Assembly (NCBI RefSeq): GCF_020035535.1
Contig: NZ_CP083349.1
Coordinates: forward strand, 3,348,501 to 3,412,500
DNA from: Ensifer adhaerens
Lineage (GTDB): Bacteria; Pseudomonadota; Alphaproteobacteria; Rhizobiales; Rhizobiaceae
Reading direction: 5' to 3'
Length of the DNA stretch: 64,000 bases
Made by a program: the position numbers and the translations under genes. The notes beneath the pieces were generated by a model. That model had not been told where the DNA came from, made no database searches, and saw only the letters and a program-made list of their open reading frames with translations. Shown here in pieces: positions 1-64,000 of the stretch. The first letter of the stretch is position 1. Each line of letters begins with the position of its first letter.

Positions 1-2141
1 TCCTGCTCGTGCGCCTGTGGCCGGTCATGGCCGGCACCGAGGCCTGGTTCTGGATCGTCGGCCTCGCCGGGCTTTCCACCCTGCTGCTCGGCGCCTATTT
101 CGCCATCTTCCAGCAGGACCTCAAAGGCCTGCTCGCCTATTCCACCATCAGCCATCTCGGCCTCATCACGGTGCTCCTGAGCCTCGGAAGCCCGCTTGCC
201 GCAGTCGCCGCGGTCTTCCACATCGTCAACCACGCCACCTTCAAGGCATCGCTGTTCATGGCGGCCGGCATCATCGACCACGAGACCGGGACGCGCGACA
301 TGCGCAAGCTCGGCGGGCTGATCCGCTACATGCCGGGAACGGCAGTCCTCGCCATGGTCGCAAGTGCTGCCATGGCCGGCGTGCCGCTCTTGAACGGCTT
401 CATCTCCAAGGAGATGTTCTTCGCCGAGGCAATCGAAACGCACCAGGCCAACATCCTCGACACGATGACGCCCTATGTCGCGACGCTCGCCGGCATGTTT
501 GCCGTCACCTATTCGCTGCGCTTCATCCATAGCGTCTTCTTCGGCAAGGCGCCGGAGGACCTGCCGAAGGTACCGCACGAGCCGCCGCGCTGGATGCGCG
601 TGCCGATCGAGTTCCTGGTACTCGCCTGCCTGGTTGTCGGCATCATCCCGGCGATCACCATCGGCCCGTTCCTGCACACGGCGGTCGTATCGATCCTCGG
701 CGCCACCACGCCCTATTACAGCCTTTCCGTCTGGCATGGCTGGAACCTGCCGCTGATCATGAGCTTCGTCGCGCTTGCGGGAGGCGTCGGCCTCTATTTC
801 CTGATGCGCAACTACCTCGCGACCAGCGTCGAAGGGCCGCCGATCTTCCGCCTCCTGCACGGCCAGCGCATCTTCGAGCGCGTGCTGGTGACGCTCTCCT
901 GGAAATGGGCGCGTTCGCTCGAGCAGCGCCTCGGCACCCGGCGCCTACAGCCGCAGATGCGTTTCCTGGTCTTCATCGCCGTTGCGGCCGGCGCCCTGCC
1001 GCTGCTTCTTTCCCAATACGAGCTGCCGCCGCTTCTCGTTCGCAGCATCGATCCAGCCTTCGCCCTGCTCTGGGCCGTCGGCATCGCCTGCGCGATCGGT
1101 GCGGCGATCCTCGCAAAATTCCACCGGCTGGCTGCACTCGTGCTGCTCGGCGGCGCCGGTCTCACCACCTGCCTGACCTTCGTCTGGCTTTCGGCGCCCG
1201 ACCTTGCCGTGACCCAGTTGCTGGTCGAGATCGTCACGACCGTCCTCATCCTGCTCGGCCTTCGCTGGCTGCCTAAGCGCATCGAAGACACGCAGGAATC
1301 CGAACTGCTTTCGCTCAGGGTCCGCTTCCGCCGCCTGCGCGACTTCCTGCTGGCGGTCACCGCCGGCGGCGGCGTGGCGCTCATCGCCTATACGATGATG
1401 ACCCGTCCACTGCCGGACACGATCGCCAGCTACTTCCTCGAGCGCGCCTACAAGGAAGGCGGCGGCACCAACGTCGTCAACGTCATCCTCGTCGATTTCC
1501 GCGGCTTCGACACGCTCGGCGAAATCGCCGTTCTGGCGATCGTCGCGCTCACGGTCTTCGCTCTGCTCCTGCGCTTCCGCCCGCAGGCCGACAGCCTGGA
1601 GGCGCCGGAACAGCAGCGCGTCCAGAACGCCTTCGACGACGATCATCCGGATCGCAGCAAAGGCGACAGCGTTGCCGAGTACCTGTTCGTACCGTCGGTC
1701 ATCATGCGCTGGATGTTCCCGGTCATCGGCATGCTGGCGGCCTACCTGTTCCTGCGCGGCCATGACCTGCCGGGTGGCGGCTTTGCGGCCGGTATCGCCA
1801 TGTCCATCGGCTTCATCCTGCAGTACATGTCCGGAGGCACCCGCTGGGTCGAAGAACGGCTGCGCATCCACCCGCTTCGCTGGATGAGCATCGGGCTGCT
1901 GGTCGCCGCGACCACCGGCATCGGTTCATGGCTCTTCGGCTATCCGTTCCTGACCTCGCATGCGCAATACGTCACACTGCCGATCGTCGGGAAGTTTCCG
2001 CTGGCGAGCGCGTTATTCTTCGATCTCGGCGTCTTCTCGCTGGTGCTCGGCGCAACGGTGCTGATCCTCATCGCGCTGGCCCACCAGTCGATCCGCGCGC
2101 CGCGTGCTCATGCACGCGCCATGCGAAAGGAGGCACGCTAA
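1..2141 (+). CDS. phaAB: PhaAB/MrpA-MrpB fused subunit of monovalent cation/H+ antiporter (5' end outside window)
   Basis: Fused A/B subunit of a Mrp/Pha-type K+(Na+)/H+ antiporter of the inner membrane, which couples proton entry to cation export for pH and salt homeostasis. The reading frame is already open at base 3, so about the first 250-300 residues lie upstream of the window. The visible N-terminal part is the ND5-like proton-channel domain, with motifs such as LAYSTISHLG, FHIVNHATFKASLF and LLNGFISKEM. A middle hydrophobic MrpA-specific region follows. The last ~150 residues are an MrpB domain (LRGHDLPGGGFAAGI). A/B fusion is known in rhizobial pha operons. The TAA stop overlaps the phaC start by one base, so the six downstream genes are probably translationally coupled. 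K+ versus Na+ preference cannot be read from sequence. Confidence 0.93.
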   Translation, partial: LLVRLWPVMAGTEAWFWIVGLAGLSTLLLGAYFAIFQQDLKGLLAYSTISHLGLITVLLSLGSPLAAVAAVFHIVNHATFKASLFMAAGIIDHETGTRDMRKLGGLIRYMPGTAVLAMVASAAMAGVPLLNGFISKEMFFAEAIETHQANILDTMTPYVATLAGMFAVTYSLRFIHSVFFGKAPEDLPKVPHEPPRWMRVPIEFLVLACLVVGIIPAITIGPFLHTAVVSILGATTPYYSLSVWHGWNLPLIMSFVALAGGVGLYFLMRNYLATSVEGPPIFRLLHGQRIFERVLVTLSWKWARSLEQRLGTRRLQPQMRFLVFIAVAAGALPLLLSQYELPPLLVRSIDPAFALLWAVGIACAIGAAILAKFHRLAALVLLGGAGLTTCLTFVWLSAPDLAVTQLLVEIVTTVLILLGLRWLPKRIEDTQESELLSLRVRFRRLRDFLLAVTAGGGVALIAYTMMTRPLPDTIASYFLERAYKEGGGTNVVNVILVDFRGFDTLGEIAVLAIVALTVFALLLRFRPQADSLEAPEQQRVQNAFDDDHPDRSKGDSVAEYLFVPSVIMRWMFPVIGMLAAYLFLRGHDLPGGGFAAGIAMSIGFILQYMSGGTRWVEERLRIHPLRWMSIGLLVAATTGIGSWLFGYPFLTSHAQYVTLPIVGKFPLASALFFDLGVFSLVLGATVLILIALAHQSIRAPRAHARAMRKEAR

Positions 2142-2488
2142 TGGAGATCATTCTCTCTGTTGCTATCGGCGTGCTGACGGCTTCCGGCGTCTACCTGCTG
2201 CTGCGCCCGCGCACCTATCAGGTGATCATCGGCCTTTCTCTGCTCTCCTATGCGGTCAACCTCTTCATCTTCGGCATGGGGCGCCTTCGCGTGAACGCGC
2301 CGCCGGTGCTAGAGCCCGGTGGCGTGGGCGATCTCAGCCGCTTCACCGATCCGGTGCCACAGGCGCTCGTGCTGACTGCGATCGTCATCGGCTTCGCCAT
2401 GACCGCGCTCTTCCTCGTCGTGCTGCTCGCCTCGCGCGGCTTTACCGGCACCGACCATGTCGACGGCAGGGAGCAGCGCCATGACTAA
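2141..2488 (+). CDS. phaC: PhaC/MrpC antiporter subunit
   Basis: Small NuoK-like subunit (115 aa) of the same cation/proton antiporter, with three predicted membrane helices. They include GVYLLLRPRTYQVIIGLSLL, a central helix ending before GMGRLRVNAPP, and PQALVLTAIVIGFAMTALFL. The PQALVLTAIVIG stretch is typical of MrpC/NuoK proteins. The start is the ATG that overlaps the phaAB stop (TAATG), preceded by a strong AAAGGAGG ribosome site at about 2126-2133. An in-frame extension to 1928 would overlap phaAB coding sequence and is not credible. The 3' end overlaps phaD by 8 bp. Confidence 0.93.
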   Translation: MEIILSVAIGVLTASGVYLLLRPRTYQVIIGLSLLSYAVNLFIFGMGRLRVNAPPVLEPGGVGDLSRFTDPVPQALVLTAIVIGFAMTALFLVVLLASRGFTGTDHVDGREQRHD

Positions 2489-4097
2489 CTGGATGCACCA
2501 CCTGCTGATCCTGCCGATCCTGCTGCCGCTGATGGTCGGGGCCGCGATGATCCCGATCGACGAGCGCAACCGCATGATGAAGGGCGTGATGGGCTTCGTC
2601 TCGACGCTCGCGCTTTTCGTGCTTTCGATGGTGCTGATGCGCATTGCCTCGATGGAAGGGGCGCCGGCCGGCAACGGCGTCTACCAGCTCGGCAACTGGC
2701 CGGCACCCTTCGGCATCGTTCTGGTGCTCGATCGTCTGTCGGCGCTGATGCTCTGCCTCACGAGCGGACTGGCGCTTGCCGCCCAGGCCTATTCCATCGC
2801 CCGCTGGCACACGTCGGGTCATCACTTCCATTCGCTGTTCCAGCTGCTGATCGCCGGTCTCAACGGTTCATTCCTCACCGGTGACCTGTTCAACCTCTTC
2901 GTCTTCTTCGAGATGATGCTGGCGGCGTCCTACGGCCTGCTCCTGCATGGTTCCGGGCCGCTACGCGTCAAGGCAGGTCTGCACTACGTCGCGATCAACC
3001 TCGCCGCCTCGTCGCTCTTCCTCATCGGCGTCAGCCTGATCTACGGTGCGACCGGTACGCTCAACATGGCCGATCTCTCGATCAAGCTGGCGACGCTCTC
3101 GCCGGACGATCGCCAGATGGTCGAGGTCGGCGCCGGCGTGCTCGGTGTCGCCTTCCTGGTCAAAGCCGGCATGTGGCCCTTGAGCTTCTGGCTGCCGACG
3201 GCCTATTCGGCCGCAACGCCTCCCGTCGCCGCCGTATTTGCGATCCTGACCAAGGTCGGCATCTACGTCATCCTCAGGCTTTCGCTGCTGGTCTTCGGCG
3301 CAAGCGCCGGGGCCTCCGCAGGCTTCGGCCAGCCGATCCTTATTGCAGGCGGACTGCTGACAATCGCCTTTGGCGCGATCGGCGTGCTCGCTTCGCAGGC
3401 GATGGGTCGCCTTGCGGCCTATTCGGTACTCGTTTCCTCCGGCACCTTGCTCGCGGCCATCGGCCTCGGCCACCCGAGCATGATTGCCGGGGCGCTCTTC
3501 TACCTCGTCAGCTCGACGCTGACGATCGCCGCCTTCTTCCTCCTGATCGAACTGGTCGAACGCGGCCGTGACGCCGGCGCCGACGTTCTGGCGGTGACGA
3601 TGGAGGCCTATGGCGATGCCGACGAGGACGAGGAGGAAGAAGAGGTCGGCGCCGCGATCCCCGGCACCATGGCGATCCTCGGCCTCTGCTTCTGCCTTTG
3701 CGCCCTGCTGCTGGCCGGCCTGCCGCCGCTCTCGGGCTTCGTCGCCAAGTTCGCGATCCTCAGCGGTCTCTTCGGCCTGTCGGGAACGGAAGCTGCGCCG
3801 GCGATTTCCGCAGCCGACTGGACCTATGTCACGCTGCTGATCGTCTCCGGTCTTGCGGCGATGATCGCCATGAACCGCGTGGGCATCCGCACCTTCTGGG
3901 CATCGATCGAAAACACCGTGCCGCGGGTGGTCGTCATCGAGATCACCCCCGTCGTCGTGCTGCTCGCCACCTGCATCTTCCTGAGCGTGCAGGCCGGCCC
4001 AACGATGCGTTACATGCAGGCGACCGCGGATTCGCTGTTCGATCCCGCCGGCTATACGGAACGCGTGCTCACGGCACCCCGGGCGGGAGGGCAATAA
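2481..4097 (+). CDS. phaD: PhaD/MrpD antiporter subunit
   Basis: ND2/ND4-like proton-translocating subunit (538 aa) of the Pha antiporter, with about 14 predicted membrane helices. Family signatures include NGSFLTGDLFNLFVFFEMML, the conserved KAGMWPLSFWLP containing the ion-path lysine, and LPPLSGFVAKFAIL. The start at 2481 (MTNWMHHLL) has a GGGAG ribosome site 8 bases upstream. An upstream in-frame ATG at 2457 lies deeper inside phaC and is less likely. Around residues 375-395 there is a very acidic cytoplasmic loop (DADEDEEEEEVG) between helices. It overlaps the end of phaC, consistent with translational coupling. Confidence 0.93.
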   Translation: MTNWMHHLLILPILLPLMVGAAMIPIDERNRMMKGVMGFVSTLALFVLSMVLMRIASMEGAPAGNGVYQLGNWPAPFGIVLVLDRLSALMLCLTSGLALAAQAYSIARWHTSGHHFHSLFQLLIAGLNGSFLTGDLFNLFVFFEMMLAASYGLLLHGSGPLRVKAGLHYVAINLAASSLFLIGVSLIYGATGTLNMADLSIKLATLSPDDRQMVEVGAGVLGVAFLVKAGMWPLSFWLPTAYSAATPPVAAVFAILTKVGIYVILRLSLLVFGASAGASAGFGQPILIAGGLLTIAFGAIGVLASQAMGRLAAYSVLVSSGTLLAAIGLGHPSMIAGALFYLVSSTLTIAAFFLLIELVERGRDAGADVLAVTMEAYGDADEDEEEEEVGAAIPGTMAILGLCFCLCALLLAGLPPLSGFVAKFAILSGLFGLSGTEAAPAISAADWTYVTLLIVSGLAAMIAMNRVGIRTFWASIENTVPRVVVIEITPVVVLLATCIFLSVQAGPTMRYMQATADSLFDPAGYTERVLTAPRAGGQ

Positions 4098-4099
4098 CG

Positions 4100-4585
4100 A
4101 TGCGCATCTGGCTCCCCTATCCTTTGCTGTCGATTGCCCTGCTCATCATCTGGGTGCTGCTCAATCAATCGGTCGCCCCTGGCACCCTGGTCATGGGCAC
4201 GATCCTGGCGACTGGCCTCAGCTGGGTGACGCTGAAGCTCAGCCCGGTCCGCTCGCACCCGCACCGGATCCTCTTGATACTGCGCTTCGGCTTTGCCGTG
4301 GCACTCGACGTCATACGATCCAACCTTGCCGTCGTCGGAGTCATCCTGCGTGGCCGGCGCCGTCCGCCGAGCTCAGGCTTCCTGACGGTCGATATCGATC
4401 TCGAAGACGAAAATGCCCTGGCGCTGCTCGCCTGCGTGATGACGGCAACACCCGGAACGGCCTGGCTCGAATACGATCGCGGGCGCAAGTCCCTGCTCTT
4501 CCACGTGCTCGACATGGAGAACGAGGACGTCTGGCTCGATACGGTCAAGCGCTACGAAGCCGCATTGAAGGAGATATTCGGATGA
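4100..4585 (+). CDS. phaE: PhaE/MrpE antiporter subunit
   Basis: MrpE-type subunit of 161 aa, the usual length for PhaE. It has two N-terminal membrane helices (about residues 5-22 and 28-45) and a cytoplasmic domain bearing the family stretch DLEDENALALLACVMTATPG and a C-terminal FHVLDMENE motif. MrpE is required for assembly or full activity of the antiporter. The start ATG at 4100 lies 2 nt after the phaD stop, with GGGAGGG upstream at 4086-4092. The 3' end overlaps phaF in an ATGA arrangement. Confidence 0.92.
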   Translation: MRIWLPYPLLSIALLIIWVLLNQSVAPGTLVMGTILATGLSWVTLKLSPVRSHPHRILLILRFGFAVALDVIRSNLAVVGVILRGRRRPPSSGFLTVDIDLEDENALALLACVMTATPGTAWLEYDRGRKSLLFHVLDMENEDVWLDTVKRYEAALKEIFG

Positions 4586-4863
4586 TGGAACTTACGATCA
4601 TCTGGTCGATCCTGATTGCCCAGATCATGCTCGGCCTGGCGATGGCCTTCGCCTTCTACCGCATGGTGAGAGGGCCGCGCGCCCAGGATCGCATCCTCGG
4701 TCTCGACACGCTTTACATCAACGCGATGCTGATGCTGCTCACCTTCGGCATCCGCACCGCGAACTCGATCTATTTCGAATCGGCACTGATCGTCGCGCTG
4801 ATCGGCTTCGTCTCGTCGATCGCCTTCGGCAAGTTCCTCATGCGTGGGGAGATCATCGAATGA
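4582..4863 (+). CDS. phaF: PhaF/MrpF antiporter subunit
   Basis: Small (93 aa) three-helix MrpF subunit. The cytoplasmic loop FYRMVRGPRAQDRILGLDTL, with its conserved RGP and DR residues, and the last helix (ALIVALIGFVSSIAFGKFL) are diagnostic. In other bacteria MrpF homologues have been linked to efflux of cations or cholate. Here its place between phaE and phaG makes the antiporter role clear. Start and stop overlap their neighbours by 4 nt on both sides. An ATG one codon later (4585) is an equally possible start. Confidence 0.92.
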   Translation: MMELTIIWSILIAQIMLGLAMAFAFYRMVRGPRAQDRILGLDTLYINAMLMLLTFGIRTANSIYFESALIVALIGFVSSIAFGKFLMRGEIIE

Positions 4864-5231
4864 ACCATCTCACCGACCTCCCTGTCTGGGCGGCAGTTCT
4901 CGTCTGTGGGCTTACCGTTCTCGGCGCCGCGGTGGCGCTGATCGGCTCGGTCGGCCTGCTCAGGTTCACCAGTTTCTACGAACGCCTGCATGCGCCGACA
5001 CTGGCGACCAGCGGCGGCGTGCTGATGATCTGCACCGCCTCGATCATCTGCTTCGCGGTGCTGCAAAGCCGTTGGGTGTTCCACGAAATCCTGATCATCG
5101 TCTTCGTCGTCGTCACCACACCAGTGACGCTGATGCTGCTCGGGCAGGCAGCGCTCTACCGCGACCGTGTCGAAGAAAAGCGGGGCGTCCCGCTGAAACA
5201 GCGGCCGTCCCGCGAAGAACCGGCGGAATAG
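4860..5231 (+). CDS. phaG: PhaG/MrpG antiporter subunit
   Basis: MrpG subunit (123 aa) with three predicted membrane helices. The family signature is VALIGSVGLLRFTSFYERLHAPT near residues 25-45, followed by a TSGGVLMICTASI helix. It is the last gene of the phaAB-G operon. The start overlaps the phaF stop (ATGA). The hydrophilic C-terminal tail (EEKRGVPLKQRPSREEPAE) is variable in the family. Only 55 bp separate its stop from that of the convergent cobM, and no clear intrinsic terminator is visible there. Confidence 0.92.
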   Translation: MNHLTDLPVWAAVLVCGLTVLGAAVALIGSVGLLRFTSFYERLHAPTLATSGGVLMICTASIICFAVLQSRWVFHEILIIVFVVVTTPVTLMLLGQAALYRDRVEEKRGVPLKQRPSREEPAE

Positions 5232-5286
5232 GTTTCAAACCGCTTCTAGACAGGAAACTCAGGACTGCATCCCATGGGAGCGCGGC

Positions 5287-6048
5287 CTATTCTCCGCGCC
5301 CTCTGAAGCGCCGCTGATAGGCGGGATCATAAAGCGAGCTTTCACGGAAGTCGGAGGCTTCGAGCCCGGGGCCGACGAAGATCAGCGCCGTGCGCTCGAT
5401 CGGCTCTTCGGCCACCTTGGCGCCGATATCGGCAAGCGTGCCGCGCACCACCCGCTCGTCCGGCCAGGAAGCCTTGACGACGATGGCGACCGGGCAGTCG
5501 GCGCCGTAGAGCGGCGTCAGTTCCTCGACCACCTGCTGGAGCGCGTGTATGGCGAGATGGATCGCCAGCGTCGATCCCGTGGCGCCGAAGGCCGAAAGCG
5601 TTTCGCTGTTCGGCATCGGCGAGGCGCGGCCCGAAACACGGGTCAGCACCAGGCTCTGGGCAACCGCTGGAATGGTGAGCTCGCGCCCCAGCGCCGCGGC
5701 GGCCGCCGCAAAGGACGGAACGCCCGGCGTCATCGTATAGGCGATGCCGTGCTTCTCCAGCCGACGGATCTGCTCGGCCACAGCGCTCCAGACCGAGAGG
5801 TCGCCGGAATGCAGCCGCGCCACATCCAGTCCGTCAGCCTCCGCCCTCAGATATTCCGCCTCGATCTCGTCGAGCGACATCGGTGCCGTGTCGACGATCC
5901 GGGCGCCCGGCGGGCAGTACTGCAGGAGCTCAGGCGAAACGATCGATCCGGCATAGAGGCAGACCGGGCAGCGCCCGATCAGGTCGCGCCCGCGCACCGT
6001 AATCAGATCCGCCGCGCCCGGGCCTGCTCCGATGAAATGTACCGTCAT
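5287..6048 (-). CDS. cobM: Precorrin-4 C11-methyltransferase
   Basis: SAM-dependent tetrapyrrole methylase that methylates C-11 of precorrin-4 to give precorrin-5 in the aerobic cobalamin pathway. It is a cytosolic protein of 253 aa, the expected length. The N-terminal [14 protein letters not shown] loop (residues 7-20) and the [15 protein letters not shown] and [15 protein letters not shown] motifs are the SAM/substrate pocket motifs of the CobM/CbiF family. It is the promoter-distal gene after cobL (19-nt gap) and converges with phaG. Conservation of these motifs suggests a working enzyme. Confidence 0.95.
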
Positions 6049-6067
6049 AGAAGATTACTCCAAGAAT

Positions 6068-7309
6068 TTAGCGCTTCGTCCACGCCCATTGAGTGACCGG
6101 CATGGCCGGCTTCCAGCCGGTCATCGCACCCACCGGGCCGGCCCGCGCGATATCGATGCGGATCAGCGAACCGCCAAGCCGCGCGTGATGATCGAGCAGC
6201 ACTACTTCCATGTCCGTCGTCACCGCATTGGCGACCAATCGTCCGCCGGGGCCAAGTGCGGCGATTGCCGCGGCCATCACGCCGTCTTCGCTGCCGCCGC
6301 CACCGATGAAGATCGCGTCCGGCTGTGGCAGACCGGCAAGCGCCGCCGGCGCCTCGCCTTCGACCACCGTCAATCCGGGCACGCCGAACATCGTTGCATT
6401 GCGGCCGATGCGCGCTGCCCGCTCCGGCTCCACCTCGATGGTGATCGCCTGCATCGTCGGATCGGCCAGCATCCATTCGATGCCGATCGAGCCAGAGCCG
6501 CCGCCGATGTCCCAGAGCAGTTCGCCTTTGCGCGGCGCGAGGGCCGACAGCGTCAGCGCCCGCACCTCCCGCTTGGTGATCTGCCCGTCATGTTCAAACA
6601 GCGCGTCGTCACGGCCGGCCGCCAGCGGCAGGATGCGTGCGCCCTCGTCGGCCGCGACCTCGATCGCGCAGACGTTCAACGGATGCACGAGGCCGAGCAT
6701 GAAGCGCGCGGCAATCTGCGTCGTCACCCGTTCGCCGGCGCCGCCAAGCGCTTCGAGCACGGTCAGCCGCGACTGACCGAAACCACTTGCGACCAGAAGC
6801 TCGGCAAGATCCCGCGGCCCCGCCCCGTCCGATGTCAGAGTCAGGACACGCGCGCCCGGATGTAGGTGCGGCCGCACCAGATCGAGTGGCCGCCCATGCA
6901 CGGAAACGAGCGTCGCATCCTGCAGCGCCCAGCCGAGACGCGACGCGGCAAGGCTGATCGACGACGGTGCCGGAAGCGTGCGGATTTCGGCTGACGCGAT
7001 CCTGCGCGCCAGCGTCACGCCGACGCCGAAGAAGAACGGGTCGCCGGAGGCGAGCACCACGACCGGCGTGTCGCGGCGCGCGACGATCTCCACGACCGAA
7101 CGTTCGAGCGGGCTTAGCCAATTGTGCGCTTCGCCGGTGATGAGGGAAGCGGCGAGCTCCAGGTGGCGATGGCCGCCATAGACGACGGGTGCTTCGGCGA
7201 TCAGCCGCTTGGCCTCGTCGCCAAGACCCGCTACACCATCTTCACCGATACCGATGACGGTCAGCCAGGGGGAGACGATGGCGGGTTCGCTGTTCGACAC
7301 GTCAGCCAT
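6068..7309 (-). CDS. cobL: Precorrin-6B C5,15-methyltransferase (decarboxylating)
   Basis: Bifunctional enzyme that methylates C-5 and C-15 and decarboxylates the C-12 acetate of precorrin-6B to yield precorrin-8. The N-terminal half is a CbiE-like class III methylase (VIGIGEDGVAGLGDEAKRL, LASGDPFFFGVG). The C-terminal half is a CbiT-like class I methylase with SAM motif DIGGGSGSIGIEW. With the start at MADVSNSEP the protein is 413 aa, the length I recall for CobL of the SC510 strain. An upstream in-frame start at 7345 would run further into cobK. The start region overlaps the divergent cobK by 32 bp, and both ATGs sit in or near a CCATGG sequence. Confidence 0.95.
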   Translation of the reverse strand: MADVSNSEPAIVSPWLTVIGIGEDGVAGLGDEAKRLIAEAPVVYGGHRHLELAASLITGEAHNWLSPLERSVVEIVARRDTPVVVLASGDPFFFGVGVTLARRIASAEIRTLPAPSSISLAASRLGWALQDATLVSVHGRPLDLVRPHLHPGARVLTLTSDGAGPRDLAELLVASGFGQSRLTVLEALGGAGERVTTQIAARFMLGLVHPLNVCAIEVAADEGARILPLAAGRDDALFEHDGQITKREVRALTLSALAPRKGELLWDIGGGSGSIGIEWMLADPTMQAITIEVEPERAARIGRNATMFGVPGLTVVEGEAPAALAGLPQPDAIFIGGGGSEDGVMAAAIAALGPGGRLVANAVTTDMEVVLLDHHARLGGSLIRIDIARAGPVGAMTGWKPAMPVTQWAWTKR

Positions 7310-8063
7310 GGAAAAACCTCGCATTCTGATTTTGGGTGGCACCACCGAGGCGCGCGAGCTCGCGAGCCGGTTGGCCGAAGATGTCCGCTACGACACCGCA
7401 ATCTCGCTGGCCGGCCGCACTGCGGACCCGCGGCCGCAGCCGGTGAAGACGCGCATCGGCGGCTTCGGCGGCGCCGATGGACTGGCGCATTTCCTGCACG
7501 ATGAGAATATCGCGCTGCTGGTCGATGCGACGCACCCCTTTGCTGCGCGTATTTCGCACAATGCCGCGGACGCAGCGCAAAGAACCGGCGTTCCGCTGCT
7601 TGCCCTCCGAAGGCCGGAATGGCAACCGCTGCCTGGCGATCGCTGGAACACGGTCGACAGCGTTGTCGAGGCCGTGAACGCACTTGGCGATCGTCCACGC
7701 CGCGTCTTCCTCGCCATCGGTAGGCAGGAAGCCTTCCATTTCCAAGCCGCGCCGCAGCACAGCTACATTATCCGCAGCGTCGATCCAGTCACTCCGCCTC
7801 TCGATCTGCCCGACCAGGAAGCGATCCTGGCGACCGGCCCCTTTGCGGAGGCCGACGAAGCCGAGCTGCTCAAGGGCCGGCAGATCGACGTGATCGTCAC
7901 CAAGAACAGCGGCGGCAGCGCCACCTACGGCAAGATCGCCGCAGCGCGCCGGCTCGGCATCGAGGTGATCATGGTCGAGCGGCGCAAGCCCGCGGACGTG
8001 CCGACGGCGGGCAGTTGCGACGAGGCGCTCGACCGCATCGCTCACTGGTTCGCTCCAGCGTAG
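7278..8063 (+). CDS. cobK: Precorrin-6A reductase (antisense within the cob cluster)
   Basis: NADPH-dependent reductase that converts precorrin-6A to precorrin-6B. It is 261 aa when started at ATG 7278, which has a strong GGGGGAG ribosome site five bases upstream. An alternative start is MEKPRILILGG at 7308. The N-terminal ILILGGTTEARELASRL motif binds NADPH, and VDATHPFAARISHNA and TKNSGGSATYGKIAAAR are family signatures. It lies on the strand opposite to all other cob genes. It overlaps cobL by 32 bp at its 5' end and cobJ by 22 bp at its 3' end, so it needs its own promoter inside cobL. Confidence 0.95.
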   Translation: MAGSLFDTSAMEKPRILILGGTTEARELASRLAEDVRYDTAISLAGRTADPRPQPVKTRIGGFGGADGLAHFLHDENIALLVDATHPFAARISHNAADAAQRTGVPLLALRRPEWQPLPGDRWNTVDSVVEAVNALGDRPRRVFLAIGRQEAFHFQAAPQHSYIIRSVDPVTPPLDLPDQEAILATGPFAEADEAELLKGRQIDVIVTKNSGGSATYGKIAAARRLGIEVIMVERRKPADVPTAGSCDEALDRIAHWFAPA

Positions 8064-8806
8064 AAGCGCGGCGTATAGACGAGATCCGGCTGGCCGTCGC
8101 GCTCGACGATGCGCGTCTCCGGCGAGCCGATGATCACGCATGTCGCCATGTCGGCGCGGTTGGCATCGGCCTTGCCGAGCGGCATCACGGCGATCCGCTC
8201 GTCCGGCCGACCGGCCGCGCGACCGAAGATGATCGGCACCGTTGCCGGCAGAACGCCGCGCAGAAGCTCGAAGGCCTCGCCGAGCTGCCATGGCCGCGCC
8301 TTGCTGATCGGATTGTAGAGCGCAATGACGAAGCCCGCCTCCGCCGCCAGCCTGAGCCGTCGGGTGATCACTTCCCAGGGCTTCAGATTGTCGGAAAGCG
8401 AGATCGCGCAGAAATCATGACCAAGCGGCGCACCGATGCGGGCGGCAACGGCGAGCATCGCGGTCACGCCGGGCGTGATCACCAGTTCAACCGACTTCCA
8501 CTCCGCCGGCCCCTTGTCGATCGCCTCGCAGACGGCGGCCGCCATGGCAAAGACGCCGGGATCGCCGCCGGAAACCATGCAGACCTTCACGCCTGCCGCA
8601 GCCCGCGTCAACGCGACCTGCGCCCGATCGAGCTCCTCGCGATTGTCCGAGGCGACACGCACTTGATCAGGGCGGAGGTTCAGCCGATCGAGATAGGGAA
8701 AGTAGCCGTAGAATTCCTCAGCGGCGGCAACGGCTTCCGCCGTTTCCGGCGTCATCTGCTTGGCGCTCCCTGGGCCGGTACCGACGACGTAGAGCGTGCC
8801 GGTCAT
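8042..8806 (-). CDS. cobJ: Precorrin-3B C17-methyltransferase (ring contraction)
   Basis: SAM-dependent methylase that methylates C-17 of precorrin-3B and drives contraction of the macrocycle to precorrin-4. It is 254 aa, a normal CobJ length. Motifs are VVGTGPGSAKQMTPE (residues 7-21), VSGGDPGVFAMAAAVCEA and TPGVTAMLAVAARIGAPLGH. The later ALYNPISKARPWQ segment is typical of CobJ/CbiH. The start overlaps the cobI stop by 4 nt, so it belongs to the cobG-H-I-J operon. The 3' end runs 22 bp under the convergent cobK. Confidence 0.95.
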   Translation of the reverse strand: MTGTLYVVGTGPGSAKQMTPETAEAVAAAEEFYGYFPYLDRLNLRPDQVRVASDNREELDRAQVALTRAAAGVKVCMVSGGDPGVFAMAAAVCEAIDKGPAEWKSVELVITPGVTAMLAVAARIGAPLGHDFCAISLSDNLKPWEVITRRLRLAAEAGFVIALYNPISKARPWQLGEAFELLRGVLPATVPIIFGRAAGRPDERIAVMPLGKADANRADMATCVIIGSPETRIVERDGQPDLVYTPRFYAGANQ

Positions 8807-9540
8807 GGCCTGTCCTTCCAGCCGGGAACGAGCACCAGCGAGAAATAGGGCGCATCGTCGTCTGCCTTCTCGGCGAGCGCGGTCATCGCCGCGTTCTTCA
8901 TCGTGCCACGCTCGACATAGACGGCCTGAGCGAGGCGACCGGATGCGGCGAGCGCCCGGCGGATCTTCGGCAGGTTGCGCCCGACCTTCATGATGACAGC
9001 GGCTTCCGTATCCTTCAGCCGCCGGCCGAGTTCGGCCTCGGCCATGGTGCCCGGAAGCACGGAGAGCACGTCATCGCCCTGCACCAGCGGAAGGCCGGCA
9101 AGCGACCAGCAGCCGGACATGGCGGTAATGCCGGGGATCACCTCGACCGGGAAACGGTTGGCGAGCCGCACATGCAGGTGCATGTAGGAGCCATAAAACA
9201 GCGGATCGCCTTCGCTGAGCACCGCGACCGTACGCCCGGCGGCAAGATGCGCTGCCACAGCCTCGGCCGACGCGTTGTAGAAATCGGTGATCTGGCTCTT
9301 GTAGGCGCCGTCATCCTTGTCGATCTCGGTTGTCACCGGATAGTAGAGCGGCAGTTCGACGAGGTCGGGCTTCAGCAGTCCCTCAACGACCGCGCGACCG
9401 TTGCCGCTGCGCCCGGCCTTGGCGAAATAGGCAAGCACATCGGCTTGCCCGAGCGCCTTCACGGCCTTGACCGTCAAAAGCTCCGGATCGCCCGGGCCGG
9501 TTCCAACGCCGATCAGGCGCCCCACGCCGACGCCGCTCAC
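8803..9540 (-). CDS. cobI: Precorrin-2 C20-methyltransferase
   Basis: First pathway-specific methylase of this locus. It adds a methyl group at C-20 of precorrin-2 to give precorrin-3A, committing it to corrin rather than siroheme. The 245-aa protein carries GVGTGPGDPELLTVKAVKAL near the N-terminus, LSEGDPLFYGSYMHLHVRL, and PGITAMSGCWSLAGLPLVQG, the CobI/CbiL signatures. It overlaps cobH and cobJ by 4 nt at each end, showing tight translational coupling. Confidence 0.95.
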   Translation of the reverse strand: MSGVGVGRLIGVGTGPGDPELLTVKAVKALGQADVLAYFAKAGRSGNGRAVVEGLLKPDLVELPLYYPVTTEIDKDDGAYKSQITDFYNASAEAVAAHLAAGRTVAVLSEGDPLFYGSYMHLHVRLANRFPVEVIPGITAMSGCWSLAGLPLVQGDDVLSVLPGTMAEAELGRRLKDTEAAVIMKVGRNLPKIRRALAASGRLAQAVYVERGTMKNAAMTALAEKADDDAPYFSLVLVPGWKDRP

Positions 9541-10169
9541 AGGCCCGGCCTCGCGAGCGAGTTGAGCGCTGCTGCCGTCATGGCGCTACCGCCGAGACGA
9601 CCGCGCACGATGGCGAAGGGAACGCCATAGGAATTCTCGGCCAGCGCATCCTTCGATTCCGCTGCACCGACGAAACCGACGGGCATGCCGAGGATCGCTG
9701 CCGGCTTCGGCGCGCCATCGCGTAGCATTTCGAGCAGGAAGAACAGCGCCGTCGGCGCGTTGCCGATCGCGACCACCGAACCGGCCAGACGCTCGCTCCA
9801 GAGCTTCAGCGCGGCGGCGGAACGGGTGTTGCCGATCTCGGCGGCAATCTCGGGCGTGCGCGGATCGCGCAACGTGCAGATCACCTCGTTGCCGGCCGGC
9901 AGCCGTGCGCGGGTGACACCGTGCGCAACCATCTCGGCATCGCAAAGGATCGGCGCACCGGCTTTCAGCGCCGCGCGGGCCGAGCTTACAAAATCGGGAG
10001 AGAAGACGAACTGCCTGGTCGCCTCAACGGAACCACAGGCATGCACCATGCGCACGGCCAGATCCGCTTCCTCTTCGGAAAAGCCCGAGAGATCGGCCTC
10101 GGCGCGGATGATGGCGAAGGAACGCTCGTAGATGGCGTTGCCATCGCGAATGTAATCATACTCAGGCAT
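9537..10169 (-). CDS. cobH: Precorrin-8X methylmutase
   Basis: Moves a methyl group from C-11 to C-12 of precorrin-8 to produce hydrogenobyrinic acid, the last step encoded here. The protein has 210 aa. His43 in the sequence VRMVHACGSVEATRQF matches the catalytic histidine known for CobH. CDAEMVAHGVTRARL and ILGMPVGFVGAAESK are further family motifs. It sits 2 nt downstream of cobG and overlaps cobI by 4 nt. No cofactor is needed by this family. Confidence 0.95.
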   Translation of the reverse strand: MPEYDYIRDGNAIYERSFAIIRAEADLSGFSEEEADLAVRMVHACGSVEATRQFVFSPDFVSSARAALKAGAPILCDAEMVAHGVTRARLPAGNEVICTLRDPRTPEIAAEIGNTRSAAALKLWSERLAGSVVAIGNAPTALFFLLEMLRDGAPKPAAILGMPVGFVGAAESKDALAENSYGVPFAIVRGRLGGSAMTAAALNSLARPGL

Positions 10170-10171
10170 GT

Positions 10172-11551
10172 CTATCCCTGTTCGAACGCTGCCGAGACGC
10201 GCGCAGCTCCGAGCCGTGTAAGACAGGACTGCGCCGATTCGCCAGCGTCTTTGTTTTGCCGCACCAGCCGGTCGAGCCGGGCAAGCGCGGATTCTATTTC
10301 ATTCTCATCGGTGTAGGCGCTTGGAGCGCCGTTGGCAGCCCCATTTACGACAAGGCCGTATCCTGATGGCGCACCGACGAGTGTCAACTCTGACGACCTC
10401 GGTCGCGCACAGCCTTTGGCGCAGCCGGAGAGATGCACGATCAGCGATCCATCAAGCAACTCAGGCGCCGTCTGAACGACACGCTCTGCCATGGCCTTGG
10501 TTTCCATCCGCCCTGACGCACAGCCTTTGCTGCCCGCACACGTGGCGATCGCGTTTCGCGGATCCTGTTCCGCAATGCGAAAGCCGTGCGCCGCTGCCAG
10601 GCTCTGCGCCACCACCGCGGTCTCACGCATCAGGCCGAGCACGAAGAACGCATGCCCCGGCGCAAGCCGGAGCGCATGAGCGCCAAGCTCCTGCGCCTGG
10701 TGGACGAAGGTCGCCAGTGCGACGGCATCCACTTGGGCAAAGGCAAGACCGAGACCAAGAACGGTGCCGACGTTATCCAGCTCATGAATGCCGGGTATCG
10801 GGACGGAACTCGGAACCGCCGGGCCCCCGGACAATGCTTGGGCGCGACAGAGGGAGCGGATTTCCGCCGGATCCAGATCGCGCCCGCGCGCCGTCGTGCC
10901 GAGGCTCGCCAGTTTATCGAGAATGGTGATCACGGCCGGTACGACCGCACCTCCGGTCAACGCTCCGACAACAGCTCCCTTCGCCGCGGTACCACCGAGC
11001 GACAGCAGCCATCGGGCGCCAGCGGCTGTCGAAAGCGCCTGAAGGCGAATGTCGGCAACCACTGCATCAAGACCGAAACGGCCGCCACCGTCGATGACGA
11101 CGGAAAGCTTTGGGGCGAGCTTCAAGGGCACGCGACGCGCTCCCAACGCCTCACGAAGCTCAGCGGAGATCGGTCGCGGATCGACGATTTCTGCCGGGTC
11201 GATCCCGGCCAAAGGCGGCATCTCGATAGCGAGGCCTTCGGTGATCGTGATTTCAGCATCACCGATGGCCTGCGCCAGCGCCGGCACGGACGCCTCGCTC
11301 AGGCCGCGAAGCTGCAGGTTTCCCCGTGCCGTGATCTCGATGATGCCATTGCCGAAGCGCCCCGCAGCGGCGGCAAGCGCGATTACCTTCGGCAGCGTCA
11401 GGCTGTCATCCGTTGGCCTTAGCCGCACGAGCAGGCCATCGCCGGTCTGCATGGGCGCCGCCAGCGACGGGCAGGCGCCGCGCCGCATCGAGGCGCTGGC
11501 GGCGGCTTCTCCGGTCGATGGAATGGCACAACTGGTCATCAAATCCGTCAT
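10172..11551 (-). CDS. cobG: Precorrin-3B synthase (oxygen-dependent)
   Basis: Iron-sulfur monooxygenase that hydroxylates precorrin-3A and forms the gamma-lactone of precorrin-3B, using O2. This is the step that defines the aerobic cobalamin route. It resembles sulfite/nitrite reductases: two ferredoxin-like halves and a C-terminal 4Fe-4S site made by two cysteine pairs, CAGSKGC and SGCAKGC. The start MTDLMTSCAIPSTG gives 459 aa, the length I recall for SC510 CobG. A 12-residue longer form (start 11587) is possible but less likely. It is separated from upstream cobF by 158 bp containing an FNR/FixK-like box, so it probably begins its own operon. Confidence 0.94.
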   Translation of the reverse strand: MTDLMTSCAIPSTGEAAASASMRRGACPSLAAPMQTGDGLLVRLRPTDDSLTLPKVIALAAAAGRFGNGIIEITARGNLQLRGLSEASVPALAQAIGDAEITITEGLAIEMPPLAGIDPAEIVDPRPISAELREALGARRVPLKLAPKLSVVIDGGGRFGLDAVVADIRLQALSTAAGARWLLSLGGTAAKGAVVGALTGGAVVPAVITILDKLASLGTTARGRDLDPAEIRSLCRAQALSGGPAVPSSVPIPGIHELDNVGTVLGLGLAFAQVDAVALATFVHQAQELGAHALRLAPGHAFFVLGLMRETAVVAQSLAAAHGFRIAEQDPRNAIATCAGSKGCASGRMETKAMAERVVQTAPELLDGSLIVHLSGCAKGCARPRSSELTLVGAPSGYGLVVNGAANGAPSAYTDENEIESALARLDRLVRQNKDAGESAQSCLTRLGAARVSAAFEQG

Positions 11552-11670
11552 CAAAGGCCCTCCTCCCTGAGGGCGCCTCGATCCCAAACATCAAGCGCGG
11601 GGTGCGAGCGGAAAGCCGAACACGCTTATCCTCATCCCGCTCTAGAGACGCTATAACACAGCCTCAATCC

Positions 11671-11684
11671 TTGAGTGAGATCAA
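11671..11684 (-). promoter_or_regulatory. FNR/FixK-type box upstream of cobG
   Basis: On the plus strand the sequence is TTGAGTGAGATCAA, a 9 of 10 match to the FNR/FixK consensus TTGAT-N4-ATCAA, in the cobF-cobG gap. A TTATAG hexamer lies 14 bp downstream in the cobG direction (11656-11651), closer than in a standard class II FNR promoter. Binding is therefore inferred and unproven. Confidence 0.45.
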
Positions 11685-11709
11685 TCAAGAGACGGCTGTG
11701 GCCGCGCCG

Positions 11710-12495
11710 TCACCCCTCGAAATCGGCGCCCTTGCGCAGCAAGTAGATATCCATGATCCACCCCATCTTCGCCCGCGCTGCCGCCCGCGTTTCCAGGATC
11801 TGGGCTTTCACATCGGCCAGACGGCCGGAAATGACGATCTCGTCCCGTGTGCCGAGATAGGCACCCCAATAGATTTCAGCGTCTGGATCATCGATGCGCT
11901 GGAATGCTTGCTCGCCGTCGAGCATGACGACGGAGGTCTGGCTCGTTTCGGGGAAGCTTTCGTGCAGCCGGCGCCCCGTGGTGATCTCCACCGGCTTGCC
12001 GACGAGGTTCAGCGGGATGCGATGGCTGGCGCAGAGCGCCTGCAGGCTGGTGATCCCCGGAATGACCTCATAGTCGAAGGCAACGTTCCCGCGCGCCTTG
12101 ACCCGCTCGACGATGCGAATGGTGCTGTCGTAGAGCATCGGGTCACCCCAGACCAGGAATGCACCGGTCCCGTCGCTGCTCAATTCATCGGCAAGCAGCC
12201 CCTCGTAGATCGCGGCGATCTGGGCGTGCCAGTCATCGACGCTGCCGTCATAGCTGACACCTTCGGTCCGGCGCACCGGCACCGCGAATTCGACAGTGCG
12301 GCTGTCGGGGCGCGTCACATAGCGCGCGCAGATGTCGCGGCGCACCTCCGCGAGATCGGTCTTCTTTGAGCCCTTGGTTGGGATGAAGAGCACGTCGGCC
12401 CGGTTCAGTGCGTTGATCGCCTGCACCGTCATATGCTCGGGGTTGCCCGAACCGATGCCGATGATCAGAATTTTGCGCATGCCCGTCTCCGCCAT
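11710..12495 (-). CDS. cobF: Precorrin-6A synthase (deacetylating)
   Basis: SAM-dependent methylase that methylates C-1 of precorrin-5 and releases acetate to form precorrin-6A. CobF is found only in the aerobic pathway. Its 261 aa match the usual length. Motifs are IIGIGSGNPEHMTVQAINAL (residues 11-30), LVWGDPMLYDSTIRIVE and PGITSLQALCASHRIPLNLV. It is the most upstream cob gene of the cluster and lies 86 bp downstream of ung on the same strand. No cobalamin riboswitch is recognisable in front of it. Start ATG 12495 is favoured, with 12480 as an alternative. Confidence 0.95.
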   Translation of the reverse strand: MAETGMRKILIIGIGSGNPEHMTVQAINALNRADVLFIPTKGSKKTDLAEVRRDICARYVTRPDSRTVEFAVPVRRTEGVSYDGSVDDWHAQIAAIYEGLLADELSSDGTGAFLVWGDPMLYDSTIRIVERVKARGNVAFDYEVIPGITSLQALCASHRIPLNLVGKPVEITTGRRLHESFPETSQTSVVMLDGEQAFQRIDDPDAEIYWGAYLGTRDEIVISGRLADVKAQILETRAAARAKMGWIMDIYLLRKGADFEG

Positions 12496-12581
12496 TCCTA
12501 TCCTGGCGTCTTAGGCGCATCACTGCCGTCGGCGCAAGCTCTTCGCGCGACAGTGAACCCGCCAGCAGCGTCAACGCAGCC

Positions 12582-13289
12582 TCAGTTGATCTCGACGGCA
12601 ACGGGATTGTCGGGCAAGCGCCAGTCGATCGGGTCGAAACCCTTCGATTCCAGGAAGGCGTTGGCCTGGGAGAAATGCCGGCAGCCGAGGAAACCGGAAT
12701 GGGCCGAGAGCGGCGACGGATGCGGCGCCCGGAGCACCAGATGGCGCGAGCGATCGACGAAGGCCGCCTTCTTTTGTGCATAGGAACCCCAGAGCATGAA
12801 GACGACCGGATGCTCAGCCTCGTTGACCGCGCGAATGATCGCATCGGTAAACCGCTCCCAGCCCCGCCCCTGATGCGAGGCGGCCAAGCCACGCTCGACG
12901 GTCAGCACGCTGTTCAGGAGCAGCACACCCTGCTTCGCCCAGCTTTCGAGAAAGCCGTGGCGCGCCGGCGGAATGCCGAGGTCGGTGTTCAGTTCCTTGT
13001 AGATGTTGACGAGCGACGGCGGCGTCCTGACACCGGGGCGCACGCTGAAGCAAAGCCCGTGCGCTTGGCCATCGCCGTGGTAGGGATCCTGGCCAAGAAT
13101 GACGACGCGAACCTTGTCGAGCGGCGTCAGGTCGAGGGCGCGAAAATATTCAGGCCCGCGCGGGAAGATCTGGCGGCCTTCATTTTTCTGGACCAGCAGG
13201 AACTGCTTGAGGTCGGCCATGTAGGCGCTGGAAAATTCCGGCGCGAGCGCTGCCTTCCAGCTCTCTTCGAGCTTTACCGCCGTTTCCAT
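12582..13289 (-). CDS. ung: Uracil-DNA glycosylase
   Basis: Family 1 uracil-DNA glycosylase (235 aa) that removes uracil from DNA to start base-excision repair. The water-activating motif [14 protein letters not shown] (catalytic Asp68) and the minor-groove loop [14 protein letters not shown] containing the catalytic histidine are both intact. [10 protein letters not shown] is the uracil-binding asparagine region. The start has a strong GGAGG ribosome site 4 nt upstream. It has no functional link to the neighbouring cob and mod genes. Confidence 0.96.
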
Positions 13290-13441
13290 TGCACCTCCGG
13301 TCCATCTGTTGGCTTCGAGGTCCGCAATTTAGGCCCACCCACAGCCATCGCAAGACCTGTCACCCGCTTCCACCGGATGTTGCACGGGTTTTGCCAGTCG
13401 CCGCTGCTTTGCGGGCAATGCGCTAACCTAATTCAACAGCA

Positions 13442-13502
13442 TTGTATTTCAAAGAATACAACGGTAATCAGGAGGCGATATCGTTGTATCCTGAGAGATA
13501 TC
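13442..13502 (+). promoter_or_regulatory. Putative ModE operator region of modABC
   Basis: A perfect inverted repeat TTGTATT-N6-AATACAA lies at 13442-13461. On the minus strand its flank reads CGTTGTATT, very like the half-site of the E. coli ModE operator. A second CGTTGTAT half-site follows at 13482-13489, flanked by GATATC at 13477-13482 and 13497-13502. The region is 23-83 bp before modA, and a modE gene lies 3 kb away in the same locus. Confidence 0.6.
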
Positions 13503-13524
13503 ACGCATCGTTGGAGGGAAATCG

Positions 13525-14316
13525 ATGATCAAGAGAAGAGACTGGCTGAAGGGCCTGGTGCTGACACTCGGCCTCGCCTGGGTCGGCGCAAACGTTCTGC
13601 CGACAGCCGCGCAGGCTGAAGAGAAGGTAACGGTCTTTGCCGCCGCGAGCCTGAAGAACGCGCTCGATGCAATTAATGCCGAGTGGCAGAAGGAAAGCGG
13701 CAAGGAAACGACCGTCTCCTACGCGGCCAGCTCTGCACTCGCCAAGCAGGTGGAACAGGGCGCACCTGCCGATGTCTTCATCTCTGCTGACCTCGCCTGG
13801 ATGGACTATCTCGCCGAGAAGAAGCTGATCAAGGACGACACCCGCGCAAACCTGCTCGGCAACCGCATCGTGCTCGTCTCCGGCAAGCAGGACGCTGCCC
13901 CGGTCGAGATCAAGAAGGGCTTCGATCTCGCAGCCATCCTCGGTGACGGTCGCCTCGCCATGGGTGCCGTCGATTCCGTTCCGGCCGGCAAATACGGCAA
14001 GGCTGCACTCGAAAAGCTCGACGCATGGAAGGCCGTAGAACCCAAGGTCGCCGGCGCCGAAAGCGTTCGCGCCGCCCTCCTGCTCGTCTCGCGCGGTGAA
14101 GCGCCCTACGGCGTCGTCTACCAGACCGACGCTGCGGCAGACCCGGGCGTGAAAGTCGTCGGCACCTTCCCGGAAGACAGCCACCCGCCGATCATCTATC
14201 CGATCGCGATCACCACCGAGAGCAAGAGCCCCGATGCGGCCGCTTATGTCGACTTCGTCAAGTCGGCCAAGGCTGCGGAACTCTTTGAAAAGCAGGGCTT
14301 CACGGTCCTGAAATAA
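13525..14316 (+). CDS. modA: Molybdate ABC transporter substrate-binding protein
   Basis: Periplasmic molybdate/tungstate-binding protein (263 aa) that delivers the oxyanion to ModBC. The N-terminus MIKRRDWLKGLVLTLGLAWV has a twin-arginine-like RRDWLK segment, a hydrophobic core and an AQA-EE cleavage site near residue 32. The mature part begins with VTVFAAASLKNALDAI, and the conserved SSALAKQVEQGAPADVF and GNRIVLV segments form the oxyanion pocket. The start has TTGGAGGGAAATCG upstream. A strong hairpin follows before modB, which may set modA above modBC in expression. Confidence 0.95.
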   Translation: MIKRRDWLKGLVLTLGLAWVGANVLPTAAQAEEKVTVFAAASLKNALDAINAEWQKESGKETTVSYAASSALAKQVEQGAPADVFISADLAWMDYLAEKKLIKDDTRANLLGNRIVLVSGKQDAAPVEIKKGFDLAAILGDGRLAMGAVDSVPAGKYGKAALEKLDAWKAVEPKVAGAESVRAALLLVSRGEAPYGVVYQTDAAADPGVKVVGTFPEDSHPPIIYPIAITTESKSPDAAAYVDFVKSAKAAELFEKQGFTVLK

Positions 14317-14376
14317 TTGACCTGAAACGACGGCGGATCTCGGCTGTCCAGAGACAGGCGAAGCATCTATCGTCAC

Positions 14377-14413
14377 GCGTCGCCCGCGCCCAAACGCGGG
14401 CGACGCAATCTTT
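14377..14413 (+). terminator. Hairpin between modA and modB (attenuating terminator)
   Basis: A 12-bp perfect stem (14377-14388 with 14395-14406), loop CCCAAA, is followed by AATCTTTTG. With a short T-run inside an operon it probably acts as a partial terminator or 3'-end stabiliser for modA mRNA. Confidence 0.6.
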
Positions 14414-14482
14414 TGTCAGAGGCAGTAGCGACTGAGGCGGACAGTCACGTCCCACCGGCCGCGTATCGGGGAGCGATATCCG

Positions 14483-15184
14483 TTGGACTGGCTTGCAGTG
14501 AGCGATGCGGAATGGACGGCGATCCTGCTGAGCCTGCGCGTCGCAACCGTCGCGATGATCTGCAGCCTTCCCTTCGCGCTCGCGGTTGCCATGCTGCTCG
14601 CCCGCGGGCGTTTCTGGGGCAAGACTATCCTGAACGGTCTGGTACACATGCCGCTCATCCTGCCGCCCGTCGTTACCGGCTTTCTGCTTCTCCTGCTCTT
14701 CGGCCGCCGCGGACCGCTCGGCGCCTTCTTCGCCGATTATTTCGGCCTCGTCTTTTCCTTCCGGTGGACGGGTGCAGCACTTGCCTGTGGCGTCATGGCC
14801 TTTCCGCTGATGGTTCGCAGCATCCGCCTGTCGATCGAGGCGGTCGACCGCAAGCTCGAAGATGCAGCGACCACGCTCGGCGCCAGTCCGGTCTGGGTCT
14901 TCGCCACGATCACGCTGCCGCTGATCATTCCCGGCATCATCGCCGGCATGATCCTCGCCTTCGCCAAGGCCATGGGCGAGTTCGGCGCGACGATCACCTT
15001 CGTCTCCAATATCCCCGGCGAAACGCAAACGCTGTCGGCCGCCATCTACACCTTCACCCAGGTGCCCGGCGGCGATGCCGGCGCCATGCGGCTGACGATC
15101 ATTTCGATCGTCATCTCCATGGCCGCACTCATTTTCTCCGAATTGCTGGCCGCCTTCGCCGCACGCCGGGTGGCCGCCCAATGA
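14483..15184 (+). CDS. modB: Molybdate ABC transporter permease
   Basis: Inner-membrane channel of the molybdate importer (233 aa) with about five membrane helices. The EAA-type cytoplasmic loop EDAATTLGASPVWVFATITL (about residues 132-151) is where ModC docks, and the following AMGEFGATITFVSNIPGET is a ModB signature. The start is TTG at 14483 (MDWLAVSD), preceded by GGGGAG, and no better ATG exists. It overlaps modC in an ATGA junction. Confidence 0.94.
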   Translation: MDWLAVSDAEWTAILLSLRVATVAMICSLPFALAVAMLLARGRFWGKTILNGLVHMPLILPPVVTGFLLLLLFGRRGPLGAFFADYFGLVFSFRWTGAALACGVMAFPLMVRSIRLSIEAVDRKLEDAATTLGASPVWVFATITLPLIIPGIIAGMILAFAKAMGEFGATITFVSNIPGETQTLSAAIYTFTQVPGGDAGAMRLTIISIVISMAALIFSELLAAFAARRVAAQ

Positions 15185-16254
15185 GCCTCACCGTCGAAAC
15201 CCATCATCAACTCGGCAATTTCTCGCTCGACGCCGCCTTCACCTCGGATGGCGGCGTGACGGCACTGTTCGGCCGATCCGGCTCGGGCAAAACCTCGCTC
15301 ATCAATATCATCGCCGGCCTGCTGAAACCGCAAAGCGGCCGCGTCCTGCTCGATGGCGACGTCATCGCCGACAGCGAGAACAGGGTCTTCACACCGGTGC
15401 ATCGCCGCCGCTTCGGCTATGTTTTTCAGGAGGCGCGGCTCTTCCCGCATTTGAGCGTCAGCCGCAACCTTGCCTATGGCCGCTGGTTTGCCGGCAAGAG
15501 CGGCAGCGGTGGCGACTTCGCACGCATCGTCGAGATGCTCGGCATCGGCCATCTGCTTGAACGCAACTCCTCGGCACTGTCAGGCGGCGAAAGGCAGCGC
15601 GTCGCAATCGGCCGGGCCTTGCTCGCGGCACCGCGCCTGTTGCTGATGGATGAACCGCTCGCCGCCCTCGACGAGGCGCGCAAGGCCGAGATCCTGCCCT
15701 ATCTCGAACGGTTGCGCGACGACGCCGGGATCCCGATCGTCTATGTCAGCCATTCCGTCGGCGAGGTCACCCGGCTCGCCCGGCGCGTCGTGGTGCTCGA
15801 AAACGGCAGGGTCACCGCATCGGGTGCGGCGGCCGAAGTGTTGAGCGCGCCCGCCGCCACGCTTGCCACCGGCCGGCGCGAGGCCGGTGTTCTGCTGGAA
15901 GGCGAGGTCGAGGGAACCGATCCGTCCCACGAGCTGACGACCGTCCGGGTCGGGCGGCAACGGCTGCGCATTGCTGGTGTCAGCGCCACACCCGGCAGCA
16001 AGCTTCGCCTGCACATCGCCGCGCGTGACGTCATGCTGGCGACTGCGAGACCGGTGGAGATCAGCGCACTCAACGTGCTCGAAGGGCGCATCCTGGCGAT
16101 CGCGACGGAGGAAGACGGCAGCGTCGATGTCCGGGTCAATTGCGGTGATGCGACGATTGCCGCCCGCATCACCCGCTTTTCGCGCGACGCGCTGCAGCTC
16201 GTTCCCGGCAGGACCGTCTATGCTGTCATCAAGTCGGTGGCGATCGATCACTAG
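15181..16254 (+). CDS. modC: Molybdate ABC transporter ATPase
   Basis: ATP-hydrolysing subunit of ModABC (357 aa). Walker A is GRSGSGKTS, the ABC signature is LSGGERQRVAIGRALL, and Walker B is LLLMDEPLAALDEA followed by the switch histidine in YVSHSVGEV. The last ~65 residues (from VLEGRILAI) form a Mop/TOBE domain that can bind molybdate and gate uptake. An upstream open frame back to 14413 lies within modB and is not part of the protein. It converges with modE, with 39 bp between the stops. Confidence 0.95.
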   Translation: MSLTVETHHQLGNFSLDAAFTSDGGVTALFGRSGSGKTSLINIIAGLLKPQSGRVLLDGDVIADSENRVFTPVHRRRFGYVFQEARLFPHLSVSRNLAYGRWFAGKSGSGGDFARIVEMLGIGHLLERNSSALSGGERQRVAIGRALLAAPRLLLMDEPLAALDEARKAEILPYLERLRDDAGIPIVYVSHSVGEVTRLARRVVVLENGRVTASGAAAEVLSAPAATLATGRREAGVLLEGEVEGTDPSHELTTVRVGRQRLRIAGVSATPGSKLRLHIAARDVMLATARPVEISALNVLEGRILAIATEEDGSVDVRVNCGDATIAARITRFSRDALQLVPGRTVYAVIKSVAIDH

Positions 16255-16293
16255 AGCACCACCCTGCATTTGCCCGCTCGAAGGCGACATGCA

Positions 16294-16704
16294 CTAGGCG
16301 TCGTCTGAAACGACCTCGTCCGTGCCGAACGGTGAATCGCCGCCGCGCATGGACTCGAGCCAGGCGAGATCTTCGGCGATCGCGGCCTGTACCCGTTCTT
16401 CCATCTGCCTGTAGCGACGGATCAGCTCCTCGCCGAACGGCGTCACCAATGCGCCGCCACCCTGTTTGCCGCCGCGCTGTGATTCTACCGAAGGTTCGCT
16501 GAACATCCGGTTCAGGGCATCGACCAGCAGCCAGGCACGGCGATAGGACATGTCCATCGCCCGCCCCGCGGCGGAGATGGAACCGGTGTCGCGTATCAGT
16601 TCGAGCAGCAGGATCTTGCCGCGACCGAGCCGGTCGGCGGGCGGAAAATCGATGCGCAGGACGGGGCGAAGATCGGGGCGGCTCTCACTCATGCGGGCGA
16701 GCAT
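16294..16704 (-). CDS. modE: ModE-type molybdate regulator, DNA-binding domain only
   Basis: Winged-helix regulator (136 aa, or 132 from Met5) of the ModE N-terminal family. Signature stretches are GRGKILLLELIRDTGSISAA, GRAMDMSYRRAWLLVDALN and a glycine-rich wing RGGKQGGGALVTPFG. Full-length ModE has C-terminal Mop domains that bind molybdate. Here they are missing, so effector sensing must be absent or come from another protein. The likely target is the palindrome before modA. Length is normal for the short rhizobial form. Confidence 0.88.
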   Translation of the reverse strand: MLARMSESRPDLRPVLRIDFPPADRLGRGKILLLELIRDTGSISAAGRAMDMSYRRAWLLVDALNRMFSEPSVESQRGGKQGGGALVTPFGEELIRRYRQMEERVQAAIAEDLAWLESMRGGDSPFGTDEVVSDDA

Positions 16705-16877
16705 AGAAGTACGCGCAGGAATCCGAAAGGCCGTCTCGCGGCGAACCGGACCGGTTCACGATAAAAGATTGCCGGCAACCGGGCGCCTGCCGCCGACTGC
16801 CAGATTGCAGGTCTTGATCTCGCGCCTTCGACATGTACCGATGATCCCGACAAGCCCCTGCCCGAAAGTACCTTCCC

Positions 16878-18209
16878 ATGCCAGGTCCGACACTCGATCC
16901 CATCGCCACCGATACCGGCCTGCCCGCCAAGGCCGACGTCGTCATCGTCGGCGGTGGCATCATCGGCGTGAGCACCGCTCTCTTTCTGGCCGAACGCGGC
17001 ATCGATGTCGTGCTCTGCGAGAAGGGCACGCCCGGAGCGGAACAGTCGAGCCGCAACTGGGGCTGGGTGCGGGTCATGGGCCGCGACGAGCGCGAGATTC
17101 CGCTGGCGATCGAGGCGCTGAAGATCTGGGGCACGCTCGACGCCCGCGTCGATGGCGAGACCGGCTTTCGCCGCAGCGGCATCCTCTACATCTCCGAGAA
17201 CGAGCGCGACGTCGCCAACCGCGACGCCTGGCTCGCCCTGGCAAAACCCTACGGCGTGGATAGCGTGCAACTCAGCTCCGACACGACAGAAGCGATGATG
17301 CCGGGCGCCGCCGTCCGCTACGAAGGCGGGCTCTTCACGCCGAGCGACGGCCGGGCCGAACCGCAGAAGGCCGTGCCCGCGATCGTCGCCGGTGCCCGCC
17401 GCGCCGGTGCCCGTATCCTCACCGGCTGCGCCGTGCGCGGCGTCGAGAAGGCGGCCGGGCGGATTTCCGCCGTCGTGACCGAAAGAGGCCGCATCGAGAC
17501 ATCGACGGTCATCGTTGCCGGCGGCGCCTGGTCGAGGCTGTTCCTCAAAGGCCTCGGCATAAGGCTGCCGCAGCTGAAGGTGCGCAACACGGTGTTGAGA
17601 ACCGGGCCAGTCTCCGGCGGGCCGGAAGGGGCCGGCGCAACCGCGACCTATGCCTATCGCAAACGCCTCGACGGCGGCTACACCATCGCCGATGGCGCTG
17701 CCAATCTGCACGCGATCGTGCCTGACAGCTTCGCCTTCTTCCGTGATTTCCAGCCGGCGCGAAAGGCGGAGGGCGACGCTGTTCAACTCGGCATCAGCGC
17801 CCAGAGCTGGAACGAACTGTTCGAGATCGGCGCCGTACCGCTCGACCGGCCGGGCGCCTTCGAACGCCATCGCGTGCTCGATCCCAATCCGGATTCGCGC
17901 CGCGCCTTGCATGCGCTCGATGCCGCCGCAAAGGCCTTGCCCTTGCTGCGCGAAACCAAGGTGCAGCAGATCTGGGCCGGGCTGATCGACGTGACGCCCG
18001 ATGCCGTCCCCGTCATCTCGCCCGCCGAAAGCCTTCCGGGCCTCATCATCGCGACGGGCTTTTCTGGCCACGGTTTCGGCATCGGGCCGGGCGCCGGACA
18101 CCTCGTCGCCGACCTCGTGACCGGCGCAAAACCGATCGTCGATCCGGCGCCGTTCCGGCTCTCGCGCTACTTCGATGGCACGCCTATCACGCTTGCCCCG
18201 CCGGTTTGA
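16878..18209 (+). CDS. FAD-dependent oxidoreductase, D-amino-acid dehydrogenase/DadA-like
   Basis: Flavoprotein of the DAO (glycine/D-amino-acid oxidase) family, 443 aa. The ADP-binding motif VIVGGGIIGVSTALFLAERG is at residues 22-41, followed by an acidic residue ending beta-2 and a SSRNWGWVRVMGRDE segment. The C-terminal half has VSPAES-type FAD contacts: DVTPDAVPVIS and ATGFSGHGFGIGPGAGHL. Such enzymes deaminate or demethylate D-amino acids, sarcosine or related amines. The substrate cannot be told from sequence. It is monocistronic, between modE and the bkd leader, and the neighbours give no functional hint. Confidence 0.8.
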   Translation: MPGPTLDPIATDTGLPAKADVVIVGGGIIGVSTALFLAERGIDVVLCEKGTPGAEQSSRNWGWVRVMGRDEREIPLAIEALKIWGTLDARVDGETGFRRSGILYISENERDVANRDAWLALAKPYGVDSVQLSSDTTEAMMPGAAVRYEGGLFTPSDGRAEPQKAVPAIVAGARRAGARILTGCAVRGVEKAAGRISAVVTERGRIETSTVIVAGGAWSRLFLKGLGIRLPQLKVRNTVLRTGPVSGGPEGAGATATYAYRKRLDGGYTIADGAANLHAIVPDSFAFFRDFQPARKAEGDAVQLGISAQSWNELFEIGAVPLDRPGAFERHRVLDPNPDSRRALHALDAAAKALPLLRETKVQQIWAGLIDVTPDAVPVISPAESLPGLIIATGFSGHGFGIGPGAGHLVADLVTGAKPIVDPAPFRLSRYFDGTPITLAPPV

Positions 18210-18352
18210 CGCCATCCGCGCCGAACGGCCGCGAAAGAAAATTACAAGCAACGACCGGCAGGAATATGCGCAACACAACGCGTGGGCGCACTCCCGGCAG
18301 GATTCTATCTTTCTTTGCTTGCCCCTGCCCCGCAACGCCGAAAGACCTTCAT

Positions 18353-18409
18353 AAGCCCCGGAACTCGTGGCAGTCTGTGAGCATTCCCGTCGGGAGAGCG
18401 GGGGCTTTT
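18353..18409 (+). other. Candidate structured RNA upstream of the bkd operon
   Basis: AAGCCCC (18353-18359) can pair with GGGGCTT (18401-18407), enclosing a small CCCG-CGGG hairpin and ending in CTTTTAGG. The pattern suits a structured leader, a small RNA or a terminator. I cannot assign it to a known riboswitch. It lies 220 bp before bkdAa. Confidence 0.3.
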
Positions 18410-18499
18410 AGGAGGAGTCTGTGCAGACCTTAGGCGGAGGAGCCTTGCCGGTCACATTGCACGTCCTCGTACACCTCAGGCCCATCATTATCCCGACCC

Positions 18500-19861
<1,362 letters not shown>

Positions 19862-19862
19862 T

Positions 19863-20876
19863 ATGGCCAGAATGACAATGATCGAAGCCGTGCGCAGCGC
19901 CATGGACGTTTCCATGGAGCGCGACGACAATGTCGTCGTCTTCGGCGAGGACGTCGGCTATTTCGGCGGCGTCTTCCGCTGCACCCAAGGCCTCCAGGCG
20001 AAATACGGCAAGACCCGCTGTTTCGACGCGCCGATCAGCGAAAGCGGCATCGTCGGCACGGCAATCGGCATGGCCGCCTATGGCCTGAAGCCCTGCGTCG
20101 AGATCCAGTTCGCCGACTACATGTACCCGGCCTACGACCAGATTACCCAGGAAGCCGCCCGCATCCGCTACCGGTCCAACGGCGATTTCACCTGTCCGAT
20201 CGTGCTGCGCATGCCGACCGGCGGCGGCATCTTCGGCGGCCAGACCCACAGCCAGAGCCCGGAAGCGCTCTTCACCCATGTCTGTGGCCTGAAGGTCGTC
20301 GTGCCCTCCAACCCCTATGACGCCAAGGGCCTGCTGATCGCCTCGATCGAAGATCCGGATCCGGTCATGTTCCTGGAACCGAAGCGGCTCTATAACGGCC
20401 CCTTCGACGGCCATCATGACCGCCCGGTCATTCCCTGGTCGAAACACGATCTCGGCGAGGTACCGGAGGGCCATTACACGATCCCGATCGGCAAGGCGGA
20501 AATCCGCCGCCAGGGCTCCGCCGTCACCGTCGTCGCCTATGGCACCATGGTGCACGTGGCGCTCGCGGCAGCCGAGGAAACCGGCATCGACGCCGAGGTG
20601 ATCGACCTGCGCAGCCTGTTACCGCTCGACCTCGATACCATCGTCAAGTCGGTGGAAAAGACCGGGCGCTGTGTCGTCGTGCACGAAGCGACGCTGACGT
20701 CGGGCTTTGGCGGCGAAGTGGCCGCCCTCGTGCAGGAACATTGCTTCTACCATCTCGAAGCCCCTGTCGTGCGCGTCGCCGGCTGGGACACGCCCTACCC
20801 GCACGCCCAGGAATGGGACTATTTCCCCGGCCCCGCGCGCGTCGGACGCGCGCTCGTCGAAGTGATGGAGGCCTGA
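19863..20876 (+). CDS. bkdAb: Branched-chain 2-oxoacid dehydrogenase E1 beta subunit
   Basis: Partner of E1 alpha in the ThDP-dependent E1 heterotetramer, 337 aa from MARMTMIEAVRSAMD. Signature stretches are VVVFGEDVGYFGGVFRCTQG, FDAPISESGIVGTAIGMAAY, GGGIFGGQTHSQSPEALF, and a C-terminal VAGWDTPYPHAQEWDYFPG. The GGVFRCT sequence favours the branched-chain enzyme over pyruvate dehydrogenase. An in-frame extension upstream to 19764 would lie within the E1 alpha gene. It sits 1 nt before the E2 gene. Confidence 0.93.
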   Translation: MARMTMIEAVRSAMDVSMERDDNVVVFGEDVGYFGGVFRCTQGLQAKYGKTRCFDAPISESGIVGTAIGMAAYGLKPCVEIQFADYMYPAYDQITQEAARIRYRSNGDFTCPIVLRMPTGGGIFGGQTHSQSPEALFTHVCGLKVVVPSNPYDAKGLLIASIEDPDPVMFLEPKRLYNGPFDGHHDRPVIPWSKHDLGEVPEGHYTIPIGKAEIRRQGSAVTVVAYGTMVHVALAAAEETGIDAEVIDLRSLLPLDLDTIVKSVEKTGRCVVVHEATLTSGFGGEVAALVQEHCFYHLEAPVVRVAGWDTPYPHAQEWDYFPGPARVGRALVEVMEA

Positions 20877-20877
20877 C

Positions 20878-22176
20878 ATGGGCGAATTCGTAATCAAGAT
20901 GCCCGATGTCGGCGAAGGTGTGGCCGAGGCCGAACTCGTCGAATGGCATGTGAAGCCCGGCGATCCCGTGCGCGAGGACATGGTGCTCGCGGCCGTGATG
21001 ACCGACAAGGCGACCGTCGAAATCCCCTCGCCCGTCACCGGCACGGTGCTCTGGCTCGGCGCAGAGGTGGGTGACACCGTTGCGGTGAAGGCGCCATTGG
21101 TGCGCATCGAAATCGCTGGCGAAGGCGAAGCCGCGGCATCGGCCGACGACAAGCGAGCCACCAAGGCGGAAGAAAAGCCCGCAGTGAAGGCTGAGGCGCC
21201 CGCGCCGGTCGCCAAGGCGACCCAGCCCGCGAAGGTCGAGGTGAAGGCACCGGCCACGAACGGCGCCCACGCCAACGGCGTTCACCAGCCGGGCGACCGG
21301 CTGGAAAAGGCGCTGGCGTCACCGGCCGTGCGCCTGCGTGCCAAGGAAAGCGGCGTCGACCTGCGCCAGGTGACGGGGTCCGGCCCGGCCGGCCGCATCA
21401 CCCATGATGATCTCGACCAGTTTATCGCCCGCGGCGCCCAGCCGGCGCTGGCGCCCGCAGGCCTGCAGCGCAAGACCGCCGTCGACGAGATCAAGGTGAC
21501 CGGCCTTCGTCGCCGCATCGCGGAAAAGATGTCGCTCTCCACGTCGCGCATTCCCCACATCACCTACGTGGAAGAAGTCGACATGACCGCGGTGGAAGAC
21601 TTGCGCGCGACCATGAACCGCGACCGCAAGCCGGACCAGCCGAAGCTGACGATCCTGCCCTACCTGATGCGCGCGCTGGTACGCACCATTGCCGAGCAGC
21701 CGGCCGTCAACGCGATATTCGACGACGGTCCCGGCATCATCCATCGCCACCACGCCGTCCATATCGGCATCGCAACGCAGACGCCGGCCGGTCTCACCGT
21801 TCCGGTCGTGCGCCATGCCGAAGCGCGCGGTATCTGGGATTGCGCCAACGAACTCAATCGCCTGGCGGAAGCCGCACGCACCGGCACGGCCACCCGCGAC
21901 GAACTCACAGGCTCGACGATCACGATTTCCTCGCTCGGCGCACTCGGCGGCATCGCCTCCACGCCCGTAATCAACCATCCGGAAGTGGCGATCGTCGGCG
22001 TCAACAAGCTCGCGATCCGCCCGGTCTGGGACGGCACGCAATTCGTGCCGCGCAAGATCATGAACCTGTCCTCGAGCTTCGATCACCGCGTCATCGACGG
22101 CTGGGATGCGGCCGTGTTCGTGCAGCGGCTGAAGACGCTGCTCGAAACGCCGGCGCTTATTTTCGTGGAGGCCTGA
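20878..22176 (+). CDS. bkdB: Branched-chain 2-oxoacid dehydrogenase E2 (dihydrolipoyl acyltransferase)
   Basis: Core of the complex, transferring the acyl group from lipoate to CoA. It has 432 aa. The N-terminal lipoyl domain (1-75) has the modified lysine at 44 in VMTDKATVEIP. An Ala/Lys/Pro-rich linker (about 85-135) is followed by an E3/E1-binding domain (SPAVRLRAKESGVDLRQV, about 145-180) and the catalytic domain, whose HRVIDGWDA active-site motif is near residue 400. One lipoyl domain only, as usual for BCKDH E2. Spacing to the E3 gene is 7 nt. Confidence 0.94.
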   Translation: MGEFVIKMPDVGEGVAEAELVEWHVKPGDPVREDMVLAAVMTDKATVEIPSPVTGTVLWLGAEVGDTVAVKAPLVRIEIAGEGEAAASADDKRATKAEEKPAVKAEAPAPVAKATQPAKVEVKAPATNGAHANGVHQPGDRLEKALASPAVRLRAKESGVDLRQVTGSGPAGRITHDDLDQFIARGAQPALAPAGLQRKTAVDEIKVTGLRRRIAEKMSLSTSRIPHITYVEEVDMTAVEDLRATMNRDRKPDQPKLTILPYLMRALVRTIAEQPAVNAIFDDGPGIIHRHHAVHIGIATQTPAGLTVPVVRHAEARGIWDCANELNRLAEAARTGTATRDELTGSTITISSLGALGGIASTPVINHPEVAIVGVNKLAIRPVWDGTQFVPRKIMNLSSSFDHRVIDGWDAAVFVQRLKTLLETPALIFVEA

Positions 22177-22183
22177 GGCGATC

Positions 22184-23578
22184 ATGAAGGAAATCTCCTG
22201 TAAGCTGCTCGTGATCGGCGCCGGCCCCGGCGGTTACATCGCAGCCATCCGCGCCGGTCAACTCGGCATCGACACCGTCATCGTCGAAAAGGCCAAGGCC
22301 GGCGGCACCTGCCTCAATGTCGGCTGCATCCCCTCCAAGGCGCTCATTCACGCGGCCGAAGAGTTTCATAAACTGCGTGCGGCCGCTTCCGGCCGCAGCC
22401 CGCTCGGCCTGTCGCTAGCCAACCCCTCGATCGATCTCGCCCATACCATCGCCTGGAAGGACGGTATCGTCGGCCGGCTGAACGGCGGGGTGATCGGCCT
22501 CCTGAAGAAAGCCGGCGTCAAGGCAGTGGTCGGCGCGGCCCGCTTCATCGATGGCAAGACCGTCGATGTCGAGACCGAAACAGGGCTGCAGCGCATCCGC
22601 GCCGAAGCGATCGTGATCGCCACCGGTTCCGCGCCGGTCGAGCTGCCGGACCTGCCCTTCGGCGGGCCGATCATTTCCTCGACCGAGGCCCTGTCGCTAA
22701 AGAGCGTGCCGAAGAGCCTCGCCGTCATCGGCGGCGGCTATATCGGCCTCGAACTCGGCACCGCCTTTGCCAAGCTCGGTAGCCATGTCACCGTGCTCGA
22801 GGCGCAGCCGCGTATCCTGCCACTCTATGACGCCGATCTGACGAAGCCGATCGGCAAGCGCCTTGGCGAACTCGGCATCGAAGTCTTCACCCAGACGGTC
22901 GCCAAGGCCTACTCTGCCGAGACCGGCAGCCTGCAAGCCGAGCACAACGGCCGCCCCATCGATGTCGCCGCCGAAAAGGTGCTCGTCACCGTCGGCCGCC
23001 GGCCGGTGACCGAGGGCTTCGGCCTGGAGGAGATCGACCTCGACCGCACCGGCCGCTTCATCCGTGTCGATGACCAGTGCCGCACTTCGATGCGCGGCAT
23101 CTACGCGATCGGCGACGTCACCGGAGAGCCGATGCTGGCACACCGCGCCATGGCGCAAGGGGAAATGGTCGCGGAGATCGTCGCCGGCCACAAGCGCAGC
23201 TGGGACAAGCGCTGCATCCCCGCCGTCTGCTTCACCGACCCGGAGATCGTTACCGCCGGCCTGTCGCCCGACGAAGCGCGCGCAGGCGGCATCGAGATCA
23301 AGATCGGCCAGTTCCCCTTCCAGGCGAACGGCCGCGCCATGACGACACTTGCCGAAGACGGTTTCGTGCGCATCGTCGCCCGCGCCGACAACCACCTGGT
23401 GCTCGGCATCCAGGCAGTCGGCCATGGGGTCTCGGAACTCTCGGCAAGCTTCAGCCTGGCGATCGAAATGGGCGCGCGCCTCGAAGATATCGCCGGCACG
23501 ATCCATGCGCATCCGACGCAGTCCGAGGCTTTCCAGGAATCCGCGCTGAAGGCGTTGGGGCACGCACTGCATATCTGA
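22184..23578 (+). CDS. lpdV: Dihydrolipoyl dehydrogenase (E3)
   Basis: FAD/NAD-dependent enzyme that reoxidises the E2 lipoate (464 aa). The FAD motif GAGPGGYIAAIRAG is at residues 12-25. The redox disulfide is GGTCLNVGCIPSK (Cys43, Cys48). The NAD-binding motif is VIGGGYIGLELGTAFAKLG. The C-terminal HAHPTQSEAF carries the catalytic His-Glu pair that acts across the dimer. As the last bkd gene it is probably the dedicated E3 of this complex. A 12-bp hairpin 44 bp downstream may end the transcript. Confidence 0.94.
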   Translation: MKEISCKLLVIGAGPGGYIAAIRAGQLGIDTVIVEKAKAGGTCLNVGCIPSKALIHAAEEFHKLRAAASGRSPLGLSLANPSIDLAHTIAWKDGIVGRLNGGVIGLLKKAGVKAVVGAARFIDGKTVDVETETGLQRIRAEAIVIATGSAPVELPDLPFGGPIISSTEALSLKSVPKSLAVIGGGYIGLELGTAFAKLGSHVTVLEAQPRILPLYDADLTKPIGKRLGELGIEVFTQTVAKAYSAETGSLQAEHNGRPIDVAAEKVLVTVGRRPVTEGFGLEEIDLDRTGRFIRVDDQCRTSMRGIYAIGDVTGEPMLAHRAMAQGEMVAEIVAGHKRSWDKRCIPAVCFTDPEIVTAGLSPDEARAGGIEIKIGQFPFQANGRAMTTLAEDGFVRIVARADNHLVLGIQAVGHGVSELSASFSLAIEMGARLEDIAGTIHAHPTQSEAFQESALKALGHALHI

Positions 23579-23591
23579 TGCCTCGCGTAGT

Positions 23592-23648
23592 AGAATGGCC
23601 CCTCGTCCGGCCTACCGGCCACCGTCTCCCCGCCAAGCGGGGAGACGG
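23592..23648 (+). repeat. Rhizobial repeat with 12-bp hairpin after lpdV
   Basis: CCGTCTCCCCGC (23622-23633) pairs with GCGGGGAGACGG (23637-23648) over a 3-nt loop. With the preceding GGCCCCTCGTCCGGCCTACCG it resembles a very common rhizobial intergenic repeat. There is no T-run, but it may stop or stabilise the bkd transcript. Confidence 0.55.
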
Positions 23649-23704
23649 ACACATGTGGCGCCCACCCGCTTCAACAATTGCCTTTTGTCGTATGGGAGAA
23701 AGAC

Positions 23705-24886
23705 ATGAGCAGAACTGACCCGATCGTCATCGTTTCGGCGGCCCGTACCCCGATGGGCGCATTTCAGGGCAGCCTCAAAGATTTGACCGCGCCCGAAATC
23801 GGCGCCATCGCGCTGAAGGCAGCACTCGATCGCGCCGGCCTTGGCGCTGTCGACGAGGTGCTGATGGGCAATGTGCTGCCGGCCGGCGTCGGCCAGAACC
23901 CGGCGCGCCAGGCAGCCCTTGGCGCAGGCCTCGGCAAGGAGACACCGTCGACGACCATCTCCAAGGTCTGCGGCTCCGGCATGAAGGCGCTGATGCTTGG
24001 TCATGACGCGCTGCTTTCGGGCAGCGCATCGGTGCTTGCTGTCGGCGGTATGGAGTCGATGACCAACGCCCCCTATCTGCTGCCAAAGGCGCGCGGCGGC
24101 TTCCGCCTGGGCCATGGCGAAGTCAAGGACCATATGTTCCTCGACGGCCTCGAAGACGCCTATTCCGGCCGGCTGATGGGCACCTATGCCGAGGATACAG
24201 CGGAACACTACCAGTTCTCGCGCGCTGATCAGGACGCCTTCGCGCTGCGCTCGCTCGATCGCGCCATCCGTGCGGCTGAGGATGGTTCCTTCGCCGAGGA
24301 GACGGTGGCGGTCAGCGGCGCTGGAAAGCGACAGACCGCCAACCTTGATCGCGACGAGCAGCCGACCAAATCCGATCCGGCAAAGATCCCGAAGCTGAAA
24401 CCCGCCTTCCGCGACGGCGGCAGCGTGACGGCGGCCAACTCGTCGTCGATCTCCGACGGGGCCGCAGCACTGATCCTGATGCGCGCGAGCGAGGCGGAAA
24501 AGCGCGGACTGACGCCACTTGCGATCGTCGCCGGTCATGCCGGCCATGCGCAGGAACCAGCCTGGTTCACCACCGCGCCGATCGGCGCCATCGACAAGCT
24601 GATGACCAAGCTTGCCTGGGAAAAGGGTAGCGTCGGCCTCTACGAAATCAACGAGGCTTTCGCCGTGGTGGCGATGGCGGCGATCCGCGATCTGGGGCTT
24701 TCCGACGATATCGTCAACATCAATGGCGGCGCCTGCGCGCTCGGCCACCCGATCGGCGCCTCCGGCGCCCGCATCATCGTGACCTTGCTGCACGCCATGC
24801 GCGCCAAGAACGTCAAGCGCGGCATCGCCTCGCTCTGCATCGGCGGCGGCGAAGCGACGGCGGTCGGGCTGGAGCTCTTGCAATAG
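23705..24886 (+). CDS. Acetyl-CoA acetyltransferase (thiolase)
   Basis: Thiolase II family (393 aa) that interconverts two acetyl-CoA and acetoacetyl-CoA. The acylated cysteine is Cys89 in ISKVCGSGMKALMLG. NEAFAVVAMAAIR, GGACALGHPIGASG and the second catalytic cysteine in SLCIGGGEA are all intact. The start ATG 23705 (MSRTDPIVIV) has GGGAGAAAG upstream. An in-frame start at 23678 is less likely. Lying after the bkd operon, it probably handles acetoacetyl-CoA from leucine breakdown, though supply of polyhydroxybutyrate precursors cannot be excluded. Confidence 0.9.
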   Translation: MSRTDPIVIVSAARTPMGAFQGSLKDLTAPEIGAIALKAALDRAGLGAVDEVLMGNVLPAGVGQNPARQAALGAGLGKETPSTTISKVCGSGMKALMLGHDALLSGSASVLAVGGMESMTNAPYLLPKARGGFRLGHGEVKDHMFLDGLEDAYSGRLMGTYAEDTAEHYQFSRADQDAFALRSLDRAIRAAEDGSFAEETVAVSGAGKRQTANLDRDEQPTKSDPAKIPKLKPAFRDGGSVTAANSSSISDGAAALILMRASEAEKRGLTPLAIVAGHAGHAQEPAWFTTAPIGAIDKLMTKLAWEKGSVGLYEINEAFAVVAMAAIRDLGLSDDIVNINGGACALGHPIGASGARIIVTLLHAMRAKNVKRGIASLCIGGGEATAVGLELLQ

Positions 24887-24930
24887 CACAGAGCGTCCTT
24901 CCGGCAGCCTCGCGCTTCAATCTATGGAAA

Positions 24931-24966
24931 ACGCCGCCGGTGGAGCCGGCGGCGTCTCTGTTTTTC
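24931..24966. terminator. Bidirectional intrinsic terminator (thiolase/purU)
   Basis: A 10-bp perfect stem ACGCCGCCGG/CCGGCGGCGT with loop TGGAG is followed by CTCTGTTTTT on the plus strand and preceded by GGAAA, giving T residues on the minus strand. It lies between two convergent genes and can end both. Confidence 0.85.
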
Positions 24967-24989
24967 AGCGGGGGGTTTGCCCTCGCGGC

Positions 24990-25874
24990 TCAGCCCATGC
25001 GCTCGGAAGCGTAGGAACCCGGGCTCGGCGGGAAGACGACGACGCGGTTGCCGTTGATGAAGCAACGGTTGTGGATATGCGCGTGCACGGCGCGGGCAAG
25101 CACCTGGCTTTCGACGTCGCGGCCGATCGACACGTAGTCTTCCGCACTCTGAGCATGGGTGATGCGGGCGATGTCCTGCTCGATGATCGGGCCTTCGTCG
25201 AGGTCTGCGGTGACGTAGTGCGCCGTCGCACCAATCAGCTTCACGCCGCGCTCATAGGCCTGCTTGTATGGGTTTGCGCCCTTGAACGACGGCAGGAACG
25301 AGTGGTGGATGTTGATGATCCGGCCCGACATCTTCTTGCAGAGCGCATCCGACAGGACCTGCATGTAGCGGGCAAGCACGATCAGTTCGGCGCCGGTCTG
25401 GTCGACGAGCTCGAGCAGCTGGGCCTCGGCCTTCGGCTTGTTCTCCTTCGTCACCTTGATGCAGTAGAAGGGGATGTCATGGTTGACGACCACCTTCTGG
25501 TAGTCGAAGTGATTGGAGACGACGCCGACGATGTCGATCGGCAGCGCGCCGATCTTCCAGCGATAGAGCAGGTCGTTGAGGCAATGGCCGAAACGCGACA
25601 CCATCAGCAGCACCTTCATGCGCTCTTCACTGTCGCGGATTTCAGCATTCATATCGAAGCGCTTGACCACCGGTTCGAAGCCGGCCTTCAGCTCGTCGAG
25701 CGTCACGCCTTCCTGGCTGATGAAGGTAAGCCGCATGAAGAACAGGCCGGTTTCGAGGTCATCGAACTGCGAACTGTCTGAAATGTAACAGCCCTTTTCG
25801 GCGAGATAGCCGGTGATGGCGGCGACTATGCCACGGGTGGTCTTGCAGCTGACGTTCAGCACATAGCTTTTCAT
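24990..25874 (-). CDS. purU: Formyltetrahydrofolate deformylase
   Basis: Hydrolyses 10-formyl-THF to THF and formate, balancing the one-carbon pool (294 aa from MKSYVLNVSC). The N-terminal ~80 residues form an ACT domain (TTRGIVAAITGYLAEKG). The C-terminal formyl-transferase fold has LLMVSRFGHCLNDLL, the catalytic NIHHSFLPSFKGANPYKQA and HYVTADLDEGPIIEQD. An in-frame extension to 25976 has no family similarity. Its neighbours are unrelated genes. Rhizobia often hold several purU copies, so the physiological role may be specialised, for example in demethylation pathways. Confidence 0.94.
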   Translation of the reverse strand: MKSYVLNVSCKTTRGIVAAITGYLAEKGCYISDSSQFDDLETGLFFMRLTFISQEGVTLDELKAGFEPVVKRFDMNAEIRDSEERMKVLLMVSRFGHCLNDLLYRWKIGALPIDIVGVVSNHFDYQKVVVNHDIPFYCIKVTKENKPKAEAQLLELVDQTGAELIVLARYMQVLSDALCKKMSGRIINIHHSFLPSFKGANPYKQAYERGVKLIGATAHYVTADLDEGPIIEQDIARITHAQSAEDYVSIGRDVESQVLARAVHAHIHNRCFINGNRVVVFPPSPGSYASERMG

Positions 25875-26039
25875 CGGTAGGTCTCTCGCTCCAGAGGTTT
25901 TTCCGGCCCCCCTTATACGGCCAGTCACACAAAAACTAGCGCGGCCTTTTCGCCGCCGTCGATCCATTCGCGACATTCGCTTGACGGAACTGGCCAGACG
26001 GCGCCGGCGGCACGATATGGGTTCTCAGGCCCCGCGGCT

Positions 26040-26678
26040 CTAGCGCGGCGTGCGGTCCGGGTGCGCGCGGGCGAAAGCCTCGATCTCCGCGCAATTCTGA
26101 TCGATTGCCACAACCCGCGGGCAAGCGGTGAGATCCACGTCCCAGCGGCGGGCATTGTAGACCTGAGGCACCAGGCAGAAATCCGCCATGGTCGGGCTGT
26201 CGCCATGACAGAAACGGCCGGTCGCGGAATGATCGAGCAGTCGTTCGAAGGCAGCGAGCCCCTCACCGATGAACTTGCGCATCCAATTGCGCCGCGCCGC
26301 CTCGCCGTCCTCCGCATTGGCCATGACATAGGAAACCACGCCGAGATTGCAGACCGGATGGATGTCCATCGCAACCGCATAGGACAGCATGCGCACCCGC
26401 TGACGACCGATGGCATCATCCGCCAGGAAGCCGGACGCCACTCGCGTCTCGGCAAGATATTCGATGATGGCGAGCGATTGCGTGAAACGCTCGCCATCGA
26501 TGTCGAGGGCAGGCACGAGCCCCTGCGGGTTGCGGGCCAGATGCTCCGGCGCCTTGTGCGCCTTGGCAAGCAGGTCGACCGGCACCGAACGATAGCTTTC
26601 GCCGAGGCTATTGAGCGCGATACGCACCCGATAGCTCGCCGACGAACGCCAGTAATCGTAGAGGACGGTCTCGCTCAT
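26040..26678 (-). CDS. maiA: Maleylacetoacetate isomerase
   Basis: Zeta-class glutathione transferase (212 aa) that isomerises maleylacetoacetate to fumarylacetoacetate using glutathione. The active-site segment SSASYRVRIALN is at residues 12-23. The NPQGLVPALDIDG and QSLAIIEYLAE motifs bind glutathione, and GDSPTMADFCLVPQVYNARR is the C-terminal helical signature. It is the last gene of the hmgA-MBL-fahA-maiA operon and completes tyrosine catabolism to fumarate and acetoacetate. The 165-bp gap to purU shows nothing definite. Confidence 0.95.
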   Translation of the reverse strand: MSETVLYDYWRSSASYRVRIALNSLGESYRSVPVDLLAKAHKAPEHLARNPQGLVPALDIDGERFTQSLAIIEYLAETRVASGFLADDAIGRQRVRMLSYAVAMDIHPVCNLGVVSYVMANAEDGEAARRNWMRKFIGEGLAAFERLLDHSATGRFCHGDSPTMADFCLVPQVYNARRWDVDLTACPRVVAIDQNCAEIEAFARAHPDRTPR

Positions 26679-26708
26679 GCCTTTGCCCGTTCTTGTAGGT
26701 CGGCCGTA

Positions 26709-27725
26709 TCAGGCCCGGTTGTAGGCTTCGACGGTCTGCTCGATCGCGCCGAAGATCGAATGACCGGTCTTGTCCTTCATCTCGATGCGCACGACATCGC
26801 CGACGCGGAGGAACTGGGTCTTCGGCGCGCCGCCGGCGATCGTCTCGATCATCCGGACTTCCGCGATGCAGGAGTAACCGGCACCGCCCTCGGCAACCGG
26901 CTTGCCCGGGCCGCCATCGAGCTTGTTGGAAACAGTGCCCGAGCCGATGATCGTGCCGGCGCAAAGCGGCCGGGTCTTGGCCGCGTGGGCAACCAGTTGC
27001 GCAAAATCGAAGGTCATGTCGACGCCGGCATTGGCGCGGCCGAAGGGCTTGCCGTTCAGGTCGACGCAAAGCGGCAGATGCAGCTTGCCGCCGTCCCAGG
27101 CATCACCCAGCTCATCCGGCGAAACGGCGACCGGCGAGAAAGCAGACGACGGCTTCGACTGGAAGAAGCCGAAGCCCTTGGCGAGCTCGGCCGGGATCAG
27201 GCCGCGCAACGACACGTCGTTGACCAGCATGATGAAACGAATTGCCGCCCGCGCCTCTTCGATCGTTGCAGCCATCGGCACATCGTCGACGATGACGGCA
27301 ACCTCGCCCTCCATGTCGACGCCCCAGCTTTCGTCGGCAAGCGGGATCCGATCGCGCGGTGCGATGAAGCTGTCGGAGCCGCCCTGGTACATCAGCGGAT
27401 CGGTCCAGAAGCTCGAAGGCATCTCGGCATTGCGGGCCTTGCGCACCAGCTCGACGTGATTGACGTAGGCCGAACCGTCGGCCCATTGGTAAGCGCGTGG
27501 CAATGGCGACAGGGCGTCGTGCTCGTGAAAGCGGATCGTCGGCTGCGAGCCGGTCTCGATTCCCTCCGCCACGCGCGCAAGCCGCGGACCGGCATGCGCC
27601 CAATCGTCGAGCGCTGCCTGCAGCGAGCGGGCGATGTGCCCCACTTCCGAGCAGCGGGTAAGATCGCGAGAGACGACCACGAGCTTTCCGTCGCGCGTAC
27701 TGTCCTTGAGTGTCGCCAGTTTCAT
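26709..27725 (-). CDS. fahA: Fumarylacetoacetase-family hydrolase
   Basis: Metal-dependent C-C bond hydrolase (338 aa from MKLATLKDSTRDG) expected to split fumarylacetoacetate into fumarate and acetoacetate. Family marks are the EVAVIVDDVP metal-ligand region, FMLVNDVSLRGLIPAELAKG, PLCAGTIIGSGTVSNK and a C-terminal LRVGDVVRIEMKDKTG. The position between hmgA and maiA (30-nt gap to maiA) supports this substrate over other FAH-family substrates. An in-frame start at 27803 lies in the intergenic region with poor context. Confidence 0.92.
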   Translation of the reverse strand: MKLATLKDSTRDGKLVVVSRDLTRCSEVGHIARSLQAALDDWAHAGPRLARVAEGIETGSQPTIRFHEHDALSPLPRAYQWADGSAYVNHVELVRKARNAEMPSSFWTDPLMYQGGSDSFIAPRDRIPLADESWGVDMEGEVAVIVDDVPMAATIEEARAAIRFIMLVNDVSLRGLIPAELAKGFGFFQSKPSSAFSPVAVSPDELGDAWDGGKLHLPLCVDLNGKPFGRANAGVDMTFDFAQLVAHAAKTRPLCAGTIIGSGTVSNKLDGGPGKPVAEGGAGYSCIAEVRMIETIAGGAPKTQFLRVGDVVRIEMKDKTGHSIFGAIEQTVEAYNRA

Positions 27726-27780
27726 GCAGTCCTCCCTCTCAATCTTTTCATTGTTCACGCAGTTTCGGACGAAACCGCGC

Positions 27781-28656
27781 TTAGGCGGACGAATCGTCCG
27801 CAATCTTCACAACAAGGCCGTCGGCGGCGATCGTCAAGGCGCCCGCCCAGTTTTTGCGGGTCGCCGCGATCCAGTCCGTTTCCGAAATCTCGGGATCGTC
27901 GGCAGGGATCAGATGGTGCAGCACCAGCCGGCCGACGCCCGCGGCCGTTGCGATCGCGGCCGCTTCTCCGGCAAAGCTGTGGCTCGCCAGCAGATGCTCC
28001 TTCAACCGTGCGCCATTGCCGGTGCGCGCCACCAGCCGGTCGACGCCTTCGGCAAGCATCGCCTCATGCACGAGAATGTCGGCCCCTTTGGCGAAATCGG
28101 CAAGCGGCGGGAAATAGGCGGTATCGGACGAGAACACGACAGAACCTTCCGCATGGTCGAACCGAAGCGCAAAACAATCGGTAACCGGCGGATGGTCGAC
28201 GCGCAGCGCCGAGAGCGTCAGGCCACTCTCCGACAAGATTTCGCCTTCGGAGAACTCTATGACCTCGACCAACGCGCGCAGATCCGGCCGGCCCTCATCG
28301 ACGATGCGGATGTCGATATCGAAGGCCATCGATTGCAGGAAGCCCTGCCAGTAGGCGCGGGTGCCGGCGGGGCCGAAGACGCGCACCGGCTGCGATAGCC
28401 CCGCGGTCCAAGCCGTGTGAATGAGCGGCCCGAGCTCGAGCACATGGTCCGAATGCAGATGGGTAATGACGATCAGGTCCAGCGTCTTCAGCGCGACACT
28501 GGCATTGGTCAGCCCGCGGGTGACGCCGAGAGCGCAATCGACGACAACAGTCCGGCCGCCGATTTGAAGCAGAGACGACGTCGGCCACGGGCCGCCCGGC
28601 CGGATCGCCGGACCACCCTTGCTGCCGAGCAAAACCAGGCGTGAACTCAAGACCAA
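27781..28656 (-). CDS. MBL-fold metal-dependent hydrolase (RNase Z-like)
   Basis: Metallo-beta-lactamase fold enzyme, 291 aa. The zinc motif [11 protein letters not shown] is near residue 65. A further metal-binding aspartate lies in FSSDTAYF, an HEAML histidine follows, and [13 protein letters not shown] near residue 220 and LHHLIP follow. The family is close to the RNase Z/arylsulfatase branch, but the substrate is not evident. It starts at TTG 28656, overlapping the hmgA stop by 10 bp, and lies 55 bp before fahA, so it is co-transcribed with homogentisate catabolism. It may hydrolyse a pathway by-product such as a lactone or thioester (inference). Confidence 0.8.
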
Positions 28657-30017
28657 TCGCCTTCCGGCGTCCCGTTGAACCGCTTCTTGAGATCGCTCCA
28701 GCAGTCAATGTAGTTGTCCTGCAACGTCTCCAGTTCGGCGGCGAAGCGGGTCAGCTGCTGCGGGAAGCGGGTCTCGAACATGAAGGCCATCGTATGGTCG
28801 AGCTTCACCGGTTTCAACTCGCTATTCGTTGCCTTGTCGTAACCTGATGCATCCGGCCCGTGCGCCAGCATCATGTTGTGCAGGCTCATGCCGCCAGGCA
28901 CGAAGCCTTCCTCCTTGGCATCATAGCGGCCATAGATCAGCCCCATGAATTCGCTCATGATGTTGCGGTGATACCAGGGCGGCCGGAAGGTGTGTTCCGC
29001 CACCATCCAGCGCGGCGGGAAGATCACGAAATCGATGTTCGCCGTGCCCTCCTCGCCAGAGGGTGCCGTCAGCACCGTGAAAATCGACGGATCCGGATGG
29101 TCGAAGAGAATGGCGCCGACCGGCGAATAGGTCTTGAGGTCATATTTATAGGGCGCGTAGTTCCCATGCCAGGCGACGACGTCGAGCGGCGAGTGACCGA
29201 TCTCGGTCACGTGGAAGCCGCCGCACCATTTCACATGCACGCGGCAGGGCGTTTCCTTCTCCTCGAAGGCGGCGACCGGCGTCTTGAAATCGCGCGGGTT
29301 TGCAAGGCAGTTGGCGCCAATCGGGCCGCGATCCGGCATCGTAAACTTGGCGCCGTAATTTTCGCAGATGTATCCGCGCCAGACCTTCTCCTCACCACGC
29401 CGTGTCACCTTGAACATGGTGCCGCGCGGCACGATGCAGATCTCCGAGGGCTCCACATTCATCTTGCCGAGTTCGGTGAAGACCTGGATCGCGCCCGTTT
29501 CCGGAACGATCAAGAGCTCGCCGTCCGCATTGAAGAAGTAGTCGTCCACCATGTCGGCGTTGAAGGCATACGCATGCGCCGCCATGCCGGTCTGCGTCGG
29601 CGCGTCGCCCGCCGTCGTCATCGTGCGGATGCCCTCAAGGAAATTCAGTTTCTCCGCCGGCACCGGCAGCGGGTTCCAGCGCAACTGGCCGAGCGCCAGC
29701 GAATGCTCGGCCACATGCGGCGCCGTCTTCCAGTGCGGGTAGTCGATCTTGCTGAAGCGACCGGTGTGACGGACGCTCGGGCGGATGCGGTAGAGCCAGG
29801 ACCGCTCGTTCGTGCCGCGCGGGGCAGTGAAGGGCGATCCGGAAAGCTGCTCGGCATAGAGCCCGTAAGCGCATTTCTGCGGGCTGTTCTGCCCCTGCGG
29901 CAGGGCACCCGGAAGGCTTTCGGTCTCAAAATCGTTGCCGAAGCCGGGCATGTAGTTGAGCGCCTCCTCAGCCCTCACCTGCGCCTCGGCCTGTTTTCCT
30001 GCCTTGTCCAGCATCAT
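28647..30017 (-). CDS. hmgA: Homogentisate 1,2-dioxygenase
   Basis: Non-heme Fe(II) ring-cleaving dioxygenase converting homogentisate to maleylacetoacetate (456 aa). The N-terminal [19 protein letters not shown] and [19 protein letters not shown], central IPETGA-like cupin strands, and C-terminal [20 protein letters not shown] with the iron ligands are all present. [15 protein letters not shown] is another conserved block. It is the first gene of the operon and is divergent from the MarR regulator. Start ATG 30017 is followed by a second ATG at 30014. Confidence 0.96.
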
Positions 30018-30142
30018 CGATCCTCCTCCTCATGGCGCCTCACTTCGGGTTCTCGAAGCGACCTGCGAAAGGTCCGGCGCAATCCCAAATACCGCAGCGA
30101 CGACCTTTTCCCAGGTGGACGAAATTGCCGCGTTCGGCATAT

Positions 30143-30177
30143 TAGTTGCAATCGTAACTATCGATTTTGTAACTATC
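30143..30177. promoter_or_regulatory. Putative MarR operator between hmgA and its regulator
   Basis: An imperfect 18-bp palindrome with TAGTT/AACTA ends lies at 30143-30160. GTAACTATC occurs at 30154-30162 and again at 30169-30177, a 15-bp direct repeat. The site lies 13-47 bp before the MarR gene and 126 bp or more before hmgA. Confidence 0.5.
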
Positions 30178-30189
30178 AAGGACGCCAAA

Positions 30190-30660
30190 ATGGCCGCCGA
30201 TGGCTTCGAGCTCAATGCCTTCCTGCCCTATCGCCTGAACCGCGCGGCGGAATTTGTCGCATTGCGCTTTGCCGCCCAATACAAGGCGCGCTACCAGCTC
30301 ACCCGCCCGGAATGGCGCACGCTCGCGGCCCTCGGCAGCACTGGTCGTCCGATGACGGCAACCGAAGTCGCGGGCCACTCGGCCATGCACAAGACCAAGG
30401 TCAGCCGCGCCGTCGCCGCGCTCGAAAAGCGCCGCTGGCTCACTCGCCGTGAAGACGAGGGCGACCGCCGCATAGAGCATCTTGAACTGACGAAGATGGG
30501 CATTCGGGCCTATGCCGAGCTAACCGAGCTTGCCGCCCGCTATCAGGCCGAGCTGGATATGCTGATCGGCCCAGCCGGCATGCGGGCGCTCGCCACTGGT
30601 CTGGAAGCGGTGGAAACGGCTATAGGTAAGGCTGAGAGCAACTCTGTCGCCGACGATTGA
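30190..30660 (+). CDS. MarR-family transcriptional regulator (HmgR-like)
   Basis: Winged-helix regulator of 156 aa from MAADGFELNAFLPYRLNR. The helix-turn-helix is at about residues 50-95 (TATEVAGHSAMHKTKVSRAV) and the wing is RREDEGDRRIEHLELT with the conserved DxRR. Divergence from hmgA and a palindrome between them suggest it controls homogentisate catabolism, with an aromatic ligand as inducer (inference). The longer open frame back to 29956 runs into the hmgA start region. It converges with the Lrp-type gene, 4 bp between stops. Confidence 0.87.
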   Translation: MAADGFELNAFLPYRLNRAAEFVALRFAAQYKARYQLTRPEWRTLAALGSTGRPMTATEVAGHSAMHKTKVSRAVAALEKRRWLTRREDEGDRRIEHLELTKMGIRAYAELTELAARYQAELDMLIGPAGMRALATGLEAVETAIGKAESNSVADD

Positions 30661-30664
30661 CGCT

Positions 30665-31144
30665 TCAGCCCTTCATCCGCTCCGGGATCGGCACGCCCTC
30701 GAAACTCTTGAGGGTTTCGAGCACAATGGACGTCTTCACATGCTGCACGCTGTCGTGCGGCAGAAGCACGTCGTTGACGAAGCGCGAGAGCCCCGCGAGG
30801 TCAGGGGTCACCACGCGCAGGTGGTAGTCCATCTCGCCCGTCAGCGCATAGGCCTCCAGCACCTCCGGCAGACTGGAGACAAGCTTGCCGAACCGCTTGG
30901 CATTGTCGCGATTGTGGGTGGCGAGCGTCACTGAGATCACCACCATCAGATCGAGGCCGAGTTTCTGCCTGTCGATCTGCGCCTGATAGCCGGTGATGTA
31001 GCCTTCCGCTTCGAGCCGGGTGCGCCGCCGCGAGCATTGTGACGGCGAGAGCGCGATGCGTTCGGACAGTTCGTTGTTGGTCAGATGCCCGTCGCGCTGC
31101 AATTCGCTGAGGATCTTGAGATCGAACCCGTCAAGCTGCTCCAT
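30665..31144 (-). CDS. Lrp/AsnC-family transcriptional regulator
   Basis: Feast/famine-type regulator (159 aa). The N-terminal helix-turn-helix (DLKILSELQRDGHLTNNELS, SPSQCSRRRTRLEAEG) is followed by an AsnC ligand-binding domain (about 70-150) with GEMDYHLRVVTPDL. It is divergent from hppD with 131 bp between them that hold phased GTGCA motifs. It probably senses tyrosine, phenylalanine or a keto acid and regulates hppD and itself (inference). Confidence 0.88.
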   Translation of the reverse strand: MEQLDGFDLKILSELQRDGHLTNNELSERIALSPSQCSRRRTRLEAEGYITGYQAQIDRQKLGLDLMVVISVTLATHNRDNAKRFGKLVSSLPEVLEAYALTGEMDYHLRVVTPDLAGLSRFVNDVLLPHDSVQHVKTSIVLETLKSFEGVPIPERMKG

Positions 31145-31146
31145 TC

Positions 31147-31222
31147 GTGCATCCTAATACGCAATATTGCATGTTTCGTGCACCATTCTGTCTAAACCGT
31201 GCAAGAATACAAGCATTGTGCA
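31147..31222. promoter_or_regulatory. Phased GTGCA motifs, probable Lrp/AsnC binding region
   Basis: GTGCA occurs four times on the plus strand, at 31147, 31178, 31199 and 31218. The spacings of 31, 21 and 19 bp are close to whole helical turns. A perfect palindrome GCAATATTGC lies at 31161-31170. The array fills the gap between the Lrp-type gene and hppD. Confidence 0.55.
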
Positions 31223-31275
31223 TGAGAATTGCGTCATACTCCGGCTAAGTTTGGAAGAATAAGAGGAGACTTCCG

Positions 31276-32388
31276 ATGGGCCCCTTCCCGCATGATGCCC
31301 CGCCGGCAACGATTACCGCTGATAACCCCGCCGGCACCGACGGATTCGAATTCGTCGAATTCGCCCATCCGGAACCGGAAAAGCTTGCCGAGCTCTTTAC
31401 CCGCATGGGCTACAGCCCGGTCGCCAGGCACAAGACCAAGAACATCACGGTCTGGCGCCAGGGCGACATCAACTACATCCTGAATGCCGAGCCGGGCTCG
31501 CATGCCATGCGCTTCGTCGACGAGCACGGCCCCTGTGCCCCGTCGATGGCCTGGCGCGTCGTCGATGCCAAGCACGCCTTCGAGCATGCAGTCTCGAAGG
31601 GCGCGATCCCCTACGAAGGCAAGGACAAGTGTCTCGATGTCCCGGCGATCGTCGGCATCGGCGGTTCGCTGCTCTATTTCGTCGAGACTTACGGTGCCAA
31701 GGGCTCGGCCTATGAGGCCGAATTCGAGTGGACCGGGGAGCGCAATCCGAAGCCCGAGGGCGTCGGTTTCTATTATCTCGACCACCTGACCCATAACGTC
31801 TATCGCGGCAACATGGACAAGTGGTGGGCCTTCTACCGCGAACTCTTCAACTTCACGCAGATCCACTTCTTCGACATCGACGGTCGCATCACCGGCCTCG
31901 TCAGCCGGGCGATCACCTCGCCCTGCGGCAAGATCCGTATCCCCTTGAACGAATCCAAGGACGACACGAGCCAGATCGAGGAATATCTGCGCAAGTACAA
32001 GGGCGAAGGCATCCAGCACATCGCCGTCGGCACCGAAGGCATCTACGATGCCACCGACAAGCTGTCGGACAATGGTCTGAAGTTCATGCCAGGCCCGCCG
32101 GAAACCTATTACAACATGTCGCACGACCGCGTTCACGGCCATGACGAGCCGATCGAGCGGATGAAGAAGCACGGCATCCTCATCGACGGCGAAGGCGTGG
32201 TGAACGGCGGCATGACGAAGATCCTCTTGCAGATCTTCTCGAAGACCGTGATCGGCCCAATTTTCTTCGAATTCATCCAGCGCAAGGGTGACGAAGGCTT
32301 TGGCGAGGGTAACTTCCGCGCCCTGTTCGAATCGATCGAAGCCGATCAGATTCGCCGCGGCGAACTGGGGCCGCAGGCGGCAGAGTAA
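31276..32388 (+). CDS. hppD: 4-hydroxyphenylpyruvate dioxygenase
   Basis: Fe(II)-dependent enzyme that turns 4-hydroxyphenylpyruvate into homogentisate, feeding hmgA (370 aa). Two VOC-fold halves are visible. The iron ligands are expected at His170 (YLDHLTHNV), His248 (IQHIAV) and Glu332 (FFEFIQRKG). The C-terminal GFGEGNFRALFESIE is characteristic. The start has AAGAGGAGAC upstream. It is transcribed away from the Lrp-type regulator. A 9-bp hairpin at 32417-32438 may end the transcript. Confidence 0.96.
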   Translation: MGPFPHDAPPATITADNPAGTDGFEFVEFAHPEPEKLAELFTRMGYSPVARHKTKNITVWRQGDINYILNAEPGSHAMRFVDEHGPCAPSMAWRVVDAKHAFEHAVSKGAIPYEGKDKCLDVPAIVGIGGSLLYFVETYGAKGSAYEAEFEWTGERNPKPEGVGFYYLDHLTHNVYRGNMDKWWAFYRELFNFTQIHFFDIDGRITGLVSRAITSPCGKIRIPLNESKDDTSQIEEYLRKYKGEGIQHIAVGTEGIYDATDKLSDNGLKFMPGPPETYYNMSHDRVHGHDEPIERMKKHGILIDGEGVVNGGMTKILLQIFSKTVIGPIFFEFIQRKGDEGFGEGNFRALFESIEADQIRRGELGPQAAE

Positions 32389-32416
32389 GCCGCTCCAAAT
32401 ACCGCGTTGCATCGAG

Positions 32417-32438
32417 CCTCTCGCCTCCCGGCGAGGGG
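32417..32438 (+). terminator. Hairpin after hppD
   Basis: CCTCTCGCC pairs with GGCGAGGGG (one G-T pair) over a TCCC loop, 29 bp past the hppD stop. No T-run follows. The rest of the gap 32389-32644 holds no gene; a second GC-rich inverted repeat lies near 32610-32630 before the convergent glycanase. Confidence 0.4.
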
Positions 32439-32644
32439 CCTACCGGCGGCCATGGGGCCAGTGAACAATACGGTGCGGGCGTCTCAATCCCTCGGTGCCG
32501 GTGGTCGATGATCCTTTCCGATCCTCCGGCACGAGGCTGCGCCTGCCATCCCTGGACTGAATACAAGACAGGGATAAATATCCAATAGATCAAAATATTT
32601 GCGGTTCAGCGCGCCCGTGCCGGCGCGTGTCACCGTTCGCAATC

Positions 32645-33604
32645 TCAGTTCGTGACCTCGTTGACGACGCGCCAGTTCGGTCGACCGAGGTCATGCGGCC
32701 AATTGATCACGTCACGATCGTTGAAGTAGACGACTTCCGCCAGATTGGGGAACTGCGGATCCGGTTGCGTCGCTGCGTTCATCCATGGCTGCATGTAGGT
32801 TTCACTGCCTTGCCATCCGAGCTCGGCCACCCAGATCGGCTTCTTGTACTTGGCCACCAGATCGTAGCCGGGCTTCAGCGCCTCGGCGAAGGTCTTCGGC
32901 GCTCCGTATTCGATCTTGTCGAAAGCTTCGAACCCGAAGACCGACAACCCGACGAGATCGACATATTTGTCACCCGGATAATAGGCTTCGAGGTTCGGCA
33001 GTCCTTTCGGCGACCACATGATCTGCGCCTTCGGGGCCTTCTTGCGCACGATGTCCATCGCGTGCCTGTAGGCCTTGATCCAGTCCTGGGGCTCCCAGCC
33101 AGCCCAGGAGAAGCGGCCGGAGGTGTCTTCCATTTCCTGGCCCCAGCGCACGATGACCGGGCTCTTCAGTTCGGCGATCGCCTTGGCGATCGCTTCCATG
33201 TTGGGGTCATACTCGCCCCTGAGCATACGGTCGCGAAGCTGCGTTGGTGTCAGTTTCCAGTCGAGCGACCAGGACCAGGGCTCGATGGTGATCAGCAGAT
33301 TGCGATTGCGCTGAAGGGCGTATTCGTCAGCGGTCTGCAAGGATGCGAGATCGACGTCCTCCCAGGGCAGGAACAGGGCTTCGGTCGTCACATCGCTTTG
33401 GGCGCCGAAATCCCCATGCGGATCGTAGGCGCCGAATTTCGTTCCGCCAGGGTGCATGACGGGACGTTTGTCGATCATCGTCTCGGTCTGCCCGGCATTG
33501 CCCGCAGGATTGGCTTGCTCCTGCGCCAATGCTGATACCAAGCTGCCGAAGTCCAGCTGTAGAGCTAGGGCAGTGCATAGGGCGAACGCCAATTTGCGTT
33601 TCAT
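32645..33604 (-). CDS. Secreted GH26-type glycoside hydrolase (mannanase/xylanase-like)
   Basis: Predicted exported glycanase of 319 aa. A Sec signal peptide (1-27) ends with SALA. The GH26-like barrel has a likely acid/base Glu157 in VRWGQEMED and a likely nucleophile Glu261 in KPIWVAELGW. WSPKGLPNLEAYYPGDKYVD and GLSVFGFE are typical of GH26/endoglucanase H proteins. GH26 includes beta-mannanases, lichenases and beta-1,3-xylanases, so linkage is open. It is last in the uxs-uxe-GT2-DUF995 operon, suggesting trimming or release of the polymer. The start has GGAGGATGAA upstream. Confidence 0.8.
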   Translation of the reverse strand: MKRKLAFALCTALALQLDFGSLVSALAQEQANPAGNAGQTETMIDKRPVMHPGGTKFGAYDPHGDFGAQSDVTTEALFLPWEDVDLASLQTADEYALQRNRNLLITIEPWSWSLDWKLTPTQLRDRMLRGEYDPNMEAIAKAIAELKSPVIVRWGQEMEDTSGRFSWAGWEPQDWIKAYRHAMDIVRKKAPKAQIMWSPKGLPNLEAYYPGDKYVDLVGLSVFGFEAFDKIEYGAPKTFAEALKPGYDLVAKYKKPIWVAELGWQGSETYMQPWMNAATQPDPQFPNLAEVVYFNDRDVINWPHDLGRPNWRVVNEVTN

Positions 33605-33622
33605 TTCATCCTCCTGCGGCGT

Positions 33623-34138
33623 CTATTTCTTGGCCAGGAACTGTTCCTTCAAATTCAACGCCTTTGCTGTGATGTCGTCCTGGGCGACGAGGCTGTAGTA
33701 GGCATCATTGGGCTTGGGCTTTGCATGCCTGAAGACATACCACTCGCCGTTTGGCACCTTTCGCTGATAGATCGTGTCGCCGATCCTGGCGTGGCCGAAG
33801 CAGGTCCGTGCGTCGCCGGCATTGGCCGCGGTCGTCCAGATGGCCTGCATGCACATCATGCCGAGGTCGCTGACGTACCAGTTGCCTTCGGCAAAGGACC
33901 GGTTGCCGTTGCCCTTGTCCACAAAGGCCACGAGCTTGCGGTCATGCGCGGTGAAGCGTGCCCCGCCGGTCGACCATTGCCAGGTCTTGTTGCGATAGAG
34001 GGAGTAGACCTCATAAGCGCTGAGCGGCGTCGGCTTGACTTCCATCTTCGCCTTGACCGGCTGGGCGCCCAGATAGACCGCAGCGGCTGCAAGCGGCAGC
34101 AACAGCGGAACAACCATGACTTTTATGGACCCTTTCAT
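33623..34138 (-). CDS. Secreted DUF995-family protein
   Basis: Predicted exported protein of 171 aa, start ATG 34138 with AGGAGAAAGG upstream (a GTG at 34153 would place the ribosome site inside the gene). A signal peptide or membrane anchor (about 4-30, ending VKA) precedes a domain with YEVYSLYRNKTWQWSTGGAR, GNWYVSDLGMMCMQAIW, HARIGDTIYQR and WYVFRHAK, which I recognise as DUF995-like. Two cysteines (in MMCMQ and RTCFGH) could form a disulfide. Function unknown. It lies between the glycosyltransferase (48 bp) and the glycanase (18 bp), so a periplasmic role in polysaccharide export is plausible. Confidence 0.7.
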   Translation of the reverse strand: MKGSIKVMVVPLLLPLAAAAVYLGAQPVKAKMEVKPTPLSAYEVYSLYRNKTWQWSTGGARFTAHDRKLVAFVDKGNGNRSFAEGNWYVSDLGMMCMQAIWTTAANAGDARTCFGHARIGDTIYQRKVPNGEWYVFRHAKPKPNDAYYSLVAQDDITAKALNLKEQFLAKK

Positions 34139-34186
34139 TGCCTTTCTCCTCACATTGGAGATTACAAACTCGACGGCGCGCCGCCG

Positions 34187-36211
34187 TCATGACGGCACGT
34201 AGTATCGGCTGACCTTCTTGGTGGTCCTCGTTTCCCCGACCCGCGTTTCCCCGACGCTCATCCGGCTTCCAATCGTTGCACTGATGCTCCTTCTCTCGAC
34301 ACTGTTTGGGGTGGTTCGTGATACGACAGGTTCGATCCGCGCCCCGCTCTCGGGCGGCTGCGAAAAGCCTTTCCACCGCAGATGGAAACGAACGATCCTG
34401 AGGTTCGTGCCATGCCCGGCGCCGGCAACCGTGTACTTCGCCTCGGTGAAGGTCACGAAACCCAGGCCATGCGACAGGGCCTCCGTTGCCTCGGCGCCGT
34501 GGCGCACGGCCGATTGGGCCGAGAGCACCGAGACCAGCACCAGAGAACCTGCCGTTATCGCCGTCATCGTCGAACGCGGCATGAGCGGCAGCCCGTTCTC
34601 GCGGGCGTGTCGAACATGGATCACCACCACGAGCCCGGCATAGATTAGGGCGTTGATCTCGGCAAAGACGTAGAAACCCCGCGCCGTTCCGGCATCGGAA
34701 ACGAGCCAGACCGCGAGCGCCGACATCAGGGAAAGCACGAGATAGGGCGTCAGCACCCGAAGCGGCAGAGGAGCCGCCGCGCCGCCGCCCTTCGGCGTGA
34801 TGCGAAAATCGACGAACGTGCGGGTCAGATGGTCGCGCACCGCTGCCAGGCAGCCGAGCAGCGACCACGGCCAGCGCGCGAACAGGAACAGGACTGTCTC
34901 CCAGCTCAGCACCCGCGCATCATGCGGCCGGAACGTACCGGTCGAACGCCAGAAATAGGCGAGCACGACCAGAACCAGCGACAGGGGCGCGAAATGCAGC
35001 AGAAAATCGGGATAATCGACCTCGACGAAGGCCCGCCCCATCAACAGCGCCGCGATCGGCATCAGGAACATCAACGCCATGAAGAACGAAAACAGCGGGT
35101 ACCAGAACTGCGAAAACAGGAACTGGAACTGCAGCCGCGCCGGCAACTTCGGCACATAGGCCGGCGAGTACTTCAGCAGGATCGCGACGAGGCTGCGCGA
35201 CCATTGGAACTCCTGAACCACAAGATCGGCAAAGTTCGCCGGTCCGTCGCCGTGGGCTATGGCGTTGTGGGCATGGACGCCACGCCAACCATGAGCGTTC
35301 ATCATCAGCGTCGTCGAATGATCTTCGGCGAGTTCCGGCCCCAATCCGCCGATCTGCTTCAAGGCCTTTGTGCGCACGGCGTAGTGCGACCCGATGCAGA
35401 GCGGCGCCCAGCCGTTGTTGTATCCGACCTGCAGGGAGCCGTGCAGGCTCGCCTCCGCATAAAGCCGCCCACGCGCCGCCCAGCTGGTTGGGGCGTTTGC
35501 GTCGCATATGCTCGGCGCCGAGACATAGCCGACCGACGGGTCGTTGAAAGGGCGCAGCACCTCGACGAGGTAGCTGGCTTCGGGCACGTGATCGGCGTCG
35601 AACTGCGCCACGAACTCGTAGCGGTCATAGCCATAGTGATCGTAGAAATAGGCAAGGTTTCCCTCCTTGCAGCGCGTGCGGCGCGGCCAGGCAGCGCGAT
35701 GATAGTCAGCGATACCCTTTCGCGTGGAGATGAAGACCCCGTGGGCCGCACACCAGGAAGCCGTCTCCGGCGACGGATCCTCATCCGCCAACCAGACATC
35801 GAAGTCACAGCCGGTCTGGTCCAGCATCGCCTGCAACGTCTTGCGCAACACGGCAAATGGCTCGGAAGGCGCCTTGGTGACAACCATCGCGATCCGTCCG
35901 CGTGGCACCGGGCCCGTACTTGCTGTGGCAACCTTCGCGCCCGAAAAGATCGCGATGAAATAGACCGGCAGCAGGGTGATCCACCCGACAACGACGGTAA
36001 TCAGCCCATAGGACGGCCAGTCCATGACATGGGCCGGATCGAGCCACCACCACCAGAAGTACGCGAAGGCGGCGAACCACGCCGTGACGCCCAGCATGTT
36101 CAGGATCTGCAAACGCCCGGAGAACAGCGCCGTCAGACGCGGCCGGACATGCCGCGCACCCGCGAGATCGACATAGTGCCGAAATCCATGGATTGTGGCC
36201 GTCCAGCTCAT
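34187..36211 (-). CDS. Cellulose-synthase-like processive glycosyltransferase (GT2)
   Basis: Inner-membrane family 2 glycosyltransferase, 674 aa. Two N-terminal helices (about 38-57 and 68-92) precede a cytosolic GT-A domain with the processive-enzyme motifs DED (143-145), DAD (205-207), and ED (296-297, AEDHSTT). The fourth motif, normally QxxRW, reads QEFQW at 333-337. At least five C-terminal helices form the likely translocation channel. The tail repeats VGET (VGETRVGETR). It overlaps the epimerase gene by 4 nt. The nucleotide-sugar genes upstream suggest UDP-xylose, UDP-arabinose, UDP-glucose or UDP-galactose as donor. The polymer is unknown. No PilZ domain is visible. Confidence 0.85.
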   Translation of the reverse strand: MSWTATIHGFRHYVDLAGARHVRPRLTALFSGRLQILNMLGVTAWFAAFAYFWWWWLDPAHVMDWPSYGLITVVVGWITLLPVYFIAIFSGAKVATASTGPVPRGRIAMVVTKAPSEPFAVLRKTLQAMLDQTGCDFDVWLADEDPSPETASWCAAHGVFISTRKGIADYHRAAWPRRTRCKEGNLAYFYDHYGYDRYEFVAQFDADHVPEASYLVEVLRPFNDPSVGYVSAPSICDANAPTSWAARGRLYAEASLHGSLQVGYNNGWAPLCIGSHYAVRTKALKQIGGLGPELAEDHSTTLMMNAHGWRGVHAHNAIAHGDGPANFADLVVQEFQWSRSLVAILLKYSPAYVPKLPARLQFQFLFSQFWYPLFSFFMALMFLMPIAALLMGRAFVEVDYPDFLLHFAPLSLVLVVLAYFWRSTGTFRPHDARVLSWETVLFLFARWPWSLLGCLAAVRDHLTRTFVDFRITPKGGGAAAPLPLRVLTPYLVLSLMSALAVWLVSDAGTARGFYVFAEINALIYAGLVVVIHVRHARENGLPLMPRSTMTAITAGSLVLVSVLSAQSAVRHGAEATEALSHGLGFVTFTEAKYTVAGAGHGTNLRIVRFHLRWKGFSQPPESGARIEPVVSRTTPNSVERRSISATIGSRMSVGETRVGETRTTKKVSRYYVPS

Positions 36212-37191
36212 CGCCGCACCTCCAGCCCGAAACCCGGCGCCGCCGTGCGGATGATGGTTTCGATATCCGACAACGTAGGTCGGAAGCCCAGCCGTTGCCG
36301 CGCCCGACTGCTATCGGCATAGAGCACCGGCGGATCACCGGGACGACGCGGCAACAGCCGCACCGGAACCCGTCGCCCGGTGACCCGATCGATGGCTTCC
36401 AGAACCTGCCGGATCGAGGTCCCGTGCCCGGAGCCGAGATTGGCGCGCAGCACCTCGCCGCCATCACGCAGATAGTCGACGGCGGCGACATGGGCGTCGG
36501 CGAGATCGGTCACGTGAATGTAGTCGCGGATGCAGGTTCCATCCGGCGTCGCATAGTCGTCACCGAAGATATCGAGTCTTTCGATCTCGCCGGCCGCCGC
36601 CATCAGGGCACGCGGAATGAGATGCGTTTCCGGATCATGCCGCTCCCTGAGTTGTCCTTCCGGATCGGCGCCCGCGGCGTTGAAGTAGCGCAACGCGACG
36701 GAGCGGAAATCATAGGCACGCGCATAGTCGCCGAGCATCAGCTCGATCATCAGCTTCGTGCGCCCATAGGGGTTGATCGGAAACTGATCCGTATCCTCGG
36801 TGATCGGAAGCCGCTGCGGCACGCCATAGGTGGCGCAGGAGCTGGAAAATACGATGCGCCTCAGCCCGGTCGCGCGGCAGGCTTCGAGCAGCGTGATGCT
36901 GCCTGCGACGTTGTTGCGGTAGTACTTTCCCGGGTCTTCGACGGATTCCCCGACATAGGCGGAAGCCGCAAAGTGGATCACACATTCGGGACGGTGCGTT
37001 CGGATCGCCGTTGCCAGCCGCTCCGTATCCTCAAGGTCCCCTTCGACGAGGGGACCCCAGCGCACGCTGTCCCGATGTCCCGTCGACAGGTTGTCATAGA
37101 CGACGGGAGCGAAGCCCTTCTGGGCAAGGCGCTTGCAGGTGTGGCTTCCTATAAAGCCGGCACCGCCGGTGACGAGCACGACGCGGGACAT
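36208..37191 (-). CDS. UDP-sugar 4-epimerase (UDP-xylose or UDP-glucose 4-epimerase)
   Basis: Short-chain dehydrogenase/epimerase (327 aa from MSRVVLVTGGAGFIGSH). The NAD motif is GGAGFIG, the catalytic segment is FSSSCATYG with YGRTK carrying the Tyr and Lys, and FNAAGADPEGQLRERHDPET and the C-terminal PGDPPVLYADSSRARQRLG are GalE signatures. Being directly after a UDP-xylose synthase-like gene, it may make UDP-arabinose from UDP-xylose; such an enzyme pair (Uxs/Uxe) has been described from Sinorhizobium meliloti, as I recall. It could equally supply UDP-galactose. The upstream in-frame extension to 37275 lies in the previous gene. Confidence 0.85.
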   Translation of the reverse strand: MSRVVLVTGGAGFIGSHTCKRLAQKGFAPVVYDNLSTGHRDSVRWGPLVEGDLEDTERLATAIRTHRPECVIHFAASAYVGESVEDPGKYYRNNVAGSITLLEACRATGLRRIVFSSSCATYGVPQRLPITEDTDQFPINPYGRTKLMIELMLGDYARAYDFRSVALRYFNAAGADPEGQLRERHDPETHLIPRALMAAAGEIERLDIFGDDYATPDGTCIRDYIHVTDLADAHVAAVDYLRDGGEVLRANLGSGHGTSIRQVLEAIDRVTGRRVPVRLLPRRPGDPPVLYADSSRARQRLGFRPTLSDIETIIRTAAPGFGLEVRR

Positions 37192-37192
37192 C

Positions 37193-38233
37193 TCATACGG
37201 CCTCTCCCGCCGTTGCGCGTTCGGCCGCGCTGAGGCGCTCCTCGAAATAAGCGATGGTGCGTTCGAGCCCGTCACGCAGCACCACCTTCGGCTCCCAGGC
37301 GAGCTCGGTCCGCGCGTGCGAGATATCGGGACGGCGCTGACGAGGGTCGTCGACGGCCGCCGCCTGGTGGACGATGCGCGAGCGCGAACCGGTCAGAGAC
37401 CGTACCACTTCCGCCAGATCGAGAACGGTGAACTCCCCGGGATTGCCGAGGTTGATCGGCCCGATGCAGTCATCGGCCGAGACCGAAAGCCGGAGAAAGC
37501 CGTCGATCAGGTCGTTGACATAGCAGAAGGACCGGGTCTGCTGCCCGTCGCCATAGATCGTCAGATCCCGACCGAGAAGGGCCTGGACGACGAAGTTGGA
37601 GATCACCCGGCCATCGTCCGGGCGCATGCGCGGACCGTAGGTATTGAAGATGCGCGCAACCTTGATCCTGACCCGATAGGAACGGTGATAATCGAAGAAC
37701 AGGGTTTCGGCCGACCGTTTTCCCTCGTCGTAGCAGGCACGCGGACCTATCGGATTGACGTTGCCGAAATAGACCTCGCGCTGCGGGCTGAGGAGCGGAT
37801 CGCCGTAGACTTCCGAAGTCGAGGACTGGATGACGGTGGCGCCGGTGGCGCGCGCATTTTCGAGTGCATGCAGCGCGCCAAGGACGTTCGTCATGAGAGT
37901 GCCGACCGGATCGGCCTGATAGTCGGGCGGTGATGCGGGGGAAGCAAAGTTGAAGATGACGTCGGCGTCGATCAGGTAGGGTTTGCGAACGTCATGGTCG
38001 ACGATGTGGAAATGCGGATTCTGCACCAAATGAGAGAGATTTTCATGCCGTCCCGTTGAAAAATTGTCGAGACAAATAACAGTATGACCTAGAGAAAGAA
38101 GTCTTTCGCAAATATGAGAACCGAGAAAACCGCCTCCGCCTGTTACTAGTATTCTTCTTGGTATTCCTGCAATCTTCTTTAGAAACTCCCGCTGCCCGAC
38201 GACAGACAACGGCCCCGGAGAGACCTTTCGCAT
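37193..38233 (-). CDS. UDP-glucuronate decarboxylase / UDP-xylose synthase
   Basis: NAD-dependent SDR enzyme of 346 aa that converts UDP-glucuronate to UDP-xylose. The dinucleotide motif [10 protein letters not shown] is at residues 31-40. Uxs-specific blocks are [51 protein letters not shown] (catalytic Tyr and Lys) and [19 protein letters not shown]. The start ATG 38233 has GGAGG 5 nt upstream. It is the first gene of the polysaccharide operon, transcribed from an AT-rich leader. It ends 1 nt before the epimerase gene. Confidence 0.88.
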
Positions 38234-38245
38234 GCGCACCTCCAA

Positions 38246-38786
38246 TTATTGTACACACCATTCCTCATGGTGATTGGAGACGGGCTGCCTATCGAAAATA
38301 TAATAAGGAATTTGTTCTTTATTACAAATTCACGCACAACCCGACATAAAAAGAAATCTACAATTCGTCCACATATCTACTTATCTTCACTTTCAATATT
38401 AGCTAACTATCAAATAACTAATCGAACGTCAACTAAAACAACAAGGAATGATACAATATAATCTGAAATAGGAATGAATAATTATGGAAGATAACTACGG
38501 GTAGCTACATTTATGCTAAAGTCCATAATCATTTAATTCTCTATTAACCATAATATAATTACAAATGATTATAAACTCATGATGAGACTTACCGCTGCCA
38601 GGGGAGAGTTAGACGGTCGCGCGATGCCGGTCGAGGATTTTCGCCATGGCGACCACACGTCGCCACAAACCAGGTCATGGGATACCCGGCGCGTCCTCAT
38701 GCGCAGACGAACGCCAACGTCTGCGCTCTCGACCGCGTCGAGGCACAGAAAAGGAAAAAGGGCTCACTTGGCAGATGCCGCCGAAC
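38246..38786 (-). promoter_or_regulatory. AT-rich leader/promoter region of the polysaccharide operon
   Basis: This 541-bp gap holds no credible gene. Bases ~38255-38580 are strongly AT-rich, with many TATAAT-like stretches (for example ATATAATAAGG near 38299), unlike the GC-rich flanks. Bases 38590-38786 return to normal composition and contain a hairpin at 38701-38726. The AT-rich block is a likely target for a silencer such as MucR (inference). Confidence 0.5.
38701..38726 (-). terminator. Hairpin downstream of the LuxR-type gene
   Basis: GCGCAGACG (38701-38709) pairs perfectly with CGTCTGCGC (38718-38726) over an 8-nt loop, 60 bp past the regulator stop. No T-run follows, so it is only a weak terminator candidate. 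Confidence 0.4.
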
Positions 38787-39587
38787 TTAGTTCTTCCAGC
38801 GCGACGAAAGTGTGTCGCTACCCCGTTCGGCCGCTGCATCATTGGTGAAGTAACGCGATGCCGCCTCCGTCCGGTTGCGGACGTTCATCTTCTTGTAAAT
38901 GTTGCGCACGTGAACCTTGACGGTGTTTTCCGACAAGCCAAGACGATCGGCGATGATCTTGTTTTGCGTTCCCTTGCAGATCAGGTCGAGAATCTGAACC
39001 TCGCGGGTCGTCAATCCATCAGGCCCGGCATCGCGCTTGCGCCGGCCCGAGCCTGCGGCCGCGCCCGGCCCGGACAGCTCGCCCCGACGGCCATAGAGGC
39101 TGTTTGCGCCGAAGGGCTCTGGCGAAAGCCGCCGCAGCAAGGCGGCCGGGAAGTGCTCGCCTCCCTTCATCAGCAAATCGATGGCTGCGAGGCAGACGTC
39201 CAGGTTCAGGTTCAACGGCAGAACCCCGTGGATCAAGCGCTCTTCGACGAAGCCGGCAATTGACGGATCGAGTTCATCGGCATTCTCCACCACCAGACCG
39301 ATCGAGGTCTTGGGGTGAAACTCATGAATGGTTCGCAGGATTGCTGGAAAGGACTTGGCCGGCATCCGATAGAGCATGATCAACGTCACATCGACGAGAC
39401 TGCCGTCCAACAGATTGTCCGGATCGGAAAAGCAGACGATGTCGTGCCCTTGAAACCGTGAACCGACGGCCTGCATCAGGCACTCGGCAAACAGATCGAT
39501 CTTGGCGAGCATGACGATCTTTTTCTTTTGCGACAAAGCCTTGTTGTTTTCTTCAAAATCACCAACGCTGGAGCTTCCAGGATACAT
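38787..39587 (-). CDS. LuxR/CsgD-type transcription factor with degenerate receiver domain
   Basis: Regulator of 266 aa. The C-terminal GerE/LuxR helix-turn-helix spans 191-247 (GLTTREVQILDLICKGTQNK, LSENTVKVHVRNIYKKMNV). The N-terminal half is receiver-like, but the acidic pair of beta-1 is replaced by Ala-Lys (VMLAKIDLF). The phospho-acceptor Asp position before RMP is Leu72, and the beta-5 Lys is missing, so it is unlikely to be phosphorylated. This architecture recalls CsgD/VpsT biofilm regulators. It lies upstream of, and on the same strand as, the polysaccharide operon. The start has AGGAGG upstream. Confidence 0.82.
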   Translation of the reverse strand: MYPGSSSVGDFEENNKALSQKKKIVMLAKIDLFAECLMQAVGSRFQGHDIVCFSDPDNLLDGSLVDVTLIMLYRMPAKSFPAILRTIHEFHPKTSIGLVVENADELDPSIAGFVEERLIHGVLPLNLNLDVCLAAIDLLMKGGEHFPAALLRRLSPEPFGANSLYGRRGELSGPGAAAGSGRRKRDAGPDGLTTREVQILDLICKGTQNKIIADRLGLSENTVKVHVRNIYKKMNVRNRTEAASRYFTNDAAAERGSDTLSSRWKN

Positions 39588-40580
39588 TACGCCCTCCTAG
39601 GATTTTTCCATTTGTTTTTATGGGTGCTGCGGTTTTCCGCGGCGCACCATACTTTCAGAAAATTTATTCGGAACCACTATGCATCACGACGTCTTCCCGC
39701 CCCAGGAAAATTCGCGATAGCTAATGTAACGTAAAGATCTTCAATACGAAACAACCCAAAAGGATTAGAGGCACTTCATGGGCCTTCTTAAATCGTTATA
39801 AATCGAACCATCTTTGGGTTACACTGCGATCGGGCCGCTTATCGGAGCGCGAAAAGCAGCATCAAGGCGGCAGCAATCGTTGTTCCGTCGCCTTTGGCGA
39901 CCCATCCATTTCCGCGACAGACAGCCCTGCCGTTGTGAAAAATGGATTAGCGGCTCAGGTATTCCCGCCGCAGGCTACCCATTTCTCAAGACTGATATAC
40001 CTAAAAATACTTCCTTCGGGCTACCGAACTTCGTCTCGGGTGATGCCGACCGACCGGTCGCACGAAAAAAGAGGGAACACAACCGCCCTCCTGGCGCTTG
40101 CAGCTGCGCCGGCATGCGCGGATTTTCACGCCAGAACAACGGCTTGGGGCCGCGGATTACGCCGTAAACGGTCAATAATTACAAACCACTAACCAGAATT
40201 GGTATCTTCCGCATGTCAACATTCGGAGTCACATTGGCATTTCGTTCCTGAGTATGAACGAAAGCAGCCGGGTTCCGGAGGACTTTTGCTCCGCCATTCC
40301 CTTTTAGCCCGGCGCGTGGCGTACGTGTAAACCTGAGTAAACACAAAGAATACATTGATCGATTGCGGATTTCGATCCGTCAAGAAATTTTAAAAAAGCG
40401 TAAAATTCGAAATGTATTTTAAAGAAAGCAATACAAATCAGGTTAAAATATTGAATATTCTTAAGAACGGAGCCAACCCCAGTAAAATACCGTAAGATCT
40501 AAGGGTATTTGGTGTTGGCTCCTTTTTAATCAAAACCACAGTCTCAGCGCCCTCGAAAGGGCCGTTCCCCCAAACCCTCT
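39588..40580. other. Gene-poor spacer of about 1 kb
   Basis: I see no credible protein gene here. Open frames such as 39814-40167 lack ribosome sites and family resemblance. 39588-39700 should hold the promoter of the LuxR-type gene. 40330-40470 is AT-rich. The spacer ends with a strong plus-strand intrinsic terminator at 40469-40527 that belongs to no annotated gene. Confidence 0.6.
40469..40527 (+). terminator. Orphan intrinsic terminator, candidate 3' end of a small RNA
   Basis: GGAGCCAAC (40469-40477) pairs with GTTGGCTCC (40514-40522), followed at once by TTTTT. An inner stem AAATACC/GGTATTT (40485-40491 with 40504-40510) extends it. There is no plus-strand gene upstream for over 7 kb (back to hppD), so it probably ends a non-coding RNA from the AT-rich region before it. 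Confidence 0.7.
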
Positions 40581-40877
40581 TCAGTCTTCGCTCTCACTCC
40601 AGACGAGTGCCTTCCGTTCTTCCCGAAAAGCGAAACGGACGATGTGACTTTCGACGATGTCCTTGCCACGCCGCAACGCCTCGGCATCCGGAGCCTCAAC
40701 GACGAAGCACCGTCGGTCTCCATACGCGACCATCCGCGCCGGTGCTCCGCCCGGCATGGCCGCCACGGCGTCCGTCTCCGTGTACTCGACCGCTACCTTG
40801 TGCGCGAAATGTTTCGACATCCGCTGGAGGTATCGGGACGCCCGCTCCGTGGTGAAGCCGCTGGGCGCTTTCGGCAT
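40581..40877 (-). CDS. DUF2218-family protein
   Basis: Small cytosolic protein of 98 aa starting at MPKAPSGFTTERASRYLQRM (a longer frame to 40949 has no support). The RYLQRMSKHFAHK segment and the C-terminal region HIVRFAFREE are DUF2218 signatures. DUF2218 genes are often next to siderophore-uptake or siderophore-reductase genes. Here it follows the iron-siderophore binding-protein gene by 107 bp on the same strand. The molecular function is unknown; a role in iron release is inference. Confidence 0.75.
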   Translation of the reverse strand: MPKAPSGFTTERASRYLQRMSKHFAHKVAVEYTETDAVAAMPGGAPARMVAYGDRRCFVVEAPDAEALRRGKDIVESHIVRFAFREERKALVWSESED

Positions 40878-40984
40878 GATCTGCTCCTGTCCTGTCTCTC
40901 CAAAAATGAAACGGCCGCGAACGATATTTTCCCGGCCGTTCCGATCCACGCGTACCAGGCGAGCACTATCGCCCGAAACCGTGC

Positions 40985-41911
40985 TTACTTTTCAAGCGCC
41001 TGGGTGAGCTGGTCGACGATGTCCTGCTGCGACTTCAGGCCCGACGCCGTCAGATAGAGCTTGGCGGAGTCGAGATAGACCACATGGCCGTCCTTCCAGG
41101 CCTTGGTCTGGCGAACCAGTTCGTTGTCGAGCAGCGCCGCTGCCGGCTGCGCCTGCTGGCCGATCGCCGCATCGCGGTCAACGACGAAGATCCAGTCGGG
41201 GTTGGTCTCGAGGATGTACTCGTAGGAAACCGCCTGACCATGGGTGGCCACCTGCAGCTCCGGATCGGCCGGCTTGATGCCGAAGACATCATGCAGCACG
41301 CCGAAACGCGATCCCTTGCCATAGGCACTGATCTTGCCACCAGTCGTAAGCAGGATCAGTCCGGTGCCCTTCTCTGCCGCGATGCCGCGGAGCTTTTCGA
41401 TCGAGGCGTCGAGCTTGTCGACGCCGGCCTTGATTTCCGCTTCCTTGCCGAAGATCTGCCCAAGGATCTCGGCATTCTTCTTGACGCTGCCGATGAGATC
41501 CTTGTCGTCAGAGGTCAGATCGATCGTCGGCGCGATCTTGGCGACTTCGGCATATTTTGCCTGCGAACGGCCCCCGACGATCGCTAGGTCCGCCTCAGCA
41601 GCGTTGATGGCTTCGTAGTCGGGCTCAAAAAGCGTGCCGATCTTCGGATAGCTATCCGCCTTGTATTTTTCGAGCGACGGCGGGATTGCCGAGCCAGGAA
41701 CGCCGGCAACGGGAATGCCGAGCATATCCAGCGTCTCCAGCATGCCGAAGTCATAAACCAGCACCGTCTTCGGGCTTTTCTCCACGACGGTGACGCCGCT
41801 GCTGTGCTCGATCTTCAGCGTCTCGGCCAGGGCGGTCGACCCGCCGGCAATCGCCAGTGTTGCCGCGACGGCGAGGCTGCGCAGACCATTAGAAAACGGA
41901 GATATATTCAT
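40985..41911 (-). CDS. Iron-siderophore ABC transporter substrate-binding protein (FatB/CeuE-like)
   Basis: Periplasmic binding protein of about 308 aa. ATG 41911 is preferred because GAGGA lies 8 nt upstream; ATG 41926 is possible. A signal peptide ends at TALA-ET. The helical-backbone fold is typical of class III siderophore binders: KTVLVYDFGMLETLDMLGI, PDYEAINAAEADLAIVGGRS and YEYILETNPDWIFVVDRD. It resembles FatB/CeuE/YclQ proteins that bind catechol-type siderophores, though the ligand is uncertain. It is divergent from two permease genes and the ATPase, with a RirA-like box between. No lipobox cysteine, as expected in a Gram-negative. Confidence 0.87.
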   Translation of the reverse strand: MNISPFSNGLRSLAVAATLAIAGGSTALAETLKIEHSSGVTVVEKSPKTVLVYDFGMLETLDMLGIPVAGVPGSAIPPSLEKYKADSYPKIGTLFEPDYEAINAAEADLAIVGGRSQAKYAEVAKIAPTIDLTSDDKDLIGSVKKNAEILGQIFGKEAEIKAGVDKLDASIEKLRGIAAEKGTGLILLTTGGKISAYGKGSRFGVLHDVFGIKPADPELQVATHGQAVSYEYILETNPDWIFVVDRDAAIGQQAQPAAALLDNELVRQTKAWKDGHVVYLDSAKLYLTASGLKSQQDIVDQLTQALEK

Positions 41912-42005
41912 GACTATTTTCCTCATCTTTTATCGGCCGTCGTAGCGCGATTTTCCGATGAGAGCAATGCACAGGTTCCGCGTGCCGAAGATGTCGCAGA
42001 AAACT

Positions 42006-42020
42006 TGACGAAGCTAATCA
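42006..42020. promoter_or_regulatory. RirA-type iron-responsive operator (TGA-N9-TCA)
   Basis: TGACGAAGCTAATCA fits the IRO box consensus TGA-N9-TCA used by RirA in rhizobia. It overlaps a TTGACG hexamer and lies between the divergent binding-protein (95 bp away) and permease (137 bp away) genes. Iron repression is inferred. Confidence 0.6.
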
Positions 42021-42157
42021 TATATAAGAGTAAGACGGGCCGTTCGCGAAGTGCCACGACGCGGTGGCAAGGTTGAGCCCTTCGGGGGAGACGAGCGCAA
42101 ACGGGCAAGGGGCATGCACACGGTGGTGAAGACGAACGACAGGCAGAGCGGACCCGA

Positions 42158-43105
42158 ATGATGAAAGCGGTCCTGATCGCCATCCCCGTAATCCTCCTGC
42201 TTGCCGTCGCCAGCATCTTCACGGGCGTCGGCAGTCTCGCCGCAGCAGACGAGGGACGCGGCTGGTTCCTGGTAATCGAAAGCCGCCTGCCGCGCACGCT
42301 CGCGCTGATGCTTGCCGGCGCTGGCCTCGCGGTTTCCGGCACGATCATGCAGATGCTGGCGCGAAACCGTTTCGTCGAGCCGTCGACGGCGGGCACCGCC
42401 GAGTCCGCCGCGCTCGGCATGCTGCTTGCCATGCTCATCGCCCCCAACTTGCCGGTCGCCGGCAAGATGGTTTTCGCGGCGCTGACGGCACTTGCCGGGA
42501 CCGCCCTGTTCCTGCAGATCCTGCGCCGCATTCCCCTGCGTTCCGCGCTGATGGTGCCGCTCATCGGTCTCATGCTCGGTGGCGTCGTCAACGCCATTAC
42601 CACCTTCATCGCCTATCGCTACGACCTGATGCAGTCGATGGGCGCCTGGATGTCGGGTGACTTCTCGGTGGTGCTGCGTGGTCGCTACGAGTTGTTGTGG
42701 ATCGGTTTCGCGCTCACCCTCGTCGCCTATGCGACCGCCGCACGCTTCACCGTCATCGGCATGGGCGAAACGATCGCCCGCAATGTCGGCCTCAACTACG
42801 ACAAGGTCGTAACGCTCGGGCTCGCCATCGTCTCCATGGTCACGGCAACGGTCGTCGCCACCGTCGGCATGATCCCGTTCCTCGGCCTCGTGGTCCCCAA
42901 CATCGTCAGCCTCATCATGGGTGACAATCTCAGGCGCACGCTGCCTGTCGTCGCCATCTCCGGCGCCGGCCTGGTGCTCGCCTGCGACATCGTCGGGCGG
43001 CTCGTGATCGCGCCCTACGAAATCCCCGTGGGAACGGTCATGGGCGTCATCGGCAGCCTGATCTTTCTCCATCTCCTGCTTTCGAGGCGATCCCATGCAG
43101 GCTGA
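42158..43105 (+). CDS. Iron-siderophore ABC transporter permease 1 (FatD/CeuB-like)
   Basis: FecCD-family permease (315 aa) with about nine membrane helices. Signature stretches are SRLPRTLALMLAGAGLAVSG, GLNYDKVVTLGLAIVSMVTA and IPFLGLVVPNIVSLIMGDNL, the last being the conserved ATPase-contact loop region. Many family members are ~330 aa, so length is normal. It overlaps the second permease gene by 11 bp. Transport is from periplasm to cytosol with the divergent binding protein. A TonB-dependent outer receptor is not encoded nearby. Confidence 0.9.
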   Translation: MMKAVLIAIPVILLLAVASIFTGVGSLAAADEGRGWFLVIESRLPRTLALMLAGAGLAVSGTIMQMLARNRFVEPSTAGTAESAALGMLLAMLIAPNLPVAGKMVFAALTALAGTALFLQILRRIPLRSALMVPLIGLMLGGVVNAITTFIAYRYDLMQSMGAWMSGDFSVVLRGRYELLWIGFALTLVAYATAARFTVIGMGETIARNVGLNYDKVVTLGLAIVSMVTATVVATVGMIPFLGLVVPNIVSLIMGDNLRRTLPVVAISGAGLVLACDIVGRLVIAPYEIPVGTVMGVIGSLIFLHLLLSRRSHAG

Positions 43106-44063
43106 TGCCAGAAGGCTATCTCCGTCCACCGTCCTGATTGCGTCTGCCGTGCTTGCCCTCGTTTCGATGGTCGCTTTCATGACCATCGGTGCCAAGGGGA
43201 ACTGGTCCTTCCTGATCTCCTTCCGCGGCACGAAACTGCTCGGCATGGTGCTGGTCGCCTACGCGATCGCGGTCTCGACGGTGCTGTTCCAGACGATCTC
43301 GGGCAACCGCATCCTGACACCATCGATCATCGGCTTCGATGCCATGTACATCCTGCTGCAGACGATCATGGTGTTTTTCCTGGGCGCTGCGGGCGCCAGC
43401 ACCGTCGATCCGCGGCTGCAGTTCCTCGTCGACACGGCCGTCATGGTCGGCCTCTCGCTTCTGTTGTTTCGGGCGCTCTTTTCCGGCGCAAGCCGCAGCC
43501 TGCATCTTCTGATGCTGGTCGGCGTCATCCTGGGCGGCCTGTTCCGCAGTCTTTCGTCTTTCCTGCAGCGCATCCTCGATCCCAATGAGTTCGTGGTGCT
43601 GCAGGACAGGCTGTTTGCGAGCTTCAACAGCATCGATGCCAATCTGCTCGGCATTGCCGCCGCGGCAACCCTCGCCGTGACCTTCGTTCTGTGGCGGCTT
43701 TCGCCGACCTTCGACGTGCTCGCCCTCGGGCGCGAAGCATCCATCGGCCTCGGCGTCGACCATCAGCGCGTCGTCACTCTTCTGCTGGTGCTGATAGCTG
43801 TTCTGGTGTCGGTCTCCACCGCGCTGGTCGGACCGGTGACCTTCTTCGGCCTGCTGGTCGCAAGCCTCGCCTGGCAGCTGACGCCGACCGCCAGCCACCG
43901 CTTCGTCCTGCCGGTCGCCATCTGCATCGCGATTGCCACGCTCGTCGGTGGTCAGGTCATCCTCGAGCGGCTGTTTTCCTTCAACACGGCGCTCAGCATC
44001 GTCATCGAATTCTTCGGTGGCCTTGTCTTCATCTTCCTGCTTGTCCGAGGCTCCGCCCGATGA
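43095..44063 (+). CDS. Iron-siderophore ABC transporter permease 2 (FatC/CeuC-like)
   Basis: Second FecCD-type permease subunit (322 aa), with VSTVLFQTISGNRILTPSII, LGREASIGLGVDHQRVVTLL and GPVTFFGLLVASLAWQLTPT as family motifs. The two permeases probably form a heterodimer. A third of the way in, DPRLQFLVDTAVMVGLSLLL is a membrane segment. The stop overlaps the ATPase start (ATGA). Confidence 0.9.
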   Translation: MQADARRLSPSTVLIASAVLALVSMVAFMTIGAKGNWSFLISFRGTKLLGMVLVAYAIAVSTVLFQTISGNRILTPSIIGFDAMYILLQTIMVFFLGAAGASTVDPRLQFLVDTAVMVGLSLLLFRALFSGASRSLHLLMLVGVILGGLFRSLSSFLQRILDPNEFVVLQDRLFASFNSIDANLLGIAAAATLAVTFVLWRLSPTFDVLALGREASIGLGVDHQRVVTLLLVLIAVLVSVSTALVGPVTFFGLLVASLAWQLTPTASHRFVLPVAICIAIATLVGGQVILERLFSFNTALSIVIEFFGGLVFIFLLVRGSAR

Positions 44064-44818
44064 TCGAAATCCAAGAGGTGACGAAATCCTACGGCGGCAA
44101 CGCGGTCGTCGACCGGGTGTCGCTGACCCTGCCGACCGGCGGCCTGACGTCGATCATCGGCCCGAACGGCGCCGGCAAGTCGACACTGCTATCAATCGTC
44201 AGCCGGCTGATGCCGATGGATACGGGCAAGGTGCTGATCGACGGTCTCGACGTCAGCCGCACAGCCGGCGACGTGCTGGCCCGGCGGCTCTCGATCATGC
44301 GCCAGGACAACCACATCACCGCCCGCCTCAGCGTACGCGATCTCGTCGCCTTCGGCCGCTATCCCTATTCCAAGGGGCGGCTGACCGCTGCCGATGCCGA
44401 ACATATCGAGCGCTCGATCGCCTATCTCGGGCTCGAGCCCTGCCGGAATCGCTTTCTCGACGAACTCTCCGGCGGCCAGCGCCAGCGCGCCTTCATCGCC
44501 ATGGTGCTCTGCCAGGACACCGACTACATGCTGTTCGACGAGCCGCTGAACAATCTCGACATCAAGCATGCGGTCGAGACGATGAAGCTGTTGCGGCGCC
44601 TCGCCGACGACTTCGACAAGACCGTGGTCGTCGTGCTGCACGATATCAACTTCGCCTCGGCCTATTCCGACCGCATCGTCGCAATGCAGTCCGGCCGCCT
44701 CGCCTTCGAGGGACCGCCGCAAGACATGATCGTGCCGGCCCGCCTGCGGGAAATCTTCGACGTCGACTGCCGCGTTCACGCCGTCGGCGAAACGCGCCTC
44801 GTGAACTATTTCGATTGA
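44060..44818 (+). CDS. Iron-siderophore ABC transporter ATPase (FatE/CeuD-like)
   Basis: FepC-type ATPase of 252 aa, starting at MIEIQEVTKSYGG. Walker A is GPNGAGKST, the signature is LSGGQRQRAFIAMVL, Walker B is YMLFDEPLNNLD and the switch histidine is in VVLHDINFA. It powers the importer formed by the two upstream permeases. The in-frame extension to 43691 is inside the permease gene. A strong hairpin 52 bp downstream separates it from the convergent RND gene. Confidence 0.93.
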   Translation: MIEIQEVTKSYGGNAVVDRVSLTLPTGGLTSIIGPNGAGKSTLLSIVSRLMPMDTGKVLIDGLDVSRTAGDVLARRLSIMRQDNHITARLSVRDLVAFGRYPYSKGRLTAADAEHIERSIAYLGLEPCRNRFLDELSGGQRQRAFIAMVLCQDTDYMLFDEPLNNLDIKHAVETMKLLRRLADDFDKTVVVVLHDINFASAYSDRIVAMQSGRLAFEGPPQDMIVPARLREIFDVDCRVHAVGETRLVNYFD

Positions 44819-44869
44819 AGGGCCATGCGTCCAGGAGATTGCACAATGCATGCTCTGGCCGAACCACAC

Positions 44870-44906
44870 AAAGCGCGCTGCACGGAGAGCCCCGACAGCG
44901 CGCTTT
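44870..44906. terminator. Hairpin between siderophore and RND operons
   Basis: AAAGCGCGCTG (44870-44880) pairs perfectly with CAGCGCGCTTT (44896-44906), 15-nt loop. Each side leaves a short T-run, so it could work in both directions between two convergent operons. Confidence 0.6.
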
Positions 44907-44938
44907 GACCGTGATCGTAGCTGGCACAAGACGATACG

Positions 44939-47900
44939 CTAGCCGGCGGTCGCTCCTGCGCCCTCCTTGGCGATCCGGGCCGCATCCGCCGCATGATCCT
45001 CGTCAGTCACCGAAGAGAACCGCTTCAGCCAGCGACCCATTCTCGTGTTGATGTCATCCATCACGGTAAACATCACAGGCACGAAGACGAGGCTTAATGC
45101 CGTCGAGGTGATGAGCCCGCCGATTACGGCGATTGCCATCGGTGCCCGGAAGGCGGCACCTGCGCCGACACCGATGACTGCCGGAACCATGCCCGCCACC
45201 ATGGCGATGGTCGTCATGATGATCGGTCGGGCGCGGGTGACGCCCGCCGTCAGCAGGGCCGTGCGCCGGTCGGCGCCCTCGTTGCGGCACTCGATCGCAT
45301 GGTCGACGAGCAGGATCGAGTTCTTGCAGACGATCCCCATCAGCATCAGGATCCCGATCATCGACGAAAGGTCGAGAGCCGCACCGAACAGGATCAAAGC
45401 CAGCGCCGCCCCGCCGATCGACAGCGGCAAGGCAACCAGGATGGTAACCGGCTGCAGGAAGTCCTTGAACAGGAGAACCAGAACCGCCGCGACCATCAGG
45501 ATGCCGGCAAGCAGTGCCAAGGCGAAGTTGCGGAACATCTCTGACATGTATTCCGCGTCGCCATAATTGGCCTGCGATACGCCTGCGGGCAGTTCGGTCA
45601 TGGCCGGAAGCGCCGAGATCGCCTCGAAGGCCGTGCCGAGAGTCATACCGTTGAGGTTGGCCTCGACAGCGATCAGACGCTTGCGATCGAGGCGTTCGAC
45701 GCTGCTTTCCTCCGCGCCGAAGGAAACATCAGCAACCGAGGTCAACGGTACCACCGTGCCGGCATTTGTACCGACCCTCAGATTGCGCAGCGTGTCGACG
45801 TCGCCTCTGGCCGCCTGGTCGAGCATGACGCGGATCGGCACCTGGCGATTGCCGAGATTGAAGCGCGCCGAGTTGCTCTCGCTATCTCCCATCGTCGCGA
45901 TGCGGGCGACGGTACCGATCGACGTCACCGATACGCCGAGCCTCGCCGCCTCGTCGAACCGCGGCTTGACCAGAAGCTCAGGAGAAAGCAGCGGCTCGGT
46001 CGACTGGACGCTGACCAGTCCCGGAAGCACGCGCATCTCCTTCTCAAGGCGCCGCACCGAAGCCATCAGCGCCTCCGGATCGTCACTCGTCAAGTAGATG
46101 GAAAGGTCCTTGGCTCCCTGCTCCGACGAGAACGTCGCCTGGATATCGGGCGTTGCCGCCAGCAGCGGACGGAGTGACATTTCGAAGGACTTGCGATCGA
46201 GTGCGCGTTCCTTTCGCGGTTTGAGCTTGATGCGAAGCGACACCTCGTTGAGATCATCCGCCGTCGCCAGGACGTTCTCGACCTCCGGCCGCGCCTTGAG
46301 CTTGGCAACCAGATCATCGGAAATGCGTGCCGTCTCTTCGAGCCTCGTGCCGGGCGGCAGAGTGATCTTGAGCTGCGAAACATTGCTGTCGTTCGTCGGC
46401 AGGAAGCCTGTCGGCAGCATGGTCAGAAGCGCGATCGAGCCGATGAAGATCAGCGCGACCATTGAGAGCGCGGTCTTGCGATGATCGAGCGTCCAGCCGA
46501 GCATGCGCCGATAGGCCTCGGCGATCCGCGACGGCTTGCCGGAATGGCCGTGGTGGGCTCGCGGCTGCAGGAGATAGGCCGCCATCAGCGGCGTCAGCAG
46601 GCGAGCAACCAGCAACGAGAACAGCACGGCAATCGCAACCGTCAGGCCGAATTGCTTGAAGTATTGCCCGACGGCGCCGCCGATGAAGCTGACCGGCGCA
46701 AAGACGGCAACGATCGTCAGCGTCGTTGCGACGATTGCGAGACCGATCGCATCCGCCGCATCGATCGCCGCGAGAAACGGACGCTTGCCCATGTCCACGT
46801 GCCGCTCGATGTTCTCGATCTCGACGATCGCGTCATCGACGAGAATGCCGATAACGAGCGTTAGTGCCAGAAGACTGATGCCGTTGAGCGTGAAACCGAG
46901 CAGGTCCATCACCGCGAAGGTCGGCAGGATGGAGAGCGGCATGGCAAGCGCGGAGATCAGCGTCGCTCGCCAGTTGCGCAGAAAGGCGAAAACGACGACG
47001 ACGGTCAGCAACGCCCCTTCAATCAGCGCGGTGACGGCCGCATCGTAGCTTTCCTGGGTGTATTCGACGAGCGAGATCAGCTCCGTCATTTCGACGCCGG
47101 GCGTGCGCGCCTGGATTTCCTTCAACCGCTTGATGACGGCCTCGGCGACGACGGTGTCGCTCGCCCCCTTGCTCCGCGAAACCGAGAAGCTCACGACGGG
47201 CTCACCATCGAAACGGGCGAAGTTGCGCGGCTCGGAGGATGTGTCCTCGATCGTCGCGATATCGGAAAGCTGCAGCCAGCGGCCGCTGGAAAGCGGGATC
47301 GAGAGCCGCGAGAGCTCCTCTACCGAGCCGGCACTGCCGACCGTACGGATCGATTGCTCGCGCCCGCCGATTTCGCCACGGCCACTCGGGATGTTGGTGT
47401 TGATTTCCCTGAGCGCCGTGTTGACCTGGTCCGCCGTTATGCCGAGCGCCAACAGCCGTTCGGGATTGAGCGAAACCCGGACTTCGCGGTTGACGCCACC
47501 GAGGCGCTGCACCTTCTGTACGCCCGGCAGCGTCAGCAGCTCGCTGGTGATCGTATCGTCGACGAACCAGGACAACTCCACTTCCGACATGTGGGGTGCC
47601 CGCACCGCGTAATAGACGATGGCGCTGCCGTCGACGTCGAGGCGCGAGACGATCGGTTCCTGGATGGATTGCGGCAGGTCGGCGCGGATTTGGGCCACGG
47701 CCTCGCGCACGTCGTTTGCGGCCCGGTCGGGATCGGTCCCGATCTTGAATTCGACCGTGGTCGTCGACACGCCATTGGTGATGGTCGAGCGGATGTGGCT
47801 GACCCCGACGAGGCCGGCAGCCACTCCTTCGACGCGGCGCGTCACCTGCGTTTCCATTTCGGCGGGCTGGGCGCTCGGCTGCGTGATCGTTACCGTCACG

Positions 47901-48037
47901 ACCGGGAAAGACACGCTTGGATTGGCATTGACCGGCAGCCGCAGGAACGAGGCGATACCCATCAATGTGAGAACAACGAAGAGAACGATCGTCGGAACGG
48001 GCTTTCGGATCGCCCAGGCAGAAATGTTGCTGGTCAT
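44939..48037 (-). CDS. RND-family efflux permease
   Basis: Inner-membrane RND drug/proton antiporter of 1032 aa, with twelve helices and two large periplasmic loops. The helix 4 proton-relay aspartates are in VIGILVDDAIVEIENIER and the helix 10 lysine in VCKNSILLVDHAIECRNEG. The NANPSVSFPVVTVTITQPSA and EMETQVTRRVEGVAAG segments are typical of the HAE1-type or related RND subgroup. Its start overlaps the adaptor-gene stop by 4 nt. No outer-membrane factor gene is adjacent, so it must recruit a TolC encoded elsewhere. Control by the divergent TetR protein is likely. Confidence 0.93.
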   Translation of the reverse strand: MTSNISAWAIRKPVPTIVLFVVLTLMGIASFLRLPVNANPSVSFPVVTVTITQPSAQPAEMETQVTRRVEGVAAGLVGVSHIRSTITNGVSTTTVEFKIGTDPDRAANDVREAVAQIRADLPQSIQEPIVSRLDVDGSAIVYYAVRAPHMSEVELSWFVDDTITSELLTLPGVQKVQRLGGVNREVRVSLNPERLLALGITADQVNTALREINTNIPSGRGEIGGREQSIRTVGSAGSVEELSRLSIPLSSGRWLQLSDIATIEDTSSEPRNFARFDGEPVVSFSVSRSKGASDTVVAEAVIKRLKEIQARTPGVEMTELISLVEYTQESYDAAVTALIEGALLTVVVVFAFLRNWRATLISALAMPLSILPTFAVMDLLGFTLNGISLLALTLVIGILVDDAIVEIENIERHVDMGKRPFLAAIDAADAIGLAIVATTLTIVAVFAPVSFIGGAVGQYFKQFGLTVAIAVLFSLLVARLLTPLMAAYLLQPRAHHGHSGKPSRIAEAYRRMLGWTLDHRKTALSMVALIFIGSIALLTMLPTGFLPTNDSNVSQLKITLPPGTRLEETARISDDLVAKLKARPEVENVLATADDLNEVSLRIKLKPRKERALDRKSFEMSLRPLLAATPDIQATFSSEQGAKDLSIYLTSDDPEALMASVRRLEKEMRVLPGLVSVQSTEPLLSPELLVKPRFDEAARLGVSVTSIGTVARIATMGDSESNSARFNLGNRQVPIRVMLDQAARGDVDTLRNLRVGTNAGTVVPLTSVADVSFGAEESSVERLDRKRLIAVEANLNGMTLGTAFEAISALPAMTELPAGVSQANYGDAEYMSEMFRNFALALLAGILMVAAVLVLLFKDFLQPVTILVALPLSIGGAALALILFGAALDLSSMIGILMLMGIVCKNSILLVDHAIECRNEGADRRTALLTAGVTRARPIIMTTIAMVAGMVPAVIGVGAGAAFRAPMAIAVIGGLITSTALSLVFVPVMFTVMDDINTRMGRWLKRFSSVTDEDHAADAARIAKEGAGATAG

Positions 48038-49197
48038 TGCTGCTTACCCGTCTGCGTCGGCTGAACATCCTTCACGAGGACCGCTTCGCCTTCGCGCAGG
48101 GACACGCCGGCCTTGAGAACGACCCGGTCGCCGGCCGCAAGCCCGGAGACGATCTCGACCTTGCCACCCTGACGCATGCCCGGTTGAACCGTCTTGCGCG
48201 TCACTTTGCCGGCATCAACCACGAAGACCGAAACCTTGCCGTCGGGAGCCCCGTAAAGCAGCGCGGAATCATCGACCATGATCGCCTTGCGCTCGGCCAC
48301 GACGATCTCCGCCCGGCCGAACGTGCCGGCAAAGGGGGGCTTGCCTGTGTTCAACGTGACCTGAGCGGTCCCGAGTCGAGTTTCGCGGTCGATCTTCGGA
48401 TTGATCACCCGTACCTTCCCCTCGATCCAGTCACTGCGGCCGGAGAGCTTGACCTTGACCACCTGATCGACTGCGAGGAGCGGCAGTTCCGTTTCCGGCA
48501 CTTCTGCCGCAAACTCGATCTCGCCGTCGCGGATCAGCTTGACGAGCGGGTCCGCGCCCGCTAGCGCGCCGGCGCGGGCGAGCCGCTCGGAGACGACGCC
48601 GGCGGCAGGAGCCACGATCACCGCGCGTTCGAGCTTGCGGCGTGCCTCGGCCTCGAGTGCTTCCGCCTGCTCGTAGTCGGCCCGTGCGACCTTCACCGCC
48701 TGCTCGGCGATCGCGAGTGCGGAGACACGCTCTTCGAGGATGGTTTCGGCCTGAAGGTGGCGCAATTGCCGGGCTCGGGCGAGCTTCCTCTGCTCCTGCG
48801 TCACGGTTTCCGCTTCGCGCGCCATCGTGGCGCCGGCGCGGGCAACCCGGCCTTCCGCCTCCCGCAGAAGGTTTTCCAGCATGTCGGTCTCCAGCCTGGC
48901 AATCACCTGTCCGGCAGCGACCCGGTCCCCGATCTCGACTTCGACTTTGGCGATGCGCTGGTCGGTCAAGGTCGTGCCGACCGCAATCTCCTCGCGAGCG
49001 ACGAAGATGCCGGCGAAGGATCGCGTCCACGCCTGCGGGCGGCTATCGGCGACGAGCGTCGACACGGTACGGCCGATTGCTGCACTCTCGACGGGAACGG
49101 ACGCAGCCGCCTCCCCGGAGGCGCTCGCCACACCACCCGTCATGGCGAGCGTGAAGAGCGCAGCAAGGATGGCTTTCAACTCAACGGTACGTCTCAT
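48034..49197 (-). CDS. RND efflux periplasmic adaptor (membrane fusion protein)
   Basis: Adaptor linking the RND pump to an outer-membrane channel, 387 aa from MRRTVELKAILAALFTLAMT. It has a signal peptide (~1-27), a barrel-sandwich lipoyl-like motif (AKVEVEIGDRVAAGQVIARL), a coiled-coil hairpin (about 110-190, rich in Glu/Ala/Arg), the second lipoyl half (VIVAPAAGVVSERLARAGA) and a beta-barrel domain. An in-frame start at 49305 would include both the operator and a poor leader, so it is rejected. It is first in the adaptor-pump operon, with an operator 95 bp upstream. Confidence 0.91.
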   Translation of the reverse strand: MRRTVELKAILAALFTLAMTGGVASASGEAAASVPVESAAIGRTVSTLVADSRPQAWTRSFAGIFVAREEIAVGTTLTDQRIAKVEVEIGDRVAAGQVIARLETDMLENLLREAEGRVARAGATMAREAETVTQEQRKLARARQLRHLQAETILEERVSALAIAEQAVKVARADYEQAEALEAEARRKLERAVIVAPAAGVVSERLARAGALAGADPLVKLIRDGEIEFAAEVPETELPLLAVDQVVKVKLSGRSDWIEGKVRVINPKIDRETRLGTAQVTLNTGKPPFAGTFGRAEIVVAERKAIMVDDSALLYGAPDGKVSVFVVDAGKVTRKTVQPGMRQGGKVEIVSGLAAGDRVVLKAGVSLREGEAVLVKDVQPTQTGKQQ

Positions 49198-49288
49198 TTC
49201 ATTGGCTTTCCATTGGTAAGGCCAGTCGGATCGGAAACACGGGCGCTCCAAGCTGCCGGCCTCGAGATCGGACAAACTGCGGCGAATA

Positions 49289-49314
49289 ATTATTAGATCA
49301 GTCAATCTAATAAT
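49289..49314. promoter_or_regulatory. TetR operator 1 (before efflux adaptor gene)
   Basis: A perfect 10-bp inverted repeat ATTATTAGAT-N6-ATCTAATAAT. Its core, ATTAGA-N8-TCTAAT at 49292-49311, is the same as that of a second site nearer the TetR gene. Confidence 0.75.
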
Positions 49315-49425
49315 CTTGACGCATCAAACGCGACAATTGTAAGGCAGATTACATACTATCATTGCGGGAGAATGGCGGAGTTCCTGTCGGCAAACGACCT
49401 TGACACCGGAGCACCACCCCATGAA

Positions 49426-49448
49426 ATTAGAGTGCTCGGTCTAATAAT
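49426..49448. promoter_or_regulatory. TetR operator 2 (before tetR-type gene)
   Basis: ATTAGA-N8-TCTAAT (49426-49445) continues as AAT, matching operator 1 in both arms and spacing. It ends 28 bp before the regulator start, which fits autorepression. Confidence 0.72.
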
Positions 49449-49475
49449 AGGAATACCTGGCAAGGAGAACTGGCG

Positions 49476-50075
49476 ATGCGCAAGGTCGACCCCGAGAAAC
49501 ACGCCGCCAAACGTCGATTGATCCTCGATGCTGCAATCAGCTGTTTTGCGCGCAAGGGCTTCCACGGCACGTCGACTGCCGAAATCTGTGCCGAGGCAGG
49601 CATGAGCCCGGGCAATCTCTTCCATTACTTTCCGACCAAGCACACCATTATCGCGGCGATCGTGGAGGAGGAACGTCAAGAAACGGCGGAGATTTTCCGA
49701 AAATTGGGTGAAGCCGAAGACCTCTTCGCCGCCCTGCTCGGTTTCATGGACAGCGTTCTCGAGCTTGCAGGCGATCCGACCTATTCGAGCATAGCGCTCG
49801 AAATCGCGGCGGAAGCGATGCGTGACGAGCGGATCGGCACGCTTGCTGCCGCGAACGACGCAGAACTTCAGAAAGCCCTGTCAGCCCTGCTTCGGGGCGC
49901 AGCGGATCGAAACCAGGTCGATCGGATTGTGGATGCCGACCGTGCCGCCCGATGGATCGCCGCAATCATCGACGGCATTTTCAGCCGGGTCGCTGTCGAC
50001 CCCGGCTTCAAGCCGAAGGACGAAGGCGCAATGCTGAGGCTTCTACTGACACGGTTTCTCCGCCTGCAGAACTGA
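49476..50075 (+). CDS. TetR-family repressor of the RND pump
   Basis: TetR/AcrR regulator of 199 aa. The N-terminal helix-turn-helix is at about residues 13-60 (RLILDAAISCFARKGFHGTS, GMSPGNLFHYFPTKHTI), and the rest is a helical ligand-binding domain. It is divergent from the efflux genes, with two identical-core operators in the 278-bp gap, so it probably represses both the pump and itself. The start has CAAGGAG 9 nt upstream. The inducer is unknown, possibly a pump substrate. Confidence 0.9.
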   Translation: MRKVDPEKHAAKRRLILDAAISCFARKGFHGTSTAEICAEAGMSPGNLFHYFPTKHTIIAAIVEEERQETAEIFRKLGEAEDLFAALLGFMDSVLELAGDPTYSSIALEIAAEAMRDERIGTLAAANDAELQKALSALLRGAADRNQVDRIVDADRAARWIAAIIDGIFSRVAVDPGFKPKDEGAMLRLLLTRFLRLQN

Positions 50076-50134
50076 CGCCTTGCGAACGGATTGACGGCAG
50101 CGGGTACGCCTCGCCGCGCTTGACGATTTCAAGC

Positions 50135-50157
50135 TCCGCCGGCCTGGTGCCGGCGGA
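50135..50157. terminator. Hairpin between convergent tetR-type and methyltransferase genes
   Basis: TCCGCCGGC (50135-50143) pairs with GCCGGCGGA (50149-50157), loop CTGGT. It lies between two gene ends but lacks a T-run. Confidence 0.5.
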
Positions 50158-50177
50158 AGACTAATCCGGAAGCAGTA

Positions 50178-51221
50178 TCAGGAGCGCTTCTGGATGATGC
50201 CGTAGACGATGTTGCGGTTGGCACCGAACTGGACGCGCGCATCGATGGCGGCCTTGCCCGCGCTCTTGTGGATAATGTTCCACATATCCGCCTCCGAACG
50301 CAAAAGCAGCGCCCAGTTCATGAAGGTCTCCATGTAGCCGTCGACGCCGATATCCTGGGCGAAGTTGGCGAACAGGAAGACGCCGTTCGGCTTCAGCATC
50401 TGCAGGCAGCGATGCGTCAGCTTGATGGCCACCTTGTCGGCAAGATAGTCGTAGAGGCCGGCGGCATAGATGAAGTCGAATTTGCCGAGTTTCTGGTCGC
50501 GGCCAAGCAGGCTGCGGACGGAGCCGTCGACGGCTTCGATGCAGGTGCCAGCGAAATCGCGGCTGATCGAACCGACGCTGAGCGGATCCTGATCGAGCGC
50601 CACCCAACGCTTGATCCGGCGCTCCTGAAGCGCCACCGAACGATTGGCTTCGCGCAGATGACCGGCGGCAATCGTCAGAATTTCAGCCTGGGAACCGCGG
50701 CTGGCGGCGATCTCGTCGACGTGCCGGGTCAGAAGGTCGCGACGCTCGCGTACCGCGACCGAGGAGGACGCGTCCCTGGTGTAGTCGTAAAGCGCTCGTC
50801 CGACCGGCGATGCCCGCTCGATCTCCTTGGCGACGCTCGCATGGCCGTAGATGAAGTCGAGCAACTGCGCGTCGCCCGAGTATCCCCGGGGCTTTTCGGA
50901 GGACCACCGGGTGAACGGGTCCTGGAGGAAGTACTCCGCCACCGGATGTGCCTGCGCGATCGGTATCAGTTCCTGCCAAACGTTCGGGTGGAACTTGGCC
51001 CTCGTTTCATGAAGGGCGGCTGCAAGCCGATCGATAATCTTCGCCGGGTCAGTCCCTTGCAGAAATTGCTCCTGAGCAATCCTGAGAATCACTGCGAGCT
51101 CGGCCCTGCCGAGCGAGAGTTGTTCGTCGTGCCGCTCGCCCCTGGGCGAAACGAACTCATCGGCCATCGCCTTGGGAGTAATCAGGCTTTGACCGTCGAA
51201 AACCGTTTGAAATTGGCGCAC
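50178..51221 (-). CDS. Class I SAM-dependent methyltransferase, PhcB-like family
   Basis: Soluble protein of 347 aa. The Rossmann core starts with the SAM-binding segment ILTIAAGHLREANRS, followed by the acidic VALDQDPLSVG strand and FDFIYAAGLYDYL. The N-terminal ~150 residues are helical and contain KPRGYSGDAQLLDFIYG, similar to the RGY-GD segment of the PhcB family, which makes 3-hydroxypalmitate methyl ester in Ralstonia. Whether this protein acts on a fatty acid is open. It is divergent from a GGDEF-EAL protein with 301 bp between, suggesting a signalling link (inference). Confidence 0.72.
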   Translation of the reverse strand: MRQFQTVFDGQSLITPKAMADEFVSPRGERHDEQLSLGRAELAVILRIAQEQFLQGTDPAKIIDRLAAALHETRAKFHPNVWQELIPIAQAHPVAEYFLQDPFTRWSSEKPRGYSGDAQLLDFIYGHASVAKEIERASPVGRALYDYTRDASSSVAVRERRDLLTRHVDEIAASRGSQAEILTIAAGHLREANRSVALQERRIKRWVALDQDPLSVGSISRDFAGTCIEAVDGSVRSLLGRDQKLGKFDFIYAAGLYDYLADKVAIKLTHRCLQMLKPNGVFLFANFAQDIGVDGYMETFMNWALLLRSEADMWNIIHKSAGKAAIDARVQFGANRNIVYGIIQKRS

Positions 51222-51522
51222 GCGAGACCATCCGTTAATGCTTTGTTAACAATGCTGGCGAAGATGCGCGCATTACGGGCCGGTTTGCAAGTTTTTGTAT
51301 ATAATAAGGTAAATTCTCGTGCTTCCTCCCTTTGGGTTATGTCTAATCCTAGGCGTTCCGGCCCTTTAATTTAACAAAACTTAATGGACACATCCTATCA
51401 TCCCACCCCGCGCCACCCGCCCCTGTTGCAGGTTTAACGCGAGCGGCAAGTATGGAGTGTCCGAAACAACGTCCATTGATGGAAAAGCGACGACCGATTT
51501 CCGTTGACCGTGACGCAACTCG
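51222..51522. promoter_or_regulatory. Divergent intergenic region, methyltransferase / GGDEF-EAL
   Basis: This 301-bp gap holds no gene. An AT-rich core (about 51290-51385) includes TATATAATAAGG, a good -10 candidate for the plus strand, and TTTAATTTAACAAAACTTAA, useful on either strand. The two genes probably share this control region. Confidence 0.45.
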
Positions 51523-53532
51523 ATGGATCAGTGCATGAAGCACACGTTGGCCGACGTAGTTGACATCGACCTGCACAAGCAGCCGCACCGGCCGCATTTG
51601 GCTGAGCTTCAGACGCTCTATCGAATGGAGGGCGAGGCCGGCCGCCGTGCGGCGACCAGGCAGGGCCTGTGGGTCGCGGTTGCCGTCTATCTGTCGTTTT
51701 GCGCGATCGACGTTCTGCTGGTCCCAGATGTCGCGTTCTATACGATTGTCGCGCGCCTCTTCGTCGGCATCGGCTCGCTACTGACCTTTGAGATCCTGTA
51801 TCGCATAAAGGCCCGAACCAAGTGGCTCGACGGCACGTGTGCCGGCGCGCTGGTCTTTGGCTATATCGGCTGGCTCGTCCCTGCGATGATGACGGCTGAC
51901 ACCAGCAGCATGTCCTATTACATGATCTTCGGCGCCATCTTCATGATGGGCGCCAATCTCTTCTTCAGTTTCCGGTTCCGCCTCTCGGTCTTCGCCTCCG
52001 GGATCGTCCTGACGACGTTCTTCATCGCCCTGTCCTTCTTCTCCGAGCACGATCCTTCCTATCTGATCGCGTTTGGAACCTTCTACGTTTCCTGTTTCAT
52101 CTTCACCTCCTACGTAAACTGGAAGCTCAACCGCGAGCGCTACAAGGTTTTCCTGAACGCCTTCGAGGCGAAGATCCAGCAGAACGAAGCGTCGGAACGC
52201 GGCATGGCGCTCCTGCGGCTATCCAACACCGATCCTCTGACCGGCCTGGACAATCGCCGCGCCATCGACCAGCAGCTGCGTGACTATTGGAACGATTGGC
52301 AGAAGCTCGGGAAGAACTTCTCCGCCATGCTGATCGACGTTGATTTCTTCAAGAAATACAACGACTGCTACGGCCATCAGGAAGGCGATCGCTGCCTGGT
52401 TTTGGTGGCCAATGCGCTCGGCGAGGCAATCAAGGACTACAACGGCTCGATTGGCCGCTACGGCGGCGAGGAATTCATCATTCTTGCCCGCCTGGATACC
52501 CTGGAGCAGGCAGCCGAACTGGCGGAAGTGATCTGCCGTACCGTCGAAAACATGCGGCTGGTGCATGAGCAGCGCCGCGACGGTGTTTCCATCGTGACCG
52601 TCAGCGTCGGCGCCGCCTTCACCCGCAACCAGACCGGCGCCAAACTCGAGAAGATCATCCACGAGGCGGATCGCGCGCTCTATGCCGCCAAGGCGAGCGG
52701 TCGCAACTGTGCAAAGCTGTTCGACCCGAACGACCCGCAAAGCAGCGACGAGAGCGAAAACATCGCCGCGCTTTTGAAGATCGCGGTCGACCAGAACCTT
52801 GTGTCGCTCGTCTACCAGCCGATCAGAAACGTGATGACCGGCGAGGTCGAGGCTGTCGAAGCCCTGATGCGCCTGACAATGCTGGACGGCACGTCGGTTC
52901 CGCCGAGCCTTTTCATTCCGGTTGCCGAGCGGACCGGCGCGATTCTCGACCTCGGCCGCTGGGCGATCAAGACCGTCTGCTGCGAGCTCCTCATCGACAA
53001 CCATATTCCACTCGTCAGCGTCAACGTATCGCCGATCCAGCTGAAGACCCCGGGGTTTGCAACCTCGGTCGCCGCGATCCTCGGAGAGACCGGGGTGGCC
53101 GGCAGCCGACTTGCCTTCGAGATCACCGAAGGGCTCGAAATGGAGATGCATTCGGGTATCCTGCGCTGTATCAGCGACCTGGAAACGCTGGGCATCAGGA
53201 TCTGGCTGGATGACTTCGGCACAGGCTTTGCCGGCCTTTCCTGGCTGCGCCTGATCGATTTCGATACGGTGAAGGTCGACCGGTCGTTCCTGCACGATTG
53301 CAGCTCGCCAAAGGGTCGCGCCATGTTGCAGGACATTATCGGGCTGGTGCGCAACCGCGGCCACAAGATCCTGATCGAAGGCGTCGAGACCGACGAACAG
53401 CTGGCGCTGATGCGACGTTTCCGGATCGACCAGGTCCAGGGCTTCCACGTCGGTCGGCCCGCGCCGGCAGAAGCTTTCCGCACACCGACGGACAAGCCGC
53501 GCATTCCGCTGCGAAACGGCGCACGATCCTAA
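51523..53532 (+). CDS. Membrane-bound GGDEF-EAL cyclic-di-GMP protein
   Basis: Composite protein of 669 aa for c-di-GMP turnover. Residues ~45-200 form about six membrane helices (MASE-like sensor). The GGDEF domain (about 230-395) starts with NTDPLTGLDNRRAID and has an intact GGEEF active site at 314-318. The EAL domain (about 420-660) has EALMR at 446-450, DDFGTG at 563-568 and IEGVETDEQ, so phosphodiesterase residues are also intact. Both activities are possible; net direction cannot be read from sequence. ATG 51535 is an alternative start. Confidence 0.92.
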   Translation: MDQCMKHTLADVVDIDLHKQPHRPHLAELQTLYRMEGEAGRRAATRQGLWVAVAVYLSFCAIDVLLVPDVAFYTIVARLFVGIGSLLTFEILYRIKARTKWLDGTCAGALVFGYIGWLVPAMMTADTSSMSYYMIFGAIFMMGANLFFSFRFRLSVFASGIVLTTFFIALSFFSEHDPSYLIAFGTFYVSCFIFTSYVNWKLNRERYKVFLNAFEAKIQQNEASERGMALLRLSNTDPLTGLDNRRAIDQQLRDYWNDWQKLGKNFSAMLIDVDFFKKYNDCYGHQEGDRCLVLVANALGEAIKDYNGSIGRYGGEEFIILARLDTLEQAAELAEVICRTVENMRLVHEQRRDGVSIVTVSVGAAFTRNQTGAKLEKIIHEADRALYAAKASGRNCAKLFDPNDPQSSDESENIAALLKIAVDQNLVSLVYQPIRNVMTGEVEAVEALMRLTMLDGTSVPPSLFIPVAERTGAILDLGRWAIKTVCCELLIDNHIPLVSVNVSPIQLKTPGFATSVAAILGETGVAGSRLAFEITEGLEMEMHSGILRCISDLETLGIRIWLDDFGTGFAGLSWLRLIDFDTVKVDRSFLHDCSSPKGRAMLQDIIGLVRNRGHKILIEGVETDEQLALMRRFRIDQVQGFHVGRPAPAEAFRTPTDKPRIPLRNGARS

Positions 53533-53544
53533 CAGGGATCGTGC
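53521..53544 (+). terminator. Hairpin overlapping the GGDEF-EAL stop codon
   Basis: GCACGATCC (53521-53529) pairs with GGATCGTGC (53536-53544); the TAA stop lies in the loop. There is no T-run. The rest of 53533-53777 shows no gene. Confidence 0.4.
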
Positions 53545-53777
53545 GTGCCTGACCCTCAATCTCGGCCGCAATACCTTCAAGCAGTCCTACGGCAGCGGGA
53601 ACGCTCTTTTGAGGTCAATGTGCCCGAAATCCGGGATACCCTGCTGTCCGCTCACGTTGAACCCGGCCGAAGCACAACTTTAGCAAAGCCCGCTAATACA
53701 TATTGCGCTTTGCCCGGGTAGAGACGTAGGATACGGGAACTTACAGTGCCGCCGGATACAATCTCAAATTGTGACCC

Positions 53778-55556
53778 ATGGGAGCGTGCATGGCCATGGA
53801 AAGTCGGCAGGACAGCCGGATCGAACCGGCAACTGCCCCACCCACCGACGCGGAAATTCTGGTGCAACTTGATCGAATTCGCCAAAGTGCCGAGTTCGAC
53901 GCTCCGGAACGTGACCGTAAGTTCCTCACCTATGTCATCGAGGAAGCACTTGCCGGCCGAGGAGACCGAATAAAGGCCTACTCGATTGCGACCGAGGTCT
54001 TCGGTCGGGATTCTTCTTTCGATCCGCAGACGGATCCGGCAGTGCGGATCGAGGCAGGCCGCATTCGCCGGGCGCTCGAACGCTACTACCTCGTTGCCGG
54101 GCGGACCGATCCGATTATCATCAGCATACCCAAGGGCGCCTACGTGCCCACCTTCGAGCGCCGCGTTGATGTCTGGCTTCCGCCAGGCAAGGACGTGCCC
54201 CCAAGCGCCGGACGCAATCCGTCGGCTCTCCGTGCCCGGCGAGGAGCCTGGCTTGCCGCGGCAGCCGTTCTCGCCATCGGTAGCGGTCTGGGAGCGGCTG
54301 CACTCCTTCTTCCCAAAACGGAGACGGCCATCGTCCACACGCGGCCGACGATCCCGAAGATCGTCGTCACCCCCTTTGAAGATCTGTCGGGGACGTCCCA
54401 ATCGGCGATGATGACCCGCGGACTGACGGACGAGGTCGTCGGCAATATTGCCAAATTCAAGGAACTCATCGTCGTCACGCAGGAGGGCCCTGACGGTTCG
54501 CCGCAAGGCGGGCCAATTTTTGCCCTGGAGGGCCGGGTGCGGTTCGACGGCGAGAGACTCCGGCTCGTCGCCAGACTCATCCAGCGATCCGATGGATCCG
54601 TCGTATGGGCGAATACCTATGACGAGCAGCTGGAAGCCGGCAAAACCATCGAACTGCAGGTGAAGGCTGCAGCCGCGGTGGCCGGTGCCGTGGCGCAGCC
54701 CTATGGCGCGATTTTCCAGGCAAATGCCACGGCGTTCAAACAGTCGGTTCCCGATGACTGGCAAGCCTATGCCTGCACCCTGAGCTACTACGGTCATCGT
54801 GGCGACGTCGGCGCGCAGAGCCGTGCTGGCGTGCAGGCCTGTCTGCAACAGGCGACCCAACAGACACCGACCTATGCGACGGCCTGGGCACTACTGTCGA
54901 TGGCCTATATCGACGCCTTCCAGGATCGCCTCGACCATTCCACCCCGGCTACGCTGGAGCGGGCAGCCGACGCGGCAGCCCGTGCCGTGGAACTGGATCC
55001 CCAGGACGTGCGCGCTCTCGAGGCGAGGATGCTTGCCCTGTTCTTCCGCGGTGATGTCGATGCCGCTCTGGCCGTTGGCGCGCGCGCGCTTGCGATCAAT
55101 CCCAACGACGCTGAATTTGCCGGCGAATACGGGTTCCGGCTGGCACTATCGGGCCAATGGGACTCCGGCTGCAAACTTCTATCGGAAAGCGTCGCCCGCA
55201 ACTCCGGTCCCGCAAGCTATTTCGAGGCGGCACTCTCGGTCTGCTCCTACTTCGGTAGTGACTATGTCTCCGCCGAGCGATGGGCGCGCATGGCCGATCT
55301 GCGCACCCATGCATTCTCCCGGATCATGCTTCTGGCAACGCTCGGCAAGCTCGGCAAAGGCGCCCAAGCGCAGGAAGAGAGGAAGTGGATCGAAACCAAC
55401 CTGCCGGGCCTGCTCGAAGCTATCCCTCAGGAGGTCACTCTGAGGCTGCGCCGTGCACAGGATCGCCAACAGCTTCTTGATGGCTTGCGCAAGGCGGGCG
55501 TCCCGATTCCCGAAACCGAATTCGAGCAGGCGCGCACCGATAGCTCGATCCACTGA
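53778..55556 (+). CDS. CadC-like transmembrane regulator with TPR domain
   Basis: Membrane protein of 592 aa. The N-terminal ~110 residues hold a DNA-binding-like module common in rhizobial adenylate-cyclase-like and TPR proteins (RKFLTYVIEEALAGRGDRIK, DSSFDPQTDPAVRIEAGRIR). One membrane helix follows (about 155-178). The periplasmic part has a TolB-like/FlgO-like domain (IVVTPFEDLSGTSQSAMMTR, about 195-310) and TPR repeats (about 350-520, for example ALAINPNDAEFAGEYGFRLA). The arrangement suggests signal transfer from periplasm to DNA. Targets are unknown. It converges with the AI-2E family permease gene. The start may be 53790 or 53796. Confidence 0.75.
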   Translation: MGACMAMESRQDSRIEPATAPPTDAEILVQLDRIRQSAEFDAPERDRKFLTYVIEEALAGRGDRIKAYSIATEVFGRDSSFDPQTDPAVRIEAGRIRRALERYYLVAGRTDPIIISIPKGAYVPTFERRVDVWLPPGKDVPPSAGRNPSALRARRGAWLAAAAVLAIGSGLGAAALLLPKTETAIVHTRPTIPKIVVTPFEDLSGTSQSAMMTRGLTDEVVGNIAKFKELIVVTQEGPDGSPQGGPIFALEGRVRFDGERLRLVARLIQRSDGSVVWANTYDEQLEAGKTIELQVKAAAAVAGAVAQPYGAIFQANATAFKQSVPDDWQAYACTLSYYGHRGDVGAQSRAGVQACLQQATQQTPTYATAWALLSMAYIDAFQDRLDHSTPATLERAADAAARAVELDPQDVRALEARMLALFFRGDVDAALAVGARALAINPNDAEFAGEYGFRLALSGQWDSGCKLLSESVARNSGPASYFEAALSVCSYFGSDYVSAERWARMADLRTHAFSRIMLLATLGKLGKGAQAQEERKWIETNLPGLLEAIPQEVTLRLRRAQDRQQLLDGLRKAGVPIPETEFEQARTDSSIH

Positions 55557-55568
55557 CAAGGCCTGCGA

Positions 55569-56705
55569 TCAAACCGGGCGCGGCGACTGCGACGCATCGG
55601 GTTGCGGCTTTTGCCGCGCAGTATCCCCCTGCATCCACACCATCAGCAGGTCATGGACGACACTGAGAACGATCGGCCCCAGAAAGAGCCCGATCAGCCC
55701 ATAGGACAGGGTCCCACCAAGTACCCCGAGCAGAATGACCAGCGTCGGCGTCGAAAGCCCGCGGGCCACCAGGATCGGCTTCATCACATTGTCGATGACA
55801 AAGAGCGGGACCAACAGAATCGTCAGAAGCAGCGCTGGACCGAAGTCCATCGTCACCCATGCCCAGATGATCACCGGAAGCAGAACCAGAGCAGGCCCGA
55901 TCTGGATGATGCAGAGGATGAGCACGACGAAAGCGATCGCACCCGGCGCCGGCACATGGAACAGGCCGAGCACCAGGGCACAGAGAAACGCCTGCAGCAG
56001 CGCGACGCCGATCACCCCTCGCGCAACGTTGCGGATGGTCGCCGCCGCCAGACGCAGGAAGCCGATGCCCCGGTCGCCACCGATCCTGCCGGAGAAGCGC
56101 TGTGCCATCTCCGCCAGCCGTTCACCGGAACCGAAAAGGAATCCGGCCACCAACACGGACACGACGAAGCTCAACACCTCGGCGCCGATGCTCGCTATCT
56201 TGCCGAGCGCCTTGCTGCCTGCCTGCATCAGCGAAGGCTCGAGCTTGCGCAGGAGCGCTTCGAGATTATCCGATGCCATGCTCCAGACCGCATGCAGCCG
56301 TTCGCCGATGATCGGCCAGTCGTGAACGTATTCCGGCGGTACCGGCACCCGGAGAGAGCCGTCGGCAAGTTTTGCAAGCAGCGCCTGGAGCCCTTCGGCG
56401 AAGCTGACGGCAATCGCCGTCAATGGGCCGACGATGACGGCCAGGCAGATGAGCGTGATGAGAAAGGACGCCAATCGTCGAGAGCCGAGAAAGCGGCCCA
56501 GCCGGGCATAGGCCGGGTAGAGCGCCACGGCAAGGATTGCCGCCCATATGAGGATGATGGCGAACGGCGCGATCAGCGTCAGGGCCCAATAGGCAAAAAG
56601 CCCGACGATACCAATCCTGGCGATATCCGTAATTTTCGCCTCGAAGGACGGGGGGCTGGTCGCTCCATCGCCCGCCGCGCCCGTTCGGGAAGGATCATCA
56701 GCCAT
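55569..56705 (-). CDS. AI-2E/PerM-family membrane transporter
   Basis: Integral membrane protein of 378 aa in the AI-2E (UPF0118/PerM) family, with about eight helices. A typical N-terminal pair (FAYWALTLIAPFAIILIWAA-like) is followed by a soluble insert (about 110-170) and the C-terminal signature VLARGLSTPTLVILLGVLGG-like segment, then GLIGLFLGPIVLSV. Family members export AI-2 or other small molecules, or act as Na+/H+ antiporters. The substrate here is unknown. The 367-bp gap to DUF3300 on the other side contains a perfect 16-nt hairpin at 57022-57037 but no gene. Confidence 0.88.
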   Translation of the reverse strand: MADDPSRTGAAGDGATSPPSFEAKITDIARIGIVGLFAYWALTLIAPFAIILIWAAILAVALYPAYARLGRFLGSRRLASFLITLICLAVIVGPLTAIAVSFAEGLQALLAKLADGSLRVPVPPEYVHDWPIIGERLHAVWSMASDNLEALLRKLEPSLMQAGSKALGKIASIGAEVLSFVVSVLVAGFLFGSGERLAEMAQRFSGRIGGDRGIGFLRLAAATIRNVARGVIGVALLQAFLCALVLGLFHVPAPGAIAFVVLILCIIQIGPALVLLPVIIWAWVTMDFGPALLLTILLVPLFVIDNVMKPILVARGLSTPTLVILLGVLGGTLSYGLIGLFLGPIVLSVVHDLLMVWMQGDTARQKPQPDASQSPRPV

Positions 56706-57021
56706 TCTCGCCCCTCACCCCTGGATGTGGCACATCACTGTGCCACCGCGGCTTATCGACGGCCCGCGTCTTGCCGAATCAAAGATGCCCGAGGTCTGCC
56801 CCGGCCGGCAGCCAACATACCTCTCCCTATGCAACAGTCATGCGGATCGTACGCCCGCAACGGCCAATCGGCAGTAACATACAGTAGCATACGTCATTCG
56901 GGCTTCCCCATCGGCGCGCCTCCTCTAGAGATACCAGTGACAGACGGCATTAGGAATATAAGCTGCAGCACGATCAAGCTCTCGTTGCAGCCGAAAGAGC
57001 GTCGACAGGGGGCTGTCACGC

Positions 57022-57037
57022 GCGCTTGTTCAAGCGC
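57022..57037. other. Perfect palindrome before the DUF3300 gene
   Basis: GCGCTTG-TT-CAAGCGC lies 36 bp before the start of the DUF3300 gene. It could be a regulator site or a 5' UTR hairpin. The remainder of 56706-57072 shows no gene or known element. Confidence 0.35.
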
Positions 57038-57072
57038 CCGCGCGCCTCAGCCAACAGAGGGAGGCTGGACAG

Positions 57073-58455
57073 ATGATCAGAAAAACGATCATCGCGCTTG
57101 GCAGCGCAGTGACGATACTGATTTCAACGCCCATCACGGCAGTTTTGGCACAGCAGTCGGCAAGCGCCCCGGCGGCTGAGCAGCAGACAGCGCCGGAACC
57201 GCTGAGCGACGACGAACTCGAAGTTCTGGTCGCGCGCATCGCACTCTATCCGGACGAACTGGTGGCCTTGATCTCCGCTGCCGCGCTCTATCCGCTGCAG
57301 ATCGTCGAGGCGGAGCGCTTCCTCGAGGCTCGCCAGAAAAAGCCGGACATGAAGCCAAAGGACGATTGGGACGGCAGCGTCATTTCGCTGCTCAACTATC
57401 CCCAGATCGTCAAGATGATGAGTGAAGACCTCGAATGGACGCAGTCTTTCGGCGACGCGATCGCCAATCAGCAGAAGGATGTGCTGATCGCGATACAGCA
57501 ATTGCGTGACGAAGCGGTCGCCAAGAATATCATCAAGAGCGACGACAAGGTGACGGTGGTCCAGCAAGGCGACAACGTCGTCATCCAGGCAGCCAATCCT
57601 GAAACGATCTACGTGCCGCAGTATCCGCCGGAGATGCTGTACGAGCCGAATTATGCACCGGCGCCGATCGGCTACTATGACGAACCCTATCCGGCCTATT
57701 GGTATCCCGGCGCAGCCTTCTTTGCAGGTGCTGTGACCGGTGCTGCCTTCGCCGCGATCGTCGACTGGGACGATTGGGGCGTCTGGGGCGGCCGCTGGAA
57801 TGGCGGCGACATGGACATCGACTGCAACAACTGCTTCAACAACATCAACGGCAAGGTCAAGTGGAACGACGTCGACTGGAAGAATGTCGATCGCAGCAAG
57901 ATCAACTTCGACCGCGACCAGCTTCAACATTTCGACCGAAACAGCATCAAGAACAACATCAAGGCAAACGGCAACAACAACCTGCGCAACCGCGCCGCCG
58001 AGATCAACCGCGATCGGCCGAACGCACGGCCCGGCGGTGGTGGCGGCGGTCAGATCAGGGACGTGCGCAAGAGCACGCTTGATGGGCTGAAGGCCCAGCA
58101 GAGGCCGGCAGCCAGACCAGGTGGGGCCGGTGGCGGGCAGGCGATCGCAAAAGCGCGCGCCGGCGACGGCAAGCCGAGCATCAATCGTCCCTCGGGCAAA
58201 AAACCTTCTCAGGTCAACCGTCAGGGCGGCAAGAAGAAGATGGCCTCCAAGGCGCAGAACCGATCGAGAAACCCATCGGGCCTCGGCAACGTCAATCCCG
58301 GACGGCGCGAAATCAACTCGTCACGCCGCGGTGGCCAGAGCATGGGCGGCGGCCAGCGCGGTGGCGGGCGGCCACAAATGAGCCGCGGTGGCGGCAGGCC
58401 GCCGATTCACCGTGGCGGCGGCGGTCGTGGTGGTGGCGGCGGACGCAGACGTTGA
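57073..58455 (+). CDS. DUF3300 exported protein with Gly/Arg-rich tail
   Basis: Predicted exported protein of 460 aa. A signal peptide ends at VLA-QQ (about residue 27). The DUF3300 domain (about 45-230) has ARIALYPDELVALISAAALY, LLNYPQIVKMMSEDLEWTQS and ETIYVPQYPPEMLY. A hydrophobic patch (AAFFAGAVTGAAFAAIV) follows, then Asn/Asp-rich and finally Gly/Arg-rich low-complexity sequence. Function unknown. It is usually paired with a DUF2950 gene, as here with 21 bp between, so the two probably act together in the envelope. Confidence 0.85.
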   Translation: MIRKTIIALGSAVTILISTPITAVLAQQSASAPAAEQQTAPEPLSDDELEVLVARIALYPDELVALISAAALYPLQIVEAERFLEARQKKPDMKPKDDWDGSVISLLNYPQIVKMMSEDLEWTQSFGDAIANQQKDVLIAIQQLRDEAVAKNIIKSDDKVTVVQQGDNVVIQAANPETIYVPQYPPEMLYEPNYAPAPIGYYDEPYPAYWYPGAAFFAGAVTGAAFAAIVDWDDWGVWGGRWNGGDMDIDCNNCFNNINGKVKWNDVDWKNVDRSKINFDRDQLQHFDRNSIKNNIKANGNNNLRNRAAEINRDRPNARPGGGGGGQIRDVRKSTLDGLKAQQRPAARPGGAGGGQAIAKARAGDGKPSINRPSGKKPSQVNRQGGKKKMASKAQNRSRNPSGLGNVNPGRREINSSRRGGQSMGGGQRGGGRPQMSRGGGRPPIHRGGGGRGGGGGRRR

Positions 58456-58476
58456 ACGGATCATAGGAGAACGACC

Positions 58477-59454
58477 ATGGCAAAGCTCTTTCATCCGCTT
58501 CTCCTGGGAACGGCGATCGCCCTCGCACTGGCCGCCGTACCGCTCAACGCATCCGCGCAGACAACGGCGCCGGCGGAACAGGCACCAACGGATCAAATGG
58601 CGGCCGGCCTCGACGCCTATGCGGCGGACGAAGATCCTCCGGTCTTCGATGACCCGGCCAAGGCGGTCGACGAATTCAAGGCGAAGCTCGCCGCAAATGA
58701 TTTCGACGGTCTGGCGAAACTTCTCGGACTCAATGCCGAGAAGCTGAAGGCCGGTGAAGGGGCGATGGATACCTTTGCGCTCATCCGCGAAGGTGCCGCC
58801 CGCAATGTCACCGTGAATGATCTCGAAGGACGCAAGATTATCCAGATCGGCGATCGGCTCTGGCCGCTGCCATTCCCGATCACCAAGGGCGAAGACGGCA
58901 AATGGGCCTTCGACACCTATGTCGGGCTCGAGGAAATCGTCAATCGCCGCGTCGGCGAGAACGAATTGGAAGCGATCGATACGGTACAGGCCTATGTCGA
59001 TGCCCAGAAGGAATACGCCTCGCAGGATCGCGACGCCGATGGCGTGCTCGAATATGCCCAGAAGCTGATCAGCACACCCGGACAGACGGACGGGCTTTAC
59101 TGGCCGGCCGATCAGGGCGATGGCGAAAGCCCCGTCGGCGATGCGATCAGCGAGGCGGCATTGGAAAAGGCAAAGGCCGGCCAAGGGTACTTCGGCTACC
59201 GTTTCCGCATCCTGACATCGCAGGGCGATAACATCGCCGGCGGCCGGTACGACTATGTCATCAACGGCAACATGATCGGCGGCTTCGCCTTGATCGCGTG
59301 GCCGGTGAGCTATGCCGAGACCGGCGTCAAGACCTTCGTCGTCAACCAGCAGGGCATCGTCTACGAACGCGATCTCGGGCCGAATACCGAAGAGATCGTG
59401 CCCTTCATCGATCGCTTCGATCCCGACGACAAATGGGACGTCGTGCCCGATTGA
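58477..59454 (+). CDS. DUF2950 exported protein
   Basis: Predicted periplasmic protein of 325 aa. The signal peptide ends at ASA-QT (about residue 28). The DUF2950 core includes FDDPAKAVDEFKAKLAANDF, AFDTYVGLEEIVNRRVGENE, AQKEYASQDRDADGVLEYAQ, GYRFRILTSQGDNIAGG and a C-terminal VNQQGIVYERDLGPNT. It has no known catalytic motif. It forms a transcription unit with the DUF3300 gene. Its last 94 bp overlap the antisense end of the degraded kinase frame. Confidence 0.85.
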   Translation: MAKLFHPLLLGTAIALALAAVPLNASAQTTAPAEQAPTDQMAAGLDAYAADEDPPVFDDPAKAVDEFKAKLAANDFDGLAKLLGLNAEKLKAGEGAMDTFALIREGAARNVTVNDLEGRKIIQIGDRLWPLPFPITKGEDGKWAFDTYVGLEEIVNRRVGENELEAIDTVQAYVDAQKEYASQDRDADGVLEYAQKLISTPGQTDGLYWPADQGDGESPVGDAISEAALEKAKAGQGYFGYRFRILTSQGDNIAGGRYDYVINGNMIGGFALIAWPVSYAETGVKTFVVNQQGIVYERDLGPNTEEIVPFIDRFDPDDKWDVVPD

Positions 59455-60533
59455 GAGGCAGTCGCAGCTGACGATTTTTTTGCCAGGCCGGACTTCCCCC
59501 GGCCTGCGTCGGAGGAAGCCCCATCGCTCAACATCGATTGTCGAGCTTGCGGCCTATTGTCGGTTGGCTCTGCTTCCCCTTGCCCAATTCTGAGCGGCAT
59601 ATGCAGCGAAACGCGATAGCGAGCCGGTCCGACACGGCCGGCGGTCAGTGATGCCCCCTCCGGGAAATGCGTCCTGACCCGATGAGCGACATTGGCAAGG
59701 CCGATGCCGAGCCCCTCTCCCGCCTTGCCGAATACAGATGCGGTAACGTCATTTTCGACGGACAGAATGAGCGCCTCTCCGACCCGGCTCGCCTGGATGT
59801 GAATTTCGACCTCGCCGACGGAACGGCCGACTCCATGTTTTACCGCGTTCTCGATCAGCGGCTGCAGGATCAGACTTGGGACCATGGCACCCTCGAGCTC
59901 GGCAGGGACGTCGATACGGACTCCCATGCGGTCGGAAAACCGCTCTTTCTCGATATCGAGATACTCTCTCTGCAGGGCCATCTCGTCCACAAGCCGCAAT
60001 TCGCGCATCGGATCGAGCTGCAGCGTCGACCGCAGGAATCCCGAGAGCGACATGATCATTCGCTCCGCCCGATGTGATGCCCCCTCCTCCACCAGGCCGG
60101 TGATGGAATTGAGCGTGTTGAACAGAAAATGCGGATTTATCTGATATTGCAAAGCGCGCATCCGAGCGGCCAGGGCCTCTTCGCGCGGGGCAATCAGTTT
60201 CAGATCCCGGGCGCGGACGTCCATGTGATTGAGCAGCGCGACAAAGAGGAACGACCAGCCAAAGAAGATCGACATGCGGTAACAGACCGCATAGCCGTAA
60301 TCCATGATATTGAACGGCACGACCGCGGGCGACAGGATCACCTGTGTACAGGTAGTAGTCGAGCAGAGACATCCCGAGCGAGCTGATCAGAGACAGCAGC
60401 AGGCACACGATGATTTTGGGTGGCGTAGCGGATCAGCAAGCGAATTCAATCCGCGCGAAGATTACGTCCGCTCGGCGCGGCGATCGGGATGTTGTCAGCG
60501 ACGGTGGGGGTGCTGATCCTGGCGCGCGGATGA
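59361..60533 (-). pseudogene. LytS/YehU-type sensor histidine kinase, apparently inactivated
   Basis: The kinase core is intact: the phospho-acceptor segment LQYQINPHFLFNTLNSITG and the ATPase N-box LQPLIENAVKHGVG with later GEGLGIGLANVAHR lie in the open frame up to 60341. Upstream, membrane-helix sequence (KIIVCLLLSLISSLGMSLLD) continues in a different frame, so one base is out of step near 60340. Further upstream that second frame is cut by a TGA at 60435-60433 after IFARIEFAC. No start codon is evident before it. At the 3' end the frame runs 94 bp antisense into the DUF2950 gene with a low-similarity tail. Sequencing error is an alternative. Confidence 0.65.
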
Positions 60534-60604
60534 CGGAGGATTCGGCTCTGTCTGACGAGATCCTTGCGGGGACGCGGAGGTGGCTTTTCGGCGTTTGGAA
60601 CGTC

Positions 60605-60639
60605 AAAAGCCCCCTTGCATTTCTGCTTGGGGGCTTTTT
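60605..60639 (-). terminator. Intrinsic terminator after tRNA-fMet
   Basis: AAAAGCCCCC pairs with GGGGGCTTTT over a 14-nt loop. Read on the minus strand the stem ends in GGGGGCTTTT, just 9 bp past the tRNA, so it ends the rRNA-tRNA transcript. It also fits a plus-strand terminator. Confidence 0.8.
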
Positions 60640-60647
60640 GTATGTTT

Positions 60648-60724
<77 letters not shown>

Positions 60725-60731
60725 CCATCGC

Positions 60732-60885
60732 GGTAAACCGCTTTGCGGTTTATCCGCTTATTCCGGGTTTTGCCGGAGGCAAAATCCCGTTTATCCGGTC
60801 AGCGCAAATCCCTATGGGATTTGTCGCGGTAACGTAAATCCCGAAGGGATTTATGGTCTGTTCCGAGCAAATCCGTGAGGATTTG
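60732..60885 (-). repeat. Run of five small hairpins between tRNA-fMet and 5S rRNA
   Basis: Stems at 60734-60752 (TAAACCGC/GCGGTTTA), 60764-60789 (TTTTGCC/GGCAAAA with CGGG/CCCG), 60805-60823 (CAAATCCC/GGGATTTG), 60835-60853 (TAAATCCC/GGGATTTA) and 60868-60885 (CAAATCC/GGATTTG). The last three share the AAATCC...GGATTT core. They follow the 5S terminator. Confidence 0.75.
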
Positions 60886-60923
60886 TCTCGTGTAAGGGAC
60901 GCACTGCTTGTTTCCGGTCTAGC

Positions 60924-60952
60924 AAAACAAAAGGGCCGCTTGAGGGCGGCCC
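60924..60952 (-). terminator. Intrinsic terminator after 5S rRNA
   Basis: On the minus strand a perfect GGGCCGC/GCGGCCC stem (60946-60952 with 60933-60939) is followed by TTTTGTTTTG. It lies about 70 bp past the 5S gene, so tRNA-fMet may depend on readthrough. Confidence 0.8.
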
Positions 60953-61021
60953 GTGTTCGGCTGGGCCGAGGCGGAAGAGAAGATGATCGTTTGATTTCCG
61001 GGTTTTATCTTGCGTTTTGCA

Positions 61022-61138
61022 GACCTGGCAGCGACCTACTCTCCCGCGTCTTAAGACGAAGTACCATCGGCGCTGGGGCGTTTCACGGCCGTGTTCGGAA
61101 TGGGAACGGGTGCAGCCACCCCGCCAGAACCACCAGGT
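61022..61138 (-). rRNA. rrf: 5S ribosomal RNA
   Basis: Minus-strand sequence starts near ACCTGGTGGTTCTGGCGGGG and contains the universal CCCGTTCCCATTCCGAACAC and GGTACTTCGTCTTAAGACGC arms, ending GCCAGGT. Length about 117 nt; ends are good to a few bases. Open frames across it are spurious. Confidence 0.93.
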
Positions 61139-61257
61139 CGGCAAAGCGCAAGATTTGCGCCTAGCTTGGCGCAAACCGGATGAGAAGCTGGTGAAGCGAG
61201 ATGCTTCGTTTTGTTTTGAACACGTCATTTCATCTATCGATGAACACAAGCAATGGG

Positions 61258-64000
<2,743 letters not shown>

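Follow-up and report, generated by a model that had tools for sequence, protein, structure and literature searches.

What does a run of genes for pentose nucleotide-sugars and a cellulose-synthase-like glycosyltransferase make in Ensifer adhaerens, and is such a system new? The window, by which we mean the whole stretch of 64,000 nucleotides analysed here, comes from a genome of 8.1 Mb in 3 contigs. It carries six open reading frames of interest, all on the minus strand, where the earlier note had placed them (Table 1). Five of these form a compact run: 1 bp separates the uxs stop from the likely uxe ATG (37191), the uxe and GT2 reading frames overlap by 4 bp, and gaps of 48 bp and 18 bp lie between GT2 and the DUF995 gene (ATG 34138) and between the DUF995 and GH26 genes, respectively. 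This bears out the earlier description of a same-strand set with overlaps or gaps of no more than 48 bp. The LuxR-type gene, which had been described together with the operon, lies about 540 bp upstream of uxs, and is therefore a neighbour and not a tight member. For uxs, the ATG at 38233, directly 3' of GGAGG, is a likelier start than the TTG at 38245. Both nucleotide-sugar genes match Pfam Epimerase, and Uxe also matches TIGR01179 (galE) above the model cut-off. The Uxs patterns [ST]SE[VI]YGDP and YDE[GA]KR, which we take to be active-site motifs, were both present in 79 of 81 sequences (the window and 80 loci described below).

Table 1. Features of the locus, in window positions.
Feature	Positions	Strand	Remarks
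LuxR/NarL-type regulator, 266 aa	38787..39587	-	degenerate receiver-like domain and GerE helix-turn-helix
Putative uxs mRNA leader, two hairpins	38237..38345	-	lead, not established
Uxs-like UDP-glucuronate decarboxylase	37193..38245	-	likely ATG start 38233
Uxe/GalE-like UDP-sugar 4-epimerase	36208..37191	-	likely ATG 37191; ORF extends to 37275
ApsS-like processive GT2, 674 aa	34187..36211	-	QEFQW replaces QxxRW
DUF995 protein, ApsH1/ApsH2-like	33623..34153	-	likely ATG start 34138
GH26-type glycanase, ApsE-like, likely secreted	32645..33604	-	Pfam GH26; 48.9% to ApsE

By sequence comparison, the five genes are the Ensifer adhaerens-clade version of the aps operon known from Sinorhizobium meliloti, and correspond gene for gene to uxs1-uxe-apsS-apsH1-apsE. 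Passages of PMC7902896 describe an S. meliloti operon in the order uxs1-uxe-apsS-apsH1-apsE-apsH2 that makes an arabinose-containing polysaccharide (APS), and cite Schaper et al. 2017 and 2019 as the primary aps papers. Pairwise identities to the counterparts in S. meliloti RCAM1750 were 62.8% for Uxs, 64.0% for Uxe, 62.1% for GT2 and 48.9% for the GH26 protein (to ApsE), while the DUF995 protein was about equally similar to ApsH1 (35.4%) and ApsH2 (37.5%). The RCAM1750 record carries product names, and the aps names were put on its genes by matching order (divergent AraC regulator, SDR protein, GalE, glycosyltransferase, DUF995, 'beta-mannosidase', DUF995); its aps proteins are 91-99% identical to pSymB proteins of strain 1021. 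A tblastn search of plasmids with the window GT2 also led to copies on S. meliloti pSymB, of about 62% identity. The two operons thus share five genes that are collinear on one strand, at 35-64% identity and with best S. meliloti matches to Uxs, Uxe, ApsS, DUF995 and GH26, as expected of an aps-type operon. The idea that the system was undescribed must therefore be given up, an orthologous operon having been published in S. meliloti (passages of PMC7902896). What survives of that interpretation is that pentose nucleotide-sugar genes, a processive GT2 and a GH26 enzyme are kept together in numerous genera; the biochemistry, with the operon's own UDP-pentose supply serving a cellulose-synthase-like polymerase, is probably right, since the operon matches the published one.

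The window operon nevertheless differs from that of S. meliloti. The latter has apsH2 after the GH26 gene, which was absent from the window, and a divergent AraC-type CuxR where the window has a same-strand LuxR-type regulator; it lies on pSymB, whereas the window belongs to contig C1, of more than 4.1 Mb, and its ApsS has a shorter C-terminus (621 aa against 674 aa in all). Four features are new within our limited searches: a subtype that lacks apsH2 and is linked to a LuxR gene, QEFQW as a motif of the whole GT2 family, the fusion of GT2 with an ApsE-like domain, and the uxs leader described below. We rejected the idea that the genome holds a paralogous aps operon besides this one: its next-best GT2 match is 27%, and the Uxs paralog (55%) found on contig C3 sits in a cluster of other glycosyltransferases. 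That region (183000-196000, L134), with its Uxs-like gene, two epimerase-like genes, four glycosyltransferases and a methyltransferase, is perhaps a surface-glycan locus using UDP-xylose. Elsewhere, S. meliloti SM11 has a second aps operon, complete with its six genes, on the accessory plasmid pSmeSM11b (L098), which is typed as conjugative; transposase genes flank this copy, and only a fragment there matches CuxR.

How widely is this gene set kept? The GTDB collection gave 155 pattern matches, 129 of which encode a GT2 relative, and neighbours were counted within about 7 kb of GT2, on either strand, in the best 80 of these 129. Uxs was present in 80/80 (79 on the same strand), Uxe in 77/80, a separate ApsE-like GH26 gene in 75/80 (74 on the same strand) and DUF995 in 64/80. 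With four further loci in which the ApsE-like part is fused to GT2, the gene set that the earlier note had proposed to look for in other genomes does recur. A Ugd-like (UDP-glucose-dehydrogenase-like) gene, found in 37/80 loci (36 on the same strand), would complete a route from UDP-Glc through UDP-GlcA and UDP-Xyl to UDP-Ara; all three such proteins that were compared with family models exceeded the cut-off of the one for nucleotide-sugar dehydrogenases, and their best matches, below cut-off, were to UDP-glucose 6-dehydrogenase models. The five genes stand in identical order in the window and in 15/15 other genus genomes searched, so the arrangement is not due to chance. These genomes and the 80 loci are not independent samples, since at least 10 of the 15 overlap with named loci. 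At the family level the spread is patchy, with GT2 at E 1e-120 or better in 17 of 151 sampled genomes, two of them from the genus. The closest named GT2 relatives are those of Ensifer sp. Root278 (90%) and E. sesbaniae (87%), which place the window in the Ensifer adhaerens group. In Ensifer sp. LC163 (L029, 9001-10864) and in G013 (L118) the GT2 match is split into two overlapping frames, which could reflect either a broken gene or a sequence error. L029 was excluded from the tree, and rows L096 and L099 from the folding alignments; A3 comprises the window and 42 of the 80 loci or fewer.

The GT2 protein matches Pfam Glyco_trans_2_3 (2.8e-13) and, weakly, Cellulose_synt (1.3e-6), and its predicted structure is a cellulose-synthase fold. 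With BcsA (cellulose) and BgsA (mixed-linkage glucan) it shares the GT2 fold, membrane helices and the DxD motif. It differs from them in having QEFQW, aligned to QRGRW of BcsA, where cellulose synthases have QxxRW, in having AED for TED, in giving no Pfam match at E 0.001 to the PilZ domain found at the C-terminus of BcsA, and in adjoining UDP-pentose genes. QEFQW was present in 81/81 GT2 sequences (the window and the 80 loci), as was AED, against QRSRW and QRERW, with TED, in the cellulose-synthase-like and BgsA-like proteins of the same genome. A plain beta-glucan product, either cellulose or a mixed-linkage glucan, with Uxs and Uxe serving other glycans, would agree with the predicted fold and with the names used by sources, more than 12 of the 120 relatives listed, out of 3210, being called 'cellulose synthase' (some others are called 'N-acetylglucosaminyltransferase'). 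We consider it very improbable, however, given the invariant motif change, the presence of Uxs at every one of the 80 loci, the missing PilZ match and the membership of the S. meliloti ortholog in an operon published, in passages of PMC7902896, as making APS. Sources often name this family 'cellulose synthase', yet in many Proteobacteria the genes around it point to a polymer of pentose. Donor selection in processive GT2 enzymes becomes testable through a change at a catalytic site that all 81 sequences examined share.

Taken as a whole, the locus is in our opinion very likely an E. adhaerens-clade aps operon with a Uxs/Uxe/ApsS/ApsE pathway, transcription set by the LuxR-type protein, and possibly control by the leader. 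To the orthology, gene order, co-conservation, predicted synthase fold, motif change and regulator difference observed here, we add a donor for the window's ApsS, roles for the GH26 and DUF995 proteins and LuxR control that we infer. Uxs would convert UDP-glucuronate to UDP-xylose, and Uxe would convert UDP-xylose to UDP-L-arabinopyranose, the pyranose form being suggested by the lack of a mutase gene in the operon. The membrane protein ApsS would then polymerise the pentose and thread the chain through its own channel, the secreted ApsE would trim or release the chain in the periplasm, and the DUF995 protein would be a periplasmic accessory. The LuxR/VpsT-like regulator upstream would set transcription in place of CuxR, and the leader hairpin might add translational control of uxs. 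At the sequence level, the low DUF995 identity (35-37%), the missing apsH2 and a fusion domain only 35-38% like ApsE count against this whole. R. favelukesii, which carries aps genes, made no APS under laboratory conditions according to passages of PMC7902896.

Instead of an arabinan, the polymer could be a xylan, or a chain that mixes xylose with arabinose (or arabinose with galactose), since Uxe does no more than bring the two UDP-pentoses to equilibrium and has UDP-galactose among its products. Passages of PMC9938287 describe the Sinorhizobium enzyme as bifunctional, interconverting UDP-Xyl/UDP-Ara and UDP-Glc/UDP-Gal, so hexose could enter the polymer, and the name published in PMC7902896, in the passages concerned, is just 'arabinose-containing'. 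Against such a chain, the presence of Uxe in 77 of the 80 loci suggests a need for the product of epimerisation. The abstract of the 2019 S. meliloti study (Schaper et al.) also reportedly calls APS 'solely or mainly' arabinose. We regard a chain of this kind as somewhat unlikely.

Which regulator serves the window operon? The LuxR-type protein matches the GerE/LuxR HTH in Pfam (1.5e-21); its receiver-like N-terminal domain had no Pfam match at E 0.001. The best Foldseek match was VpsT (E 7.6e-11, 20% identity, TM 0.42/0.51), and the protein shares with VpsT and CsgD, regulators of the biofilm matrix, a receiver-like domain and a LuxR HTH, a fold that many other NarL-type regulators have too. 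It differs from these two in that the usual receiver Asp seems, by eye, to be absent. At the site of W[FLM][TS]R, presumably the c-di-GMP-binding motif of VpsT, the window protein reads HFPA and W occurs in 0/24 aligned rows, the site being placed only by aligned ranges. The LuxR gene lies upstream of aps, on the same strand, in the window, in 15/15 other genus genomes and in 28/80 relatives; five of the latter belong to Roseobacteraceae, where the aligned part reaches only 34-40% identity. Among the 80 kept loci, LuxR occurs near GT2 in 29 (28 without L046), CuxR in 30 and neither in 22, some of the last cut by contig ends; the two labels coincide in L046 only, whose LuxR match lies downstream at 26%. 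CuxR is the c-di-GMP-binding AraC activator of S. meliloti (passages of PMC7902896), through which c-di-GMP raises APS (passages of PMC7902896, PMC9495663 and PMC8546604). It had no tblastn match in the window, and its best-scoring match in the window's own genome was of 24% identity (53 bits), so we rejected adjacent CuxR control of this operon. The exchange leaves one output operon beside two unrelated regulators.

The LuxR-type protein might instead be a non-controlling neighbour, with MucR or another factor regulating the operon. This would fit the gap of about 540 bp before uxs, the orphan copies found elsewhere in S. meliloti and the repression of uxe by MucR that passages of PMC9938287 report for Sinorhizobium. 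The constant upstream position in the genus, its recurrence in 28 relatives that include Roseobacteraceae, and the near exclusion of LuxR and CuxR from each other's loci argue otherwise, and we find such a neighbour unlikely; LuxR-set transcription is the reading we keep. The orphan copies (68%), on S. meliloti pHRC017 and on pSymA of ml46 (L135, L136, 9001-9768), adjoin tyrosinase, multicopper oxidase and CorA genes, with no aps genes, so there is no fixed tie between regulator and operon. A literature search, limited and with most subscription papers outside it, found no LuxR-type regulator tied to aps; the two LuxR passages of PMC7902896 concern ExpR.

The uxs leader can be drawn as an outer hairpin and a second hairpin in which CTCCAAT pairs with ATTGGAG of the uxs Shine-Dalgarno region. 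Over 131 nt its fold has an MFE of -40.1, against a shuffled mean of -29.5 (z -3.12). Across 16 sequences of the genus, 15 of them distinct, standard pairs fill 99.0% of pair cells, against 34-59% when slid. Most base changes in these sequences are one-sided, and covariation was not above that of shuffles (344/500 reach the observed value), which leaves room for an operator palindrome in DNA. No Rfam match was found for the leader, which has a single copy in the genome when up to 3 mismatches are allowed. Among 84 upstream stretches scanned, the strict hairpin pattern was present in the window and 8/80 loci, and a looser one in 12/80, namely 11 of the E. adhaerens type and L056, where the sequence differs; the full leader pattern was present in 14/15 genus loci, the exception, L122, being aligned by position. 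A hairpin covering the uxs ribosome site is, on this modelling, a lead and not established. More tentatively still, ApsS might represent a separate processive GT2 class of L-arabinopyranan synthases marked by QEFQW/AED, fused in some Burkholderiaceae and Neisseriaceae to an ApsE-like glycanase, with control passed between a c-di-GMP-binding AraC protein and a VpsT/CsgD-like pseudo-receiver and a ribosome-site-blocking leader added in the E. adhaerens clade; as a joint claim we hold this to be possible but doubtful.

The Pfam match of the GH26 protein to Glyco_hydro_26 (3.4e-7) is the weakest domain match of the locus, yet above the cut-off, and a hydrophobic stretch is seen by eye at its N-terminus. 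It contains RWGQEM and VAELG, and of 83 sequences scanned, 80 have the corresponding RW.[HQ]E and 79 the corresponding [VI].E[LFY][GS]. We take these to be the two catalytic Glu sites, which, with the profile match, make the protein a predicted GH26 glycanase. In the four fusions, from Neisseriaceae (L087) and Burkholderia/Caballeronia (L088, L093, L095), an ApsE-like stretch (35-38% identity) forms the C-terminal part of an ORF of 872-918 aa with GT2. This domain had no Pfam GH26 match at E 0.001, and its assignment thus rests on similarity to ApsE and on motif patterns, RW.[QH]EM and VAELG being read in L087 and L088. In L068, a fifth locus without a separate GH26 gene, the sequence ends about 300 bases after GT2. 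The DUF995 protein (Pfam, 1.9e-43) also has an N-terminal hydrophobic stretch by eye; two DUF995 genes occur in 0/28 LuxR-type loci, against 30/80 of all loci.

On one side of the locus, window positions 28647-32388 hold tyrosine-breakdown genes (homogentisate dioxygenase, a MarR-type and an Lrp/AsnC-type regulator, and hydroxyphenylpyruvate dioxygenase). On the other, positions 40581-44818 hold an iron-uptake-like set of a DUF2218 gene, a periplasmic binding protein, a FecCD-type permease and an ABC ATPase.
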